Assembly: GCA_028284805.1 (NCBI GenBank)
Contig: JANQQZ010000133.1
Span: 1 to 64,000 of the forward strand
Reading direction: 5' to 3'
Length of the DNA: 64,000 nucleotides
Source of the DNA: Phycisphaerales bacterium
Lineage (GTDB): Bacteria > Planctomycetota > Phycisphaerae > Phycisphaerales > UBA1924
Shown here: one piece after another, positions 1-64,000 of the stretch
How positions within the stretch are numbered: position 1 is the stretch's first letter
Layout: the number at the start of each line of letters is the position of its first letter
Notes under the pieces: generated by a model
Databases searched by the model: none
The model's input: only the letters and a program-made list of their open reading frames with translations
Told to the model about the DNA's origin: nothing
Position numbers and translations under genes: made by a program

Positions 1-96
1 TCCGTGCTGCGCTCGCGCGTTATGGCACGTCGTCTCCCTCGGGCTGGGACTGGCCGGCGGTGTACGACGCGCCATAACGCGCGAGCGCAGCACGGA
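1..96. repeat. Imperfect inverted repeat (arms 1-33 and 64-96, one mismatch, ~30 bp loop) at window edge
   Basis: tccgtgctgcgctcgcgcgttatggc (1-26) is the exact reverse complement of gccataacgcgcgagcgcagcacgga (71-96); pairing extends to 33 bp with one mismatch. Confidence 0.95.
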
Positions 97-274
97 ACGC
101 CTGAGGCCCCATCGCGGCGCCGGGCATGCCCTTGTTGAGCTGCACGCCCGTGTCGTCGGGCAGACCAATCAACGCGACGCGACAGCCTTCGGGGGAGTCA
201 CCCCGGATGAGCGATGCGAAGGAACCCGGCCGGGAACTTACCCACTCAACGGGTCTGACGTGTGCGAGTTTCAT
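20..274 (-). CDS. hutG: Formimidoylglutamase / arginase-family protein, N-terminal fragment; last ~17 codons are probably a fold-back artefact
   Basis: Ureohydrolase-like N-terminus ([36 protein letters not shown]); ATG overlaps hutU stop by 4 bp; truncated at inverted repeat. Confidence 0.75.
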
Positions 275-2001
275 TGCGTGCCTGGATCGCGCATGGGGAT
301 GTCGACGTGCCGCTCGGTCGCGCAGCGGTCGGCGGTCTCGTACCCTGCGTCGGCATGCCGGAAGACGCCCATCATGGGATCGTTTGTGAGCACGCGTTTC
401 ACTCGCTCCGAGGCTTCGGCCGTGCCGTCGGCGACGACGACCTGACCTGCGTGCTGACTGAACCCGATGCCCACGCCCCCGCCGTGATGGAAGCTGACCC
501 AGCTCGCCCCGCTGGCGACGTTCACCATGGCGTTGAGCAGAGGCCAGTCGGACACAGCATCGGTCCCGTCGAGCATGCCCTCGGTCTCACGGTTCGGGCT
601 GGCGACCGAGCCGCAGTCGAGGTGGTCGCGCCCGATGACGATGGGGGCGCTGAGATCGCCCCGGGCGACCATGTCGTTGAAGAGCAGGCCCGCCTTGTCC
701 CGCTCGCCGAGCCCGAACCAGCAGATGCGAGCGGGAAGCCCTTGCCACCCGAATCGGGGTTCGCAGGCGTTGAAATCTCCCGCGAGCAGGGCATCGGGGT
801 TCTTGTGACAGCCGAGCAGCCAGGCGTGCAAACGCTCGTTGAAGCCGCCCGCATCGCGGGGAAAGGCCTCGAGCAGAGCACGATCGGTCTTGTAGATGTC
901 AGCGGGGTCGCCCGACAGCGCCGCCCAGCGGAAGGGCCCACGCCCGAGGCAGAACTGCTCGCGGATGTACGCGGGCACGAATCCCGGGAACGCGAAGGCA
1001 TCGGCGAAGCCATTGTCCTTCGCACGCTGACGGATGTTGTTGCCGTAATCGAAGGTGACCGCGCCACGCTTCTGGAGCTCGACCATGGCGCGGACGTGAC
1101 GGGTCATCGAGTCGATGCTCAGCCGCTGGTAGGCGTCCGGATCTTCCTGGCGTGCAACGATGGCCTGCTCGAGGGAGTACTCGACCGGCACGTACCCATC
1201 AAGCGGGTCGTGAGCGGAGGTCTGATCGGTCAGGGCATCGGGAGTGATGCCTCGGTCGAGCATCCGTTCGAGCAGATCGACCGCGTTGGCGTGGACACCC
1301 ACGGAGATCGCCTGGCGCTGTTCCGCAAGGGCGAGAGCGCGATCGATCGCTGCGTCGATGTCGTCTAGAACCTCGTCGAGGTATCTGTCGTGCAAGCGAC
1401 GGTCGAGACGCGTGCGATCGACGTCGGCGATGAGGCAGGTGCCCCCGGCGAGCGTAACCGCCAGGGGCTGCGCACCGCCCATCCCGCCGCACCCCGCTGT
1501 CACGCACAGCTTCCCCGCGAGGGTGCCGCCAAAGTGCTTGCGCCCGCACTCGGCGAAGGTCTCGTATGTGCCCTGGAGGATGCCCTGCGTGCCGATGTAG
1601 ATCCACGACCCCGCGGTCATCTGGCCGTACATCAGCAGACCCTTGGCCTCGAGTTCATCGAAGTGCTGCTGTGTCGCCCAGTGGGGGACCAGGTTGCTGT
1701 TGGCGATCAGCACCCGCGGCGCATCGGCGTGCGTGCGCACGACGCCGACGGGTTTGCCCGATTGCACGAGCAGGGTCTCGTCGGGTTCGAGGCGTTCGAG
1801 CGTGCGAACGATCGCGTCGAAAGCCTCCCACGAACGCGCCGCACGCCCCCGCCCGCCGTAGACGACGAGCGTGTCGGGGTTCTCCGCGACCTCGGGATCG
1901 AGGTTGTTCATCAGCATGCGCATCGCCGCTTCCGCGGCCCAGGAACGGCAGGTGCGCTCGGTGCCGCGCGGTGCGCGGATCGTTCGGGCGTGTGTACTCA
2001 T
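271..2001 (-). CDS. hutU: Urocanate hydratase
   Basis: Full-length urocanase-like ORF ([56 protein letters not shown]); adjacent to hutH. Confidence 0.97.
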
Positions 2002-3554
2002 CGGCTCTCTCCATCGGCTGTGAGCGAGACGAATCGTTCCAGGTCGCCCCGCCGAATCAACGACGCGATCCGTTCAATATCGGGAGCGGGGGGGCGATCG
2101 GTCGTGAATCTCGCGACCTCGGCCCGGATCATGGCATGCACGGCTTCCAGCGCGGACCCGGTCCGGAGCGGGCGATGGAACTCGAGGGCCTCGGCCGCGC
2201 AGAGCAGTTCGATCGCGACTACAGACTCTGCCAGCTCGATCACACGGCGAGCCTTGGCAGCGGCCCGCGGGCCGAAGCTGTTGTAGTCCTCGACACCCGC
2301 ACAGGTCGAGAGGTTCGCTGCAGAAGCGGAATGGCAGAGCCCGACGATCTCGTTGCACGCCGCGGCCGCGGTGTACTGCGCGATCATCAGGCCCGAGGTC
2401 ACGCCTGGCCTGCTCGCCAGATGCGGGCTCAGTCCCGATTCGGTATCGATCGCCGCAAGCATCCAGAAGACGCGCCGCTCGGCCATGCCCGCAATCGGCG
2501 CAAGCGTGGTCGCAGCATGATCGAGCGGGAGCGCGATCGGCATGCCATGGAAGTTCCCGCCGGAGACGAGTTCGGCCTCGCCATTGGCGTCCTCGACGAG
2601 CAGCGGGTTGTCGGTCACGGCACCCAGCTCGCGTTCTACCGCGGTGCGCAGCGATGCAAGCCCGTCGATCACCGCGCCGACCACCTGGGGCTGGCAACGC
2701 AGCGAGTAGGGATCCTGCACCCGGGGGTCGTTGTCGTGGTGCGAGGGGCCGATCTCGCTACCCACGAGCAGCTCGCGGAGCTCTCGCGCCGCGATCCGCG
2801 GGCCTGGGTGGCTGCGCAGCTCCGCGATACGTTCGTCGAACGGGCCCGCCGAGGCGCGGCAGGCATCCACGGAAAGAGCACCCGCCACGATCGCGGCACG
2901 CAGCAGACGCTGGGCGTCGGCCAGGATCACACAGGCTGACGCGGCCATGAGGTGCGTGCCGTTGATCAACGCCAGCCCCTCTTTCGCCTTGAGCGTGATC
3001 GGCCGGAGGCCCGCGTCCTTCAGCGCGCTCTCAGCCGGGCGAACGCGGCCCTCATGCACGCACTCACCGACCCCCGTCATACCGCACGCAATGTGGGCAA
3101 GCGGCGCAAGGTCCCCCGAGGCGCCGACCGATCCGATCGAGGGGACAACGGGCGTGATCCCCGCGTTGAGCATCACCACAAGATGATCGATCACCTCGGG
3201 CCTGACCCCGCTGCGCGCCCGAGCAAGCGACGCCGCCAGGATCACCATGCTGGCCCGGACGATGTCGTCCGCCAAGGGCTCGCCTATGCCCGCCGCATGA
3301 GACCGCACGAGATTGACCTGCAACTCGTCCAGCTCGGCGTCGCTGACACGCTCCCGCGCGAGCGACCCGAAACCGGTGTTCACCCCGTAATGGGGCAGAC
3401 CATCGGTTGCGATGCCCTCGAGCTCGCGTCGTGCCCGCTCGACTTCAACGCGTGCGCGGTCATGGAACTCGACCCTGCGATGGTCTCGAGCAACGCCCAG
3501 CACCTGTTCGGGCAGGAGCGTCGAGCTGTCGAGAGCAAGCGTGCCGTCAGCCAT
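1998..3554 (-). CDS. hutH: Histidine ammonia-lyase
   Basis: [17 protein letters not shown]-forming Ala-Ser-Gly motif; GGNFHGMP; ggagg RBS upstream. Confidence 0.97.
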
Positions 3555-3580
3555 CCTGGCGGGCCTCCGAAAGCACGATG

Positions 3581-4786
3581 CTAGCTCTGCCTGGACATCA
3601 CGAGTTGCTCAACACACGACAGGAAGCGGTCGATTTCATCGACTGTCGTGGCCCAGCCCGGGCTGACGCGGAGCGCGCCCCGGTCGCCGTTCCCGAAGAC
3701 ATCGTGAAGCAGGGGGGCGCAGTGCGTCCCGCCCCGAACGCAGATGCCGTGCTGCTGATCGAGGAGCATCGCAGCCTCGCGCGGGTGCCATCCCTCCAGC
3801 GTGAACAGCACAACCGCGGTACGGCCCTCGGTGCCGGGGAGCCCCTGCAGAGTCACGCTCCGGACAGCCCCGAGCCCGTCGAGCAGACGCGCCGTCAGAG
3901 CCGCTTCGTGCGCGTGCCGGTCGGGAAGCTCGTGAAGCATGCCAGCGAGCAGCCCCGCGAAACCGACCGCGTTGATGGTCCCGGCCTCCAACGCATCGGG
4001 CAGCACATCGGGCATCCTCATGCCCTGGCCCGCAGCGCCCGTGCCGCCGCGCCGTTCGCAGAAGAACGTGCGCTGAGCGGGGTCATCGGGCCAGGCCCGC
4101 TCGCCGACGACGAGCGCGCCCGTCCCGGTCGGCCCCAGCAGCCCCTTGTGACCGGCGACGGTGATGAGATCAACGTGATCAGCCTGCATGTCAAGCCCAA
4201 CGTGACCGACGGTCTGTGCCGCGTCGACGAGCAGCAGGGCCCTCGCGGTGCGCTCCCGGATCACCGCGCCGACCTCACGCACGGGCTGGACCGTGCCCGC
4301 GGCATTGGACGCGTGGCTCAGGCAGACCAAAACCGTGTCCTCACGGACCGCATCGGACACCTCGGCGGGGTCGGTCCACCCGGTCGTGTCGCAGGGAACA
4401 ACGGACAGATCGATGTCATCGGACTCGACGTAGCACTGAAGTGTTCGGAGCACAGCGTTGTGCTCCACACTGCTGGTGACGACATGGGGACGCCCGGCCT
4501 GAGGGCAGCGGATCGCTCCACCCAGCACGCCGTGGATCGCAGTGTTCACTGCATCCGTGCACCCGTGCGACAGCACCACACGCTCGACCGCAGGTACCCC
4601 CAGTCTCTCGGCGAGCAACTCTCGGACACGCTCCGCCGGCTCGGCGGCCTCCCTGGCAAGCCTGTGCCCACCCCGACCCGGGTTCCCGGCGTGCAGTTCG
4701 AGGAAATCAGCCATCGAGCCGCCCACGCTGGGCGGCTTCGGCCAGCTGGTCGCCGCGTTGTCGAGGTAGATCACGTCGTTCCGCAT
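3581..4786 (-). CDS. Class-V aminotransferase, cysteine desulfurase family
   Basis: IYLDNAATSWPKP N-term, SVEHNAVLR, AGHKGLLGPTGTGAL PLP-Lys region, CVRGGTHCAPLLH, RVSPGW C-term. Confidence 0.85.
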   Translation of the reverse strand: MRNDVIYLDNAATSWPKPPSVGGSMADFLELHAGNPGRGGHRLAREAAEPAERVRELLAERLGVPAVERVVLSHGCTDAVNTAIHGVLGGAIRCPQAGRPHVVTSSVEHNAVLRTLQCYVESDDIDLSVVPCDTTGWTDPAEVSDAVREDTVLVCLSHASNAAGTVQPVREVGAVIRERTARALLLVDAAQTVGHVGLDMQADHVDLITVAGHKGLLGPTGTGALVVGERAWPDDPAQRTFFCERRGGTGAAGQGMRMPDVLPDALEAGTINAVGFAGLLAGMLHELPDRHAHEAALTARLLDGLGAVRSVTLQGLPGTEGRTAVVLFTLEGWHPREAAMLLDQQHGICVRGGTHCAPLLHDVFGNGDRGALRVSPGWATTVDEIDRFLSCVEQLVMSRQS

Positions 4787-4883
4787 CGGATGCCTAGCTT
4801 ACCCCGGAACGGACCCCGTCCTCCGTGACAGATCCCCTCAGCGGCCCTGGGAGGGCCGAAACCACCCTGGAGACCGCCGATAA

Positions 4884-4896
4884 TACATGTTATGTA
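4884..4896. promoter_or_regulatory. Operator-like palindrome TACAT-gtt-ATGTA in an AT-rich patch upstream of the class-V aminotransferase/hut genes
   Basis: gataaTACATgttATGTAaaac in otherwise very GC-rich DNA, ~100 bp upstream of ATG at 4786. Confidence 0.4.
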
Positions 4897-4942
4897 AAAC
4901 TCGCCTCCTGAGGCCGCCAGGCCAGCCATGGGTTGGGGCCGG

Positions 4943-7171
4943 TCAGCCGTCCAACGGGATACGGATGACCTCGCCGCCCCGGCCCTCCCCGACGAGTTCG
5001 CCGTCAGCCCCGAGCACACGGACACGCACCGCTCGGTCCGGGCGCGGCATCGAGCCGCCCAGGAACTCGCTCTGCACGGTGACCCCGTCGTCGCCAAGCT
5101 CGGCCGTGAACCGGATCCGGCGGTACTCGCCCTGCTGATAGCCCCAGCCCTCGCCCGCGTCCTCGTAGAGCAGGCCAGACGCCCGGCCCTCGTGGTCGAG
5201 CGCGATGAGGAGGGTGAGTTCGTCGTACTGGTTGGGTGTGTCACCCATGAACTCGATGACGGGGCCGCTCGGGACGATCGCGCCCGGGCGCAGGTAGAGG
5301 ATGGGCTGATTCGGATCTTCGCTGTCGCGGCCCTCGCCGTCGAAGTCGGCGAAGTCCAGTTTCTGCCAGGCGATGCCCTCGGTGTTCTCGGGCAGGTCGT
5401 GGGCGCTGGATCGATCGGGCGTGGTCTGAACGGCCACCAGGATGTCGTCGCCGATCAGGAACGAGTCGTCCTCGTCGCGGAGCCGGGGATCAGCGGGGTC
5501 GGCGAAGAACACGGGCCTGGCGATGGGCATACCCGTCCGGCTCGATTCCTCGAACAGCGTGTAGTAGTACGGGATGAGCCGGTAGCGTCGCTCGAGCGCA
5601 CGCCGGCAGCTCGCCTCGACTTCCGGGCCGAACGCCCAGGGCTCCTTGTCGATGTTGCCCGTCTGCGTGTGCCCACGGGCGAAGGGCAGGAGCGCGCCGA
5701 ATCCCATCCACCGCGCGAACATCTCGGGGGTCCCCGGGTCGATGAAGCCTCCGATGTCGGGCCCCGCGAAGGGCTGGCCCGAGAGGCCCAGGTTCAGAGT
5801 CATCGGGATCGACGTATCGAGGTGGAACCAGTTCGTGGTGTTGTCGCCCGTCCATGTCGCGCCGTAGCGGTGCCCGCCGATGTAGTTCGCGCGGCTGAGC
5901 ACGAAGGGTCGCTTGTCGGGGTTGGCCGCCATCACGCCCTCGCGGGTGGCCTTGATCATCATCATGCCGAAGACGTTGTGATAGCGGGCGTGCGGGCCCT
6001 CGCCCCCGAGCACCTCGTCGGCGCGGTGGATGTTGTCCTCGGGCATGGTCGTCGCACCGACGATCTCGTCCCCCTCGCGGATGAGGATCGCCGGCTCGTT
6101 CATGTCGTTCCAGACGCCGTCGATACCCAGAGCCATGTAGTCTTCGTAGAGCCCCGCCCACCACTCGCGGACGTGCGCCATGGTGTAGTCGGGGAAGACC
6201 ACCTCACCGGGCCAGACCTCGCCCAGATACTCGGTGCCGTCGGAGTTTCGCACCCATGCATCGATGGCGTCGCCCTGATCGTGCACGAAGTAGCCATCCT
6301 CGTTCTTGATGCCTGGGTTGATCATCCATATGTTCGCGAAGCTCTTGCCATCGAGCCATGCGTTGAGTCCGGCAGGGTCGGGGAAGTGCTCGGGGTCGAA
6401 GGTGAACGAGCGGAACCCGTCCATGTAGTCGATGTCCATCCAGATGACATCACACGGCATGTTGCGGTCGCGGAAGCCGTTTGCGATCTCCTTGACGCGC
6501 GACTCCGGGTAGTAGCTGTAGCGGCACTGGTGATAACCGATGGCCCACTTGGGCGGCATCGTGATCGTGCCGGTCAGGTCGCCGAGCTCGCGAACCACAC
6601 CCTGGGGCGAATCGGCATCGATGACGATGACCGGGTGCTCGGGCCCCTCGGACTCGAAGCGGATGCCCTCGGTGAGGTCGATGAACACGCGGTAGGTGGA
6701 GTCGGCAAGGACACCGAACGCGGAGCCGTCAGCACGGACCGCGAGCACCCAAGGGTGCGCGGTGTAGAGCGGAGACTCATCCTGATACCCGTAGGCATCG
6801 GTGTTCCAATGCTCGGTGCGCCTCCCGTTGCGAAGCAGCGGGCCGGCGGCCTGGCCCGTGCCGTAGAGGCTCGTGCCTTCCTCGATCGGAATCTCGCTCA
6901 CGAAGCGTCCGTCTTCCATGCTGAAGGAGACTTCAACGGGGAACTCATCGGGAACATCGGCGATCGCCGGCCTGGGCGACTGCAGGGCGAACGACGGCAC
7001 CATCGCCTCACGCGCAGCCTCGCTGGCATGAAAGCGGGCGGTGCGCGGACCGATCATCTCCCCCACCGGCTCGGCCCAGATTTGAGCCACGGGGATGACC
7101 ATGCAGGCCGCGAGCAAGCACATGAACCGGACGAGATGCCGCGAGACACAGGCCGTAGGTGTGGTGTCCAT
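4943..7171 (-). CDS. Glycoside hydrolase family 31 (alpha-glucosidase-like), secreted
   Basis: Signal peptide; IWMDIDYMDGFRSFTFD and GIDGVWNDMNEPA GH31 motifs. Confidence 0.92.
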   Translation of the reverse strand: MDTTPTACVSRHLVRFMCLLAACMVIPVAQIWAEPVGEMIGPRTARFHASEAAREAMVPSFALQSPRPAIADVPDEFPVEVSFSMEDGRFVSEIPIEEGTSLYGTGQAAGPLLRNGRRTEHWNTDAYGYQDESPLYTAHPWVLAVRADGSAFGVLADSTYRVFIDLTEGIRFESEGPEHPVIVIDADSPQGVVRELGDLTGTITMPPKWAIGYHQCRYSYYPESRVKEIANGFRDRNMPCDVIWMDIDYMDGFRSFTFDPEHFPDPAGLNAWLDGKSFANIWMINPGIKNEDGYFVHDQGDAIDAWVRNSDGTEYLGEVWPGEVVFPDYTMAHVREWWAGLYEDYMALGIDGVWNDMNEPAILIREGDEIVGATTMPEDNIHRADEVLGGEGPHARYHNVFGMMMIKATREGVMAANPDKRPFVLSRANYIGGHRYGATWTGDNTTNWFHLDTSIPMTLNLGLSGQPFAGPDIGGFIDPGTPEMFARWMGFGALLPFARGHTQTGNIDKEPWAFGPEVEASCRRALERRYRLIPYYYTLFEESSRTGMPIARPVFFADPADPRLRDEDDSFLIGDDILVAVQTTPDRSSAHDLPENTEGIAWQKLDFADFDGEGRDSEDPNQPILYLRPGAIVPSGPVIEFMGDTPNQYDELTLLIALDHEGRASGLLYEDAGEGWGYQQGEYRRIRFTAELGDDGVTVQSEFLGGSMPRPDRAVRVRVLGADGELVGEGRGGEVIRIPLDG

Positions 7172-7243
7172 AACGCTTACTCCAGTCTCGGTTCGGGATC
7201 CTGAACGAGTGGGCGGGTCATCGTGGTCGCAAGGCTCGCGTGC

Positions 7244-9055
7244 TCATCCGCCGAGGGCCGCGAGCACACGCTCGCGGAGCTGGTCGAAGGCGACGAGCTC
7301 GCCCTTGCCCTCATCCGTCCTCCGCTTGAATTCCACGCCCCCCTGCTCGAGGGCCTTGTCGCCGATGGTCACGCGGACCGGGACGCCAATCAGATCGGCG
7401 TCCTTGAACTTCACACCGGGACGCTCCTTGCGGTCGTCGAGCAGAACATCCGCGCCGGCTTCGCTGAGATCACGGGCGACGCGGTCGCCAGCCTCGTCGT
7501 GCTCGGGCTTCTTGGGATCCATAACGGTCACGACGGCGTGGTACGGAGCGATGGGCGTGGGCCAGCGGACGCCGCCCTCGTCGTGCGACTGCTCGATCGC
7601 CGCCGCGATCACGCGGCTCACGCCGATGCCGTAGCAGCCCATGATCACGTCGGTCTTCTTCTGGTTCTCGTCGAGCACGACGAAGTCGAAGGCCTTCGAG
7701 TAGATCGTGCCGAGCTTGAAGATGTGCCCAACCTCGATGCCTCGCCGCGCCTCGAGAGCAGCCCCCGCCTGTCGGGGGGAGGGATCCCCCGCCTGCGCAT
7801 TCCGGATCTCGGCAACACGAACGGGGCCGTCGCCGCCGGGCGCATCCGGCAACGCCAGACCGAGGTCGCGGCTCCACACGAAGCCCGTGTCGTGATGGTC
7901 CTTCGTGTCCGATCCGGTTGCCCACACGCCCTGCTGGACGCCCCGGGTCGCATCGTGGTCGATCAGCAGCAGCGTGTTCGGAACCGTCGCGGCCGTGCGC
8001 GGGCTGACATAGCCGATGGCAAAGCCGGCCTCCTTGGCGAGCTTCTCGTCGGCGAGCGCGACAGAACGCCCGGCAGCGTCGCGCACCTTGCCCTCGTTGA
8101 CTTCGTGGTCACCCCGGACCACCGCGACGACCCAGCCGGGCTCGCCGTCGGTCGTCTGGAAGACCACCGACTTCAGCATCCCGCTTGGCTCGACGCCCAG
8201 GTGCCCGGCAACCGCATCGATGCCCGGCATGTTGGGCGTGTGATGCTTCGAGAGCGACGCGTCTGAGCTGGCTTCGAAGGACCACCCCCGCTCACCGATC
8301 TCACACTTCTCGACGTTCGCCGCATAGCTCGATGCCGGGCAGACCAGGATCGTGTCCTCGCCCGTCTCAGCATTGACCATGAACTCGTGCGAGGCCGAGC
8401 CGCCAATCGGCCCTGCCTCGGCCTCGACGACCGTGAAGTCGAGCCCGCAGCGCGTGAAGATGTTGACGTACGCCTGGTAGAGCCGGTCGTAGGTCTCGTT
8501 GAGGCCCCCGTCGCCCTCGATCCGCGTGTGGAACGAGTAGGCATCCTTCATCGTGAACTCACGCCCGCGGAGAAGACCGGCGCGGGGGCGGAACTCGTCG
8601 CGGAACTTCGTCTGGATCTGGTACACGGTCAGCGGCAGCTGCTTGTAGCTCGTGACCGAGCCCTTGACGAGTTCGGTCACCGTCTCCTCATGGGTCGGGC
8701 CCAGCGCGGTGAGGCGGCCGTGCCTGTCGGTGAGTCGGAAGAGCAGGTCGCCGTAGGCCTCGTCGCGTTTCGTCCCGCCGTAGAGCTCGATCGGCACGAG
8801 CGCGGGCAGCAAGAGCTCGCTGGCGCCCGCCGCGTCCATCTCCTCGCGGACGATCTGCGACACCTTCTGGAGCACGCGGAAGCCAAGGGGCAGGAAGTCG
8901 TAGACGCCCGCAGCAACCTGACGGATGCAGCCCGAGCGCAGCATGAGCCGGTGGCTGGGTGTGGTCGCCTCCGCCGGCGCCTCGCGGAGCGTTGGGATGA
9001 GCGTCTGTGTCCAGCGGTGCGTCACGCCCGTGCGGATCGTTGAAATCGGGTTCAT
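7244..9055 (-). CDS. proS: Prolyl-tRNA synthetase
   Basis: Class II aaRS; GPTHEETVTELV, TKFRDEFRPRAGLLRGREFTMKDAYSFH, GCYGIGVSR. Confidence 0.97.
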   Translation of the reverse strand: MNPISTIRTGVTHRWTQTLIPTLREAPAEATTPSHRLMLRSGCIRQVAAGVYDFLPLGFRVLQKVSQIVREEMDAAGASELLLPALVPIELYGGTKRDEAYGDLLFRLTDRHGRLTALGPTHEETVTELVKGSVTSYKQLPLTVYQIQTKFRDEFRPRAGLLRGREFTMKDAYSFHTRIEGDGGLNETYDRLYQAYVNIFTRCGLDFTVVEAEAGPIGGSASHEFMVNAETGEDTILVCPASSYAANVEKCEIGERGWSFEASSDASLSKHHTPNMPGIDAVAGHLGVEPSGMLKSVVFQTTDGEPGWVVAVVRGDHEVNEGKVRDAAGRSVALADEKLAKEAGFAIGYVSPRTAATVPNTLLLIDHDATRGVQQGVWATGSDTKDHHDTGFVWSRDLGLALPDAPGGDGPVRVAEIRNAQAGDPSPRQAGAALEARRGIEVGHIFKLGTIYSKAFDFVVLDENQKKTDVIMGCYGIGVSRVIAAAIEQSHDEGGVRWPTPIAPYHAVVTVMDPKKPEHDEAGDRVARDLSEAGADVLLDDRKERPGVKFKDADLIGVPVRVTIGDKALEQGGVEFKRRTDEGKGELVAFDQLRERVLAALGG

Positions 9056-9064
9056 GGAGCGAGT

Positions 9065-9682
9065 CTAGCCGGAGCGCCGCGCAGTCTTCGACGCCGGTTC
9101 CCGCAGCGGCACGCCCGAGGCCTCGAACGCCGCCGACCAGCGCTCCGCGGCGCGGAGTTGGTCGTCACCCGCACGCCCCGCCCACCAAACCTCACCGGGC
9201 AGCAGGCCCAGGTCGATCGCGAGATCGGCCATCTGGCGATCGCTCAGGTCCGCGAAGGGTGCCTCGATCATCGCCGCGTCGCCGGACTCGACCTCGAGCA
9301 GACGCTCGACCAGAAGGGCGCTGTTCGCGATCGCCGCGGCGCGGTCGAGGTCGACCGACTCCGGATCGAGCGGGACGCCTGCGTGCGCCGCCCAGACCAC
9401 GCGAGACGCTCCCCTCTCCTCGGCGAGACGACCCGCCGCGAGCAGCCGGTCGGCGCTACGCATCGCATACGGCAATGGATCGAGAATGGAAGCACTGTTT
9501 GCCGCCGCTTGGCGCTGCAGGAGGGCGCCGGGCGGCGACGCACTCTCCACCGACGGAAGCAGAAAGAGATCGGACGGACCGGATGAATCAGACGCGAGGG
9601 ACGACTCGGCAGCATGCACCAGCGCGATCAACGCTCCGAGATCGCCATCGGACAGGATGACCGTGCCGCCGCGGTTGCTCAC
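9065..9682 (-). CDS. QueC-like PP-loop-fold protein with degenerate ATP-binding and zinc motifs (putative pseudoenzyme)
   Basis: TVILSDGDLGALIALVHA resembles the QueC SGGxDS loop region; IEAPFADLSDRQMADLAIDLGL and DDQLRAAERWSAAFEASGVPL parallel QueC C-terminal blocks; GTG start chosen to avoid the upstream CDS. Confidence 0.5.
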   Translation of the reverse strand: MSNRGGTVILSDGDLGALIALVHAAESSLASDSSGPSDLFLLPSVESASPPGALLQRQAAANSASILDPLPYAMRSADRLLAAGRLAEERGASRVVWAAHAGVPLDPESVDLDRAAAIANSALLVERLLEVESGDAAMIEAPFADLSDRQMADLAIDLGLLPGEVWWAGRAGDDQLRAAERWSAAFEASGVPLREPASKTARRSG

Positions 9683-9714
9683 GGACAAGCCTAGCCGCAC
9701 CCGGGCGGGGCTTC

Positions 9715-11175
9715 TCACCCGCAGCCGGCGTTGTAGTTCAGGATCCAGGCGTTGAAATCGGCCGGGGTGATCGCGCCGTCCCCGTTCTGATCCGCGATGG
9801 GGTCGGCGTTGTTGAAGGCAAGGATCCACGCGTTGAAGTCGGCTGGTGTCAGCTGACCGTCGCCGTTGGTATCGGCGAGGCAGTCCGCAGTATCCAAGGC
9901 GAAGTCAAGCCAGTCGAGGTTGTACTCCTGACCAGGTGACGCGAAGTTGAAGAACCGCAGGGTCTGCTCGCCCGCCTGGAGCGTGACCGGGAACTGGATC
10001 TCCGTCCAGCTCTGGAAGCCACCCGTCGCGGGGACGAAGGCGATGGGGCCCACCGGGAGCTGATCCACCTGGAGCGAGAAAGCTCCACCGGTCGACTGCG
10101 ATGCGACGCGGGCGGTCACCGTGTACTCGCCGGCCTGCTGCACATCTACGCTGTACTGCATCCACTCGCCGAATTCGATCCACCCAACGTTGAAGCCACC
10201 ACCCGCGGTCGTCTCGATGTCGACATCGTCCCCCGGGCGGTAGGCGCCCCCATTGTTCGTGGCGTCGGTGTCGAAGTAGGTCTGCCCGGGGTAGCCCTCA
10301 TCGTAGTTCTCGGCCTCGATGCGCCCCGGGATCGCGATGGGCGAGCCGGTGAACGGCGCGGGGTCGAGCTGGTAGATCCGCACCCAGTCGACCTGCATCG
10401 ACTGCGGGAACTGCGAGGCGCCGTTTGGGTTTCCCGGGAAGTTGCCCCCCACGGCCACGTTCAGCAGCAGGTGGAACTCGCGATCGAAGGGCGCACGCGG
10501 ATCGCCAGAAGCCGCTGAGGAGAACCAGACGTCGCGGTCGATCACCCTGTAGAGCTGGCCGTCGACGTACCAGCGCATCTGGTTGGGGTCCCATTCGAGC
10601 GAGTAGGTGTGGAAGCCCTGCGAGAAATCGGTGCCCGGCGCGTACTGCCCACCGGCCTGAACGTTGCCCGGGAAGGGCGCACCGTAGTGGATCGTGCCGT
10701 AGATGCGGTCGGCGAAGTTCACCGACTCCATGATGTCGATCTCGCCGCTGGCTGCCCACGTGCCGTAGGGCGACGACGTGGGCAGCATCCAGAACGCGGG
10801 CCAGATGCCGGGTGTGCTGGGCAGCTTGATGCTGGCCTCGATCCGCCCGTACGCGACATCGACCCTGTTGATCGAGCGCAGACGCGTGGAGGTGTACCCG
10901 TACCCGCCGAAGCTCTCCTGACGAGCCGTGATGGTCAGCAAGCCGTCGGCGACCGAGGCGTTCTCCTCGCGGTAGTACTGGAGTTCGTTGTTGCCCCAGC
11001 CGGGCAGGCCGAAGAGCTGCCCGTTGCCGATCATGAATTCCCAGTTGTCGGGATTGACCGAGGTGCCGTCGAACTCGTCGCTCCAGACAAGCCGCTCGAC
11101 GCGTTGGCCTTCAGCGGATGAGACCAGAAGCCCAGCGATCAGGACCGATCCACAGAAGTTCCATTCTCGGCGCAT
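9715..11175 (-). CDS. Secreted GH16 beta-glucanase (laminarinase-like) with CBM6-like domain and C-terminal dockerin-like repeats
   Basis: SGEIDIMESVNFADRIYGTIHYG (GH16 ExDxxE); IPGRIEAENYDEG CBM6-like; ADTNGDGQLTPADFNAWIL x2; signal peptide; RBS aggaga before ATG 11175. Confidence 0.92.
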   Translation of the reverse strand: MRREWNFCGSVLIAGLLVSSAEGQRVERLVWSDEFDGTSVNPDNWEFMIGNGQLFGLPGWGNNELQYYREENASVADGLLTITARQESFGGYGYTSTRLRSINRVDVAYGRIEASIKLPSTPGIWPAFWMLPTSSPYGTWAASGEIDIMESVNFADRIYGTIHYGAPFPGNVQAGGQYAPGTDFSQGFHTYSLEWDPNQMRWYVDGQLYRVIDRDVWFSSAASGDPRAPFDREFHLLLNVAVGGNFPGNPNGASQFPQSMQVDWVRIYQLDPAPFTGSPIAIPGRIEAENYDEGYPGQTYFDTDATNNGGAYRPGDDVDIETTAGGGFNVGWIEFGEWMQYSVDVQQAGEYTVTARVASQSTGGAFSLQVDQLPVGPIAFVPATGGFQSWTEIQFPVTLQAGEQTLRFFNFASPGQEYNLDWLDFALDTADCLADTNGDGQLTPADFNAWILAFNNADPIADQNGDGAITPADFNAWILNYNAGCG

Positions 11176-11289
11176 CGTGATCTCCTCTTTCTGTCGGCCT
11201 ATCGAGTGTAACAGTTTCGTCAGCAGGGTGATACGATTCCTGTGCTTTCGTCCAGAAGCCTTTGTCATGCCCTGTGATACGTCAGAAAT

Positions 11290-11327
11290 GTCCTCCTGGT
11301 AAGCCCAGGAGGGTGTGACGACACCCG
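11290..11327. other. Two adjacent hairpins in GH16/pseudopilin divergent intergenic region
   Basis: CCTCCTGG-taagc-CCAGGAGG followed directly by GGGTGT-gacg-ACACCC. Confidence 0.55.
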
Positions 11328-11679
11328 TAGCTTCGCAGGAACCCCCTCCTCCGGATCCACAACCGGCCCGAGTGATGGGACGTTCAGAGGCCACAAGCCT
11401 CCATTTGGAGGCCGCATCCCCCCACGGGACGCCTGGATCGCCCGCTTACGCATCGAGGGAGGACACAACTCGATCTCGAAGTCTCTTGAGGCCTGATTCT
11501 GTAGCGGTTTACACGATGATCGAAGCCCCGGGCGTCCGAGAGCCGAATCGTCAGATGTATGCAGTTGTATCACCAATCCCCGCCTTTGGGGGTTGACACG
11601 AGAGCGGCGTTCCATCATCATCACAACAGTTACACGGGGTTGTGAGTCGGCCGACCCACAGTTCAGAGAGGCAGCACCC

Positions 11680-12669
11680 ATGGATCGAGGACGGATCAGG
11701 CGAAGCCGGGACGGCTTTACCCTCATCGAACTGCTGGTGGTCATCGCGATCATCGCCCTGCTCATCGGGATCCTGCTCCCGGCACTGGGCAAGGCGCGCG
11801 ATTCGGCCAAGAGGGCTGTGTCCCTGACGAACAAGCGTCAGATTGTTCTCGCCCTGACAACATACGCAACAGACTTCGGCGGGAAGTACCCGATCAACGT
11901 CCGCCAGGGAAGCGGGAACACCGCGCTGCCTGACGGGACCGACCGTTGGGCATGGTTCGATGTCGAGGTCATCGGGCAGTACCTGCCCAACACCGATTCC
12001 GGCGACCTCGGAGGCTTCACGCAGAACAACGTCCGCGCGACCGTTGGCGGCGGTGTGATGCAGGATCCGAATCACCCGCAGGCAGGCCGGTCCTACTCCA
12101 TGAACTACTGGGCATCCTCGGCCACGCACTACCGCCGTCCAGCGAATGCCCCGTCGTTCACGACTCCGTCGAGATTCAGCCCTCCCGGTAGCTTCAGCAC
12201 CGACGAGGCTCTCGGCAGAGGCTTCAACGCGAACGCCGACTTCGGCTCCCAGATGATGCTGATCGGTCCCGCGTACGGGTCGTTCATGAAGGACGACGAC
12301 GACCGAGGCGAGCTCAGGGGCTTCACGCAGGAGACGATCGGAGGCGCACTGCTCCCAGGCCAGCGGTTCGGACTGAACGACAACCCAGTGACGCCCCCGG
12401 ACCTGTTCTGGAACGATCCCGGTGCTTCTCCTGAGCTTGATTCGACCCCCGATCTTGTGAAGTCCTATCTCCCCTACTACCGCCATCCGCGTCGGACCTC
12501 CGATCTCCAGTCCTTGGAAGGGAGCGTTTTCTTTGGGTTCGTCGATGGCAGCGTGCGGGGCTTCTCCAACGCGGAACTCGTCGACGAAGAGAACCAGCGC
12601 AGCCAGTACGAAGTGTTGTGGTCGCCGTTCGATCAACGCAGAGAGCGTGAGGCCGGATCGAACCCATGA
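11680..12669 (+). CDS. Prepilin-type N-terminal cleavage/methylation domain protein with H-X9-DG-like C-terminus
   Basis: [51 protein letters not shown] near C-terminus. Confidence 0.9.
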
Positions 12670-13787
12670 GCCCGCGCTCCGGCACCATCTCGGTCCGCGA
12701 GCTCGCCAGCCGGCTCGGTGTGTCCACCGCAACGGTGTCGCGCGCCCTCAACAACCACCCGTCGGTTGCCCCCGAGACCCGCGCCCGCGTGCTGGAACTC
12801 GCCGACGCGACCGGGTACATGCCTCGGGTCGGCCAGCGCCACTCGACCAACATCGGGCTCGTCTACCCGTCGCACCCCGTGACGCCCGAGTTCGGGTCGT
12901 TCGAGAGCGCCCTGCTCTCGGGCATCATGCGGGGCATGGCCGAGCAGCGATACGACCTATCGCTGATCGAGGTCGACCGTGACCGCGCCCAGGACGAGAG
13001 CTACACGCAGTTCTTCCGGCGCAAGGGTGTCCGGGGTGTGATCGTCCGGACGATCGGCCCCGACGCACGCCTCGCGGAGGCGATCGCGGCCGAGGGGTTC
13101 CCCAGCATCGTCGTCGCCGCTCGCAGCGACCGCCCGGAGGTGAACTTCATCTGCAGCGACTCGATGCGTGACAGCCAGCGCGCGGTCGATCACCTCATCC
13201 AGCTGGGCCACCACAGGGTCGCGCTGGTCGTCCACACCGTCCTCGACTCGGACCACCGCGATCGGATCGAGGGCTACGAGCGTGCGCTCGCGGCCCACGG
13301 CATCCCGATCGACGAGGAGCTAATCATCCGCCAGCCTGCGGGCATGGAGGGCGGGCGTCGTGCGCTCTCGACCATGCTCTCGCTGGACACCCCCCCTACC
13401 GCCGTCTTCTGCACCAACCCGCTGACGACCGTGGGCCTGCTGCACCGCTGCCTCGAGCTCCGCATCTCGGTACCCGAATCGCTGTCGGTGATCGGGTTCG
13501 ACGATTCGGATACGCGCAATCACACGTTCCCCCACTACACAGCGGTCTGCCAAGAGGCCAGCCAGTTCGGCTACGAGGCGTCTCGCTGGCTCACCCGAAC
13601 GCTCGAGGGGGTGGAGTCGCTGCCCATGCGGGTCCACCGCCCGACCACGCTGAGCTTCAACCAGTCGACCGGGCCGGCCCCAGCCCAGCCCGTGCGTCTG
13701 GATGCCACGACCGAGGAGCAGGTTCGAGATCAAATCCGTGAGCCGCGCCCGGCGAAGGCCGCGCGCGAGCCCTTGACCGGTGTGTAG
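12666..13787 (+). CDS. LacI-family transcriptional regulator
   Basis: N-terminal [42 protein letters not shown]; periplasmic-binding-like C-domain; ATGA overlap with upstream gene. Confidence 0.96.
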
Positions 13788-13842
13788 CCGGTTCCCATGG
13801 GAGGGGGTCGCAGCCCCCGCAGAGAGAGGTAGGAGACAAGAG

Positions 13843-14478
13843 ATGCAGAAGATCATGATCGCAGCAGTGATCGCAGCCGCCGGTGGCGTGCAGGGCCAGA
13901 ACCTGCTCGCCAACGCGGGCTTCGAGACACAGGTCAACTTCGACGGGAACGATTCCGGCAACTGGAACTCGTTCTTCGGCGGGGCCGACTTCCAGATGTC
14001 CGAGGCGATCGTTCCCGGCGCCACCGACGGCCCCCCCGCCGAGGGCGCCCAGGTGCTCCAGATCGGCACCTTCAACACGGCCAACACCTTCGTCGGCGTG
14101 ACGCAGACCGTCCCGGTCAGCGGCGGCGACGAGTACACCTTCGCCTTCCAGGCTCGCGAGATCATCCAGAACGGCATCTTCGCCGAGTACCGCATCGAGT
14201 GGAAGGACGCCGGCGGCTCCTTCATCGGCGGGCAGTTCGACCTGAACACCAACCTGGACTCGGGCCTGAGCTCGAGCTTCCAGCCCTTCTCGCTGACCGC
14301 GACCGCCCCGGCCAACGCCGTGACGGGCACGGTCGTGATCGCTGTCCAGACCTTCGGCAGCGCCGCTCCCTTCGAGGGCTTCATCCAGATCGATGACGCC
14401 TCGTTCGTTCCCGCGCCGGGCACGGCCGCGCTGCTCGGCCTGGGCGGCCTCGCCGCCGCGCGCCGCCGTCGCGCGTAA
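13843..14478 (+). CDS. Secreted protein with PEP-CTERM-like C-terminal sorting signal and CBM-like domain
   Basis: Signal peptide; LLANAGFETQ CBM-like start; C-terminal VPAPGTAALLGLGGLAAARRRRA. Confidence 0.8.
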   Translation: MQKIMIAAVIAAAGGVQGQNLLANAGFETQVNFDGNDSGNWNSFFGGADFQMSEAIVPGATDGPPAEGAQVLQIGTFNTANTFVGVTQTVPVSGGDEYTFAFQAREIIQNGIFAEYRIEWKDAGGSFIGGQFDLNTNLDSGLSSSFQPFSLTATAPANAVTGTVVIAVQTFGSAAPFEGFIQIDDASFVPAPGTAALLGLGGLAAARRRRA

Positions 14479-14587
14479 TCAGAGACTCCTGAATGGGTCC
14501 GGGTCCGCCACGACGCGGGCTCGGGCCATTGGTTCGAGAATCACTCACCCGCGGCAGGGATGCCGCACCTCATCTGGAGACGTAGAG

Positions 14588-15886
14588 ATGCTTACCCGCA
14601 CCGCCCTGTTCGCGATCGCCGCCGGCGCCGCCTGCGGCACCAACGCCCAGCTCCTGAACCCGGACTTCGAGACCCCTGGCGTCACGACCACGTTCGCCAA
14701 CTGGGATCAGTATGGTGACCCGGCCATCATCCAGCCCGGCTTCGAGCTGTTCAACGGCATCAACGGCCTGAAGATGTTCGGCAACTTCTTTGAGCCCTTC
14801 AACACCCAGGGTGTCTTCCAGACGCTCACCGGTGCCGTCACCCCGGGCGAGGAGTGGGAAGCCGCAGCACTCGTCGGCGATCTCACAGGCGACGAGATTG
14901 TCGGCAGCAACATCGGGTTCGTGGCGGTCGTCTTCCGCGATAGCTCGGGCACGAACCTCGTGGATCGCGCGGCCGAGATCAACGTCAGCAACGTCGTCAC
15001 CGACCAGCTGACCCGGTTCGCCGAGACGCTTGTCGCCCCGCTTGGCGCGGTCGATGTCCAGGTCAACATCGGTTTCCAGCAGCCCGTCATCACCGACGGC
15101 GGCGCGCTGCACTACGACGACGCCGAGCTGAACAACCTGAGCTCGGGCAACGACATCCCGTTCTACAACGGCAGCTTCGAGGAGATCATCTTCGGGCGCG
15201 CCGTCGAGGGCTGGTTCGACTTCGGCAACTCCATCCCCAACATCTTCACCGCCGAGGACTTCACCTCCCCGCCCGCGAGCGACGGTGATCAGTCCGTGCT
15301 GATGTTCGGGCAGTTCAACGGCGACCCCGCCGGCAATGACACCGGCATCTTCCAGGCTCTCCCGGCCGCGCCCGGCGAGTCGTGGACCGCGTCCGTCGAT
15401 GTCTACAACGACTCGACCGACCCGATCGGTGTCGGGAACGTCGCGACCCTGTCGCTCGTCTTCCGTGACGCGGGCGGGAACCTGCTGGGCGACAACCCGG
15501 TCCAGGCCGCCGACTCCAGCACAGGCTTCGATGCCTGGATGCCGGTCAGCACCTCGGGCACCGCGCCGGCTGGAACCGCGACCGCTGAGATCGTCCTGGT
15601 CTACTCGCAGGCCCCCGCTCCGGACGGGATCGCCGGCAACGAGCCCGCCGGTATCGTCCGGTGGGACAACGCCATGCTCATGCAGGGCTCGGCCGGACGC
15701 TTCTGCGCCGACCAGAACGGCGACGATCTGGTCACCCCGGCCGACTTCAACGCCTGGATCCTCAACTTCAACATGGGCGACCTCCGCGCCGACACCAACC
15801 AGAACGGTCTCGTCGAGCCGGGCGACTTCAACGCCTGGATCCTCGCGTTCAACCAGGGCACGAACGGCCCGACCTGCACCCCGTAA
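14588..15886 (+). CDS. Secreted CBM-like protein with C-terminal dockerin-like repeats
   Basis: Signal peptide; two LLNPDFETPG/FYNGSFEE-type domains; DQNGDDLVTPADFNAWILNFN and DTNQNGLVEPGDFNAWILAFN. Confidence 0.8.
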   Translation: MLTRTALFAIAAGAACGTNAQLLNPDFETPGVTTTFANWDQYGDPAIIQPGFELFNGINGLKMFGNFFEPFNTQGVFQTLTGAVTPGEEWEAAALVGDLTGDEIVGSNIGFVAVVFRDSSGTNLVDRAAEINVSNVVTDQLTRFAETLVAPLGAVDVQVNIGFQQPVITDGGALHYDDAELNNLSSGNDIPFYNGSFEEIIFGRAVEGWFDFGNSIPNIFTAEDFTSPPASDGDQSVLMFGQFNGDPAGNDTGIFQALPAAPGESWTASVDVYNDSTDPIGVGNVATLSLVFRDAGGNLLGDNPVQAADSSTGFDAWMPVSTSGTAPAGTATAEIVLVYSQAPAPDGIAGNEPAGIVRWDNAMLMQGSAGRFCADQNGDDLVTPADFNAWILNFNMGDLRADTNQNGLVEPGDFNAWILAFNQGTNGPTCTP

Positions 15887-15916
15887 GGCGATCCCACGGG
15901 ATCCTGTAGACTCCTG

Positions 15917-15953
15917 CCGGCGCGGCGCTCCTGGCGCCGCGCCGGTCTTTCTT
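15917..15953 (+). terminator. Rho-independent terminator
   Basis: CCGGCGCGGCG-ctcctgg-CGCCGCGCCGG (11-bp perfect stem) followed by tctttctt. Confidence 0.9.
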
Positions 15954-15974
15954 CCTGGGCCGACGGCGGAGGCA

Positions 15975-17393
15975 ATGGCAGACCCGAAACGCCAACGAGA
16001 CGTGCCGCAATGGGTGCACGCGTTCTCACCCGGCGCCTGGTGCATCGCGCTGCTCGCGGTGCTGTCCTCCGCTCTGCTCGCGGTCTTGCCCGAAAGCCGC
16101 GGCGATGTCGATGCCACGATGTGGGCCTCAGCGAAGCCTCACTACGACATCTACTTCCCGATCGTTGAGCAATGGAACGACGAGCCCGACGCCTTCCGCG
16201 TCGACGTTCAGCTGCTCAGCCGTCAGGTCATGGACCGAAGGATGATCGGCGGATTCCTCGGCGGGGTCCCGGTCGCAGACCTGATCGAGTCGGAACGCTC
16301 GACCGTGAGCCTCGCGTTCGCCGGGCCCCTCGAGGCCGTCGGATTCCTCGATCTCACCGACCGCATGAAGGCCGACGGGCTGCTCGACAGGATCAACCCG
16401 CCCTCGCTGTCGCCCTGGACCTACGAGGGTCGTATCTTCGGCATCCCACACGACGTCCACCCGGTCCTGCTGGGCTACCGCGCCGACCTCATCGAAGCGG
16501 CGGGCATCAGCCTCGAGGGCGTCGAGACCTGGGACGATCTGTTCGAGGCTCTCCGCCCCTTGCAGGCCGACCAGGACGGCAACGGCGTGCCCGACCGTCA
16601 CGTCCTCAGCCTCTGGGATTCGAGCAGCGACATCATCAACACTCTTCTGCTGCAGGCCGGGGGCGGGCCCTTTCTGCCCGACGGCACCCTCGCCATCGAC
16701 CGACCGCTGAACGCGCGCCTGATCGCCGAGATGACCAGTTGGATGGTCGGCCCGGACCGGGTTGCCGCGGACGTGCCCGACTTCAGCCCGGGCGGCAACA
16801 AGCTGAAAGCACAGGGCGCCGCGCTGTGCTTCCTCATGCCCGACTGGATGTGCGATATCTGGGAAGAGCAGATCCCGCAGCTCTCGGGGAAGATGCGTCT
16901 CATGCCCCTGCCCGCATGGGAACCCGGCGGGCGACGCACCAGCGTCTGGGGCGGGTCCATGCTGGGCATCAGCCGTGAAGCGGAGAACCAGGAGGAGCTC
17001 TGGGCGTTCGCCAAGCGGCTGTACACGTCCGACGACCTCTCGCGCGAGATCTACCGCGAGGGGGCCATCATCACCCCCATCGTTGAGCTGTGGGACGACC
17101 CGATCTTCGACGAGCCGGACCCGTACTTCGGCGGGCAGGCAAAGGGGCGCCTCTACATCGACCTCGCGCGTGAAGTGCCAGCCCGGCCCGCGACCCCGTA
17201 CTTCACGCACGGGCGAACGGCGCTGCAGCAGGCGGTCTCGCGGCTCAAGTCCTGGGCAGAGAGCCGCGAGGTCTACGACGCCGAATCGCTGCTCCCGAAG
17301 GCAGAGGAACTGCTTGCTGACGCGCACGAGGAAGTCGCCCGCATCATGCGGCGGAACGCGTTCCATCGCCCCGACCCGGTGCCCGGCTCGTGA
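15975..17393 (+). CDS. ABC transporter extracellular sugar-binding protein
   Basis: N-terminal TM/signal; YDIYFPIVEQWNDE..., IFGIPHDVHPVLLGYRADL, typical family 1 SBP layout; followed by two permeases. Confidence 0.88.
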   Translation: MADPKRQRDVPQWVHAFSPGAWCIALLAVLSSALLAVLPESRGDVDATMWASAKPHYDIYFPIVEQWNDEPDAFRVDVQLLSRQVMDRRMIGGFLGGVPVADLIESERSTVSLAFAGPLEAVGFLDLTDRMKADGLLDRINPPSLSPWTYEGRIFGIPHDVHPVLLGYRADLIEAAGISLEGVETWDDLFEALRPLQADQDGNGVPDRHVLSLWDSSSDIINTLLLQAGGGPFLPDGTLAIDRPLNARLIAEMTSWMVGPDRVAADVPDFSPGGNKLKAQGAALCFLMPDWMCDIWEEQIPQLSGKMRLMPLPAWEPGGRRTSVWGGSMLGISREAENQEELWAFAKRLYTSDDLSREIYREGAIITPIVELWDDPIFDEPDPYFGGQAKGRLYIDLAREVPARPATPYFTHGRTALQQAVSRLKSWAESREVYDAESLLPKAEELLADAHEEVARIMRRNAFHRPDPVPGS

Positions 17394-18331
17394 GCGTCAG
17401 GCGCGCCAGTGTCGGCCTTGCGCCGTGGTGCTTCGTCGCACCGTTCGCGGTGCTGTTCGTGCTCTTCACGCTCATCCCTCTGGTGCAATCGGTGCCGCTC
17501 TCGCTGAGCCACACGTTTGGCCCGAGCGCATCGCTTCCGGTTGGGCTGGAGAAGTTCGCCTCGGCTCTCGACGACCCGCGCTTCTGGGTCGCGCTGCGGA
17601 ACACGTTTCTGTTCGCGGCGGGCTCGGTTTTCATTCAGCTGCCCGTCTCGCTGGCGCTCGCGCTTCTGCTCAACAGACGTCGGCTCGTCGGCCGGGGCGT
17701 CTTCCGTCTGCTGTTCTTCTCGCCGCAGCTCGTCGGGCTCGTCTTCGCGGGCGTGCTGGCGTCGGTCATCTTTCAGAAGCAGCGCGGGCTCGTGAACATG
17801 GCCCTGGCGGCATTCGTCGAACCCTGGCACGATCTCGTCGCGGGCGGTCGCCTCGAGGCATGGATCCCGTCCCCCACCGAGATGCTCGCGCTGCCCTGGC
17901 TCGAGACGCTCGCGCTGCCCGCGTTGATCCTGACGGCGCTCTGGATGTACGCGGGCTTCAACATGATTTACTTCCTCGCAGCGCTCCAGAACGTGAGCCG
18001 GGATCAGCTCGAGTCGGCGATGCTCGATGGCGCCGGGCCCATACGTCGGTTCTGGCACGTGACGCTTCCCGCGATCCAACCCGTTGCGGTGTTTGTTGTG
18101 CTGCTCTCGATCATCGGCAGCTTCCAGCTGTTCGAGCTCCCCTATGTGATGCTGCCCGAAGGCGTGGGCCTACAAGACCGCGGCCTGACGATCGTGACCT
18201 ATCTGTTCAAGAGCGGGTTCGAGGCAGGCGACCTGGGATACGCCGCGGCAATCGGGTGGATGCTGGCCATCATCCTCGCGGGTTTCGCGATTGCGCAGCG
18301 CCTCGTCTCGCGCGAGGGGGCCCTGCGATGA
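17390..18331 (+). CDS. ABC sugar transporter permease (MalF/UgpA type)
   Basis: Multi-TM; LESAMLDGAGPIRRFWHVTLPAIQPV EAA loop. Confidence 0.92.
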   Translation: MSVRRASVGLAPWCFVAPFAVLFVLFTLIPLVQSVPLSLSHTFGPSASLPVGLEKFASALDDPRFWVALRNTFLFAAGSVFIQLPVSLALALLLNRRRLVGRGVFRLLFFSPQLVGLVFAGVLASVIFQKQRGLVNMALAAFVEPWHDLVAGGRLEAWIPSPTEMLALPWLETLALPALILTALWMYAGFNMIYFLAALQNVSRDQLESAMLDGAGPIRRFWHVTLPAIQPVAVFVVLLSIIGSFQLFELPYVMLPEGVGLQDRGLTIVTYLFKSGFEAGDLGYAAAIGWMLAIILAGFAIAQRLVSREGALR

Positions 18332-19200
18332 TGCCCCGCCTCACAGCCCGTGTTTCGGTCGGAGCTCTCGCGGTGTACGCCGTGCTGCTCATCGCCTCGG
18401 TCGTGGTCGCCGTCCCGCTCTTCTACCTGGTCGTATCGTCGTTCAAATCAGAGGCGGACTTCCTCGACAGTGTGTTCCTGCCCAAGGGTGACGGCCTCTT
18501 CGGGGTCGGCTGGGAGCGTCTGACGACCGAACAGTTCCGCGAGCTGTTCTCGCCCCCGATCGGGATCGGGCGGGCGATGCTGAACTCGATCTTTCTCGCG
18601 TCCGTAACGAGCGTGCTGGGAACGCTGATCTGTGCTTCAGCGGGCTACGCGCTCGCGGTCTATCGGTTCAGGGGCCGTGCCGCGGCAGAGTGGATCGTGA
18701 TCGCTGCCCTGGTCATCCCCCCGCCTCTGCTCATCGCGCCGAGCTACCGGTGGCTGTACCAGCTCGGGCTGCTCGACAGCTACTGGGGAGTGATCCTGCC
18801 AGCGGTTGCGCCGGTCTTCGGTGTCTACCTGTTCAAGCAGGCGACCGTGCAGAGTCTGCCTCGTTCGATCCTCGAGGCCGCGCGACTCGACGGCGCGAAC
18901 GAGCTGTCGCTTTTCCTGAGCATCGGGCTGCCGATGCTCCGTCCGATGGTCGGGGCGTTCCTGATCATCACGTTCCTCGCGATGTGGAACAACTTCATCG
19001 GGCCGCAGATCGTGCTGCAGTCGGCGTCGAAACAGCCGCTCTCGGTGGTCATCTACCTGACGCAGACGTCGTACTACGCGGACTACGGTCTGCTGATGGC
19101 CGGCACGCTCGTCTCGGTGCTTCCCGTGATGGTTCTGTTCCTGTTGCTCCAGCGTGAGTTCATCACCGGCCTGACCGCGGGTGCGGTCAAGGGCGAATAG
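18328..19200 (+). CDS. ABC sugar transporter permease (MalG/UgpE type)
   Basis: Multi-TM; ILEAARLDGANELSLFLSIGLPMLRP EAA loop; ATGA overlap with upstream permease. Confidence 0.92.
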   Translation: MMPRLTARVSVGALAVYAVLLIASVVVAVPLFYLVVSSFKSEADFLDSVFLPKGDGLFGVGWERLTTEQFRELFSPPIGIGRAMLNSIFLASVTSVLGTLICASAGYALAVYRFRGRAAAEWIVIAALVIPPPLLIAPSYRWLYQLGLLDSYWGVILPAVAPVFGVYLFKQATVQSLPRSILEAARLDGANELSLFLSIGLPMLRPMVGAFLIITFLAMWNNFIGPQIVLQSASKQPLSVVIYLTQTSYYADYGLLMAGTLVSVLPVMVLFLLLQREFITGLTAGAVKGE

Positions 19201-19212
19201 AAGGGTTCTGGC

Positions 19213-20639
<1,427 letters not shown>

Positions 20640-20643
<4 letters not shown>

Positions 20644-21941
20644 GAGCATTCTGTGTCGTTCTGTGTGCGCTCGCGCTGTCTGCAACGACGTCCGGGCAGC
20701 CGATCCCCGTTGAGGTGGTGCAGACCGACCGGGGCTACCAGTTGCTGCGCGGGGGCGAGCCGTACTTCGTCCGCGGCGCGGGGGGGAGCAGCCACATCGA
20801 GCTGCTCGCGGAGTCGGGCGGCAACTCGTTCCGAACATGGGGCGCCGAGGAACTCGATCCCCGAGAATGGCCCGACGGGCGGACGATGAGCGTGATGGAC
20901 CGTGCCCACGAGCTCGGTCTCACCGTCAGCGCCGGGTTCTGGGTGCCGCATTTCGAGGGCGGGTACCAGGGCGGGGGCTTCGACTACGACGACCCCGAAG
21001 CCGTCGAGCGGCTGATCGAAGAAGCACGCGGGTTCGCCCGCCAGTGGAAGGACCACCCCGCGCTGCTCATGTGGGGCGTGGGCAACGAGCCGCTGGGCTC
21101 GGATCGCGTGCGAGGGCTCAAGCTGCTGAATCGGATGGCGGTCGCGATCAAGGAGATCGACCCGAATCACCCGACGATGGCAGTGCTCGCCGGGGTGTGG
21201 CCCGACAAGGCCGCCCTGTTCGCCCAGCACTGCCCGGATATCGATCTCCTGGGGATCAACGTCTACGGCGGAATCTCGGCGGTCCCGTCTGAGCTCCTGA
21301 CGCAGGGCTACGACGGACCGTACCTCGTCACCGAGTACGGCCCGCTCGGGCACTGGGAGGGCGGTTCGACCGAGTGGGGCGCAGAGATCGAGCAGCCCTC
21401 GAGCGAGAAGGCCGAGTTCTACCGCACCTCACATCACGCGGGGATCACCGACGTCCCCGACCGGTGCCTGGGGGGCTACGTCTTCCTCTGGGGGCACAAG
21501 CAGGAACGCACGGATACTTGGTACAGCATGATCCTGCCAGGCGGCGAGCGCACGCCCGCGGCGGACGTGATGACCGAGATCTGGACGGGCGAGCCACCCG
21601 CGAACCGCGCCCCCATCGTTGAAGGCATCGAGTCGGCGCTGAGCAAGGCTCGGGTCGAAGCCGGAGCGGTGTTCGATGCCGCGGTGATCGCGTCGGACCC
21701 AGAAGACGATCCGCTCGAAGTAACCTGGGCCGTCAAGCGAGAGGGCACCGACAAGGGAGCCGGCGGCGCGTTCGAACGCACGCCGGAATCCGTCAGCGAC
21801 GCGATCGTGTCCAGCGAGGGGCTCTCAGCAGTGGTGCGGACCCCGTCCGAGCCCGGCGCGTACAGGCTCCAGGTGTACGCACGTGACGGGCAGGGGGGCG
21901 TTGGGTATTGGAACGTGCCCTTCTTCGTGAACGAGCGGTAG
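20640..21941 (+). CDS. Secreted TIM-barrel glycoside hydrolase (GH2/GH5-like)
   Basis: Signal peptide; LMWGVGNEPLG and YLVTEYGPLGHWE catalytic-type motifs. Confidence 0.75.
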
Positions 21942-21942
21942 C

Positions 21943-22698
21943 GTGACCGCGTCGGAGTCGATCGAGCGGGCGGCAGAGATACTCCGGTCTGCGGAACGTG
22001 TCACGGTACTGACCGGCGCGGGCATCAGCGCCGAGAGCGGTCTCGCCACGTTCCGCGACAAGGAAGAGGGCCTGTGGTCGAAGTACGACCCGATGGAGCT
22101 GGCCCACATCGACGCGTTCCATCGCGATCCCGAGCTCGTAACGCGGTGGTACCACTGGCGGTTCACGAAGGCGAGGGACTGCGAGCCAAACGCCGGGCAC
22201 GACGCGCTGGCGCAGCTCCAGGCATGGCTCCGCGAGCAGAAGGGCGAGCTCACCCTGATCACCCAGAACGTCGACGGGCTGCACCAGCGGGCCGGCGCGA
22301 AGGGTGTCATCGAGATCCACGGCACGATTCTCACCTGGCGGTGCCTGGACACCGGCGCCCACTACGAGCTCGATGACATCGACTTCTCGTCGTTTCCGCC
22401 CAGGTCGGAAGCCGGCGGGTTGCTGCGCCCGAACGTGGTCTGGTTCGGCGAGATGCTGCCGCCCGATGCGCTCTTCGCTGCTGAACAAGCCGTCTCGGCG
22501 TGCGACGTGTTCATGTCGATCGGCACCAGCGCAGCGGTCTGGCCCGCGGCCGGGTTCATCGACGTCGCCCGGGCAAACGGAGCCGCGACGATGGAGGTGA
22601 ACCTGGACCCAACGCCGATCACCGCGTCGGTTGACGTCTCGCTGCTGGGCAAGTGCGGCGACGTGCTCCCCTTGTTGCTCGAAGCAGCGAAGGGCTGA
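21943..22698 (+). CDS. cobB: NAD-dependent protein deacylase, Sir2 family
   Basis: TVLTGAGISAESGLATFRD, ITQNVDGLHQRAG, IEIHGTI, PNVVWFGE. Confidence 0.95.
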   Translation: MTASESIERAAEILRSAERVTVLTGAGISAESGLATFRDKEEGLWSKYDPMELAHIDAFHRDPELVTRWYHWRFTKARDCEPNAGHDALAQLQAWLREQKGELTLITQNVDGLHQRAGAKGVIEIHGTILTWRCLDTGAHYELDDIDFSSFPPRSEAGGLLRPNVVWFGEMLPPDALFAAEQAVSACDVFMSIGTSAAVWPAAGFIDVARANGAATMEVNLDPTPITASVDVSLLGKCGDVLPLLLEAAKG

Positions 22699-22699
22699 A

Positions 22700-23170
22700 T
22701 CAACCGCCGATGCTCTTCCGGAAGCAGCGGATCACCCCCGCGTCCTCGAACCCGAGCGCAAGATGAGCCGCGAGAGACAGGTCGTTGTCGGTGCGCGTGT
22801 CGGAGGCCATCTCACGGCAGCCCCGGGCGGTCCCCCACTCCTCGACGGCGTCGAGGAGCTCACGGCCGACGCCCGAGCCCCGGGCTTGCGGCGCAACGTA
22901 CCAAGCCTCGAGGTAGACCACAGGACTCGTGAGGCATTCCTCCGCGGACGACCGGACCGTCGCCTCGGCAAAGCCCACCGGAGCGGTGTCGATCAGGGCG
23001 ATGAAGCAGGCGAACGGCTGGCCCTTCAGGGTGCCGAGCTCGGTGATCTGCTTCGCCTCGGCGTCAAGCAAATCCCGACGCTCGCCCTCGAAGAGAGCCT
23101 CGCGCATCGTGCACCACGCCTCGTAGTGCTGCGCTCCGAGGGGAACGACCTGGACCTCGCCAGCGGCCAT
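22700..23170 (-). CDS. GNAT acetyltransferase resembling aminoglycoside 6'-N-acetyltransferase
   Basis: VYLEAWYVAPQARGSGVGRELLDAVEEWGTARGCREMASDTRTDNDLSLAAHLALGFEDAGVIRCFRKSI has an AAC(6')-like layout. Confidence 0.75.
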   Translation of the reverse strand: MAAGEVQVVPLGAQHYEAWCTMREALFEGERRDLLDAEAKQITELGTLKGQPFACFIALIDTAPVGFAEATVRSSAEECLTSPVVYLEAWYVAPQARGSGVGRELLDAVEEWGTARGCREMASDTRTDNDLSLAAHLALGFEDAGVIRCFRKSIGG

Positions 23171-23172
23171 GC

Positions 23173-24147
23173 TCAGTAGTTGGGGGTCGGGGCGCGGAAG
23201 TTCGAGAAATCGACGGACTGGAACCACTCGATCGTCCGCTGGAGCCCCTCGCGCAGCTGGATCTGAGGCTCCCAGCCCAGCTTCTCCTTCGCCAGTGTGA
23301 TGTCGGGCTGACGCTGCTTGGGATCGTCGGCGGGCAGAGGCTTCTCGATGATGCGGCTCTTCGTGCCGGTCAGCTCGATGACCTGCTCGGCAAGCTCGCG
23401 GATCGTGAACTCGTTCGGATTGCCGATGTTGACCGGTCCGACGAACTCATCGGGTCCGTTCATCATGCGGATGATCGCCTCGACCAGATCATCGCGGTAG
23501 CAGAAGGAGCGGGTCTGCGAGCCGTCGCCGAAGACGGTGATGTCTTCACCGGCGATGGCCTGACGGATGAAGTTGCTCACGACGCGCCCGTCGAACGGGT
23601 GCATGCGCGGGCCGTAGGTGTTGAAGATCCGGACGACGCGGATGTTCACACCGTTCTGCCTCATGTAGTCAAAGAAGAGCGTTTCGGCGGCTCGCTTGCC
23701 CTCGTCGTAGCACGCGCGGAGACCGATGGGATTGACGTTGCCGCGGTACGACTCGGGCTGCGGGTGGACGTCGGGATCGCCGTACACCTCACTGGTCGAT
23801 GCCTGCAGCACCTTGGCGTTGCACCGCTTGGCCATGCCGAGCACGTTGATGGCGCCCATGACGGAAGTTTTCATGGTCTTGATGGGGTTGTACTGGTAAT
23901 GCCCGGGTGCGGCAGGGCAGGCCATGTTGTAGATCTCGTCGACCTCGAGCCAGAGCGGGTGGGTGACATCGTGCCGCACGAGCTCGAAGTTCTGATGGTC
24001 GAGCAGGTGGGCAACGTTGGATTTCTGGCTCGTGAAGAAATTGTCGAGGCAGACAACGTCGTGCCCGTCGTTGACGAGACGCTCGCACATGTGCGAACCG
24101 AGGAACCCGGCGCCGCCGGTGACGAGGATCCGCTTGATCTGCGACAT
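23173..24147 (-). CDS. UDP-glucuronate decarboxylase (UDP-xylose synthase-like SDR)
   Basis: [49 protein letters not shown], [38 protein letters not shown]. Confidence 0.95.
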
Positions 24148-25194
24148 TCAGGACTCCGTGGTCGGTCGGTCGTCGGCGAGCAGGGCAGCGTAGGAGGCGA
24201 TGGCCTCCTGCGGGTCATGTATCGGCTCGAAACCGAGGCCGCGTTTGGCCTTGGCCATGTCCGCGAGCGTGAAGGACTGATAAAACCGCGCGATATGCTC
24301 GGGCATGTCGAAGAACTCGGTCGGACGGTCGGCGTCCGCCAGTCCCAACCCACGCCGGACCGCGGACGCGACCTGCTCGAAAGTCGTCGGCTTCCCCGAA
24401 CCGGCGTTGTAGACACCCGGCTCCGGGTCGGCCCGCTCCCCAAGACCGGCTCCCGCGAGCGTGATGCCCACGATGTCCTCGACCGCAACCTGATCGCGGG
24501 TCTGGGTGCCGTCTGAGAACAGACGTGGACGCCCCCCAGCGAGCACCTGCTGTGTGAGCTGGTAGGCCATCGAAGCCATCTTGCCCTTGCCCGACTCGCC
24601 CGGGCCGAAGACGTTGAAGTAGCGCAGCCCGACGATCCAGGGCTCGGGCTCACCGTCCGCGACACGCTCGCACGCCAGCCGGCGGTGCGCCGTCTCCATC
24701 AGCCACTTGCTGAACCCATAGACGTTGTTGGGCTTGCCCGCGGAGTCCTCTTTGAATGGGACGCGCTGGGCGACTTCTGGAGGCGTGCCGTAGGTCGCGG
24801 CGCTCGACGCATAGACCAGCGGCACACCGGCGTCGGCGGAGGTCTCAAGCAGCAGCCTCCACGAGTCGCCCGCGTTCTGACGGATCATGTCGCGCTCGTC
24901 ATCGACGGTCGTATCGGTGATCGCTCCGAGATGAAAGACCGCCGCGGGGCGCCGCTCGACGAACAGGGAGGTCCAATCAAGGTCCTCGACGCTCTCGGGG
25001 AGCAGCTCGCCCGTGAACGGCCCGCCCACGATGCGCTCGCACGTTTCCACGAGCAGCGAGTACGTGCCGGAGCGGAAGGAATCGATGACCAGCACATGGC
25101 AGGTCGGATCACGCTGCTGGAGCGTCGCGACCAGATTGGATCCGATGAAGCCGCACCCGCCCGTCACGATGTAGCAGGGCCCCTGGGTTGTCAT
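24148..25194 (-). CDS. ADP-L-glycero-D-manno-heptose-6-epimerase-like SDR
   Basis: YIVTGGCGFIGSNLV; GLRYFNVFGPGESGKGKMASMAYQL; RDQVAVEDIV. Confidence 0.85.
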   Translation of the reverse strand: MTTQGPCYIVTGGCGFIGSNLVATLQQRDPTCHVLVIDSFRSGTYSLLVETCERIVGGPFTGELLPESVEDLDWTSLFVERRPAAVFHLGAITDTTVDDERDMIRQNAGDSWRLLLETSADAGVPLVYASSAATYGTPPEVAQRVPFKEDSAGKPNNVYGFSKWLMETAHRRLACERVADGEPEPWIVGLRYFNVFGPGESGKGKMASMAYQLTQQVLAGGRPRLFSDGTQTRDQVAVEDIVGITLAGAGLGERADPEPGVYNAGSGKPTTFEQVASAVRRGLGLADADRPTEFFDMPEHIARFYQSFTLADMAKAKRGLGFEPIHDPQEAIASYAALLADDRPTTES

Positions 25195-25334
25195 GGGGCG
25201 CCCTCCGTCGTTGCCTCGTGCGAGTCGGGAGCGAGCGTGACCGGCGGTGAAGCGGTCCCAATCCAGTAGACGACCGACGCGCCGACGATCAGCACTGCGG
25301 CAGCGAACTCACGAGCTCCGAATCGCTTGCGCAT
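25191..25334 (-). CDS. Small single-pass membrane protein (hypothetical)
   Basis: 47 aa, one TM segment, located between hldD-like and secDF genes on the same strand. Confidence 0.4.
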   Translation of the reverse strand: MRKRFGAREFAAAVLIVGASVVYWIGTASPPVTLAPDSHEATTEGAP

Positions 25335-25350
25335 CGGGCACCCCGCTCCG

Positions 25351-28300
25351 TCAGGCCGTGCTGGGCGAAGGGTCGCCCGCGTCCGCGGCATCCCGGTGCT
25401 CGCGATCGGTCCGCCCCGACCAGACGAGCGGAGCCGCGACCGCGACCGAGGAGTACGTTCCAACGAGCACGCCGATCAGCAGTGTGTAGGAGAACGCCCG
25501 GACACCCTCGCCGCCCGACGTGAACAGGATCAGTACCGCGAGGAGTGTCGTCCCCGAGGTGATCACGGTACGGCTGACGGTCTGGTTGATCGACAGATTC
25601 ACGGTGCGGCGCGATGCGTAATCAAGCTTGCCCCGGTTCTCCCGGATGCGGTCCATGATGATGATGGTGTCGTTGAGCGAGTAGCCGATGATCGTGAGCA
25701 GCGCTGCCACCAGGCTCAGATCGATCTTGAACGGAAGGATGTTGAGGCTTCGGGCCAGGTTGGCGGTGGTCTCGTGCTCGTACAGAATCTCGGCGACCGC
25801 GATGAGACCGATCGCGATCATCACGTCGTGAACGAGCGCGACCAGGGCGGCCGCCGAGTATCGCACCGAACCGAAGCGAACCCAGATGTAGATCGTGATG
25901 AGCATGAAGCTGATCGCGACCGCCGCGATGGCGCGAGCACGGAAGGAGCCAGCGACCGATGCGTCGAAGCTGTCCACCCCCGCCAGTGACTCGGACCGCT
26001 TCAGGGCCTTGGTCACCAGATCCCATTCCGTTGAAGCTACCTCGTCGAACCAGCGATCGCGGCTGTCGTAGACAAGCAGCCCATCGTCGCGGACGACCAT
26101 CACAGCGGAACGCACCGCAGACTCGTCGCCTTCGATGATGAGCAGTTCCCACTCGCGGTTGAGGTAGTCGCTGAACTCGCGGTCGCGTCGCATGTACTCG
26201 AGCCGCTCGGTCAGGTCCTCCAGCGTTGGTGTTGGCTCGAGTTCCTCAACGACGATCGCCGCGCCGCCATCGAACTCGCTGACATCGGCAACTACATCAG
26301 ACCTCCCGATGACCGACGCGAGGCTGGGCTCGGTGACCTCGTAGACAGGCGCACTCCTCGCATCGGTCGTGGTATCCGCCTGGAACGAGAGCGGCGGCTT
26401 GGTCGGCAGCACGTCCTCGAACGCCTCCTGAAGCGCCGCCGAGAGAGCCGCCTGGGCCTCCGCCCCAGCTAGCAGCGACTTGATCCGGAAGATGTGAGAC
26501 GTCACCCCGTCGTCCTGGGGGTTGACGGGCAGCACCTCGGCCGTCGTGAGCAGCTTCAGGGGCGACTCATCCGGCGCAGCTTCCGCAATCGCCGACACCC
26601 GGTCCATGACCTGGGCACGCTCCATCGTTCTGGGGCTGCCCGTGTCGTCGTCGGCGAGGACCATCGTGACCGCGGTGCCGCCTCGGAACTCGTTGTCGAG
26701 CATCGTCGCCCCCTGGCGGACGATCATGAGCACGCCGAGACCGATGAGCGCTGCGGACACGACGAGGCAGAGCCGGCGGATGCGGAGCCAATCGAGATTG
26801 GGCTCGAGGGCCCGCTCGAGGGCAGGGATCGTGCGCGGCAGCGAACCCAGCCCCTTGATCCCGACACGTTCAACGAGAAGCGCAAAGATCAACCTCGACA
26901 CGACGAGCGCGCTGAAGAGCGTGCCCACGACGCCGATGCCCAGCGTGATCGCGAAGCCCTTGATCTCCTGGGTACCGATGTTGGCGAGCACGAGGCAGAC
27001 GATGAGGTTGGTCACGTTGCCGTCGACGATGGAGGAGAGGGCCTTGTCGAACCCAAGGCGAACCGCCGGCTTGAGGGCAATCCCCCTGCGGATCTCCTCG
27101 CGGATGCGCTCGAAGATCAGCACGTTGGCGTCGACCGCCATGCCGAAGGTCAGGATGATGCCCGCGATTCCAGGCAGCGTGAGCGCGGCGCGGCTCAGCG
27201 ACAGCATGGCCAGAATAATCAGCGCGTTGCACGCGAGCGCCGTCACCGCAATCAACCCACTGGTGTAGTAGTAGAACACCATGAAGACGCTCACGACGAT
27301 TAAGGCGATCAGGCCGGCCCGGAGGCCCGCGTCCAGGTTGTCCTGGCCGAGCTCGGGCCCCAGGATCGACTGGCTGATCGGTTGCGGCGTCAGGCTAGCC
27401 GAGAGCGTGCCGGCGTTGAGCGTGCGGATGATGTTGCGACGCTCGTCGGGCGCGTCGATCCCCTGGATGATGCCGTTGCTCGAGATCTTGGAGTTCAGAA
27501 CCGGTGCGGTGATCGTCTTGTTGTCAAGCAGGACGGCCATCCGCTGACCGACGTTCTGCTCGGTCAGGTTGCCGAGCAGAACCGCCCCGTTCGCGTCCAT
27601 GCGGAACCCGACGGCGGGACGCCCGCTGTCGTCGACGGTCTCGGAGGCCTGATCGACACGCCACGCGCCGAGGCTCTGGTCTTGCAGCAGCGCCTTGTCG
27701 CGGCTGCTGTAGAGCAGGATGTAGTACGCACCCTCGTAGGGCTCGACTACGAAGTCACGCGCCTGCGCGAAGTACCCTGCCGGATCGGCGAGCATCCGCT
27801 CGGCCTGCTGAATCGTGTTGACGCCCAGCGCAATCGGATCGGCGATCTCGAACCACTCGGCGTCCGGGGCGCTGGTCGCCCGCGGCCCCTGCTCGCGCAG
27901 CTCCTCGCGGAGCGTCTGCTCGTCGGGGTGCTCGTTCACTGTCGGCGCGATCCGGAACTCGAGCACGCCCGATCCCTGCAGAAGCCGGATGAGGTCGTTC
28001 GGGTCGTCGAGAGTGGTGCGTTCGTCCTCGTAGGTCTTCAGGGCCGCGATCACCTCGTCGATGAGGGCGACCTTGTCGGAGTGCGCGGTCTTGAGCTCCT
28101 CGATCGCGTTGGCGCGAGGGCTCGGGATCTCGAAGGCCTCATCCGCGCTGTCATCCAGAACGAAGCGAGGCTCGTTCGACAGCTGCAGCGCGTTGCGGAG
28201 TTGCTCCGCGCGGAGCACACTGCCGACCACGCCCTGCTTGGCCTGGTCGCGCCGGATCTCGGCCGCCGCGAGCTCCTGCACGATCTGGCGAATCCCGTCC

Positions 28301-28830
28301 GGGGGCGCGCCAGATTCTTCGGCCATCTCGAGGCGCTCCCGCGTCTCCTCGGCCTCTTCGGTGGTACGGATGACCTCGTCCAGCAGGGCACGACGCGACT
28401 GATCGTCGCCGGCCATCTCATCTGCCGCGGACCGGCGCTCGGCGCGCGGAAGCGACATCAGGCGTTCCACGTCACGCCCCGTGAGCTCGCGCTGCGCGAT
28501 CGTCTCCAGCTTGGCGAGGTACGCGGCACGGAGCGCCTTCACCTCGTCGCTGGGCAGGGGCATCGTGATCTCGATCCGGTCACGCCCCTGGGGCACGATC
28601 GAGATCTCGAGCAGGCCCTGCGGGTCAACACGATCCTTCAGGACCGTGATCGTGCGGCTCATGACGGCCGACGCGTCTTCGCTGCTGTCGATCTGGAGCT
28701 GATAGACCAGGCTGAAGCCGCCGCGGAGGTCCTTGCCCTGGCGAAGCTTCTCGCTCGGGGGCATGATCGACCAGACGGCGAGCACGAGCAGGCCGGCAAC
28801 GAGACAGAGGTTTCGGACGACGTTTCGCAT
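25351..28830 (-). CDS. secDF: Fused protein translocase SecDF
   Basis: 1159 aa; GIAGIILTFGMAVDANVLIFERIREE (SecD) and TIIGYSLNDTIIIMDRIREN (SecF). Confidence 0.96.
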   Translation of the reverse strand: MRNVVRNLCLVAGLLVLAVWSIMPPSEKLRQGKDLRGGFSLVYQLQIDSSEDASAVMSRTITVLKDRVDPQGLLEISIVPQGRDRIEITMPLPSDEVKALRAAYLAKLETIAQRELTGRDVERLMSLPRAERRSAADEMAGDDQSRRALLDEVIRTTEEAEETRERLEMAEESGAPPDGIRQIVQELAAAEIRRDQAKQGVVGSVLRAEQLRNALQLSNEPRFVLDDSADEAFEIPSPRANAIEELKTAHSDKVALIDEVIAALKTYEDERTTLDDPNDLIRLLQGSGVLEFRIAPTVNEHPDEQTLREELREQGPRATSAPDAEWFEIADPIALGVNTIQQAERMLADPAGYFAQARDFVVEPYEGAYYILLYSSRDKALLQDQSLGAWRVDQASETVDDSGRPAVGFRMDANGAVLLGNLTEQNVGQRMAVLLDNKTITAPVLNSKISSNGIIQGIDAPDERRNIIRTLNAGTLSASLTPQPISQSILGPELGQDNLDAGLRAGLIALIVVSVFMVFYYYTSGLIAVTALACNALIILAMLSLSRAALTLPGIAGIILTFGMAVDANVLIFERIREEIRRGIALKPAVRLGFDKALSSIVDGNVTNLIVCLVLANIGTQEIKGFAITLGIGVVGTLFSALVVSRLIFALLVERVGIKGLGSLPRTIPALERALEPNLDWLRIRRLCLVVSAALIGLGVLMIVRQGATMLDNEFRGGTAVTMVLADDDTGSPRTMERAQVMDRVSAIAEAAPDESPLKLLTTAEVLPVNPQDDGVTSHIFRIKSLLAGAEAQAALSAALQEAFEDVLPTKPPLSFQADTTTDARSAPVYEVTEPSLASVIGRSDVVADVSEFDGGAAIVVEELEPTPTLEDLTERLEYMRRDREFSDYLNREWELLIIEGDESAVRSAVMVVRDDGLLVYDSRDRWFDEVASTEWDLVTKALKRSESLAGVDSFDASVAGSFRARAIAAVAISFMLITIYIWVRFGSVRYSAAALVALVHDVMIAIGLIAVAEILYEHETTANLARSLNILPFKIDLSLVAALLTIIGYSLNDTIIIMDRIRENRGKLDYASRRTVNLSINQTVSRTVITSGTTLLAVLILFTSGGEGVRAFSYTLLIGVLVGTYSSVAVAAPLVWSGRTDREHRDAADAGDPSPSTA

Positions 28831-28866
28831 CGGGGCAGGTGTCCTGGGGGAGTCGGAGGACCGGGC

Positions 28867-29337
28867 TTAGCTCGGCTGGGTCGCGAGCTGCGGCTCGGCG
28901 GGGTGTTCTTCGATCTCGTCGGTCGAGCCCGGCGCCTCGCGGAGCACCTGCTGGACGGCGGCCTTCGAGTAGCGGGCCTTGGTCTTGGTCTGCTCGTCGA
29001 TGATGAGCACGACCTCATCATCTCGGACCTCGCTGATGGTCGCGATCAAGCCCCCGATCATCTGCACGCGGTCGTGCTTCTTGATCGACGCGAGCAGCGC
29101 GGCCTTGCGCTTCTTCTCCTTGCGCTGGGCGCCGCCCGAGAGGAAGATCATCAGGATCATCATGGCGATCAGGATGAAGAAGAAACCGCCGCCCAGGAAA
29201 CCGCCCGGGGCCGGCTGCTGGGGTTGCCCGCCCGCGGGGTCACCCGTGGTCGCACCGCCTTCGGCCGCCGGCACGGTCTGCGTCCCATCGGGCATGCCTG
29301 GGATCGTGGGCTGAGCATCTTGAAGCAGGATCATCAT
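28867..29337 (-). CDS. yajC: Preprotein translocase subunit YajC
   Basis: Single TM plus RKEKKRKAALLASIKKHDRVQMIGGLIATISEVRDDEVVLIIDE; upstream of secDF. Confidence 0.93.
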   Translation of the reverse strand: MMILLQDAQPTIPGMPDGTQTVPAAEGGATTGDPAGGQPQQPAPGGFLGGGFFFILIAMMILMIFLSGGAQRKEKKRKAALLASIKKHDRVQMIGGLIATISEVRDDEVVLIIDEQTKTKARYSKAAVQQVLREAPGSTDEIEEHPAEPQLATQPS

Positions 29338-30656
29338 GCGTCGGTCGTTTCCGTGTCGTCGGCGGGCTCGGGAGGAGCCTCGGACGCGAGTTCAGTGAGA
29401 CCAAGCCGGCCGAACAGGGCCGGATCGATGCCAGCGATCGCCACCGGCCACCGCCGGGCGAACGCGAGCCAATCATCTTCGCGGAGTGCCCGTCGGATGT
29501 CCAACATGAGCCGCTGAAAGTGACGCACATTGTGCAGGCTCACCAGGATGGGCCCGAGCATCTCCTCGGCTCGGAACAGGTGCCGAATCGTGCCCCTAGC
29601 GAAGCCGCGGCCGTCGGGCGTCGCGAGCCCATGACGCCCGGGATCACAGGCCGGGCAGTCGCAACCGGGTTCGATGACCTCTCGGTCACGCTCGTGGGCC
29701 TGGTTCTTGAGCCGCAGCGGGCCGGTCCGGGTGAAGGCGGTCGCCGATCGCCCGTTCCGGGTCGGCAGCACGCAGTCGAACATGTCCACCCCGGAGAGGA
29801 CCGCGGCGAGGATGTCCCGCTCGTAACCGACGCCCATCAGGTATCGGGGCTTGCTTGATGGCAGCATGGGGGCCGTGAACTCGACAACGCGGTGGATGTC
29901 CGCGGGCGATTCCCCCACAGCCACACCGCCGATTGCGTAACCAGGAAGATCGATCGCCCCGATCCGTTCGGCCGACCAGGCGCGTTCGCCCTCGTCCGTT
30001 CCTCCCTGCACGATGCCGAACAGCGCCTGCTCCTCGCTGCGCGCGTGAGCCTTCTTGCAACGCTCGAGCCAGCGGACGGTTCGCTCGTTCGAGGCGCGCA
30101 CACGAGCGGCATGGTCGTACTCCCCCCCGCGTGCGTCGCGAGCCGCGGCAAGCTTGAGACGCGTCTGGTTCACGGGGCCTGCGCTTGGATCGACCGAGGG
30201 TGGGCAGTCATCGAACGCCATGATGATGTCAGCCCCGAGCGCGTTCTGGATGCGCATCGATTCCTCGGGCGTCATCCGGATTGTCGAGCCGTCAACGATG
30301 GACTTGAACGAGACACCGTCCTCGTCGACCGCGTTCTTGTCCGCCATCGAGTAGGCCTGATACCCGCCCGAGTCGGTGAGGATCGGGCCCTGCCAGCCCA
30401 TCATCGCGTGCAGCCCGCCCAGTTCGGCGACCACGTCAGGGCCGGGGCGCAGCAGCAGGTGGTAGGTGTTGGCGAGCAGCACCTCACAGGCGCAGCCCCG
30501 GAGCAGCGATGGATAGAGCCCCTTGACGGTCGCCTTGGTGCCCACGGTCATGAACGCGGGCGTCTCGAAGGATCCGTTGGGTGTCTCGACCCGACCGATC
30601 CGTCCCCGGGTTCTGGCAGGGCTTTGCAGGATCTCGAAGCGGAGCGGGGCGTTCAC
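29334..30656 (-). CDS. tgt: tRNA-guanine transglycosylase
   Basis: LTDSGGYQ, FDDCPP, GIVQGG, MGVGYERDILAAVLSGVDMFDCVLPTRNGR. Confidence 0.96.
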   Translation of the reverse strand: MNAPLRFEILQSPARTRGRIGRVETPNGSFETPAFMTVGTKATVKGLYPSLLRGCACEVLLANTYHLLLRPGPDVVAELGGLHAMMGWQGPILTDSGGYQAYSMADKNAVDEDGVSFKSIVDGSTIRMTPEESMRIQNALGADIIMAFDDCPPSVDPSAGPVNQTRLKLAAARDARGGEYDHAARVRASNERTVRWLERCKKAHARSEEQALFGIVQGGTDEGERAWSAERIGAIDLPGYAIGGVAVGESPADIHRVVEFTAPMLPSSKPRYLMGVGYERDILAAVLSGVDMFDCVLPTRNGRSATAFTRTGPLRLKNQAHERDREVIEPGCDCPACDPGRHGLATPDGRGFARGTIRHLFRAEEMLGPILVSLHNVRHFQRLMLDIRRALREDDWLAFARRWPVAIAGIDPALFGRLGLTELASEAPPEPADDTETTDA

Positions 30657-31759
30657 GCGCTGTCTCGCGCGTCGCGTGACGCGCGCTCGAGCGTCTTCTT
30701 CTCACGGCTCGTGAGGCTGTGGAGGCCCTTCTCGTTGACCTTGGCGAGGATGCGGTCGACGTCCTGCTGCGAGGGCGCCTTGCCGCGTGGGCCGCGGGGC
30801 TGACGGCTGTTCTTGGGTGACGGCCCGATGCCGAAGTCAAGGAAGCCTCGGAGCAGATGCTGATTCCGGATGAAGTAGAAACCGGCAATGGCACCGCCCA
30901 GGTGTGCCGCGTCGCCCCCCGCGTTGCTCCCGCCCCTCAGGAGGTTGAAGGTAGCGAGCGCGACGTACCCGTAGGCGAGCCAGGACATCTTGAGCGGGAT
31001 CGGCGGGAAGAGCAGCATCACCCGCATGTCCGGAGCGATGCGCGCGCACGCCACGATCACGCCAAAGACCCCGGCCGAGGCACCGATCAGAGGCGTCCCC
31101 ATCGTCGTCATCCCGAGGGTGCCCGGGAGCGGAACGTTGAGCGCGCTCAGCCCAGCGAAGAGCAGATAGAGCAGCCCGCCGCCGATACCACAGATCAAGT
31201 AGTACGACAGATACTTCTTCCGCCCAAGGTACTGCTCGACCATGCCCCCGAAGATGAAGAGGCCGAACATGTTGAAGAACAGGTGCGTGATGTCGGCGTG
31301 CAGGAACTGAAACGTCACGACGCGCCAGACCTCCAGCGCCCGGAAGCCCTTCAGCAAAGAGAAATGCCCCCAGCCGTTCAGCGGGTGCCAGCTTCGGTAG
31401 TACTGCACCGCCGGATACACGGTCCCGTCGGCACCGACCGCGGCGATGGCCTGATTCGTTTCCGGATCGACCAGCGGGCGCGGCCAGGACGCACCAATCG
31501 GAACGTTGGGCGGTCTGGGCGTGTCAGCCGGCACCGCGCGGGCCGCGACATCGGCTGAGATCGTCTCCGGAATCACGCTGAGATCCGCGATATCCACCAC
31601 GGGCAGCCGCGCATCGACGACAAAGACCAACACGTTGATGATGATCAGCCAGCTCGTAACCGAGAGCTGTTTCGGTCGGAAGCTGACCCGTCCGAGACCG
31701 ATCCCACCGCCTCCGCCCCCGCGTCGGTCGTCGTAGTAATCGCGGTCGTGGATGCCCAT
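30653..31759 (-). CDS. Rhomboid intramembrane serine protease
   Basis: HADITHLFFNMFGLFIFG, GASAGVFGVIVA (catalytic Ser), DAAHLGGAIAGF (catalytic His). Confidence 0.94.
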   Translation of the reverse strand: MGIHDRDYYDDRRGGGGGGIGLGRVSFRPKQLSVTSWLIIINVLVFVVDARLPVVDIADLSVIPETISADVAARAVPADTPRPPNVPIGASWPRPLVDPETNQAIAAVGADGTVYPAVQYYRSWHPLNGWGHFSLLKGFRALEVWRVVTFQFLHADITHLFFNMFGLFIFGGMVEQYLGRKKYLSYYLICGIGGGLLYLLFAGLSALNVPLPGTLGMTTMGTPLIGASAGVFGVIVACARIAPDMRVMLLFPPIPLKMSWLAYGYVALATFNLLRGGSNAGGDAAHLGGAIAGFYFIRNQHLLRGFLDFGIGPSPKNSRQPRGPRGKAPSQQDVDRILAKVNEKGLHSLTSREKKTLERASRDARDSA

Positions 31760-31805
31760 GCGGCGTGTTGCTCCGTCGGTGGTGCGAGCCCGGTCCCCTG
31801 GGACT

Positions 31806-32771
31806 CTAGTGGTCGGTGCCCGCGGCCGAGGCCCGGTCGAGCACGCGGCGCTCTTCTTCCGAAAGGCTCTCCAGCCCTTGCTCACTGATCTTGCTCAGGA
31901 TCCGATCTACCTCCTGCCCGTCCGGCGGGCCCTCGGTGTCTGTGATCTCGGCAGGATCGGGCACGGGAGTCCATTCTGTGTCGCCAACGCCCAGGAACCG
32001 GGCCCGGGCGACTTCTTGCCAGCTGACGAACGCGCCGATGATCGCGATGCCGAGCAGCGCGGTCTCGTTGGCGACCAGCCCCACGGCAGCGAGGACCGCC
32101 GCAGCAATCAGCCCCACCACGCCGGAGAGCCGCGCGCCCTGGGTTTCGCCTCGGAGCCTCCACGCGGCGGCCTGCACGAGCCGACCCGCGTCGAGCGGGG
32201 GCATGGGCACGAGTAGGTTGAACGCCAGAAGCATGAGGTTGTTGGCGTGCAGCGACCAGACGAGCCATGCGCCGAGCCCCTCGGTCAGGGCCGCACGCGC
32301 GGCGTCCTGGTACCCGAACGGCGCGAAGAAGACCAGCTCCCACGAGCCCGTCATCCATAGCACCAGGGCAGCGAGCGGAGCGAGCAGCAGCAGGTTCACA
32401 AAGGGCCCCGCGGCGGCGATGCGCACGAGCTGACCGGCGCGCTCCGGCTGGTCGCCGTGGTCCAGCCCACCAAGCGGCCAGAGCACCAGACGGTCGTGCA
32501 AGACTCCGGCGCGCCGCGCCGCCAGAGCATGACCGAGCTCGTGCATGAACACCAGCAGCACCAACCCGACCAGCCCGGCGATCTGGAACACGAGCCCAGC
32601 CTGCTCGGTTTGGATCGACTGAATGAGGCGCACCGCGACGAAGACCAAGAGCACAAGGTGCACACGCACCACTAGCCCGGGCAGACGCGCGACCGGCAGG
32701 GACCATGTCAGCGGGTTCTCGCCGTCCCCGAAGACTCGTCCGAGCCAGGATGTACGCCGCGGCTCATTCAC
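31806..32771 (-). CDS. Site-2-protease-like M50 intramembrane metallopeptidase
   Basis: VFMHELGHALAARRAGV (HExxH in TM) and LLVPMPPLDAGRL second motif. Confidence 0.92.
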   Translation of the reverse strand: MNEPRRTSWLGRVFGDGENPLTWSLPVARLPGLVVRVHLVLLVFVAVRLIQSIQTEQAGLVFQIAGLVGLVLLVFMHELGHALAARRAGVLHDRLVLWPLGGLDHGDQPERAGQLVRIAAAGPFVNLLLLAPLAALVLWMTGSWELVFFAPFGYQDAARAALTEGLGAWLVWSLHANNLMLLAFNLLVPMPPLDAGRLVQAAAWRLRGETQGARLSGVVGLIAAAVLAAVGLVANETALLGIAIIGAFVSWQEVARARFLGVGDTEWTPVPDPAEITDTEGPPDGQEVDRILSKISEQGLESLSEEERRVLDRASAAGTDH

Positions 32772-33349
32772 GTTCCGGGCCCGGGATCAGTCAGAACGTC
32801 GGGCGGGAGCACGCCCCGGATGACCGCGAGCGCGAGCGCGGTGAGCGACTTGCCGTCCATGATCTCGCCGCGATCGATCATGCCCCGGATCTCGCCGATG
32901 CTCACCCTCACAACCTCGATGTCCTCATCGTCCTCGGGCGAGGGCTCGGTGTACCCGAGATCGGTCGCGACGAACGCGTGCATCAGCTCGTTGCTCATGC
33001 CCGGCGACGTGTAGAACCGCCCGAGGGCCGTGACCGTTGCGGCCTGGTAGCCGGTTTCCTCTTCCAACTCGCGCGCAGCGCACCCGAAGGGGTTCTCGTG
33101 AGGCTCGAGCGTGCCGGCGGGCAGCTCGAGCACGCGTTCCCCCGGGGCGTGCCTGAGCTGCCTGACGAAGAGCAGCGCGTCCCCGGTGTCCTCACGGAGA
33201 ATCGGCACGAGGATGACCGCGCCGGGGTGACGCACGATCTCTCGCTCGATCGGGCGACCCGATCGTCCGGTGGTCGTCATCACGGCGAAGTCGAACTTTC
33301 GCCCGCGGTGGATCAATCGTTCCGGAGGGGTGGACTGCTGCTCGCCCAT
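32768..33349 (-). CDS. NUDIX hydrolase (ADP-ribose pyrophosphatase-like)
   Basis: ELPAGTLEPHENPFGCAARELEEETGYQA Nudix box (slightly variant). Confidence 0.9.
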   Translation of the reverse strand: MGEQQSTPPERLIHRGRKFDFAVMTTTGRSGRPIEREIVRHPGAVILVPILREDTGDALLFVRQLRHAPGERVLELPAGTLEPHENPFGCAARELEEETGYQAATVTALGRFYTSPGMSNELMHAFVATDLGYTEPSPEDDEDIEVVRVSIGEIRGMIDRGEIMDGKSLTALALAVIRGVLPPDVLTDPGPGT

Positions 33350-33364
33350 GGTCAGAATCGTACC

Positions 33365-34138
33365 GTGCCGGATCCGCAAGCCCATTCTGACGCCGTGATT
33401 CGCCTGCGGGGGCTTCGGAAGTCATTCGATGGGACGCCCGTGCTGCAGGGCGTCGATCTGGATCTGCCCAGCGGCAAGACCACCGTCGTCGTCGGCCCCT
33501 CCGGCTGCGGAAAGTCGGTCATGCTCAAGCACATCGTCGGGCTGCTCCGCCCCGATTCGGGTGAGGTCTGGTTCCACGACACCCGGATCGACACCCTGCC
33601 CGAACGCCGGCTCGGCCCGATCCGAACACGGATCGGCTTTCTGTTCCAGCTCTCGGCACTGTTCGACTCGCTCACCGTGGGCGAGAACCTCGCGTTCCCG
33701 CTTCGCGAGAACCGTACCCATTCGGGCGCGGGCTTCGAAGACCGGGTCCGCGAGGCGCTGGAGATGGTCGACATGGCCGGCAGCGAACACAAGCTCCCCG
33801 CCGAGCTCTCGGGCGGGCAGAAGAAGCGGGTCGCGCTCGCCCGCGCGATCATGCTCGAGCCCGAGGTGGTGCTCTACGACGAGCCGACCACCGGGCTCGA
33901 CCCCGAGCGGGCCAAGGGGATCGACGATCTCGTGATCCGTCTCAAGGACAGGCTCGGGGTCACCGGGTTGGTTGTGACACACGACATCGTGAGCGCACGA
34001 CGCGTCGCCGATCGGATCGTGATGCTGGACCGAGGGCGTGTCATCGCGCAGGGGAGCTTCGAGGATTTGGTACGATCGGACGAGCCGCGGGTGCGGTCAT
34101 TCTTCGAGGCCGCCGGGCACGCGGCCTCCATCTCCTAG
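33365..34138 (+). CDS. mlaF: ABC transporter ATPase, MlaF-like
   Basis: Walker A GPSGCGKSVMLKHIVGLL; IGFLFQLSALFDSLTVGENLAFPLREN; signature LSGGQKKRVALARAI; followed by MlaD. Confidence 0.9.
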   Translation: MPDPQAHSDAVIRLRGLRKSFDGTPVLQGVDLDLPSGKTTVVVGPSGCGKSVMLKHIVGLLRPDSGEVWFHDTRIDTLPERRLGPIRTRIGFLFQLSALFDSLTVGENLAFPLRENRTHSGAGFEDRVREALEMVDMAGSEHKLPAELSGGQKKRVALARAIMLEPEVVLYDEPTTGLDPERAKGIDDLVIRLKDRLGVTGLVVTHDIVSARRVADRIVMLDRGRVIAQGSFEDLVRSDEPRVRSFFEAAGHAASIS

Positions 34139-34159
34139 GTGGCGGTTCAAGGAGGACGC

Positions 34160-35113
34160 ATGAAATCCACGGGACGCGACGTCTTGATCGGGCTGACCGC
34201 GGTCGGGGGGCTCCTGGTGCTGGCGTGGATGCTCATGCGCTTCGGCGAGCTCGCGGGCGTGGGCGTCCAGCACAGCCGCGTTGAGCTGCGCCTCGAGTCG
34301 GCACGAGGGATCTCCCCCGTCGCGCCGGTGACGTACCGCGGCGTGCGCATCGGCGACGTCACGGGCATCCGGCTCGCCGACGATGCCAGCGGCGATGCGC
34401 TCGTGAGCGTGCGCTACCGGGCAGACGCCTCGCTCCCGACCGAGTTCGATATCTTCCTGGACGCGAGCTTCGTGGGCGAGGCCAAGCTCGACATCGAGCC
34501 CCGCGAGACCTGGGACGGGTCGTTCGCTCCGGGCGAGGGCGAGGAGTACGCGGTCGCGGTCCGCTCGCTCACCTCCGTGCTCCAGAGCGAGGTCGTCGGA
34601 CGTCTCGACCAGCTCAGCCAGACCGCCGACCGCATCGACACGCTTGCCGAGACGTACACGGATGTCGGCGAGCGGCTGGCCGGCGTGCTCGACAGCGACG
34701 AGCCGGGCGAGCGCGACCTAAGGGCGACACTGGAGCGCATCGAGGGTGTGCTGACGCAGGCCGAGGCCTGGCTCGACGAGGGGGCCCTGCTCTCCGACAC
34801 ACGCGACGCGATCGGACGATTCGAAGAAGCAGCGCAGGTCATCAGCGACGAGACGCGGGCGATCCGCGAGCGGACCGAGACCACGCTCGATGCCGCCGAC
34901 CGGGCCCTGCTCACGATCGACGAGGCCGGCGGTGAGGTCAACGAGCTCGTCGCCCGGATGAACCGGGGCGAGGGCACCCTCGGACAGCTCGCGACCAACC
35001 CCGATCTGTTCAACTCGCTCAACGCCGTCGTCGAAGAGCTGCGCACGCTGCTCCAGGACGCACGGCTCCTTATCGAGAAGTACCGTGATGAAGGCGTCCC
35101 GATCAACCTCTAA
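34160..35113 (+). CDS. mlaD: MlaD/MCE family lipid-binding protein
   Basis: N-terminal TM then MCE domain (VTYRGVRIGDVTGIRL) and coiled-coil. Confidence 0.88.
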   Translation: MKSTGRDVLIGLTAVGGLLVLAWMLMRFGELAGVGVQHSRVELRLESARGISPVAPVTYRGVRIGDVTGIRLADDASGDALVSVRYRADASLPTEFDIFLDASFVGEAKLDIEPRETWDGSFAPGEGEEYAVAVRSLTSVLQSEVVGRLDQLSQTADRIDTLAETYTDVGERLAGVLDSDEPGERDLRATLERIEGVLTQAEAWLDEGALLSDTRDAIGRFEEAAQVISDETRAIRERTETTLDAADRALLTIDEAGGEVNELVARMNRGEGTLGQLATNPDLFNSLNAVVEELRTLLQDARLLIEKYRDEGVPINL

Positions 35114-35122
35114 ACAAACTGC

Positions 35123-35151
35123 TTGACCCCAGGCATTTTGTTTGGTAAATT
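35123..35151 (+). promoter_or_regulatory. Sigma70-like promoter TTGACC-N17-TAAATT for Y-family polymerase; predicted leaderless
   Basis: -35 TTGACC 35123-35128, 17-bp spacer, -10 TAAATT 35146-35151, ATG six nt later at 35158. Confidence 0.75.
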
Positions 35152-35157
35152 ATCGGA

Positions 35158-36384
35158 ATGGTGCTGTTCATTGACATGAACGCGTTCTTCGCGTCGGTGG
35201 AGCAGCAGGACGCTCCGAGCCTGCGAGCCCGCCCCGTCGGCGTCACCCCGCTCAAGACCGACAAGACGTGCTGCATCGCCGTCAGCTACGAGGCTCGGGC
35301 CCACGGCGTGCGGACGGGGACGCCTGTATGGGAAGCCAAGCGGCTCTGCCCCGAGATCGCGCTGCGACCGGCGCGGGTCTCGCGATACATCGAGTGCCAC
35401 GAGCAGATCAAGGCGGCGATCGATCGTCACGTTCCCATCGAGGCAGTGTGCTCGGTCGATGAGTTCCGCTGCCGGCTCACGGGCTGGCAGGCCGATCTCG
35501 GCACCGCGATCCGGATCGCGGGTGATGTCCGCCACTCGATCCGTGCCGATGTGGGCGAGTCGCTCCGCTGCTCGATCGGTATCGCCCCGAACGCCATGCT
35601 CGGCAAGCTCGCCAGCGGCATGCAGAAGCCCGACGGGCTCACCGTCATCCGCACGCGCGACCTGCCCGGGATCCTGCTCGACCTCGAACTGACCGACTTC
35701 CCGGGCATCTCCGACCGGATGGCGCTGCGCCTGCGATCTCAGGGCATCACCACGACCCAGGGGCTGTGCAGCGCGTCACGCAAGCAGCTCCGGGCCGTCT
35801 GGGGAGGCGTGATCGGCGAGGACTGGTGGCACTGGCTGCGGGGCGAGGAGGCCGGGCGCGCGCACGGCCCGCGCCGATCGTTCGGCAACCAGCACGTGCT
35901 CGCCCCCGAGCTGCGCACGCCCGAGGGCAGCCGGGCCGTCGCGGTCAGGCTGCTGCACAAGGCCGCCGCCCGCCTGCGTTTCGAGAACGCCATGGCCCGG
36001 CAGCTGTCGCTCCAGGTCAGCGGCGAGCCCCGCCCCGATGGGCACCGCGACAGCGTCGCTCTCTCCTGCCGATTCACCCCCACCGCCGAGACGGGCGACC
36101 TGATGCACTGGCTTACCAAGCTCTGGGACAGCCGCCCGGGCATCGTCGCCAAGCGGATCACGGTCGTCCTGAGCGACCTCGTGCCGGTTGACGACGCGGG
36201 CGAATCGCTGTTCGACTCGGAGAACGCCCGCGGGCGCCTGGGCAAGGCGATGGATGCGATCAACCAGAAGATGGGGCACGCCTCGGTCTACTACGGCGCG
36301 ATGCACCACGCCAAGGACGCCGCGCCGAGGCGGATCGCGTTCCACAGCATCCCGGAGATGGCGTTGGCAGATACCGAAGTCTGA
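35158..36384 (+). CDS. Y-family DNA polymerase (DinB/UmuC-like)
   Basis: LFIDMNAFFASVEQQ, SVDEFRCRLTG catalytic DE, IGIAPNAMLGKLASGMQKPDG, thumb HhH region FPGISDRMALRL. Confidence 0.92.
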   Translation: MVLFIDMNAFFASVEQQDAPSLRARPVGVTPLKTDKTCCIAVSYEARAHGVRTGTPVWEAKRLCPEIALRPARVSRYIECHEQIKAAIDRHVPIEAVCSVDEFRCRLTGWQADLGTAIRIAGDVRHSIRADVGESLRCSIGIAPNAMLGKLASGMQKPDGLTVIRTRDLPGILLDLELTDFPGISDRMALRLRSQGITTTQGLCSASRKQLRAVWGGVIGEDWWHWLRGEEAGRAHGPRRSFGNQHVLAPELRTPEGSRAVAVRLLHKAAARLRFENAMARQLSLQVSGEPRPDGHRDSVALSCRFTPTAETGDLMHWLTKLWDSRPGIVAKRITVVLSDLVPVDDAGESLFDSENARGRLGKAMDAINQKMGHASVYYGAMHHAKDAAPRRIAFHSIPEMALADTEV

Positions 36385-37803
<1,419 letters not shown>

Positions 37804-37838
37804 CTAGGCTCTGCGCGGTTTCCCGACCGGAGGACGCC

Positions 37839-38540
37839 ATGGCGGGCGAGTCGTCGCAGTCGAGCGGGTTCACAACGAAGCTGGAACTGATCCGGGGCGA
37901 GCTGAACGCCCAGGGCCGTCGCGTAGTCGCGATCTGTGACGCGGCGTTCGAGGCCTTCTTCGACGACGACGGCGAGGCCGCGGGACGCGCGGCGGCTCTC
38001 GACGACGAGATCGATCGTGTCGACGTAGCGCTCGAACAGCAAGCGGTCATGCTGCTCTGCGACGCGGCCGGCGAGGCGAACGAACTCCCACCGAACCAGA
38101 TCCGTGAGGTCCTCGTTGTGGTCAAGGCCAACAACGAGCTCGAGCGGATCGCCGACTGCGCCGTGCACATCAGCGAACACGTGGCAAAGCGTTCCGGTGC
38201 CGAGATCCCCGAGACGTTCCGGGTGCTGTGCAACAGCGTGATCGGCATCGTCCGGGATGTCTGCCGATCGATTGAGCAGCGTGACCCAGACACGGCGAAG
38301 CTGGTCCTGCGCGCCGAAGACACCGTCCGCGGGTTCAAGAACGCGGTGCTCCGAGATGCCGAGCAGCGGATCGCGGCCGGCGAGATGGGGGTCGACACCG
38401 CCTTCCTGCTGCACGAGCTCGCCTCGTGCTGCGAGCACATCGCGGACCACTCGACGAACATCGCCGAGCAGGTGCTCTACGCGGTCACAGGCACGATCGT
38501 CCGCCACTGCGAGGCGGGCTGGATCGAGGTCAACCTGTAG
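37839..38540 (+). CDS. PhoU-family regulator
   Basis: Two PhoU helical repeats (NNELERIADCAVHISEHV; ELASCCEHIADHSTNIAEQV). Confidence 0.9.
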   Translation: MAGESSQSSGFTTKLELIRGELNAQGRRVVAICDAAFEAFFDDDGEAAGRAAALDDEIDRVDVALEQQAVMLLCDAAGEANELPPNQIREVLVVVKANNELERIADCAVHISEHVAKRSGAEIPETFRVLCNSVIGIVRDVCRSIEQRDPDTAKLVLRAEDTVRGFKNAVLRDAEQRIAAGEMGVDTAFLLHELASCCEHIADHSTNIAEQVLYAVTGTIVRHCEAGWIEVNL

Positions 38541-38592
38541 AGCAGTCCTTCGAGAAAGGCAGCTCAACGAAACCGGAGTGCGAGCGAGAGAA

Positions 38593-39732
38593 TCAGCTCG
38601 GCTTCGGTGCCTTGTAGAAGGGCAGCGGCACAACCTCGGCGTCGAGCATGGCCTTGCCCGTGTCGATCTGGAACTTGGTACCGATCTCGGTATGGGCGGT
38701 GCTGACCAACGCCATCGCGATCGAGCGGTCGAGGGTCGGGCTCTTGCACCCGCTCGTCACGACGCCCACGTGCTGCCCGTCGATCTTCACTGCCATCCCG
38801 TGCCGCGCGGTGCGCGGCCCGTCGATGGTGAGCCCGACGATGCGCTGCGCGGGCCCGCCGTTGTCGCGGGTCTCCAGCAGAGCCCGCTGCCCGACGAACG
38901 CCTCGCCGTCGCCCTCGGGGGCTTTGTCGAGGCTGATGGCAAAGTCAACGCCGCACGAGAGCGCGTTGATATCCTCACCGAGTTCGTTGCCGTAGAGCGG
39001 CATGCCGGCCTCGAGGCGGAGCGTGTCGCGAGCGCCGAGCCCGGCGGGCTTCATGAGCGCGTCGGCCTGCGCGGGGTCGACGTCCTTCATCAGCAGCTTG
39101 AGCGCCATACCCGTCGCGCCCGCGGGGAGGATGACCTCAACACCGTCCTCACCCGTGTAGCCCGTCCGGCTCACGATCAGCTTGATCACCAGCAGGTTCT
39201 TGACCACGAAACGGTACTTCTTGAGCGTGGGAACCTCCTTGGAGACCTGCGAGACCATCTCCATGACCCGCGGACCCTGGAGCGCGACCATCGCGGTCGA
39301 TTCGGTCTGATCGTCAAACTTGAGCGTGAACTCGTTGGCATCGATCAGCTGCTGGAGGTGGGCCTTGATCTTGTCTCGGTTGGCGGCGTTGACCACGACC
39401 ATGAACTCGTCGTCGTCGAGGCGGTAGACGATCACGTCGTCCTTGACGCCACCCGTCTCGTTGAGCATCAGCGAGTACCGGCACTGACCGTTCTGCATGT
39501 CGCTGATCTTCCGGCTGCACGCGAGTTCGAGAAGCTTGCGAGCGTGACGCCCCTGGAGCTTGAGGCGTCCCATGTGGGAGACATCGAAGACCCCGCCCGA
39601 GTTGCGGACCTGATTGTGCTCCTCGATGATGCCCGTGTAGGTCATTGGCATCGACCAGCCGGCGAAGTCGACCAACTTGGCGCCGTGCTCGTCGTGGAAC
39701 TTGTGGAGCGGCGTGTGCTTCAGATCGCCCAA
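38593..39732 (-). CDS. gcvT: Aminomethyltransferase (glycine cleavage T protein)
   Basis: LVDFAGWSMPMTY, FDVSHMGRLKLQG, RTGYTGEDGVEVILP, GARDTLRLEAGMPLYGNEL; TTG start presumed. Confidence 0.95.
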   Translation of the reverse strand: MGDLKHTPLHKFHDEHGAKLVDFAGWSMPMTYTGIIEEHNQVRNSGGVFDVSHMGRLKLQGRHARKLLELACSRKISDMQNGQCRYSLMLNETGGVKDDVIVYRLDDDEFMVVVNAANRDKIKAHLQQLIDANEFTLKFDDQTESTAMVALQGPRVMEMVSQVSKEVPTLKKYRFVVKNLLVIKLIVSRTGYTGEDGVEVILPAGATGMALKLLMKDVDPAQADALMKPAGLGARDTLRLEAGMPLYGNELGEDINALSCGVDFAISLDKAPEGDGEAFVGQRALLETRDNGGPAQRIVGLTIDGPRTARHGMAVKIDGQHVGVVTSGCKSPTLDRSIAMALVSTAHTEIGTKFQIDTGKAMLDAEVVPLPFYKAPKPS

Positions 39733-39761
39733 GGCGTTTCTCCAGAAGGGGTTCTGGGAAG

Positions 39762-40604
39762 TTACGCCGGCCAAGGAGCGTTGTCGAGGAGGCGGACGCC
39801 ATCGAGCACCCCCGCGGCGAGCACACGCAGCGGGCGGTCCGCCTCTCCGGCGGGCGGCATCAGAGATTCGGCGTCGCGGATCGTCGCGTACTCGATCTCG
39901 AACCCCGCCGAGCCCATCGTCGCGACCAAGACGCGTTCGGCCGCCTCCGGAGTGTTCTCTCGGCATGCCGCTTGGAACCCCTGCCAGATCGCGGCTGCCT
40001 TCGGGCGGGACTCAGGCGACAGGTGGGTGTTCCGGCTCGACATGGCCAAGCCGTCGGCCTCACGAACGGTCGCGCCGAGGAGGATCTCCGTATCGCGGCC
40101 CTGCTGGCGGCACATCGAGGCAACCACGCAGGCCTGCTGCCAGTCCTTCTCCCCGAAGACCGCGGCCGCGGGACGGCAGAGGTCGAACAGTCGGGACACC
40201 ACCCGACAGACGCCCGGGAAGTGCCCCGGGCGGAAGCGGTCCTCCAGCCCTGGCAATCGCCCGACTGGCGGGACCTCAGGCTCCGGGGCCGCGTCGGGGT
40301 CGTCGGGGGGGTAGACCTCCTCCGGGTCGGGGACGAAGGCGATATCGACGCCGTGCTCGCGAAGCGCACCGAGATCGGCATCCAGGGTCCGCGGGTAGTC
40401 CCGAAGGTCTGCGGGGTCGTTGAACTGCGCCGGGTTCACGAAAATCGAGACGGCAAGCGGCAGCCCGCGCGCACGCGCGTCGTCTCGCCCCCGGGCGACA
40501 AGCGAGAGGTGCCCTTCATGCAACGCACCCATCGTGGGCACGAGGACGCACCGGGCAGTGCCGAGTCGGTCTCGGAGGCCAGCAGTCTCGGTCAGCACGT
40601 CCAT
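39762..40604 (-). CDS. panC: Pantothenate synthetase
   Basis: VPTMGALHEGHLSLV, SIFVNPAQFN, FGEKDWQQ, MSSRNTHLSPE. Confidence 0.97.
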   Translation of the reverse strand: MDVLTETAGLRDRLGTARCVLVPTMGALHEGHLSLVARGRDDARARGLPLAVSIFVNPAQFNDPADLRDYPRTLDADLGALREHGVDIAFVPDPEEVYPPDDPDAAPEPEVPPVGRLPGLEDRFRPGHFPGVCRVVSRLFDLCRPAAAVFGEKDWQQACVVASMCRQQGRDTEILLGATVREADGLAMSSRNTHLSPESRPKAAAIWQGFQAACRENTPEAAERVLVATMGSAGFEIEYATIRDAESLMPPAGEADRPLRVLAAGVLDGVRLLDNAPWPA

Positions 40605-40635
40605 CCGTACAGGGTGGCCGGCGGGAGATCCGGAA

Positions 40636-40977
40636 TCAAGCGGCCAGGCCCGTGCTGATCCGGTGCCTGATCTCATCCAGAACGAACTGCCCTGGAGAGG
40701 GCTCGAAGCTCAACTCGAGATCGTACATGCTGTTGGTGTCGTACTCGCACCTCGACACGATGCCGACGATGACAACCGGTTCGGAGTCGATGCGATGCAA
40801 GACGGTCGCGACGCGCGTGCCGACGTAGCACATCCGTCGGGAGCGCAGCCAGAGACGTGACCGGCTGATCGATACCGACCGCGCTGACCATACAGGCCCT
40901 GGGCGGAGCTGCTCATCGAGGTCACACATCTCGAAATTGGCCGAGAAACGCCGGCCGCAGCTCGCGGGCTCGATCAT
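40636..40977 (-). CDS. PilZ-like domain protein (degenerate motif)
   Basis: RRFSANFEMC...ARSVSISRSRLWLRSRRMCYVGTRVA resembles a PilZ barrel; start by RBS ggaggg. Confidence 0.45.
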   Translation of the reverse strand: MIEPASCGRRFSANFEMCDLDEQLRPGPVWSARSVSISRSRLWLRSRRMCYVGTRVATVLHRIDSEPVVIVGIVSRCEYDTNSMYDLELSFEPSPGQFVLDEIRHRISTGLAA

Positions 40978-41070
40978 GCACCAGATCCCTCCGTGGGGCA
41001 GCGTCGGATTCGTTGAGGGCTGGAGCAAGGCGCGGCGGTGCGGCGGCAGCATCACGCCGCCGCGGAGGTG

Positions 41071-41349
41071 CTACCGAATCCCCAGCTTGACGCGCAGTCG
41101 GGTGAGCCCTGCCCGGGCGTAAGCGAAGAGTCCCTTCCGTCCTGAGCGGTCCGCGTGCTCTGGTTCGGTCTCGACGATCAGACCTTCCATTGCTGCGTAG
41201 CTTCTCGGACGATCGGTGTAGAGATCGTGCCCGCAGCGTCTGCAGCGGATTCGGGGGTTGCCATCGTCGCGGCTCACACGTGTGTCGCCGCAGCGTGGGC
41301 ACATCGGAACCAGCAGCCGCGCCGGGATCTCTCGCTCCAGTCCGACCAT
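41071..41349 (-). CDS. Small zinc-ribbon protein
   Basis: MCPRCGDTRVSRDDGNPRIRCRRCGHDL, two CxxC pairs. Confidence 0.6.
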   Translation of the reverse strand: MVGLEREIPARLLVPMCPRCGDTRVSRDDGNPRIRCRRCGHDLYTDRPRSYAAMEGLIVETEPEHADRSGRKGLFAYARAGLTRLRVKLGIR

Positions 41350-41379
41350 GTGCGCAGCCTAGCAGGCTCGGGCATTGAC

Positions 41380-41985
41380 ATGGCCCTAACCTCGTGTGTG
41401 GATGACTGGCAAACCTGGACAGAGCGGATCGAGGCGGCGGCTCGGCTGACGCTTCCGGACCAAGACGCGGTACTGGCCGCGGGTCAGCCCTCGCACGGTC
41501 GACGATTGACCGCAGGTCTGCTGCTCAGCAGCGTGTCCGGACACCAGTTTGAGGGGGGCGACCTGACGACGCTCAGCGTTGACGAACACCTGCTCGCGGC
41601 CTCGGCGGGCGTAGTCGGTTGTCCGGAACCAAGCGGTGCAGGACCGGCGCTCCAGGGACGTTCGCCCGACGACGTCATCGAACTCTGGACCGAACGCGAG
41701 CTCTCGATGGTGCACGCGGCGTGGCTCCTGCCCGGCTGGACCGAACTCGCCGAGCGCTCCGCCCGGTGGCTGATCGACGAAATCCAGCCCGACAACGCGA
41801 CCAATCTGCCCTGGGCGGTGCAGGTCTTCGCGCACCTGTCGGTCACGGAAGGCACCGACGAGGCCCGCATGTACGCCGAGACGCTGCTGCACAACTGCAT
41901 GGTGTCGACCGGGCGGCCCGACCCTCTGTCCGGTCTGATCCTTCTGGATGCGGCCCGCCAGCTGCGCGTGCGCTACGCCGGCTGA
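41380..41985 (+). CDS. Conserved-looking hypothetical protein
   Basis: Uninterrupted 200 aa ORF with typical codon use, between divergent/convergent neighbours. Confidence 0.6.
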   Translation: MALTSCVDDWQTWTERIEAAARLTLPDQDAVLAAGQPSHGRRLTAGLLLSSVSGHQFEGGDLTTLSVDEHLLAASAGVVGCPEPSGAGPALQGRSPDDVIELWTERELSMVHAAWLLPGWTELAERSARWLIDEIQPDNATNLPWAVQVFAHLSVTEGTDEARMYAETLLHNCMVSTGRPDPLSGLILLDAARQLRVRYAG

Positions 41986-43874
41986 TTCGAGTTGGTCCGG
42001 CGCAGCCAGCGATCCGGATCGCGCACGTGCTTCTCGCCGTGTCGGCGCGCAAGCGCCGCGGCGATGAGGCCCATGAATGCCGGCTGCGGTCGCAGCGGAC
42101 GGCCCGTGAGTTCGGGGTGGAACTGAGCCCCGAAGAAGAACGGGTGCACGGGTCGATCGTCGCCTGTCTCGCGCGCGTTCGGCAGCTCGAGCACCTGCAT
42201 GATCGGGTGGACCGGGTGACGCCCGCTGAACACGAGCCCGCCCTGCGTCAACGCCTCGATGGCGTCGGGCTCGACCTCGTAGCGGTGCCGGAACCGCTCG
42301 CGGGCGGACTCTCCCTGGTAGAGCAATGACGCGAGCGTGCCAGCGGTGAGATCGATGTCTTGGGCGCCGAGGCGCATGGTGCCCCCGAGGCCCTCGATCT
42401 CCTTCTGCTCGGGCAGCTCGCTGATGACGAAGGGTCCCGAACCGCCGAACTCGGTGCTGCTCGCCTCGGACTGCCCGAGGACGTTACGCGCGAACTCGAT
42501 CACCGCGACCTGGAAACCCAGGCAGATGCCGAGGTACGGGGTGCCGGTCTCGCGGCAGTGACGCACCGCCTCGATCTTGCCCTCGACGCCGCGCGTGCCA
42601 AACCCGCCCGGGACGATGACGGCATCGAGCCCTTCGAGCAGGCGTGCCGCGTCCTCGGGTCCGACGATGTCGGTCGTATCGAGCCAGTGCTGCTCAATCC
42701 GCACGGGCTGATGGGCCGAGCAGTGCTCCAGTGCCTTGTCGATCGAGGCGTACGCGTCGCGGAGCTCGGTGTACTTGCCCAGGATGCCCACGTTGAGGTC
42801 GTTGCGTTTGGTCGAGGTCAACCCGATGATGAAGGAACGCCAGCGGTCGCGCGCGGCGTCCTCGTGCACCGCGTCGACCTTGTCGTGCAGCTCGAGAATG
42901 GACAGGATCTCGCGGTCGAGACCCTCAGCCCGGAGCTCGTCGGGGATGGTGTAGATGCTGGGGCGGTCGTGCATGCTGAACACACGGTTCAGCGGCACGT
43001 TCGAGAACATCGCGATCTTCTGCCGCGCCGAGTCCTCGACCGGGTTGCCGGCGCGGCAGGCGATGATGTGGGGCTGGATGCCCGCCTCCATCAGTCGCTT
43101 GATGCCCAACTGAGCCGCCTTGGACTTCTGCTCGCCCAGGGCCTTGGGCTCGATGACATACGTCAGCGCAACGAAGCAGGTCGAACCCTCACCCTCTTCG
43201 AACGCGAGCTCGCGGAGGGCCTCGATGTAGAAGCCGTTCTCGTAATCGCCCGCGGTGCCGCCGACTTCGACGAAGACGACATCGGCAGGCTGGCCGTTCT
43301 CGCCGCCGGTAACAGCGAGTTCGCGGAGCTTCCGCTTCACCTCGCCCGTCACGTGCGGGATCATCTGCACATCGCGCCCGAGGTAGCTGCCACGGCGCTC
43401 GCGGGTGAGGACGTCAGAGAAGATCTGCCCGCTGGTGATGTAGTTGCGCCCGGTCATGTTCTGGTCGAGCACGCGCTCGTAGGTGCCCAGGTCCATGTCG
43501 CACTCGGTGCCGTCGTCCAGCACGAAGACTTCCCCGTGCCGGTAGGGGTTGAGCGTGCCGGCGTCGACGTTGAGGTATCCCTCGAGCTTGATGGGCGCGA
43601 CTGCCAGCCCCTTGTCCTTCATGACCTTGGCGACGCTCGACGCAAAGATCCCCTTGCCGAGACCCGACATCACCGTGCCGATGACGACGACGTACTTCGT
43701 GCGTCCCTTGACGTAGCCATCGGGGATCGGGGAGTAGAACTCGGTCTCGACGCTGGTCTGCGCGGTGGACGCGAGCGAGGGCGAGCCGGTGCGTCGCCCC
43801 CCGGACGCCGGGGCCGGCGGCGTCGACGCCAGCACACGGATGTCGGGCGTGTTCGTTCGCCGGAGCTGGGGCAT
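41973..43874 (-). CDS. pyrG: CTP synthase (divergent N-terminal sequence)
   Basis: KYVVVIGTVMSGLGKGIFASSVAKVMKDKG..., GEVFVLDDGTECDMDLGTYERVL; C-terminal glutaminase GICLGFQ and HPEL. Confidence 0.93.
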   Translation of the reverse strand: MPQLRRTNTPDIRVLASTPPAPASGGRRTGSPSLASTAQTSVETEFYSPIPDGYVKGRTKYVVVIGTVMSGLGKGIFASSVAKVMKDKGLAVAPIKLEGYLNVDAGTLNPYRHGEVFVLDDGTECDMDLGTYERVLDQNMTGRNYITSGQIFSDVLTRERRGSYLGRDVQMIPHVTGEVKRKLRELAVTGGENGQPADVVFVEVGGTAGDYENGFYIEALRELAFEEGEGSTCFVALTYVIEPKALGEQKSKAAQLGIKRLMEAGIQPHIIACRAGNPVEDSARQKIAMFSNVPLNRVFSMHDRPSIYTIPDELRAEGLDREILSILELHDKVDAVHEDAARDRWRSFIIGLTSTKRNDLNVGILGKYTELRDAYASIDKALEHCSAHQPVRIEQHWLDTTDIVGPEDAARLLEGLDAVIVPGGFGTRGVEGKIEAVRHCRETGTPYLGICLGFQVAVIEFARNVLGQSEASSTEFGGSGPFVISELPEQKEIEGLGGTMRLGAQDIDLTAGTLASLLYQGESARERFRHRYEVEPDAIEALTQGGLVFSGRHPVHPIMQVLELPNARETGDDRPVHPFFFGAQFHPELTGRPLRPQPAFMGLIAAALARRHGEKHVRDPDRWLRRTNSNQPA

Positions 43875-43885
43875 GTCCGAGTGTA

Positions 43886-44653
43886 TCACAACGTGCGCCC
43901 TCCGTGCGCTGCGTGCCATCGGTCCACGAACGCGCGGTACTGCTCGCGCGTGTCAATGCCGGGGAGACCGGCGGGCTGCACGGCGACGGCAATCCGGTAG
44001 CCGTGCTCAAGGAACCGGAGCTGCTCGAGCCGCTCGGCCTGCTCGAGCGGGGTTGGGTCGAGCGCAGCGGCGCGGCCCAGGAACCAGCGACGGTAGACGT
44101 AGAGCCCGACGTGCCGGTAGTGCCCGACGCCTCCTGTCGCGTCGCGGTCGTGCGGCACGAGCGCTCGCGTGAACAGCAGCGCGTGCCCCGTCTGGTCCAG
44201 CACCGCCTTCACGAGGTTCGGGTTGGCCGGGTCCTCCCCCGCGCCGAACGGGCAGGCGATCGTCGCGACCGGGGCATCGGAGGCGGCGAGGGCTCGCACT
44301 CCGGCGTCGATGACCCCAGCCTCGATCTCGGGCTCGTCGCCCTGAACGTTGACGACGATGGCGTCGTCCGCGAGGTCGAGCTGCGAGGCAACCTCGGTGA
44401 CCCGGCTCGTGCCGTTCGGGTGATCCGACCGCGTGAGCCTGGCTTCGACCCCCCCCGCTTCGACCGCTTCGACGATCTCGGGCTCACCAGCGGCGACGAT
44501 CACGCGCGAGATGAGCGAGGCCCTTGCTGCGGCCTGGCAGACGTGCACGATCAGGGGCGTGCCCGTCTCGTCGGCGAGTACCTTTCGGGGGAAGCGTTCC
44601 GACCCGAGCCTGGCGGGGATGATCGCCGTCGCGCTCGGGTCGGAGCCGGTCAT
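43886..44653 (-). CDS. kdsB: CMP-Kdo synthetase (3-deoxy-manno-octulosonate cytidylyltransferase)
   Basis: IIPARLGSERFPRKVLADETGTPLIVHV, LTRSDHPNGTSRVTEVA, VNVQGDEPEI, HVGLYVYR, LEQAERLEQLRFLEHGYRI. Confidence 0.96.
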   Translation of the reverse strand: MTGSDPSATAIIPARLGSERFPRKVLADETGTPLIVHVCQAAARASLISRVIVAAGEPEIVEAVEAGGVEARLTRSDHPNGTSRVTEVASQLDLADDAIVVNVQGDEPEIEAGVIDAGVRALAASDAPVATIACPFGAGEDPANPNLVKAVLDQTGHALLFTRALVPHDRDATGGVGHYRHVGLYVYRRWFLGRAAALDPTPLEQAERLEQLRFLEHGYRIAVAVQPAGLPGIDTREQYRAFVDRWHAAHGGRTL

Positions 44654-46143
44654 TGGCCTCGGAGCCTCTTGACCAGCTGCTTGGCGGCCTCGTACCGGGC
44701 CTGAATATCCCGGTAGTCGAACTGCTGCATCGCGATGCCGCTGGCGATCTTCTCGGCCTCGGCGGCCGCATCGCCATCCTCTTCGGCTTCGGCCTTCCGT
44801 GAGAGCGCGTCCATCAGGGCGTACCGGAGCTGCATCCCGGTCTCGTCGCGGTCATCGCTGTGGCTCGTGATCGCCTGGCGAAGGGTATCGATCGCGGGAT
44901 CGATCATGCCGATCTTCCCGAAGCTCTCCCCAAGCATCGCGAGCGAGCGGGCCTTGTACTTGCCGTCCGACTGGCTCTTCTGGAGCAGCGGGATCGCCTT
45001 CTGGTACTCGCCTGCGTCGTAGTATCGCCGCCCGAGCTCGTACTTCGGGCCGGCATCGGTCGGGAACGCCTCCACGCGGGCGGCGAACTCCTGGATCTCG
45101 AGCTGGCGGAACTTGGGCTCGAACTCGGCAAGCTCGTCGGTGTACTTCTGCTCGCCGCTCTCGGCCTTCGTCCGCAGCGCAACGAGCTTGCGACGCGCAA
45201 CACGCATCTGGATATCGCCCGCCTGCTGGCGAAACGAGAACTGGCCGTGCTTCTTGAATGCCTTCATCGCGATGCTGTAGGCCAGTTTCTCATCGTCCTT
45301 GGTGCCCCGCTCGAGGAGGCGTTTGATGTAGGTCTTAGCGGCGGGAATGTCGTCGGGGCGCGACTCCAGGTCGGCCTTCGCGCGTTCCAGCAGGCGCTCG
45401 ATCGTGTCGGCCGATTTCGAGATGCTGTCCTCGTCGGCGAGCTCTCGCTGCTTGTCGGCGTCGCGGATGTTTTTGCGGAACCCACCCTGCCCGCGGTCTT
45501 CGAATCCGCCCTGGCTCAGCGTCGCTTCTGCGGACATGTTGCGGACGTCCTGGGCCAGTTTGCCGTCCGCGGGGTCGATGCGGACCGCCGCCTCGCCGGC
45601 CTTGGTCGCCAGATCGAATGCGCCCAGGCTCTGCATCGCACGCATGAGCTTGACCGCGGCATCCTTCTTTGGCTTGGCGTCCGCCTGCAACGCCCGCAGG
45701 GCACGCTCACCCAACCAGTAGGCGGGCTCGGGGAGATCAGCGCTGGAGGCCGCCTCGGCGACCTTCACGGCATGCCCCGTATCCGCGGGCTTCAGGGCCC
45801 ACACGAGCAAGGCAGCGAGGTACTTCGCGATCGGGCCCTTCGCCCCGGAAGCCGCCTTCACGGTTTCCTTGCTGGGCCCCTTCTTCCCGTTCTGGTTGGA
45901 GAACGAGAGGGCGGCGCCGCAGAACGCCTCGAGCGCGTTCATGTCGTGCGGGCTGAAGGCCATGCCGCGGAGCCAGAGCTGCATTGCGTAGTCGTAGTTC
46001 CCGGTGTCCTGGGTGGTGCGGGCGTGCTCGAAGAACTTGGACGCCTTCTCGGGCGAGTTCTCGGCGGGCTTGTCGTCGCCGTTGGCGTCTCCGCCGTCGT
46101 TTCCTTTTTTGCCCTTGCCGATGAATGCCACGCCGACCTCCAC
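44650..46143 (-). CDS. TPR-repeat protein (hypothetical)
   Basis: Multiple TPR-like helices (YELGRRYYDAGEYQKAIPLLQKSQSDGKYKARSLAMLGESFGKIGMIDPAIDTLRQAI); overlaps kdsB start. Confidence 0.7.
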   Translation of the reverse strand: MEVGVAFIGKGKKGNDGGDANGDDKPAENSPEKASKFFEHARTTQDTGNYDYAMQLWLRGMAFSPHDMNALEAFCGAALSFSNQNGKKGPSKETVKAASGAKGPIAKYLAALLVWALKPADTGHAVKVAEAASSADLPEPAYWLGERALRALQADAKPKKDAAVKLMRAMQSLGAFDLATKAGEAAVRIDPADGKLAQDVRNMSAEATLSQGGFEDRGQGGFRKNIRDADKQRELADEDSISKSADTIERLLERAKADLESRPDDIPAAKTYIKRLLERGTKDDEKLAYSIAMKAFKKHGQFSFRQQAGDIQMRVARRKLVALRTKAESGEQKYTDELAEFEPKFRQLEIQEFAARVEAFPTDAGPKYELGRRYYDAGEYQKAIPLLQKSQSDGKYKARSLAMLGESFGKIGMIDPAIDTLRQAITSHSDDRDETGMQLRYALMDALSRKAEAEEDGDAAAEAEKIASGIAMQQFDYRDIQARYEAAKQLVKRLRGQ

Positions 46144-46240
46144 TCGGGCGGGCCAGGTGCCCCGCGCACGACGCCGATTCTAGCGCCGCACCCGAGCCGC
46201 CGCCGCGATCGAGGTTCTCGGGCTCAGCTACACTCTGCGA

Positions 46241-46786
46241 GTGACCGACCCGAGCGACCTCAGGCTGCGCCAGTACCCCGATCCGATCCTGCGTGAACGC
46301 GCCGAGCCGGTCGATGAAGTCGATGACCGCGTCCGCGGGCTGGCCCGGCGCATGATCGAGATCATGCGGGAAGCCGACGGCATCGGCCTGGCTGCCCAGC
46401 AGGTGGGGCTCACGATCCGCGTGTTCGTCTGCGATGTCCCGGCTGATCCCGACGCGAGCGAGACGGACGGCGTCGTGACGGGCACGGATGGCCCGATGGT
46501 GTGCATCAATCCCGAGTTCGTCGACGCGTCGGACGAGCGATCCCCTTTCGACGAGGGATGCCTGAGCCTGCCCGGGCTCCGGGGCGACGTGATCCGCCCG
46601 GAGGTGGTCACGCTCAAGGCGTTGGACGCGGAAGGCAGGCCATTCGAGGTTCGGGGCGGCGGCCTGCTGGCCCGCTGCTGGCAGCACGAGACCGACCACC
46701 TGGACGGTGTGCTGATCATCGACCGCATGACGCAGATGTCGCGGCTCAAGAACCGCCGGAAGCTGCGTGAGTTGGAGCGCGCCTGA
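46241..46786 (+). CDS. def: Peptide deformylase
   Basis: EADGIGLAAQQVGL, EGCLSLPG, QHETDHLDGVL. Confidence 0.97.
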   Translation: MTDPSDLRLRQYPDPILRERAEPVDEVDDRVRGLARRMIEIMREADGIGLAAQQVGLTIRVFVCDVPADPDASETDGVVTGTDGPMVCINPEFVDASDERSPFDEGCLSLPGLRGDVIRPEVVTLKALDAEGRPFEVRGGGLLARCWQHETDHLDGVLIIDRMTQMSRLKNRRKLRELERA

Positions 46787-47709
46787 TGCGTCTGGTGTTC
46801 CTGGGCTCTGGGGCCTTCGGCGTGCCCACGCTGCGCAGGCTGCTCGCCGAACACGACGTCGCCCTGGTGGTGACCCAACCCGATCGCCCCGCTGGTCGAG
46901 GGGGCACGCTCCGCCCAACGCCGATCGCGGCTGTTGCGGCCGAAGCGGGCGCCCGAACACTTCGCCCGGATCGGATCAACACACCCGAGATCATCGAGCA
47001 GGTACGGGGCGTCGATGCCGATGCCTGGGTCGTCATCGCATACGGGCAGAAGCTGGGGCCGAGCCTGCTCGACGGGGTGTTCGCGGTGAACCTGCATGCA
47101 AGCCTGCTGCCAAGGTGGCGCGGGGCGGCGCCGATCCACCATGCGGTCATGTCGGGTGACACCGAAACGGGGAACAGCGTGATCACGCTCGCCCAGGAGA
47201 TGGACGCGGGCGACGTGCTCGCGACGACGACTCGCCCGATCGAGCCGACCCAGACCACGGGCGAGCTGCACGATCTGCTGGCCGAAGACGGCCCGGACGC
47301 CGTGCTGGGGGTGCTCGCGGCGCACGCCCAGGCGTGTGTGGAGCGTCGTGTCCAGGATCGTGCGCGGGTCACACTCGCGTCGAAGCTGTCGCGAGCGGAT
47401 GCGGTCATCGACTTCGAGCGGACGGGCGAACAGTGCCGTGCGCACATCAACGGGCTGAGCCCCTGGCCCGGGTGCGCCGTCGAGATCGCGGGCACGACAG
47501 TGAAACTGCTCCGTGCGGGCCCGGCGGACGGCACGGGCGAACCGGGTGAGCTGATCGATGCCGAACAGGGGGTCGTCGCATGCGGCGAGGGAGCAGTCCG
47601 GTTGCTCGAGGTCCAGCCCTCGGGCAAGAAGCCAATGGCGTTTGCGGACTTCGCACGCGGACGGAGCCCTGAAAGCGGCGCCCTCGTCACAGCCAAGAAA
47701 GACGCATGA
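46786..47709 (+). CDS. fmt: Methionyl-tRNA formyltransferase
   Basis: VFLGSGAFGVPTLRRLL, AYGQKLGPSLLD, NLHASLLPRWRGAAPIHHAVMSGDTETGNSVI. Confidence 0.97.
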   Translation: MRLVFLGSGAFGVPTLRRLLAEHDVALVVTQPDRPAGRGGTLRPTPIAAVAAEAGARTLRPDRINTPEIIEQVRGVDADAWVVIAYGQKLGPSLLDGVFAVNLHASLLPRWRGAAPIHHAVMSGDTETGNSVITLAQEMDAGDVLATTTRPIEPTQTTGELHDLLAEDGPDAVLGVLAAHAQACVERRVQDRARVTLASKLSRADAVIDFERTGEQCRAHINGLSPWPGCAVEIAGTTVKLLRAGPADGTGEPGELIDAEQGVVACGEGAVRLLEVQPSGKKPMAFADFARGRSPESGALVTAKKDA

Positions 47710-48320
47710 AGCGCGAGTCTGCCCAGACCGGGATGCGTCTGCTGTGGGATCTGATCCCGGGCTGGCGATCCTCGTCGGCTTCCGCGCCATCGCCCAGGAC
47801 ACCCCCGCGGGCGGAAGCCAAGCCGGAGCGGGCGAGACGCGAGCGTTCGGCCTCAGAGGATCGGTACGAGCGAATGGCAAGGCACATGCTCCGCGAACAC
47901 GGCGTGCGGGTCCGAAAGTGGCGGTCTTCCTCCAGCGGCGTGGCCTGGCAGGTGCGCTACGCCGACGGCAGCATCAGCCGCCTGATCGAATCGCCCAGGC
48001 CGCGCGGCCCGGTGTCTGCCGCGATCTTCCTCCACGAGATCGGACACCACGCGATCGGCTTCGACCGCTACAAGCCCCGCTGTCTCGAGGAGTACCACGC
48101 CTGGATGTACTCGCTCGGCCAAATGGAACGGTGGGACATCACGATCACGGAGCGTGTGCGAGACCGCGTGCACGACTCGCTGCACTACGCGGTGCTCAAG
48201 GCAAGGCGGCGAGGCCTGAAGCGTCTGCCGCACGAACTCGAGCCCTATCTGCGCCCACGTCAGCGGGCGTCGGCAGAGAAGCACCCCGGGTGCGACTCGA
48301 ACGCACAACCTGCGGATTAG
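47706..48320 (+). CDS. Hypothetical protein with HEIGHH motif; 3' end overlaps tRNA-Arg antisense
   Basis: FLHEIGHHAIGFDRYKPRCLEEYHAWMYS; terminal GCDSNAQPAD is antisense tRNA sequence. Confidence 0.55.
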   Translation: MKRESAQTGMRLLWDLIPGWRSSSASAPSPRTPPRAEAKPERARRERSASEDRYERMARHMLREHGVRVRKWRSSSSGVAWQVRYADGSISRLIESPRPRGPVSAAIFLHEIGHHAIGFDRYKPRCLEEYHAWMYSLGQMERWDITITERVRDRVHDSLHYAVLKARRRGLKRLPHELEPYLRPRQRASAEKHPGCDSNAQPAD

Positions 48321-48355
48321 AAGTCCGCTGCTCTATCCAGTTGAGCTACCGGGGC
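48282..48355 (-). tRNA. tRNA-Arg (anticodon TCT)
   Basis: Minus strand gccccggTAGCTCAACTGGATAGAGCAgcggaCTTCTAAtccgcaggttgtgcgTTCGAGTcgcacccggggtg; cloverleaf arms pair (G1-U72 wobble), anticodon TCT. Confidence 0.95.
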
Positions 48356-48393
48356 GTCCGAGAATCGTACGCCGAGGCAGACAGCACGGCGTC

Positions 48394-48399
48394 TAGAAT
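48394..48399 (+). promoter_or_regulatory. -10 element TAGAAT six nt upstream of ctaB ATG (predicted leaderless)
   Basis: gtcTAGAATcggctcATG. Confidence 0.55.
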
Positions 48400-48405
48400 C
48401 GGCTC

Positions 48406-49374
48406 ATGTCACGGACGGAGACCATGTCGGCTCAGGGGGACCCTCTCGCGATGGGATCCGCGTCCACCGAGCGGGCGCAGGCGGCGCGTGACTTCCTCGA
48501 GCTGAGCAAGCCGGGCATCACCCGGATGGTAACGATCGCGTCGGGGGTAGGCTTCGCGGTGTCCGCCGCGTGGCACGGCCGTCTCGACAGCGGCGTGCTC
48601 GTTCCCGCGATCGGGTGCCTCGTAGGCACCGCGATCGCGTCCGCGGGGGCCAACGCGCTCAACCAAGTAATCGAGGCCCGGCGCGACGCGATGATGGACC
48701 GAACCATGGGCAGGCCCCTGCCGTCCGGTCGGCTCGATTCCCCGCAGGCGTGGTACTTCGCGGCGCTGTGTTCGGTGCTCGGACCGGCCGTGCTGCTGGG
48801 CACGAACTGGGTCGCCGCCGCCCTCGCGGCATTGACGATCGTGCTCTACGCGGCGTTCTACACCCCGCTCAAGCCCGTCTCCCCGATCTCGACGTATGTC
48901 GGAGCGGTTCCGGGTGCCCTGCCCTGCTTGATTGGCTGGGCGGCAGCGTCTCCGGAGCCCGTCGTGGACCTGACGCTCGCGCCCGCGTGGTCGGTGTTCT
49001 CGATCCTGTTGGTCTGGCAGATCCCCCACTTCCTTTCGATCGCGCTGGTGTACCGCGATCAGTACGAGCGGGCCGGGTTCAGGCCGGTGCCACGCCGGTC
49101 CCATGCGTCGGCTGTCGCGTGGTGGATCCTTGTGCTGACGGCGGGCACCGTGCTGGTCTCTGCGGCGCCGCTGGCCGCGATGCCCGAGCTGATCGGGCTG
49201 GTGTATGCGTCGGTCGCGGCGATCGGCGGAGCGTTCTTCGTTCACGCCGCGGTGCGGCTCGTCCAGCAACCCGGGATCGCCGGCGCAAGGCGCGTGTTCT
49301 TTACGTCGATCGCGTACCTGCCAGTCGTCTATACGGCTCTAGTCGCGGACGCGTTGGTCTGGAACGCGCGGTGA
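48406..49374 (+). CDS. ctaB: Protoheme IX farnesyltransferase (heme O synthase)
   Basis: LSKPGITRMV, NALNQVIEARRDAMMDRTMGRPLPSGR, YTPLKPVSPISTYVGAVPGALPCLIGW. Confidence 0.96.
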   Translation: MSRTETMSAQGDPLAMGSASTERAQAARDFLELSKPGITRMVTIASGVGFAVSAAWHGRLDSGVLVPAIGCLVGTAIASAGANALNQVIEARRDAMMDRTMGRPLPSGRLDSPQAWYFAALCSVLGPAVLLGTNWVAAALAALTIVLYAAFYTPLKPVSPISTYVGAVPGALPCLIGWAAASPEPVVDLTLAPAWSVFSILLVWQIPHFLSIALVYRDQYERAGFRPVPRRSHASAVAWWILVLTAGTVLVSAAPLAAMPELIGLVYASVAAIGGAFFVHAAVRLVQQPGIAGARRVFFTSIAYLPVVYTALVADALVWNAR

Positions 49375-50132
49375 CCGTCTCGGTCGAGGGCGTCTCGGTC
49401 CGACTTGGCGAGCGCGAGGTTCTGCTTGATGTTTCGGCGGAGTTCTCCGCGGGCGAGGTAGCCGCGATCGTCGGGGCGAATGGGTCGGGCAAGTCGACGC
49501 TCCTGGACGTGATCGCGGGCCTTCGCCGACCCGATGTCGGGCGTGTCGGTGTCTCGGGACAGATCGGTTTCGTCCGCCAGCAGCCGGCGATCGATCGCCT
49601 GCTGACGGTGCGTGAAAACCTCGGCTTCTTCGTGGACGTACACGGCGCCGATCGCTCGCGCATCGGGCCGCTGCTCGATCGTTCCGGGCTCGCCGATCGA
49701 TCCAACGACCGTGCTGGGACGCTTTCGGGCGGCATGCTGCGCAGGCTTGATCTTCTGCGGGCGCTCTCGGTCGGGCCTCGCGTGCTGCTGCTCGACGAGC
49801 CGACGAGCGGGCTCGACACCGCGTCGCGATCGGCCTTCGTGACGGTCGTGCGCGAGCTCACCACGCGAGACGAGATCACCACGCTCTGGGTCACGCACAC
49901 CTCCGAAGAGACGGACGCCGCAGATCGGGTCTTCATGATGAACGGCGGACGCCTGACCGAGCTCTACCCGCACCAACGTGAGAGCCTGTGGGAAATCACG
50001 CGGGGCGGCGAGCCCCCCATCCGCGTGCCGCGCGCCGAGGCGCAGGCTGTCGTTGCGTCGGCGATCGAGACGGGACACGGGGTCGAATGCCGCCCCGTCC
50101 TCATCGCGGGACAGAGGGGTGCTGCTCGGTGA
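49371..50132 (+). CDS. ABC transporter ATPase (heme/cofactor-export or NosF/NatA-like)
   Basis: Walker A GANGSGKSTLLD, TLSGGMLRRLDLLRAL, LLLDEPTSGLD. Confidence 0.92.
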   Translation: MTVSVEGVSVRLGEREVLLDVSAEFSAGEVAAIVGANGSGKSTLLDVIAGLRRPDVGRVGVSGQIGFVRQQPAIDRLLTVRENLGFFVDVHGADRSRIGPLLDRSGLADRSNDRAGTLSGGMLRRLDLLRALSVGPRVLLLDEPTSGLDTASRSAFVTVVRELTTRDEITTLWVTHTSEETDAADRVFMMNGGRLTELYPHQRESLWEITRGGEPPIRVPRAEAQAVVASAIETGHGVECRPVLIAGQRGAAR

Positions 50133-50872
50133 GCGTTGTCGTCGCGATGCTCAGACGTGAAGTCACTCGCTTCGTGAGGCAGCCAATCCGCGCCGCGGCG
50201 ACCGTGGGGACGCCCGCGCTCCTGCTACTCGGGCTCGGCGCTGGCCTCGCGGGCGAACTCGGCGGTCTCTCCGACGCGGGCTACGCGGGCTTCCTGCTGC
50301 CCGGAATGATCGCGATGGCGTCGCTCTTCGCGGGCGTGTTCGGGGCGATCTCGCTGATCGACGACCGGGACAATGGGCCGATGCTCGCTATCCTGGCTGG
50401 CCCGGCGCCTGTCCGGCGGATCGGGTTCGGCAAGGTGCTGGCCCTCGCACTGCTCGCGATCGCACAGTCGGCGCCGCTTCTCGCGGGTGCGTGGCTTGTT
50501 GGGCTGCGCCCGACGGCCGGCGGCGTGCTGCTGGCTCTGGCCGGGATCGCCGCCCTGGCATTCGGGACCGCGGGCGTCGCGCTCGCGATCGCGTGGCGCT
50601 CGCCCGACACCGGGGCGTTCCACGGGGCCATGAATCTCGTGCTGCTCCCGAGCTGGATGCTCGCCGGCGCGTTTTATCCACCGGACACGGCCCACCCGGT
50701 CATGCGGTGGATCACCCTCGCCGATCCGCTGTCGTGGCCCGTCGCAACGATCCGGCTCGGGCTGCTCGGCGAATCAAGAATGCCAGGACCCGACTGGGTG
50801 TTCGTCACACTCACCATTGCGTTCGCTCTGGTTGGCGGCGCGTGCGGGACCCTGATGGCCCGAAGGAGGTAG
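50129..50872 (+). CDS. ABC-2 type permease
   Basis: Six TM segments; LREVTRF...GFLLPGMIAMASLFAGVFGAISLIDDRDNGPM; overlaps ATPase gene. Confidence 0.87.
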   Translation: MSVVVAMLRREVTRFVRQPIRAAATVGTPALLLLGLGAGLAGELGGLSDAGYAGFLLPGMIAMASLFAGVFGAISLIDDRDNGPMLAILAGPAPVRRIGFGKVLALALLAIAQSAPLLAGAWLVGLRPTAGGVLLALAGIAALAFGTAGVALAIAWRSPDTGAFHGAMNLVLLPSWMLAGAFYPPDTAHPVMRWITLADPLSWPVATIRLGLLGESRMPGPDWVFVTLTIAFALVGGACGTLMARRR

Positions 50873-50875
50873 CAG

Positions 50876-51511
50876 ATGCGGATCCCGACAGCGGCGTTGT
50901 TCTCGGCTTTCGTGGGCATCGCGGTGTGCGGCTTCGGGGCCGCGTGGATGTGGAACGCTCGAATGGGCGAGCGGACGACCGCCGCGCCGGACCTCGGGCT
51001 GCGGATCTCCGATTTCGAGCTCATCGATCAGAACGGCGATCCGATCGACGCGGGTGTTCTCGACGGGAACTACACCGTCGCGGGGTTCATCTTCACGAAC
51101 TGCCCGAGCCTCTGCCCGCTCATGACGCGCACGATGGCCGACGCGCAGGACCGGCTGGCGGGAACGGACATCCGGCTGCTCTCGTTCAGTCTCGACGCCG
51201 AACGCGACACACCCGAGGTGATGCGGGCCTTTGGCGAGGCCCACGGCGCCGACTTCTCGAACTGGGCCTTCGCAACCGGCAGCACAGCAGAAACGCGCCG
51301 GATCGTCCGCGAAGATCTGATGCTCGTGGTCGATGACGAGCAGAACAACCAGGTTCCTACCACCGATGGCGGGACCATGGCCAACATCCTGCACCCCACA
51401 CGGATGATCCTGATCGGCCCCGACCGCTCGGTGCTTGGGCTCTACTCCGTCATGGACGGTTCAGGGCTCGACGGGCTCGTCGCGGACGTCGAGCGCCTCG
51501 TCGATCGGTAG
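50876..51511 (+). CDS. SCO1/SenC copper-chaperone-like thioredoxin-fold protein
   Basis: GFIFTNCPSLCPLMTRTMADAQ (CxxxC) and late His (NILHPTRMILIGPD). Confidence 0.93.
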   Translation: MRIPTAALFSAFVGIAVCGFGAAWMWNARMGERTTAAPDLGLRISDFELIDQNGDPIDAGVLDGNYTVAGFIFTNCPSLCPLMTRTMADAQDRLAGTDIRLLSFSLDAERDTPEVMRAFGEAHGADFSNWAFATGSTAETRRIVREDLMLVVDDEQNNQVPTTDGGTMANILHPTRMILIGPDRSVLGLYSVMDGSGLDGLVADVERLVDR

Positions 51512-52288
51512 CTTCCTGAGCCGGGCGGCAAGACGCTGGGTTGCCGAGGTGACCTGATCGCCGACGGCCGGGAAGCACTCCTGCAACGCCGGCACGACAA
51601 GACGTCGAACCCGGGCCCGCATACGAGCGGGATCCGCGTTCGTCGCGTCGACTCGCGGTTCGTAGCCGAACGCCTCGCAGACGGCACGCACCGGCGCCGG
51701 GTCGATCGCCAGCATCGGACGGATGATCTCGACGCCTGACCCTGGCAGTGTGCGGCGGGATCGGACGCCCACGAGCGCTTCGGGAGCACCTCCGCGGCAC
51801 AGAGCCATGACGACTGTTTCGATCTGGTCTCGGGCATGGTGCGCGGTCGCGATGAACCGGCACCCGGTCGCGGTCGCGGCGCGCTCGAGCGCGCGGTAGC
51901 GGGCTCGTCGGGCTTCGTGCTCGACGTTTCCAGTGCCGACCGAGACATGCTCGGTCACAAGGCGTGCCCCGAGCGTCGCCGCGAGGCTCCGGACCGCCTC
52001 GCGGTCGTCGTGGACGAGCTCTGCGGGGCGCAGGTCGTGCTGGACGCACGCGAGCACGACGCGTGCTTCGCTGAGCGTGGCGAGCGCGATCGCCAGGGCG
52101 GCCGAATCCGCACCGCCCGAGACCGCGACCAGGGTCGGCCGGGTCGCGTCCGGGACATCCGGCCCTCCGGTCAGATCGCGCCATGCCGCGCGCACGGCAC
52201 GGATCCACCGGCTGACCTCGGGGGGCGGGCTGTCGTGCGTCGCGGACACGGACGATCCTACCGCGATGGTCGTGGTATCCTGCGGCAT
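51461..52288 (-). CDS. tilS: tRNA(Ile)-lysidine synthase
   Basis: LVAVSGGADSAALAIAL PP-loop; VQHDLRP; EHEARRARYRAL; ATAHHARDQIET; start uncertain (ATG 52288 or GTG 52249). Confidence 0.93.
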   Translation of the reverse strand: MPQDTTTIAVGSSVSATHDSPPPEVSRWIRAVRAAWRDLTGGPDVPDATRPTLVAVSGGADSAALAIALATLSEARVVLACVQHDLRPAELVHDDREAVRSLAATLGARLVTEHVSVGTGNVEHEARRARYRALERAATATGCRFIATAHHARDQIETVVMALCRGGAPEALVGVRSRRTLPGSGVEIIRPMLAIDPAPVRAVCEAFGYEPRVDATNADPARMRARVRRLVVPALQECFPAVGDQVTSATQRLAARLRKLPIDEALDVRDEPVEP

Positions 52289-52826
52289 GGTCAGGACGGC
52301 CCAGCTCGACCCCGCCGACACCGCGCCCGGTGAAACGGAACCCCGAAGCGATTGGCTGCCCAGCGTGCTGCTCGCGGCAGCAGTGGTTCTGCTCGTCATG
52401 GTCGTGCTGGGCAAGTCGAGGCGGAAGGCCATCGCCCGGTCGCGCGAGATCGTGGCGACGCCCCAGGAGCGGCTCGCCGAGCTCAGGCACCGGGCCGAGC
52501 ACGACGCCGGGATCGAGGCCAGAGTCGCAGAGGCCGCCGATCAGATCCGCGAGCTGACCGCACTCCTCGATACCCGGATCCAGACACTGGACGTGCTCAT
52601 CCAGCAGGCAGACGAACGCATTGAACGGATGCAGCCCTCAGCGGCCCAGCAGCCCGCGGCGCCCGCCAATGGCGCGGCTCGTGCGCATGAAACGACGACC
52701 GCCGACGGTCAGAAGCGGGCCATCTACGAGCTGGCCGATCAGGGACTGACGCCCGCAGAGATCGCATCACGCCTGGATCAGCACGCTGGCAAGGTCGAGC
52801 TCATCCTGGCGCTGCGTCGCGTCTGA
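52287..52826 (+). CDS. Single-TM coiled-coil protein with C-terminal HTH-like segment (DUF2802/DUF6115-like)
   Basis: N-terminal TM, coiled coil, IYELADQGLTPAEIASRLDQHAGKVELILALRR; start could be ATG 52266. Confidence 0.65.
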   Translation: MVRTAQLDPADTAPGETEPRSDWLPSVLLAAAVVLLVMVVLGKSRRKAIARSREIVATPQERLAELRHRAEHDAGIEARVAEAADQIRELTALLDTRIQTLDVLIQQADERIERMQPSAAQQPAAPANGAARAHETTTADGQKRAIYELADQGLTPAEIASRLDQHAGKVELILALRRV

Positions 52827-53769
52827 CGGCATCGAGAGCAAGGATCTCAAAGGCGACATGGGCAGCGAGCAGCGCCGTGTTGCCGGCGACGTCACGGTCA
52901 GGCAGCACCTCGACGATGTCGGCGCCCACCAGGTTGATCCCGACGAGCGACCGGAGCAGATCGAGCACCTCGGCAGAGCTGAACCCGCCCACGCTCGGTG
53001 TGCCCGTGCCCGGAGCGAAGACCGGGTCGACGCAGTCGATGTCGAAGCTCAGATAGGCCGGTGCATCACCCAGCTCGGCGATGAACGAGCGGAGCGCGTC
53101 GTCGCCCGACCGCTTCCAGTCGGTGTAGGTGATGAGCCGGATGCCCTGCTCGCGGGCGTAGTCGAGGTCGTCGGCGGTGTTGAGCGGGCCCTTGATACCG
53201 ACGGAGATGGTCCGCTTCGGGTCGAGCACGCCCGCTTCGATCAGCCTGCGGAAGGGCGTGGCATGGTTCCACTTCTCGCCCCAGACCGTGTCGAGTGTGT
53301 CCATGTGGCTGTCGAAGTGCACGCAAGCAAGGCCGCCCGCGGGCTTGCCGGCGCGCTCCCAGGCTGCGGTCATGCCCGCGTACACGATCGAGTGATCCCC
53401 TCCGAGCATGAGCAGGCGATCCGCATCGACGCTCCGCGCGTGCTCGATCACACCATCGAGGGTCTGCTTCACGCTGTACGGCAGCACCGGGGCGTCTCCC
53501 GCGTCGGCGAGAGCGAGCAGGCCTGGCACGTCGATGCCGTGCTCGATCGAATAGTTCTTGAGGTACTGCGACTGCTCGCGAATGGAGCGCGGTCCGAAGC
53601 GGGCACCGGGGCGGTAGGTCACGCCCCCGTCGAAGGGCACCCCGAGCACGCCCCAGTCCGCGCGGGAGCCGAGGTCCTCGATCCGGGGCCAACGCCCGAA
53701 GGTCGCGATGCCGCCGAAACGCGGGTTTCGGCGTGCGTCGGGCAGCGGGGTCTTGCGGTCGGTGCTCAT
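52801..53769 (-). CDS. Ureohydrolase (agmatinase/guanidino-acid hydrolase-like)
   Basis: LGVPFDGGVTYRPGARFGPRSIREQS, GGDHSI, DSHMDT, GEKWNHATPFRR, SFDIDCVDP. Confidence 0.92.
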   Translation of the reverse strand: MSTDRKTPLPDARRNPRFGGIATFGRWPRIEDLGSRADWGVLGVPFDGGVTYRPGARFGPRSIREQSQYLKNYSIEHGIDVPGLLALADAGDAPVLPYSVKQTLDGVIEHARSVDADRLLMLGGDHSIVYAGMTAAWERAGKPAGGLACVHFDSHMDTLDTVWGEKWNHATPFRRLIEAGVLDPKRTISVGIKGPLNTADDLDYAREQGIRLITYTDWKRSGDDALRSFIAELGDAPAYLSFDIDCVDPVFAPGTGTPSVGGFSSAEVLDLLRSLVGINLVGADIVEVLPDRDVAGNTALLAAHVAFEILALDAVRRDAAPG

Positions 53770-53773
53770 CGGT

Positions 53774-55336
53774 TCATCCCTCGGCGAGCCACTCGTCGTT
53801 CATCGTCATGCCCTGCGGGAGCGCAGCGCCGTCGCCCGTCTCGATCATGCTGGCGACGGGCATGGCGGTGTAGTCGAGGCTGAACGAGCCGGCCGGCCTG
53901 TGGTTGCCCGAGAGCCCGAGGCCCCCGAAGGGCAGCTTGCTGCTGGCGCCGGCGGTGCCGGTGTTCACGTTGACGCACCCCGCGCGGGCCTCGGCGAGGA
54001 AGCGTTGCTGGCACTCGGGATCGGTCGTGAAGACGGACGACGCCAACCCGAACCGGGTCGCGTTGGCCTGCTCGATCGCCTCGTCGAGCGAAGCGACGCG
54101 TGCGACGCGGAGCAGGGGGCCGAACACCTCGATGTCGCACCCGGCGTCGTTCGACTCTTCGGCAACGAAGCGATCGACTTCGAGCACGGACGGGGTCACA
54201 TAGAACCCGTCGCTCTCGTCGAGATCCAGCGCACGCGTGGTTCCGGAAAGGAGGCTGGTCGCGCCGTCGCCAACGAGGCGCTCCTGGAAGGCTAGCACGG
54301 CATCGCGTGCCTGCTCCGAAACGATCGGGCCCATGAAGACCGGGTGCTCTGATCGGGGGTGCGCGACGACAAGGCTCGACGCGATCTTGCACACAGCCGC
54401 CACGAAACGATCCGCGATCGACTCATGCACGATCAGGCGTCGGGTACACGTGCACCGCTGACCAGTGGTGATGAACGCTGCGCGCGCGACCTCGATCGCG
54501 GCCTGACGCATGTTGGCGTCGGGCATGACGACCGCCGGGTTGTTCCCGCCCATCTCGAGTGCGACGATCCGACCGGGGTGGTCGAGGTTGTTCTCGAGGA
54601 TCTTGCGCCCAACGGGCCAGGAGCCGGTGAACAGGATGCCATCGATCCCGGAGTGGGTCGTGAGCTTGACGGCCGTCTCGGGTCCGCCCTGGACCATGTT
54701 TACCACACCCTTGGGCGCCCCCTCGGCCTCGAGCGCTTCGTGGAGCATCTCGACGAGCGCCTGGCCCACCGCGGGCGTCTTCTCGCTCGGCTTGAAGACA
54801 ACCGTGTTGCCGGTCGCGAGCGCGGGCACGATGTGCCCGTTGGGCAGGTGGGCGGGGAAGTTGTAGGGACCGATGACCGCCATCACACCGTGCGGGCGGA
54901 ACGAGCACCGCCCGGTGCGGGACTCGGTGAGCGGCAGGTCGTAACCCGTCACACGCCGCAGCCCCCCGTGCTCGGAGTCATCGAGCGTGATGTCAACCTT
55001 CCCGCCCAGGATGCCCGCTTCAGCCAGCGAGTCCCAGAGCGCCTTGCCGGTCTCGTCGCAGATCAGACCGCCGATGGAATCCTTGCGATCGGCGCAGAGC
55101 TGCTGGAACCTGCGGAGCACCGCGATGCGGCGCTCCATGGACCACCGCGACCAGGTCTTGAGGGCCTCGCCCGCCGCGGCGACCGCTTCGTCCACGTGCT
55201 CGACCACCGGATCGAAGCTGTAAACGACCTCGGTCGGGTTGGCGGGGTTGATCGAGCGGATGCCGTCGCCCTGGATGGGACGCAGTTCACCTGCGATGAG
55301 ATCACTCGGGGCGTGCGCGAGTGCTGGGTGGGTCAT
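53774..55336 (-). CDS. astD: Succinylglutamate-semialdehyde dehydrogenase
   Basis: ALDH with GVMAVIGPYNFPAHLPNGHIVPALATGNTVVFKPSEKTP and TTGQRCTCTRRL; adjacent to astA. Confidence 0.93.
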   Translation of the reverse strand: MTHPALAHAPSDLIAGELRPIQGDGIRSINPANPTEVVYSFDPVVEHVDEAVAAAGEALKTWSRWSMERRIAVLRRFQQLCADRKDSIGGLICDETGKALWDSLAEAGILGGKVDITLDDSEHGGLRRVTGYDLPLTESRTGRCSFRPHGVMAVIGPYNFPAHLPNGHIVPALATGNTVVFKPSEKTPAVGQALVEMLHEALEAEGAPKGVVNMVQGGPETAVKLTTHSGIDGILFTGSWPVGRKILENNLDHPGRIVALEMGGNNPAVVMPDANMRQAAIEVARAAFITTGQRCTCTRRLIVHESIADRFVAAVCKIASSLVVAHPRSEHPVFMGPIVSEQARDAVLAFQERLVGDGATSLLSGTTRALDLDESDGFYVTPSVLEVDRFVAEESNDAGCDIEVFGPLLRVARVASLDEAIEQANATRFGLASSVFTTDPECQQRFLAEARAGCVNVNTGTAGASSKLPFGGLGLSGNHRPAGSFSLDYTAMPVASMIETGDGAALPQGMTMNDEWLAEG

Positions 55337-55363
55337 TCCTGTCTCCTGGCTGTGTTGACGGAG

Positions 55364-56548
55364 TTAGTTCGAGCGGCTGGAGTTCTTGCGGGTGGTTGGC
55401 TTCTTCGATCGCTTCTTGCCTGCGGCTGGCTTTGGCGTCGCGAGCGGAGTGACCCCCACCTTCGTGCCCGGGTCGGCTTGGAGGAGCTGCGTGTGCGTCT
55501 TAGAGAACGAGATACTCGCACCAGACACATAAGCCATCTCATCGATCGCGCGGAACTCGCCATCGCTGTCGAGCACGCTGACGATGCAGCGGGTCTTGCA
55601 CCGGCTCGCTGCGACCGGGGCACCGAGGGTCATTCGCCTGGTGTTGCGCACAGGCTCGATGTTACTGGTCGCGCAATCCAGGTAGGGCCCAGCGTCGAAC
55701 GGGTCGACGAACCCGCGGAACTCGAAGCCCAGACGCTCGAGCATGCGCCGGGCTGGTTTGGTGTCCTCGCCGACCTCGCCGATCCCCGCACGAACCGTTG
55801 GCGGCAGCAGGCTGAGATAGATCGGCTCGCGCGGGAGCAGGCTCGTGATGAACTCGCGGCTGTACTGGCAGAAGCGGTCGGCCTCCTCGTAGCTCAGCGG
55901 GATGAACCGACGCCCGAGGTAGTCCCAGACGAGGTTCTGCCCGTCGCTTGTGATCGGCGCCATCATCTCGGCAAGCACCCGGCTCGCAAACCGCTTTGGG
56001 TGCAGACCCATCATGTGGAATCGCACCAGACTCAGGAACCGCCCGAGTTTCTTCGGGTGCCCGCGGTAGCTGGGCTGGAGGATCAGCCCGCCGATCTCGG
56101 TCGGGCCCGACTCGTCGAGGTGCAGTTCAGCGACGGTGTGCTTCGTGCCCGTCTGGAGGCTCGTCGAGAAGAACTCTCGCTCGCTGAGCTTGAGCGATAC
56201 CTGCGGGTTGCCAGGCCCGCCCATACGCGTGATCACCTGGCTGGTCCCGAGCACTGCTTCACTCTCGGTGTCCTCAAGGACATACATGAACAGGTCGCTC
56301 TCGTGCGTTGTCGCGCCGAAGCCGGCCAGGGCGGCGTTCTTCGCGTGCGCCTCCTCGATGCCAGAGGGTATCGGATCGGGCTCGAGCTTCTTGCGGTTGC
56401 CGCAGACTTTCAGGAATGCGTTGCGCGAGTGCACGATCTTGGACTGGACGATGTCCTTGTCCGGGGGCAGATTGATGAAGTGGACCATCTTGGCCAGCTT
56501 CAGCAGCGTGGGCACGTCGTCGAGCTTGGCGCGTCGGATGCGGAACAC
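55364..56548 (-). CDS. astA: Arginine N-succinyltransferase
   Basis: FRIRRAKLDDVPTLLKLA, ELHLDESGPTEIGGLILQPSYRGHPKKLGRFLSLVRFH, LGFEFRGFVDPFDAGPYL. Confidence 0.94.
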   Translation of the reverse strand: MFRIRRAKLDDVPTLLKLAKMVHFINLPPDKDIVQSKIVHSRNAFLKVCGNRKKLEPDPIPSGIEEAHAKNAALAGFGATTHESDLFMYVLEDTESEAVLGTSQVITRMGGPGNPQVSLKLSEREFFSTSLQTGTKHTVAELHLDESGPTEIGGLILQPSYRGHPKKLGRFLSLVRFHMMGLHPKRFASRVLAEMMAPITSDGQNLVWDYLGRRFIPLSYEEADRFCQYSREFITSLLPREPIYLSLLPPTVRAGIGEVGEDTKPARRMLERLGFEFRGFVDPFDAGPYLDCATSNIEPVRNTRRMTLGAPVAASRCKTRCIVSVLDSDGEFRAIDEMAYVSGASISFSKTHTQLLQADPGTKVGVTPLATPKPAAGKKRSKKPTTRKNSSRSN

Positions 56549-56640
56549 GGGTCACCTCCGGTGAGGTCGTTCTCGGCGCGTCGTTCGTGACTCCCGTGAA
56601 GAAGCCGCGGGGACTCCGCCAGACCCGCGAAACACGTCTG

Positions 56641-58086
56641 TCAGCCGGCGGCCTTCGCCAGCCCCCTCTCGATGCACTCGAACACGCGGGGCCAGTCCTC
56701 GAGCTTCATCGCCCCCAGCGGGGGCAGCATGCGCACGTGGTACGGGCCGTGCCCGCACCAGAACAGGATGACGCCCTCGTCGAAGCAGGCCTTGCACGCC
56801 GCCGCGACCTTGGCCTTATCGCCTCCGAAGGGCGTGAACCGCATCATGCCGCCAACGCCCGCGCCGGCGACGTCGCCCCCGGCGAACGGCGCGTCGGGGA
56901 ACCAGTCCGGGTGACGGCTCTTGAGCCCCTGAACCTGCTCGCGGAACGCGGCGTGGTGCTTGGCGATCGAGCCCGACTCGCCGTAGTAATCTCCGTCTCG
57001 GAGCAGCTCCAAGATGCGGGTACCGACAGCGAAGTCCTGGCCAGAACCGGTGAAGGTGCCCGAGAGCAGGCCGCCGCGGGGGTTGTACTCCTCGGTGTAG
57101 AGCGTGGCGCAGGCCTGGGTCATCTTGCCGACGCAGAAGACATCGACGTAGTCACCCACGTCGTAGGTCTCGTAGGCGAACATCTCGCCGGTGCGTCCGA
57201 AGCTCTGGATCTCGTCGTCCCACACAGCGATGCCGTTGGCCTTGCAGATGTCCATGAGCGACGTGAAGAACTCGCGGGGCGCGGTGTTGAATCCGCCCTC
57301 ACCCTGCACCAGCTCGAAGATGAAGCAGGCGTGCATCTTCGGGTAGCGGTCGATGTACTGCTGGAGACGCCAGCAGGCGTGATCGATGAACTTGGTCTTG
57401 CCGCCCACAAGCTCGGCAGCCTCATCGTTCCAGAAGGGCATGTAGTCGACCTGGGTGGTCAGCGGGATGCCGTCACGCCCGGCAGCCGAGTCGCCGATCT
57501 GGCACATGGTCACACTGCGCCCCATGAAGCAGTGCTTGAACGCGAGCACTCGGCTCGCGGGCTCGTTCTTCTGGTAGCAGACCTTGATCGCGCTCTCGTT
57601 GGCCATCGCGCCCGAGGTCGTGATAAAGGCATGCTTCAGGCGGCTGTTGCGCTGGGCAAGCTCGAGCAGCACCTCGCCGAAGCGGTAGGCCTCGAAGCCG
57701 GTCTGCAGGTTGCCGTGCTTGGCGACGTCTTCCATCGAGCCGGCGACGGACGCGCGAACGAGCTCGGGATGCGAGTGCCCGAAGAAGTGAACCCCGATGC
57801 CGCAGATCATGTCCCACTTCACGCTCCCGTCGGCAAGTTCGACGAGAGCGCCGTTGCCGAGCCCCGAGCCGATGTAGGGGTAGAGCAGGCCCCGTCCCTT
57901 CACCTCGGCGGCGCGAGCCATGAGGGCGTCGTAGTCCGCCGAGGCGCCGTCGGTCGGACCTCGAACGTCCGTGATCTCGCCCGAGAGCTCCTCCACGCGG
58001 TCCGTGATCGAACTGACCGCGTCGCGGATGGTCTCATCGCTCGCGAGCCTTGCCCCGACACTGTGTCCGGCGGTGATCTGTGACAT
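56641..58086 (-). CDS. Class-III PLP aminotransferase (succinylornithine transaminase-like, AstC role inferred)
   Basis: FGHSHPELVRASV, FELVQGEGGFNTAP, WDDEIQSFGRTGEMFA, CVGKMTQ (PLP Lys); location between astA and M20 gene. Confidence 0.85.
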   Translation of the reverse strand: MSQITAGHSVGARLASDETIRDAVSSITDRVEELSGEITDVRGPTDGASADYDALMARAAEVKGRGLLYPYIGSGLGNGALVELADGSVKWDMICGIGVHFFGHSHPELVRASVAGSMEDVAKHGNLQTGFEAYRFGEVLLELAQRNSRLKHAFITTSGAMANESAIKVCYQKNEPASRVLAFKHCFMGRSVTMCQIGDSAAGRDGIPLTTQVDYMPFWNDEAAELVGGKTKFIDHACWRLQQYIDRYPKMHACFIFELVQGEGGFNTAPREFFTSLMDICKANGIAVWDDEIQSFGRTGEMFAYETYDVGDYVDVFCVGKMTQACATLYTEEYNPRGGLLSGTFTGSGQDFAVGTRILELLRDGDYYGESGSIAKHHAAFREQVQGLKSRHPDWFPDAPFAGGDVAGAGVGGMMRFTPFGGDKAKVAAACKACFDEGVILFWCGHGPYHVRMLPPLGAMKLEDWPRVFECIERGLAKAAG

Positions 58087-58183
58087 GGCGGCATCCCTTC
58101 CGAGCGTCGTTGCTCCCGAGACGCCCATATCGGCCCGAAATCGGGGGTTGTTCAGCCCGAGATGCCCTCTCGGGCTCGGGTGG

Positions 58184-59356
58184 TCATTGTTGGCTCAGGC
58201 GGAGCAGAAGGACAGCCAGGAGCTGACAGCGTTCCACCAGGCTGGCGAGCTCGATCCACTCGTCAGGGGTGTGGAGGCCCCCGCCGCGGACGCCAAGCGT
58301 GTCGATCGTGGGCAGACCAGCGTCCTGCATGATGTTGCCGTCGCACACGCCTCCGGTCTTGGCAAAGGGCAGCGACTGCCCGAGCGATTCGGCGACTGCG
58401 CGGGCCGTGTTCGCGAGCTTGTCCGTGCTCGGGAGCCGCGGCTTCGCGGGCCGGTTGAAGCTGCGGTACACCCGCACCCGGGGCAGGGCATCGCCCGCGG
58501 TCGCAAGGACATCGAGCTCGCGCCCGAGTTCCTCTCCGACACCGGGTTCCGGGAACCGCACGTTCCCCCATGCCTGCGCGTGGTCGGGCACGGCGTTGGT
58601 CGCATTCCCCCCCGAGATCGGCCCGACGTTGACGATCTTGCCTCGCTCGGGCTCGGGCATGCTCCCGCACGCGACGAGCAACTCGCCGAGCCTGGTGACC
58701 GCCGAGACACCCTCGGTAAACGCCCGTCCGACGTGCGCGCTCTTGCCGTCGATCTCGATCATGAACTGCCCCGAGCCGGCCCGCTCGATCGCGAGTTCGC
58801 CCCCCGCCAGCGCGGGCTCGAGCGCGATGCCGAGATCGTGCTCGGCACTTGCCTTCCGCAACGCTGCATCGGAGTGGTAGGTGCCCGTCTCCTCGTCGGC
58901 GTTGAGGAAGAACGACCAGTTGACGCTCGCGCCGACCTCGTGCAGCGCTTCGAGTGCGTGCGACGCGATGACCAACCCGCCCTTCATGTCGACGCAGCCA
59001 GGCCCTGTCGCGGTCCCGTCGTCTCGGATCTCGAGCTTCTGGAAGGGGCCCTCGGGGTCGTGGACCGTGTCGAGGTGCCCCGCGACCAGGACACGAGGCC
59101 CCCTCACGCCCGCCCTGGTTGTCAGGGACGACACTGGGATGGTGTCGTTGCCGCCCATCCAGTCGGGCCGAGGATCACCCGGCATGGTCGAGGTGGCTGC
59201 TCCGAGCGCATCCAGCCGGTCGGTGATCGCGGCGCGTGATCGCTCGATGGCTTCGGTGTTGCCACCCCCTGTCGGGGTTTCCACGTGCCAGCGGAGGTCG
59301 TCGAGCAGCCGGTCGCGCCTCGCGGCGATGGCCTCGATGAGCGGTTGCTCGCTCAT
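58184..59356 (-). CDS. M20-family metallopeptidase/desuccinylase-like hydrolase
   Basis: LVAGHLDTVHDPEGPF, GPGCVDMKGGLVIASHAL, NADEETGT. Confidence 0.92.
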   Translation of the reverse strand: MSEQPLIEAIAARRDRLLDDLRWHVETPTGGGNTEAIERSRAAITDRLDALGAATSTMPGDPRPDWMGGNDTIPVSSLTTRAGVRGPRVLVAGHLDTVHDPEGPFQKLEIRDDGTATGPGCVDMKGGLVIASHALEALHEVGASVNWSFFLNADEETGTYHSDAALRKASAEHDLGIALEPALAGGELAIERAGSGQFMIEIDGKSAHVGRAFTEGVSAVTRLGELLVACGSMPEPERGKIVNVGPISGGNATNAVPDHAQAWGNVRFPEPGVGEELGRELDVLATAGDALPRVRVYRSFNRPAKPRLPSTDKLANTARAVAESLGQSLPFAKTGGVCDGNIMQDAGLPTIDTLGVRGGGLHTPDEWIELASLVERCQLLAVLLLRLSQQ

Positions 59357-60852
59357 CGGGCGTCGGCCCGGTTGATGACGCCGAGGTCGATCACCGCACC
59401 GCTCGGAAGATAGGCGTCGACGTTCATCACGCCCTCTGCAACGAGGGTCAGGACAAGGCAGGTCCGACCGTAGAGCGCGGCATAGTTCAGATCGCCCTCG
59501 CTGGGACCCGCAAACTGTGTGTTGCGCACACGCTGGGCGTGGAAGTGGTAGTGCGCGAGCGCGGTCGCCGATTCCTCGATCAGCTCCCGCGATGCGACGA
59601 ACGCGGTGTCCCCCTCCCGGATGCTCGGGCGGGGTGGGTAGGACACGGCTGTGAACATGCCCCGGCTCGTCCGCGTCGTTGCGAGGCGGAGCACACCGCC
59701 GTACTCGGTCGAGGTGTCGGCCATGTCCTCCGAGGCCTGCTCGAAGAATGCCTCGATGACACGCGTCTCACGCACCGCATCGAAGACGGTCATGAGCGCG
59801 ACTGCATCGCCGTACGACAGTCGATCCTCCCACGCGGCAAGCGCCTCTTTGACACCTGGAGACGATTTGCGGTTGTAGGTTTCCTGGCTCGCGATCTGCT
59901 CGGCGAGCACCTCAAGGAGTGCGCTCTTGCTCGCGCGCGTCCAGTCGCGCCGGTACTCGGCGGCCCAACGCAGAGGCTCGATGTGACGGATCCGCAGGCC
60001 GCGCAGCTGGTCCGGGTCGAGGGTCCGGATGATCGACCGCGCCTCTTCCCACCAGCCGGCGTTGTCGCGTCCGCTGAGCTGGACGAGCCACTCCAGTTCC
60101 TCGCCGGTGAGCGGGATCGTACGGAGATCGAGCAGCGCTCTCCGGAGCCCCGCGAGGGTCGGGTCGCGCTGCTCGTCAGCACCGGAGGCCGCCAGACCAC
60201 CCAGAAGGCGGACGCGGATGTCGCCGCTCTCGTCCAGGCGGGAGAGCAGGTTCCACGCATCGCGCCGGAGCCTGCCCGAGGTGTCCGCGTCGGTGCTTTG
60301 GATGAAGACCTCGAAGACAGTTTCCTCGACGGAGCGGTCCGGGTGGAGCGCCGACAGGGCCGCTCGCTCGGGGCGTCGCTCGTCGGACAGCCTGCTCGAG
60401 GGGACGGCATAGCGACGCACGATCGCGGTGGTCAGCTCATCCCAGCCACGCAGTGCCGCCTGGCCTACGACGTACCTTGTGATTCTCGGATCGTTCTCCG
60501 TCGGGAGCAGCTCTCGCAGGAACGCGACCGACCCGGACTCGTCGAGGAGCCCCGCGTCGCCGATCAATGCGATCATCGCGTTCTCGCGGAGCACGCTGGG
60601 CATCTCGCGGGCCCACGCGATGGTCTTGAGACGCTCGATCGCCAAGCCCTGCTCGACCCGGCCCGAGGCGATCAGCTCGGGCATCTGGCTCATGATGGAT
60701 GTCTTCTGACGAGCCGTGCGCTGGGGGTTGACGAGGTCGTTCAGCGGGTCGTCACTCTCGTACACCGCTGTCGACGTCGCACAGCCCGTAAGAAGCCCTG
60801 CCGCGAACCACGCACCGATACCCAACAGGCCTACACTCTTGAGAATTCTCAT
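59353..60852 (-). CDS. Secreted lipoprotein of unknown function, HEAT-like
   Basis: Lipobox LLTGC after signal peptide (MRILKSVGLLGIGAWFAAGLLTGCATS); helical repeats. Confidence 0.7.
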   Translation of the reverse strand: MRILKSVGLLGIGAWFAAGLLTGCATSTAVYESDDPLNDLVNPQRTARQKTSIMSQMPELIASGRVEQGLAIERLKTIAWAREMPSVLRENAMIALIGDAGLLDESGSVAFLRELLPTENDPRITRYVVGQAALRGWDELTTAIVRRYAVPSSRLSDERRPERAALSALHPDRSVEETVFEVFIQSTDADTSGRLRRDAWNLLSRLDESGDIRVRLLGGLAASGADEQRDPTLAGLRRALLDLRTIPLTGEELEWLVQLSGRDNAGWWEEARSIIRTLDPDQLRGLRIRHIEPLRWAAEYRRDWTRASKSALLEVLAEQIASQETYNRKSSPGVKEALAAWEDRLSYGDAVALMTVFDAVRETRVIEAFFEQASEDMADTSTEYGGVLRLATTRTSRGMFTAVSYPPRPSIREGDTAFVASRELIEESATALAHYHFHAQRVRNTQFAGPSEGDLNYAALYGRTCLVLTLVAEGVMNVDAYLPSGAVIDLGVINRADAR

Positions 60853-61096
60853 GGGCGACACTCTACCACTCCATGACCGTGTAGTACGCATCCTGAACCT
60901 CATCCGTCCGACCGTGCAGGATGACGGGGGCGACATCGAGTTGGTCGAGGTAACCGACTCAGGCCTGGTGCGCATCCGCCTCCACGGTGCGTGTGTCGGA
61001 TGCCCGTCGAGCAGCATGACTCTCCGGATCGGGATCGAGCAGAACCTCCGTGAGCACGTGCCGGAGGTGAGCGGGGTCGTCGCCGTCGAGTCCTAG
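60851..61096 (+). CDS. NifU C-terminal-domain Fe-S scaffold-like protein
   Basis: IRPTVQDDGGDIELVEV...LHGACVGCPSSSMTLRIGIEQNLREHVPEV. Confidence 0.92.
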   Translation: MGDTLPLHDRVVRILNLIRPTVQDDGGDIELVEVTDSGLVRIRLHGACVGCPSSSMTLRIGIEQNLREHVPEVSGVVAVES

Positions 61097-61146
61097 CCGT
61101 TTTTGAACGGTTTATGATCGGTATCGCATGCGCTTGTCGTTTGTGC

Positions 61147-61152
61147 TATGCT
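61147..61152 (+). promoter_or_regulatory. Extended -10 (TGcTATGCT) upstream of csrA
   Basis: tttgTGCTATGCTcttgcc; same core recurs upstream of phoU-like and other genes. Confidence 0.4.
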
Positions 61153-61198
61153 CTTGCCTGCTAAGGGGGAAGGCTACGCGGAGCGTAAAGGACTGCCG

Positions 61199-61489
61199 AT
61201 GCTCGTCATCACGCGCCGGGAAGGCGAAGAAGTTGTCATAGGAAGCCCCGAGTCTCCGATCGGGGTGGTTCGCATCGCCTCGATCAAGGGCGACCGCGTT
61301 CGTGTCGCGTTCGAGTTTCCGCGTGATGTCGCCGTGCACCGTCGCGAGGTTGCTGAGCAGATCGTGGCCGACGCGGCACCAGGGCGCAACGGGGATGCCG
61401 CACCCGGGCGTGACAGCGACGATCGGCGTCCCCAGTCAGCCGCGGGTCGCAACGCCGAGACCAAGCCCGCGCGTGCCGGAACGAGCTGA
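61199..61489 (+). CDS. csrA: Carbon storage regulator CsrA with C-terminal extension
   Basis: MLVITRREGEEVVIGSPESPIGVVRIASIKGDRVRVAFEFPRDVAVHRREV; extra tail rich in A/P/G/R/D. Confidence 0.95.
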   Translation: MLVITRREGEEVVIGSPESPIGVVRIASIKGDRVRVAFEFPRDVAVHRREVAEQIVADAAPGRNGDAAPGRDSDDRRPQSAAGRNAETKPARAGTS

Positions 61490-61522
61490 TCAGCCCGATC
61501 CCCGGTTCGACTCCCCGAGGCC

Positions 61523-61993
61523 TTACTCCGCGGTCCCGCTCGACAGGTCGTACACCCAGCCGCCGATGGCACGGTCGTAATCGAGCACCTCGCCCGCTCC
61601 AAAGAAGATGCCCAGCTCGCGCTCTGCGGCCTCCGGGCTGTCCGACCCGTGGATCAGGTTGAAGCTGTTCGAGACGCCGAAGTCGCCCCGGATCGTGCCG
61701 GGCTCGGCGTTGCTGCCGAAGGTCGCGCCCATCATCTTGCGGCTGACGGCGATGGCATTGTTGCCACGCAGGGCCATGATCAGCACCGGGCTGCTGGTCA
61801 TGAACCGAACGAGCCCGTCGTAGAAGGGCTTGCCCTTGTGATCCTGGTAGTGCGTCGCGGCGGTCTCCTGGCTGATCATGCTCAGCTTCGCGCCGACGAT
61901 CTGGAGCCCCTTGGCCTCGAAGCGGCTGAGGATCTGGCCCATGAGTCCCCGCTGGACGGCATCGGGCTTGAGGATGATGAGCGTGGTTTCCAT
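61523..61993 (-). CDS. ndk: Nucleoside diphosphate kinase
   Basis: METTLIILKPDAVQRGLMG, NLIHGSDSPEAAERELGIFF. Confidence 0.98.
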   Translation of the reverse strand: METTLIILKPDAVQRGLMGQILSRFEAKGLQIVGAKLSMISQETAATHYQDHKGKPFYDGLVRFMTSSPVLIMALRGNNAIAVSRKMMGATFGSNAEPGTIRGDFGVSNSFNLIHGSDSPEAAERELGIFFGAGEVLDYDRAIGGWVYDLSSGTAE

Positions 61994-62120
61994 CGTTGAG
62001 CTCCTGCTGGCGTGTGTCGTTTCGTCGTGGAATGCCCGCAAATATAGGCCGATCGGCCGGCTCGCCGATCACCCCGCTATGCTGCGGATTGCAGTGAACT
62101 GACCCACCACGGAGGGTGGC

Positions 62121-64000
62121 ATGGCCAAGAAGTCTTCGTCCAAAGCCCGCGCGACCGCCGAAACCATGGCGGCCAAGCAGCGCGACATCTCCGTCAGCGA
62201 GTTCTTCGCCAAGAACCGCCACCTGCTCGGGTTCGACAACCCCCGCAAGGCGCTGCTGACGACGATCAAGGAAGCCGTCGACAACGCGCTGGACGCGTGC
62301 GAAGAGGCGGGCATCCTCCCCGATATCGAGGTGAAGATCGAGGAGATCACGCCGCCTCCGTCACCCCAGAAGGCCGGGCGGTACAGGGTCACCGTCACTG
62401 ACAACGGGCCTGGCATCGTGCGGCGCCAGGTCGAGAACATCTTCGGCAAGCTGCTCTACGGCTCGAAGTTCCACCGCCTGAAGATGTCCCGCGGCCAGCA
62501 GGGCATCGGCATCTCCGCTGCGGGCATGTACGGGCTCATGACCACCGGCAAGCCGATGGTCATCCACACACGCCCCAAGAAGAACAAGCCGGCACACCAC
62601 ATCGAACTGGCCATGGACACGACCAAGAACGTGCCTGAGGTCACGATCGACGTCGAGACCGACGACTTCCCCCAGACCAGCTCCGGCACCGGCACGCGCG
62701 TCTCGCTGGTGCTTGAAGCCCGGTACGCCCGCGGCAAGACATCCGTCGAGGCCTACCTCGAGCAGACGGCGATCGCAAACCCGCACACGCAGATTACTTT
62801 CATTCCGCCCGACAAGGCCGACGAAGATCCGGAGCTTGAGGGCGAACCAACCGACGAAGACACGGAGCCCGAGCAGGCCGAATCGGGCGACATCGTTCGC
62901 ACAGAGGAACACGCCGACCGGATCGTCTATCCACGCACGATCGGCGAGCTGCCGCCCGAGACCGAGGAGATCAAGCCCCACCCGTATGGCGTCGAGCTCG
63001 GCAACTTCCTCCGCATGCTCAAGGCGACCGATGAGAAGCAACTCGGGGGCTTCTTCAAGCGCGAGTTCTGCAGGGTCACGCCCGCGGTCGTGTCCGACAT
63101 TACCAAAGCGGCCAGCAGCAAGGGCAAGAGCTTCACGGGCCAGAGCTGGATCAAGAACATCGACCACGCCGCGGCCGAGAAGATTTATGCGGCCTTGCAA
63201 GACGCCAAGCTCCGCAGCCCCCCTACCGACTGCCTCGCCCCCATCGGCGTCCGCCAGATGCTCGCGGGCATGCTCAAGGGTGTGCAGGCCGAGTTCTACA
63301 CCGCGAGCACGCGCAGCCCGGCGGTGTACCGGGGCAACCCCTTCCAGATCGAGGCGGCGGTCGCCTACGGCGGGGACCTGCCGGGCGATCAGCAGGCACG
63401 CATCATCCGCTTCGCCAACCGCGTGCCGCTGCTGTATCAGCAGTCGGCGTGCTGCGCGTTCAAGAGCGTGGTCGAGACGGGCTGGAAGAACTACGGCCTC
63501 TCACAGCCCCGTGGTGGCGCCCCCGTCGGCCCGCTCGTCGTCATGATCCACATGGCCAGCGTGTGGGTGCCCTTCACCAGCGAGAGCAAGGAAGCCATCG
63601 CCGACTACGACGAGATCCGCAAGGAGATGACGCTCGCGCTCAAGGAATGCGGTCGAAAGCTCGGGGCCTACATCCGCCGCCGCCAGCGCATGAAGCGCGA
63701 GGGCGAACGCCGGGACGTCTTCGAGCGCTACATCGGCGAGATCGCCAAGAGCTGCACCGCGCTCACGGGCGTCGACACGGCCGAGCTGTACGACAACCTG
63801 ATGAAGCAGGCGAAACGCCGGACAGAGATCGCCGACGCCAAGCTTGATGAGGAAGGCAAGTTCATCAAGGACGACGACGGCCGACTCGCCAAGGACGACG
63901 ACGTGATCATCGTGCGGGACGGCCAGATCGCGAACCCGAAGGACGAGCCGAAGGCAGAGACCGAAGCGAAGCCCGCGAAGCGCTCAACGCCGGCGTCGGG
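62121..64000 (+). CDS. top6B: DNA topoisomerase VI subunit B (archaeal-type), 3' end beyond window
   Basis: Open frame to window end (hence absent from ORF track): EAVDNALDACEEAGILPDI, VTDNGPGI, LLYGSKFHRLKMSRGQQGIGISAAGMYG, EIKPHPYGVELG, NRVPLLYQQSACC, VMIHMASVWVPFTSESKEAIADYDEI; RBS ggagg. Confidence 0.96.
   Translation, partial: MAKKSSSKARATAETMAAKQRDISVSEFFAKNRHLLGFDNPRKALLTTIKEAVDNALDACEEAGILPDIEVKIEEITPPPSPQKAGRYRVTVTDNGPGIVRRQVENIFGKLLYGSKFHRLKMSRGQQGIGISAAGMYGLMTTGKPMVIHTRPKKNKPAHHIELAMDTTKNVPEVTIDVETDDFPQTSSGTGTRVSLVLEARYARGKTSVEAYLEQTAIANPHTQITFIPPDKADEDPELEGEPTDEDTEPEQAESGDIVRTEEHADRIVYPRTIGELPPETEEIKPHPYGVELGNFLRMLKATDEKQLGGFFKREFCRVTPAVVSDITKAASSKGKSFTGQSWIKNIDHAAAEKIYAALQDAKLRSPPTDCLAPIGVRQMLAGMLKGVQAEFYTASTRSPAVYRGNPFQIEAAVAYGGDLPGDQQARIIRFANRVPLLYQQSACCAFKSVVETGWKNYGLSQPRGGAPVGPLVVMIHMASVWVPFTSESKEAIADYDEIRKEMTLALKECGRKLGAYIRRRQRMKREGERRDVFERYIGEIAKSCTALTGVDTAELYDNLMKQAKRRTEIADAKLDEEGKFIKDDDGRLAKDDDVIIVRDGQIANPKDEPKAETEAKPAKRSTPAS

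Follow-up and report, generated by a model that had tools for sequence, protein, structure and literature searches.

The window analysed here is a stretch of 64,000 nucleotides from a Phycisphaerales bacterium (Planctomycetota). A run of genes on its minus strand encodes a NUDIX hydrolase, an M50 (site-2) intramembrane metalloprotease, a rhomboid intramembrane serine protease and tgt-like, yajC-like and secDF-like products, with several overlaps of a few bases (Table 1). The M50 protein carries the HELGH and PPLDAGR motifs and belongs to the site-2 protease/M50 family (PF02163) by sequence and fold match; the rhomboid (PF01694, S54) carries both motifs of the catalytic dyad, GASAG (Ser) and HLGG (His). 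The catalytic motifs are thus intact in both proteases. The rhomboid frame spans positions 30653-31885, its GTG opening at 31885 sitting within the M50 gene; we prefer the downstream ATG at 31759 as the putative start, because the resulting N-terminus, MGIHDRDYY, resembles that of relatives. Divergent from the NUDIX gene lie an ABC ATPase gene and then an MCE-type gene (32705-35113, plus strand), named by recognition from sequence; 14 of the 40 neighbourhoods from the order have this pair close to the operon.

Table 1. Position of the two tailed proteases, their operon neighbours and selected DUF6576 carriers from other genomes. Coordinates are those of the window unless a locus is given.
Feature	Coordinates	Strand	Basis
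M50 (site-2) intramembrane metalloprotease, 321 aa, DUF6576 at C-terminus	31806..32771	-	PF02163, 59.8 bits
DUF6576 tail of the M50 protease, EVDRILSKISEQGLESLSEEERRVLDRAS	31827..31916	-	PF20216 match, whole-genome profile search
Intact HELGH zinc motif, M50 protease	32529..32543	-	alignment of tailed M50s
Rhomboid intramembrane serine protease, 368 aa, DUF6576 at C-terminus	30653..31759	-	PF01694, 93.7 bits
DUF6576 tail of the rhomboid, DVDRILAKVNEKGLHSLTSREKKTLERAS	30674..30781	-	PF20216 match
Intact GASAG motif with the active-site serine, rhomboid	31070..31084	-	sequence and rhomboid alignment
NUDIX hydrolase gene, overlaps M50 start	32768..33385	-	PF00293
tgt-like gene, overlaps rhomboid stop	29334..30656	-	named by recognition from sequence
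yajC-like and secDF-like genes, further downstream in this run	25351..29337	-	named by recognition from sequence
Site-2 protease homologue, QQFAQ for HExxH, tail intact	L102:3001-4074	+	
Site-2 protease homologue, REITR for HExxH, tail intact	L062:4918-6000	+	
Site-2 protease homologue, KELAR for HExxH, tail intact	L063:7637-8920	-	
Site-2 protease homologue, REAAR for HExxH, tail intact	L086:7141-8397	-	
One-helix DUF6576 protein, Bacteroidota	L340:5589-5846	+	predicted helix
One-helix DUF6576 protein, Bacteroidota	L341:5181-5432	-	predicted helix
One-helix DUF6576 protein, Bacteroidota	L342:5288-5611	-	predicted helix
One-helix DUF6576 protein, Bacteroidota	L347:6632-7090	+	predicted helix

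The initial annotation had proposed that the adjacent rhomboid and M50 protease end in homologous segments, and had suggested DUF6576 as the identity of this tail. Both claims were borne out: the two peptides that it quoted are exact, the genes lie where it placed them, and the tails match PF20216 (DUF6576) with 42.1 bits (E 9.8e-11) for the rhomboid and 36.5 bits (E 5.2e-9) for the M50 protease, where the curated threshold is 27.3 bits. Direct BLASTP comparison of the two proteins gave an alignment confined to the C-termini (34/91 identical residues, E 3e-11). A genome-wide profile search returned exactly two copies of DUF6576, those of the window pair. With this pair included, the genome encodes two rhomboids and has about six open frames of M50 type; none of the paralogues read had a tail. 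A plasmid search with the M50 tail matched nothing. Since only two copies exist in the genome, the paralogues read are tailless and the matches are significant, the tails are neither a chance likeness nor the ubiquitous, composition-biased helix that the annotation had feared. The result for Pseudomonadota, where DUF6576 passed the cut-off in 0 of 100 genomes, likewise counts against chance likeness or a low-complexity helix. A SHOCT-like oligomerisation tail was not supported by profile comparison of 74 tails: all of them (74/74) matched PF20216, SHOCT was absent from the 25 families listed for them, and a single tail matched the SHOCT-like DUF1707 weakly (E 0.03).

The tail is kept across the order, contrary to the other failure that had been envisaged, its absence from orthologues. 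DUF6576 was found above cut-off in all 61 order genomes searched, and in 46 of these two copies lie less than 1.5 kb apart, some of the second copies scoring below the cut-off; the close pair of one genome (G044) consists of two rhomboids. Within the 40 order neighbourhoods fetched, every M50 gene (28/28) carries the tail and tailless M50s number zero. At 23 of these 40 loci the M50 and rhomboid genes, both tailed, occur together, in either gene order. The NUDIX gene was found in 31/40 neighbourhoods, tgt in 29/40 and yajC/secDF in 28/40. In two genomes (G013, G051) the tailed M50 lies far from the tailed rhomboid and both tails are kept. Tandem rhomboids with a tailless upstream and a tailed downstream copy were seen at two loci of the order (L098, L099) and at three of Bacteroidota (L344, L355, L358).

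The proximity of tailed genes in most order genomes, and the restriction of the tail to the window pair among a few paralogues, would suit a direct association of the tails, in which hairpins pair as a four-helix bundle and hold the rhomboid and the M50 protease, or two like copies, in one complex. Two-helix hairpins often fold by pairing, and a hairpin as small as that predicted for the tail (see below) could equally self-associate. We nevertheless regard this main rival to a docking function as unlikely, as the tail persists even when the M50 and rhomboid genes are apart, and because of its wider distribution. In Bacteroidota, DUF6576 passed the cut-off in 118/118 genomes, nearly always as a single copy. 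Since almost all of these genomes have one tailed protein, pairing of unlike tails cannot be the general role, which leaves only pairing of like copies there.

Beyond Bacteroidota, DUF6576 passed the cut-off in 92/115 genomes of Verrucomicrobiota, 4/39 of the phylum of an Eisenbacteria genome, 1/61 of Chloroflexota and 0/60 of Acidobacteriota, each phylum sample being named after the genome at its centre. Among the carriers read from Verrucomicrobiota (about 50) and Bacteroidota (about 45), nearly all were rhomboids or rhomboid-like proteins without GxSG, and none was an M50 protein. A few Bacteroidota carriers consist of one membrane helix, a basic stretch and then the tail (L290, L292, L293, and similarly L347). 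The one-helix genes of L340 and L341 adjoin ileS-like and dksA-like genes, and in the corresponding genomes (G528 and G445) rhomboids are present and untailed, DUF6576 being found only on the one-helix protein; these tails without a protease also speak against the assembly of the two enzymes through their hairpins. One further hit, in a soluble TPR-type protein (L339), falls within a long protein and was judged a chance match.

DUF6576 exceeded the cut-off in 221 of 246 genomes sampled across Planctomycetota. Of the 126 tails read (L061-L160), 74 belong to rhomboid-fold proteins and 52 to M50 proteins, and each forms the C-terminus; at one locus (L112), neighbouring M50 genes of a single planctomycete genome (2984-3964 and 4393-5343, plus strand) are both tailed. 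The tail is the best-conserved part of these proteins, with a mean of 2.66 (M50) and 2.70 (rhomboid) bits per column; the linker before it averages 1.24 and 1.10, and the rest 1.79 and 1.44. These figures are inflated because the alignment members were selected by their tail, the neighbourhood count (28/28) being less biased. All five invariant columns of the rhomboid alignment fall inside the tail, whose invariant positions include Leu, Gly and Lys. The last few residues beyond the hairpin vary freely among carriers.

The tail may act as a degradation or localisation signal, as the initial annotation had also suggested. A housekeeping protease or chaperone would then recognise the hairpin and set the level of its bearer, which would fit the extreme C-terminal placement in nearly all carriers, proteins that share a membrane location rather than a chemistry. 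Most degrons, however, require less than a folded and strongly conserved hairpin of about 30 residues, the residues past this hairpin are the freely variable ones, and only some paralogues are tailed; a stability tag thus seems very unlikely to us.

Predicted models (AlphaFold) of the two window proteins have mean pLDDT values of 90 and 88. In the M50 model, a low-confidence linker is followed by a two-helix hairpin (residues 284-298 and 305-320, pLDDT around 95); the rhomboid model likewise ends in a confident hairpin (helices 331-344 and 351-367) after a low-confidence linker. No solved structure credibly resembled the tail by sequence. The nearest folds to the M50 model are those of mjS2P (3b4r, E 3e-8) and SpoIVFB (8vjl). 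The C-terminal CBS domain of SpoIVFB is cytoplasmic (PMC6242693); by analogy with such homologues, and from charge, the tail would therefore be on the cytosolic side.

In an M50 search of species genomes, the tailed M50s came from Planctomycetota, and homologues without a tail were returned from Verrucomicrobiota, Bacteroidota, Chloroflexota, Pseudomonadota and others. CBS domains were matched in all six tailless homologues scanned, five of them above the curated cut-off, and a planctomycete that has a tailed M50 also encodes a tailless, CBS-bearing one (L237, L204). The window M50 gave no CBS match and so lacks the C-terminal cytosolic CBS module that defines group 3; in the sample, CBS and tail are mutually exclusive. 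In a tree of 132 M50 cores, built without the tail and CBS columns by a quick search under a simple model and containing several long branches, one branch (SH-aLRT 98) separates the 77 tailed rows from all others, and the tailless homologues closest to them have CBS domains at their C-termini. This topology and the CBS-ended neighbours suggest that in a group-3 site-2 protease DUF6576 replaced the CBS module, probably once; the simplest account is that the tail was gained a single time and CBS was lost.

Within the order, the nearest tail belonged to the same protein class for 21 of 28 M50 tails and 34 of 36 rhomboid tails (55/64 in total), ruling out recent copying within the operon or gene conversion. 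Judged from sequence, the transfer of the tail is an old event that has been kept vertically since, and DUF6576 on rhomboids predates the tail of M50 proteins. The domain transfer envisaged in the initial annotation thus gains support from the single branch, the CBS-ended relatives and those phyla that yielded tailed rhomboids but no tailed M50. Within a genome, the two tails were barely more alike than between genomes (2.27 versus 2.16; permutation p 0.02, uncorrected for phylogeny), so coevolution does not demonstrate a shared partner.

The position of the tail, which in M50 proteins occupies the place of the CBS module of the closest tailless relatives, raises the possibility of an intramolecular regulator that would fold onto the membrane core, gate substrate access and so inherit the role of CBS in group-3 site-2 proteases. 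Yet two unrelated cores share this tail, enzymes that have lost catalysis carry it as well, and on one-helix proteins it would have nothing to gate; the linker also has low model confidence. We therefore rate this possibility as highly improbable.

Retention of the tail was indeed independent of catalysis. HExxH and the Asp are kept in 40 of 51 tailed M50s, and the zinc motif or the Asp is broken in the other 11, with degenerate motifs, placed in the alignment by profile, such as RExxR, HExxR, HExxK, KExxR, QQxxQ and HAxxH. On the tree these losses amount to at least three to four changes, an exact count being uncertain owing to long branches. Four such homologues with intact tails (L102, L062, L063 and L086, Table 1) are likely bacterial S2P pseudoproteases. 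Similarly, Ser or His is missing from 9 of 63 tailed rhomboids. Tail scores hardly differed: M50 tails of the order averaged 55.9 bits where catalysis is kept and 54.2 where it is lost, compared with 54.8 and 55.7 bits, respectively, in other rhomboids.

A docking handle appears to be the best reading of the tail, because it is common to unrelated cores, indifferent to catalysis and present on one-helix proteins. We thus tentatively propose, as quite possible, that the tail is a cytosolic handle recruiting both proteases to a common partner, which would also best fit the data among the readings offered in the initial annotation. The replacement of CBS, the persistence of tails on inactive M50s and rhomboids, and the one-helix carriers go beyond what that annotation had anticipated. 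The two-helix module would fold independently on its flexible cytosolic linker. The handle would have belonged first to rhomboids in FCB/PVC bacteria; a group-3 site-2 protease of a planctomycetotal ancestor may have acquired it instead of its CBS module, and in Phycisphaerales-like genomes the tailed M50 and the tailed rhomboid now share one operon. Through the handle, the two enzymes and relatives that have lost catalysis would all reach a single partner in the cytosol. The likeliest candidate is a factor in membrane-protein quality control, for instance an AAA+ protease or its adaptor; membrane clients would then be cut, or merely held and handed on. We infer the docking function as well as the identity and the sharing of this partner.

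A working model for the tail, by analogy, is YqgP of Bacillus subtilis, a rhomboid that is both a protease and an FtsH adaptor, presents a transporter to FtsH whether active or inactive, and requires a cytosolic domain for this adaptor role (PMC7231995). This domain, however, is N-terminal and of another fold, whereas the window tail is C-terminal, and the parallel with FtsH would be one of analogy. Active and inactive eukaryotic rhomboids (RHBDL4, RHBDD3, UBAC2) bear C-terminal ubiquitin-binding extensions (PMC12615303). They resemble the tailed proteins in that a small docking domain is common to active and inactive members; however, no sequence relation to DUF6576 was found and ubiquitin is not expected as the partner here. 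More broadly, one helical tail on rhomboids, site-2 proteases and their pseudoproteases could amount to a dedicated recruitment code of FCB/PVC bacteria for handing membrane clients to a single quality-control machine in the cytosol, the bacterial equivalent of what ubiquitin-binding tails do for ERAD rhomboids, an idea that we consider doubtful. To our knowledge, such ubiquitin-binding extensions do not occur on site-2 proteases.

DUF6576 and the rhomboid and M50 families are already known. The rhomboids of Bacteroidota and Verrucomicrobiota carry the same domain above cut-off at the same C-terminal place as the window rhomboid; the window differs in that an unrelated M50 protein of the same operon carries it too. 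The window M50 shares its membrane core family and closest fold with the group-3 proteases SpoIVFB (Bacillus subtilis) and mjS2P, but it bears DUF6576 instead of a C-terminal CBS domain and several of its tailed relatives are catalytically dead. In the literature searched, DUF6576 is unnamed, nothing was found on a rhomboid and a site-2 protease in planctomycetes, and DUF6576 on a site-2 protease, the exchange with CBS and the retention on both pseudoprotease folds are absent. Pfam's own list of domain architectures may already include DUF6576 together with M50. How bacterial intramembrane proteases are recruited or regulated is mostly unknown. One tail on two mechanistically unrelated families, kept through repeated catalytic loss and apparently swapped for CBS, points to a common partner and provides a bait of about 35 residues to find it. 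The tailed families also offer bacterial site-2 and rhomboid pseudoproteases in which to study the change from protease to adaptor, and since DUF6576 is near-universal in Bacteroidota, its function is testable in tractable bacteria.

Many tailed rhomboids and pseudo-rhomboids of planctomycetes share a second terminal feature, a short N-terminal motif resembling MGxxDRDYxR. It is found in the window at 31733-31759 (minus strand) and at L126, L134, L136, L138, L158, L159 and L160; a strict test for DRDY was positive in 23 of the 74 tailed rhomboids.
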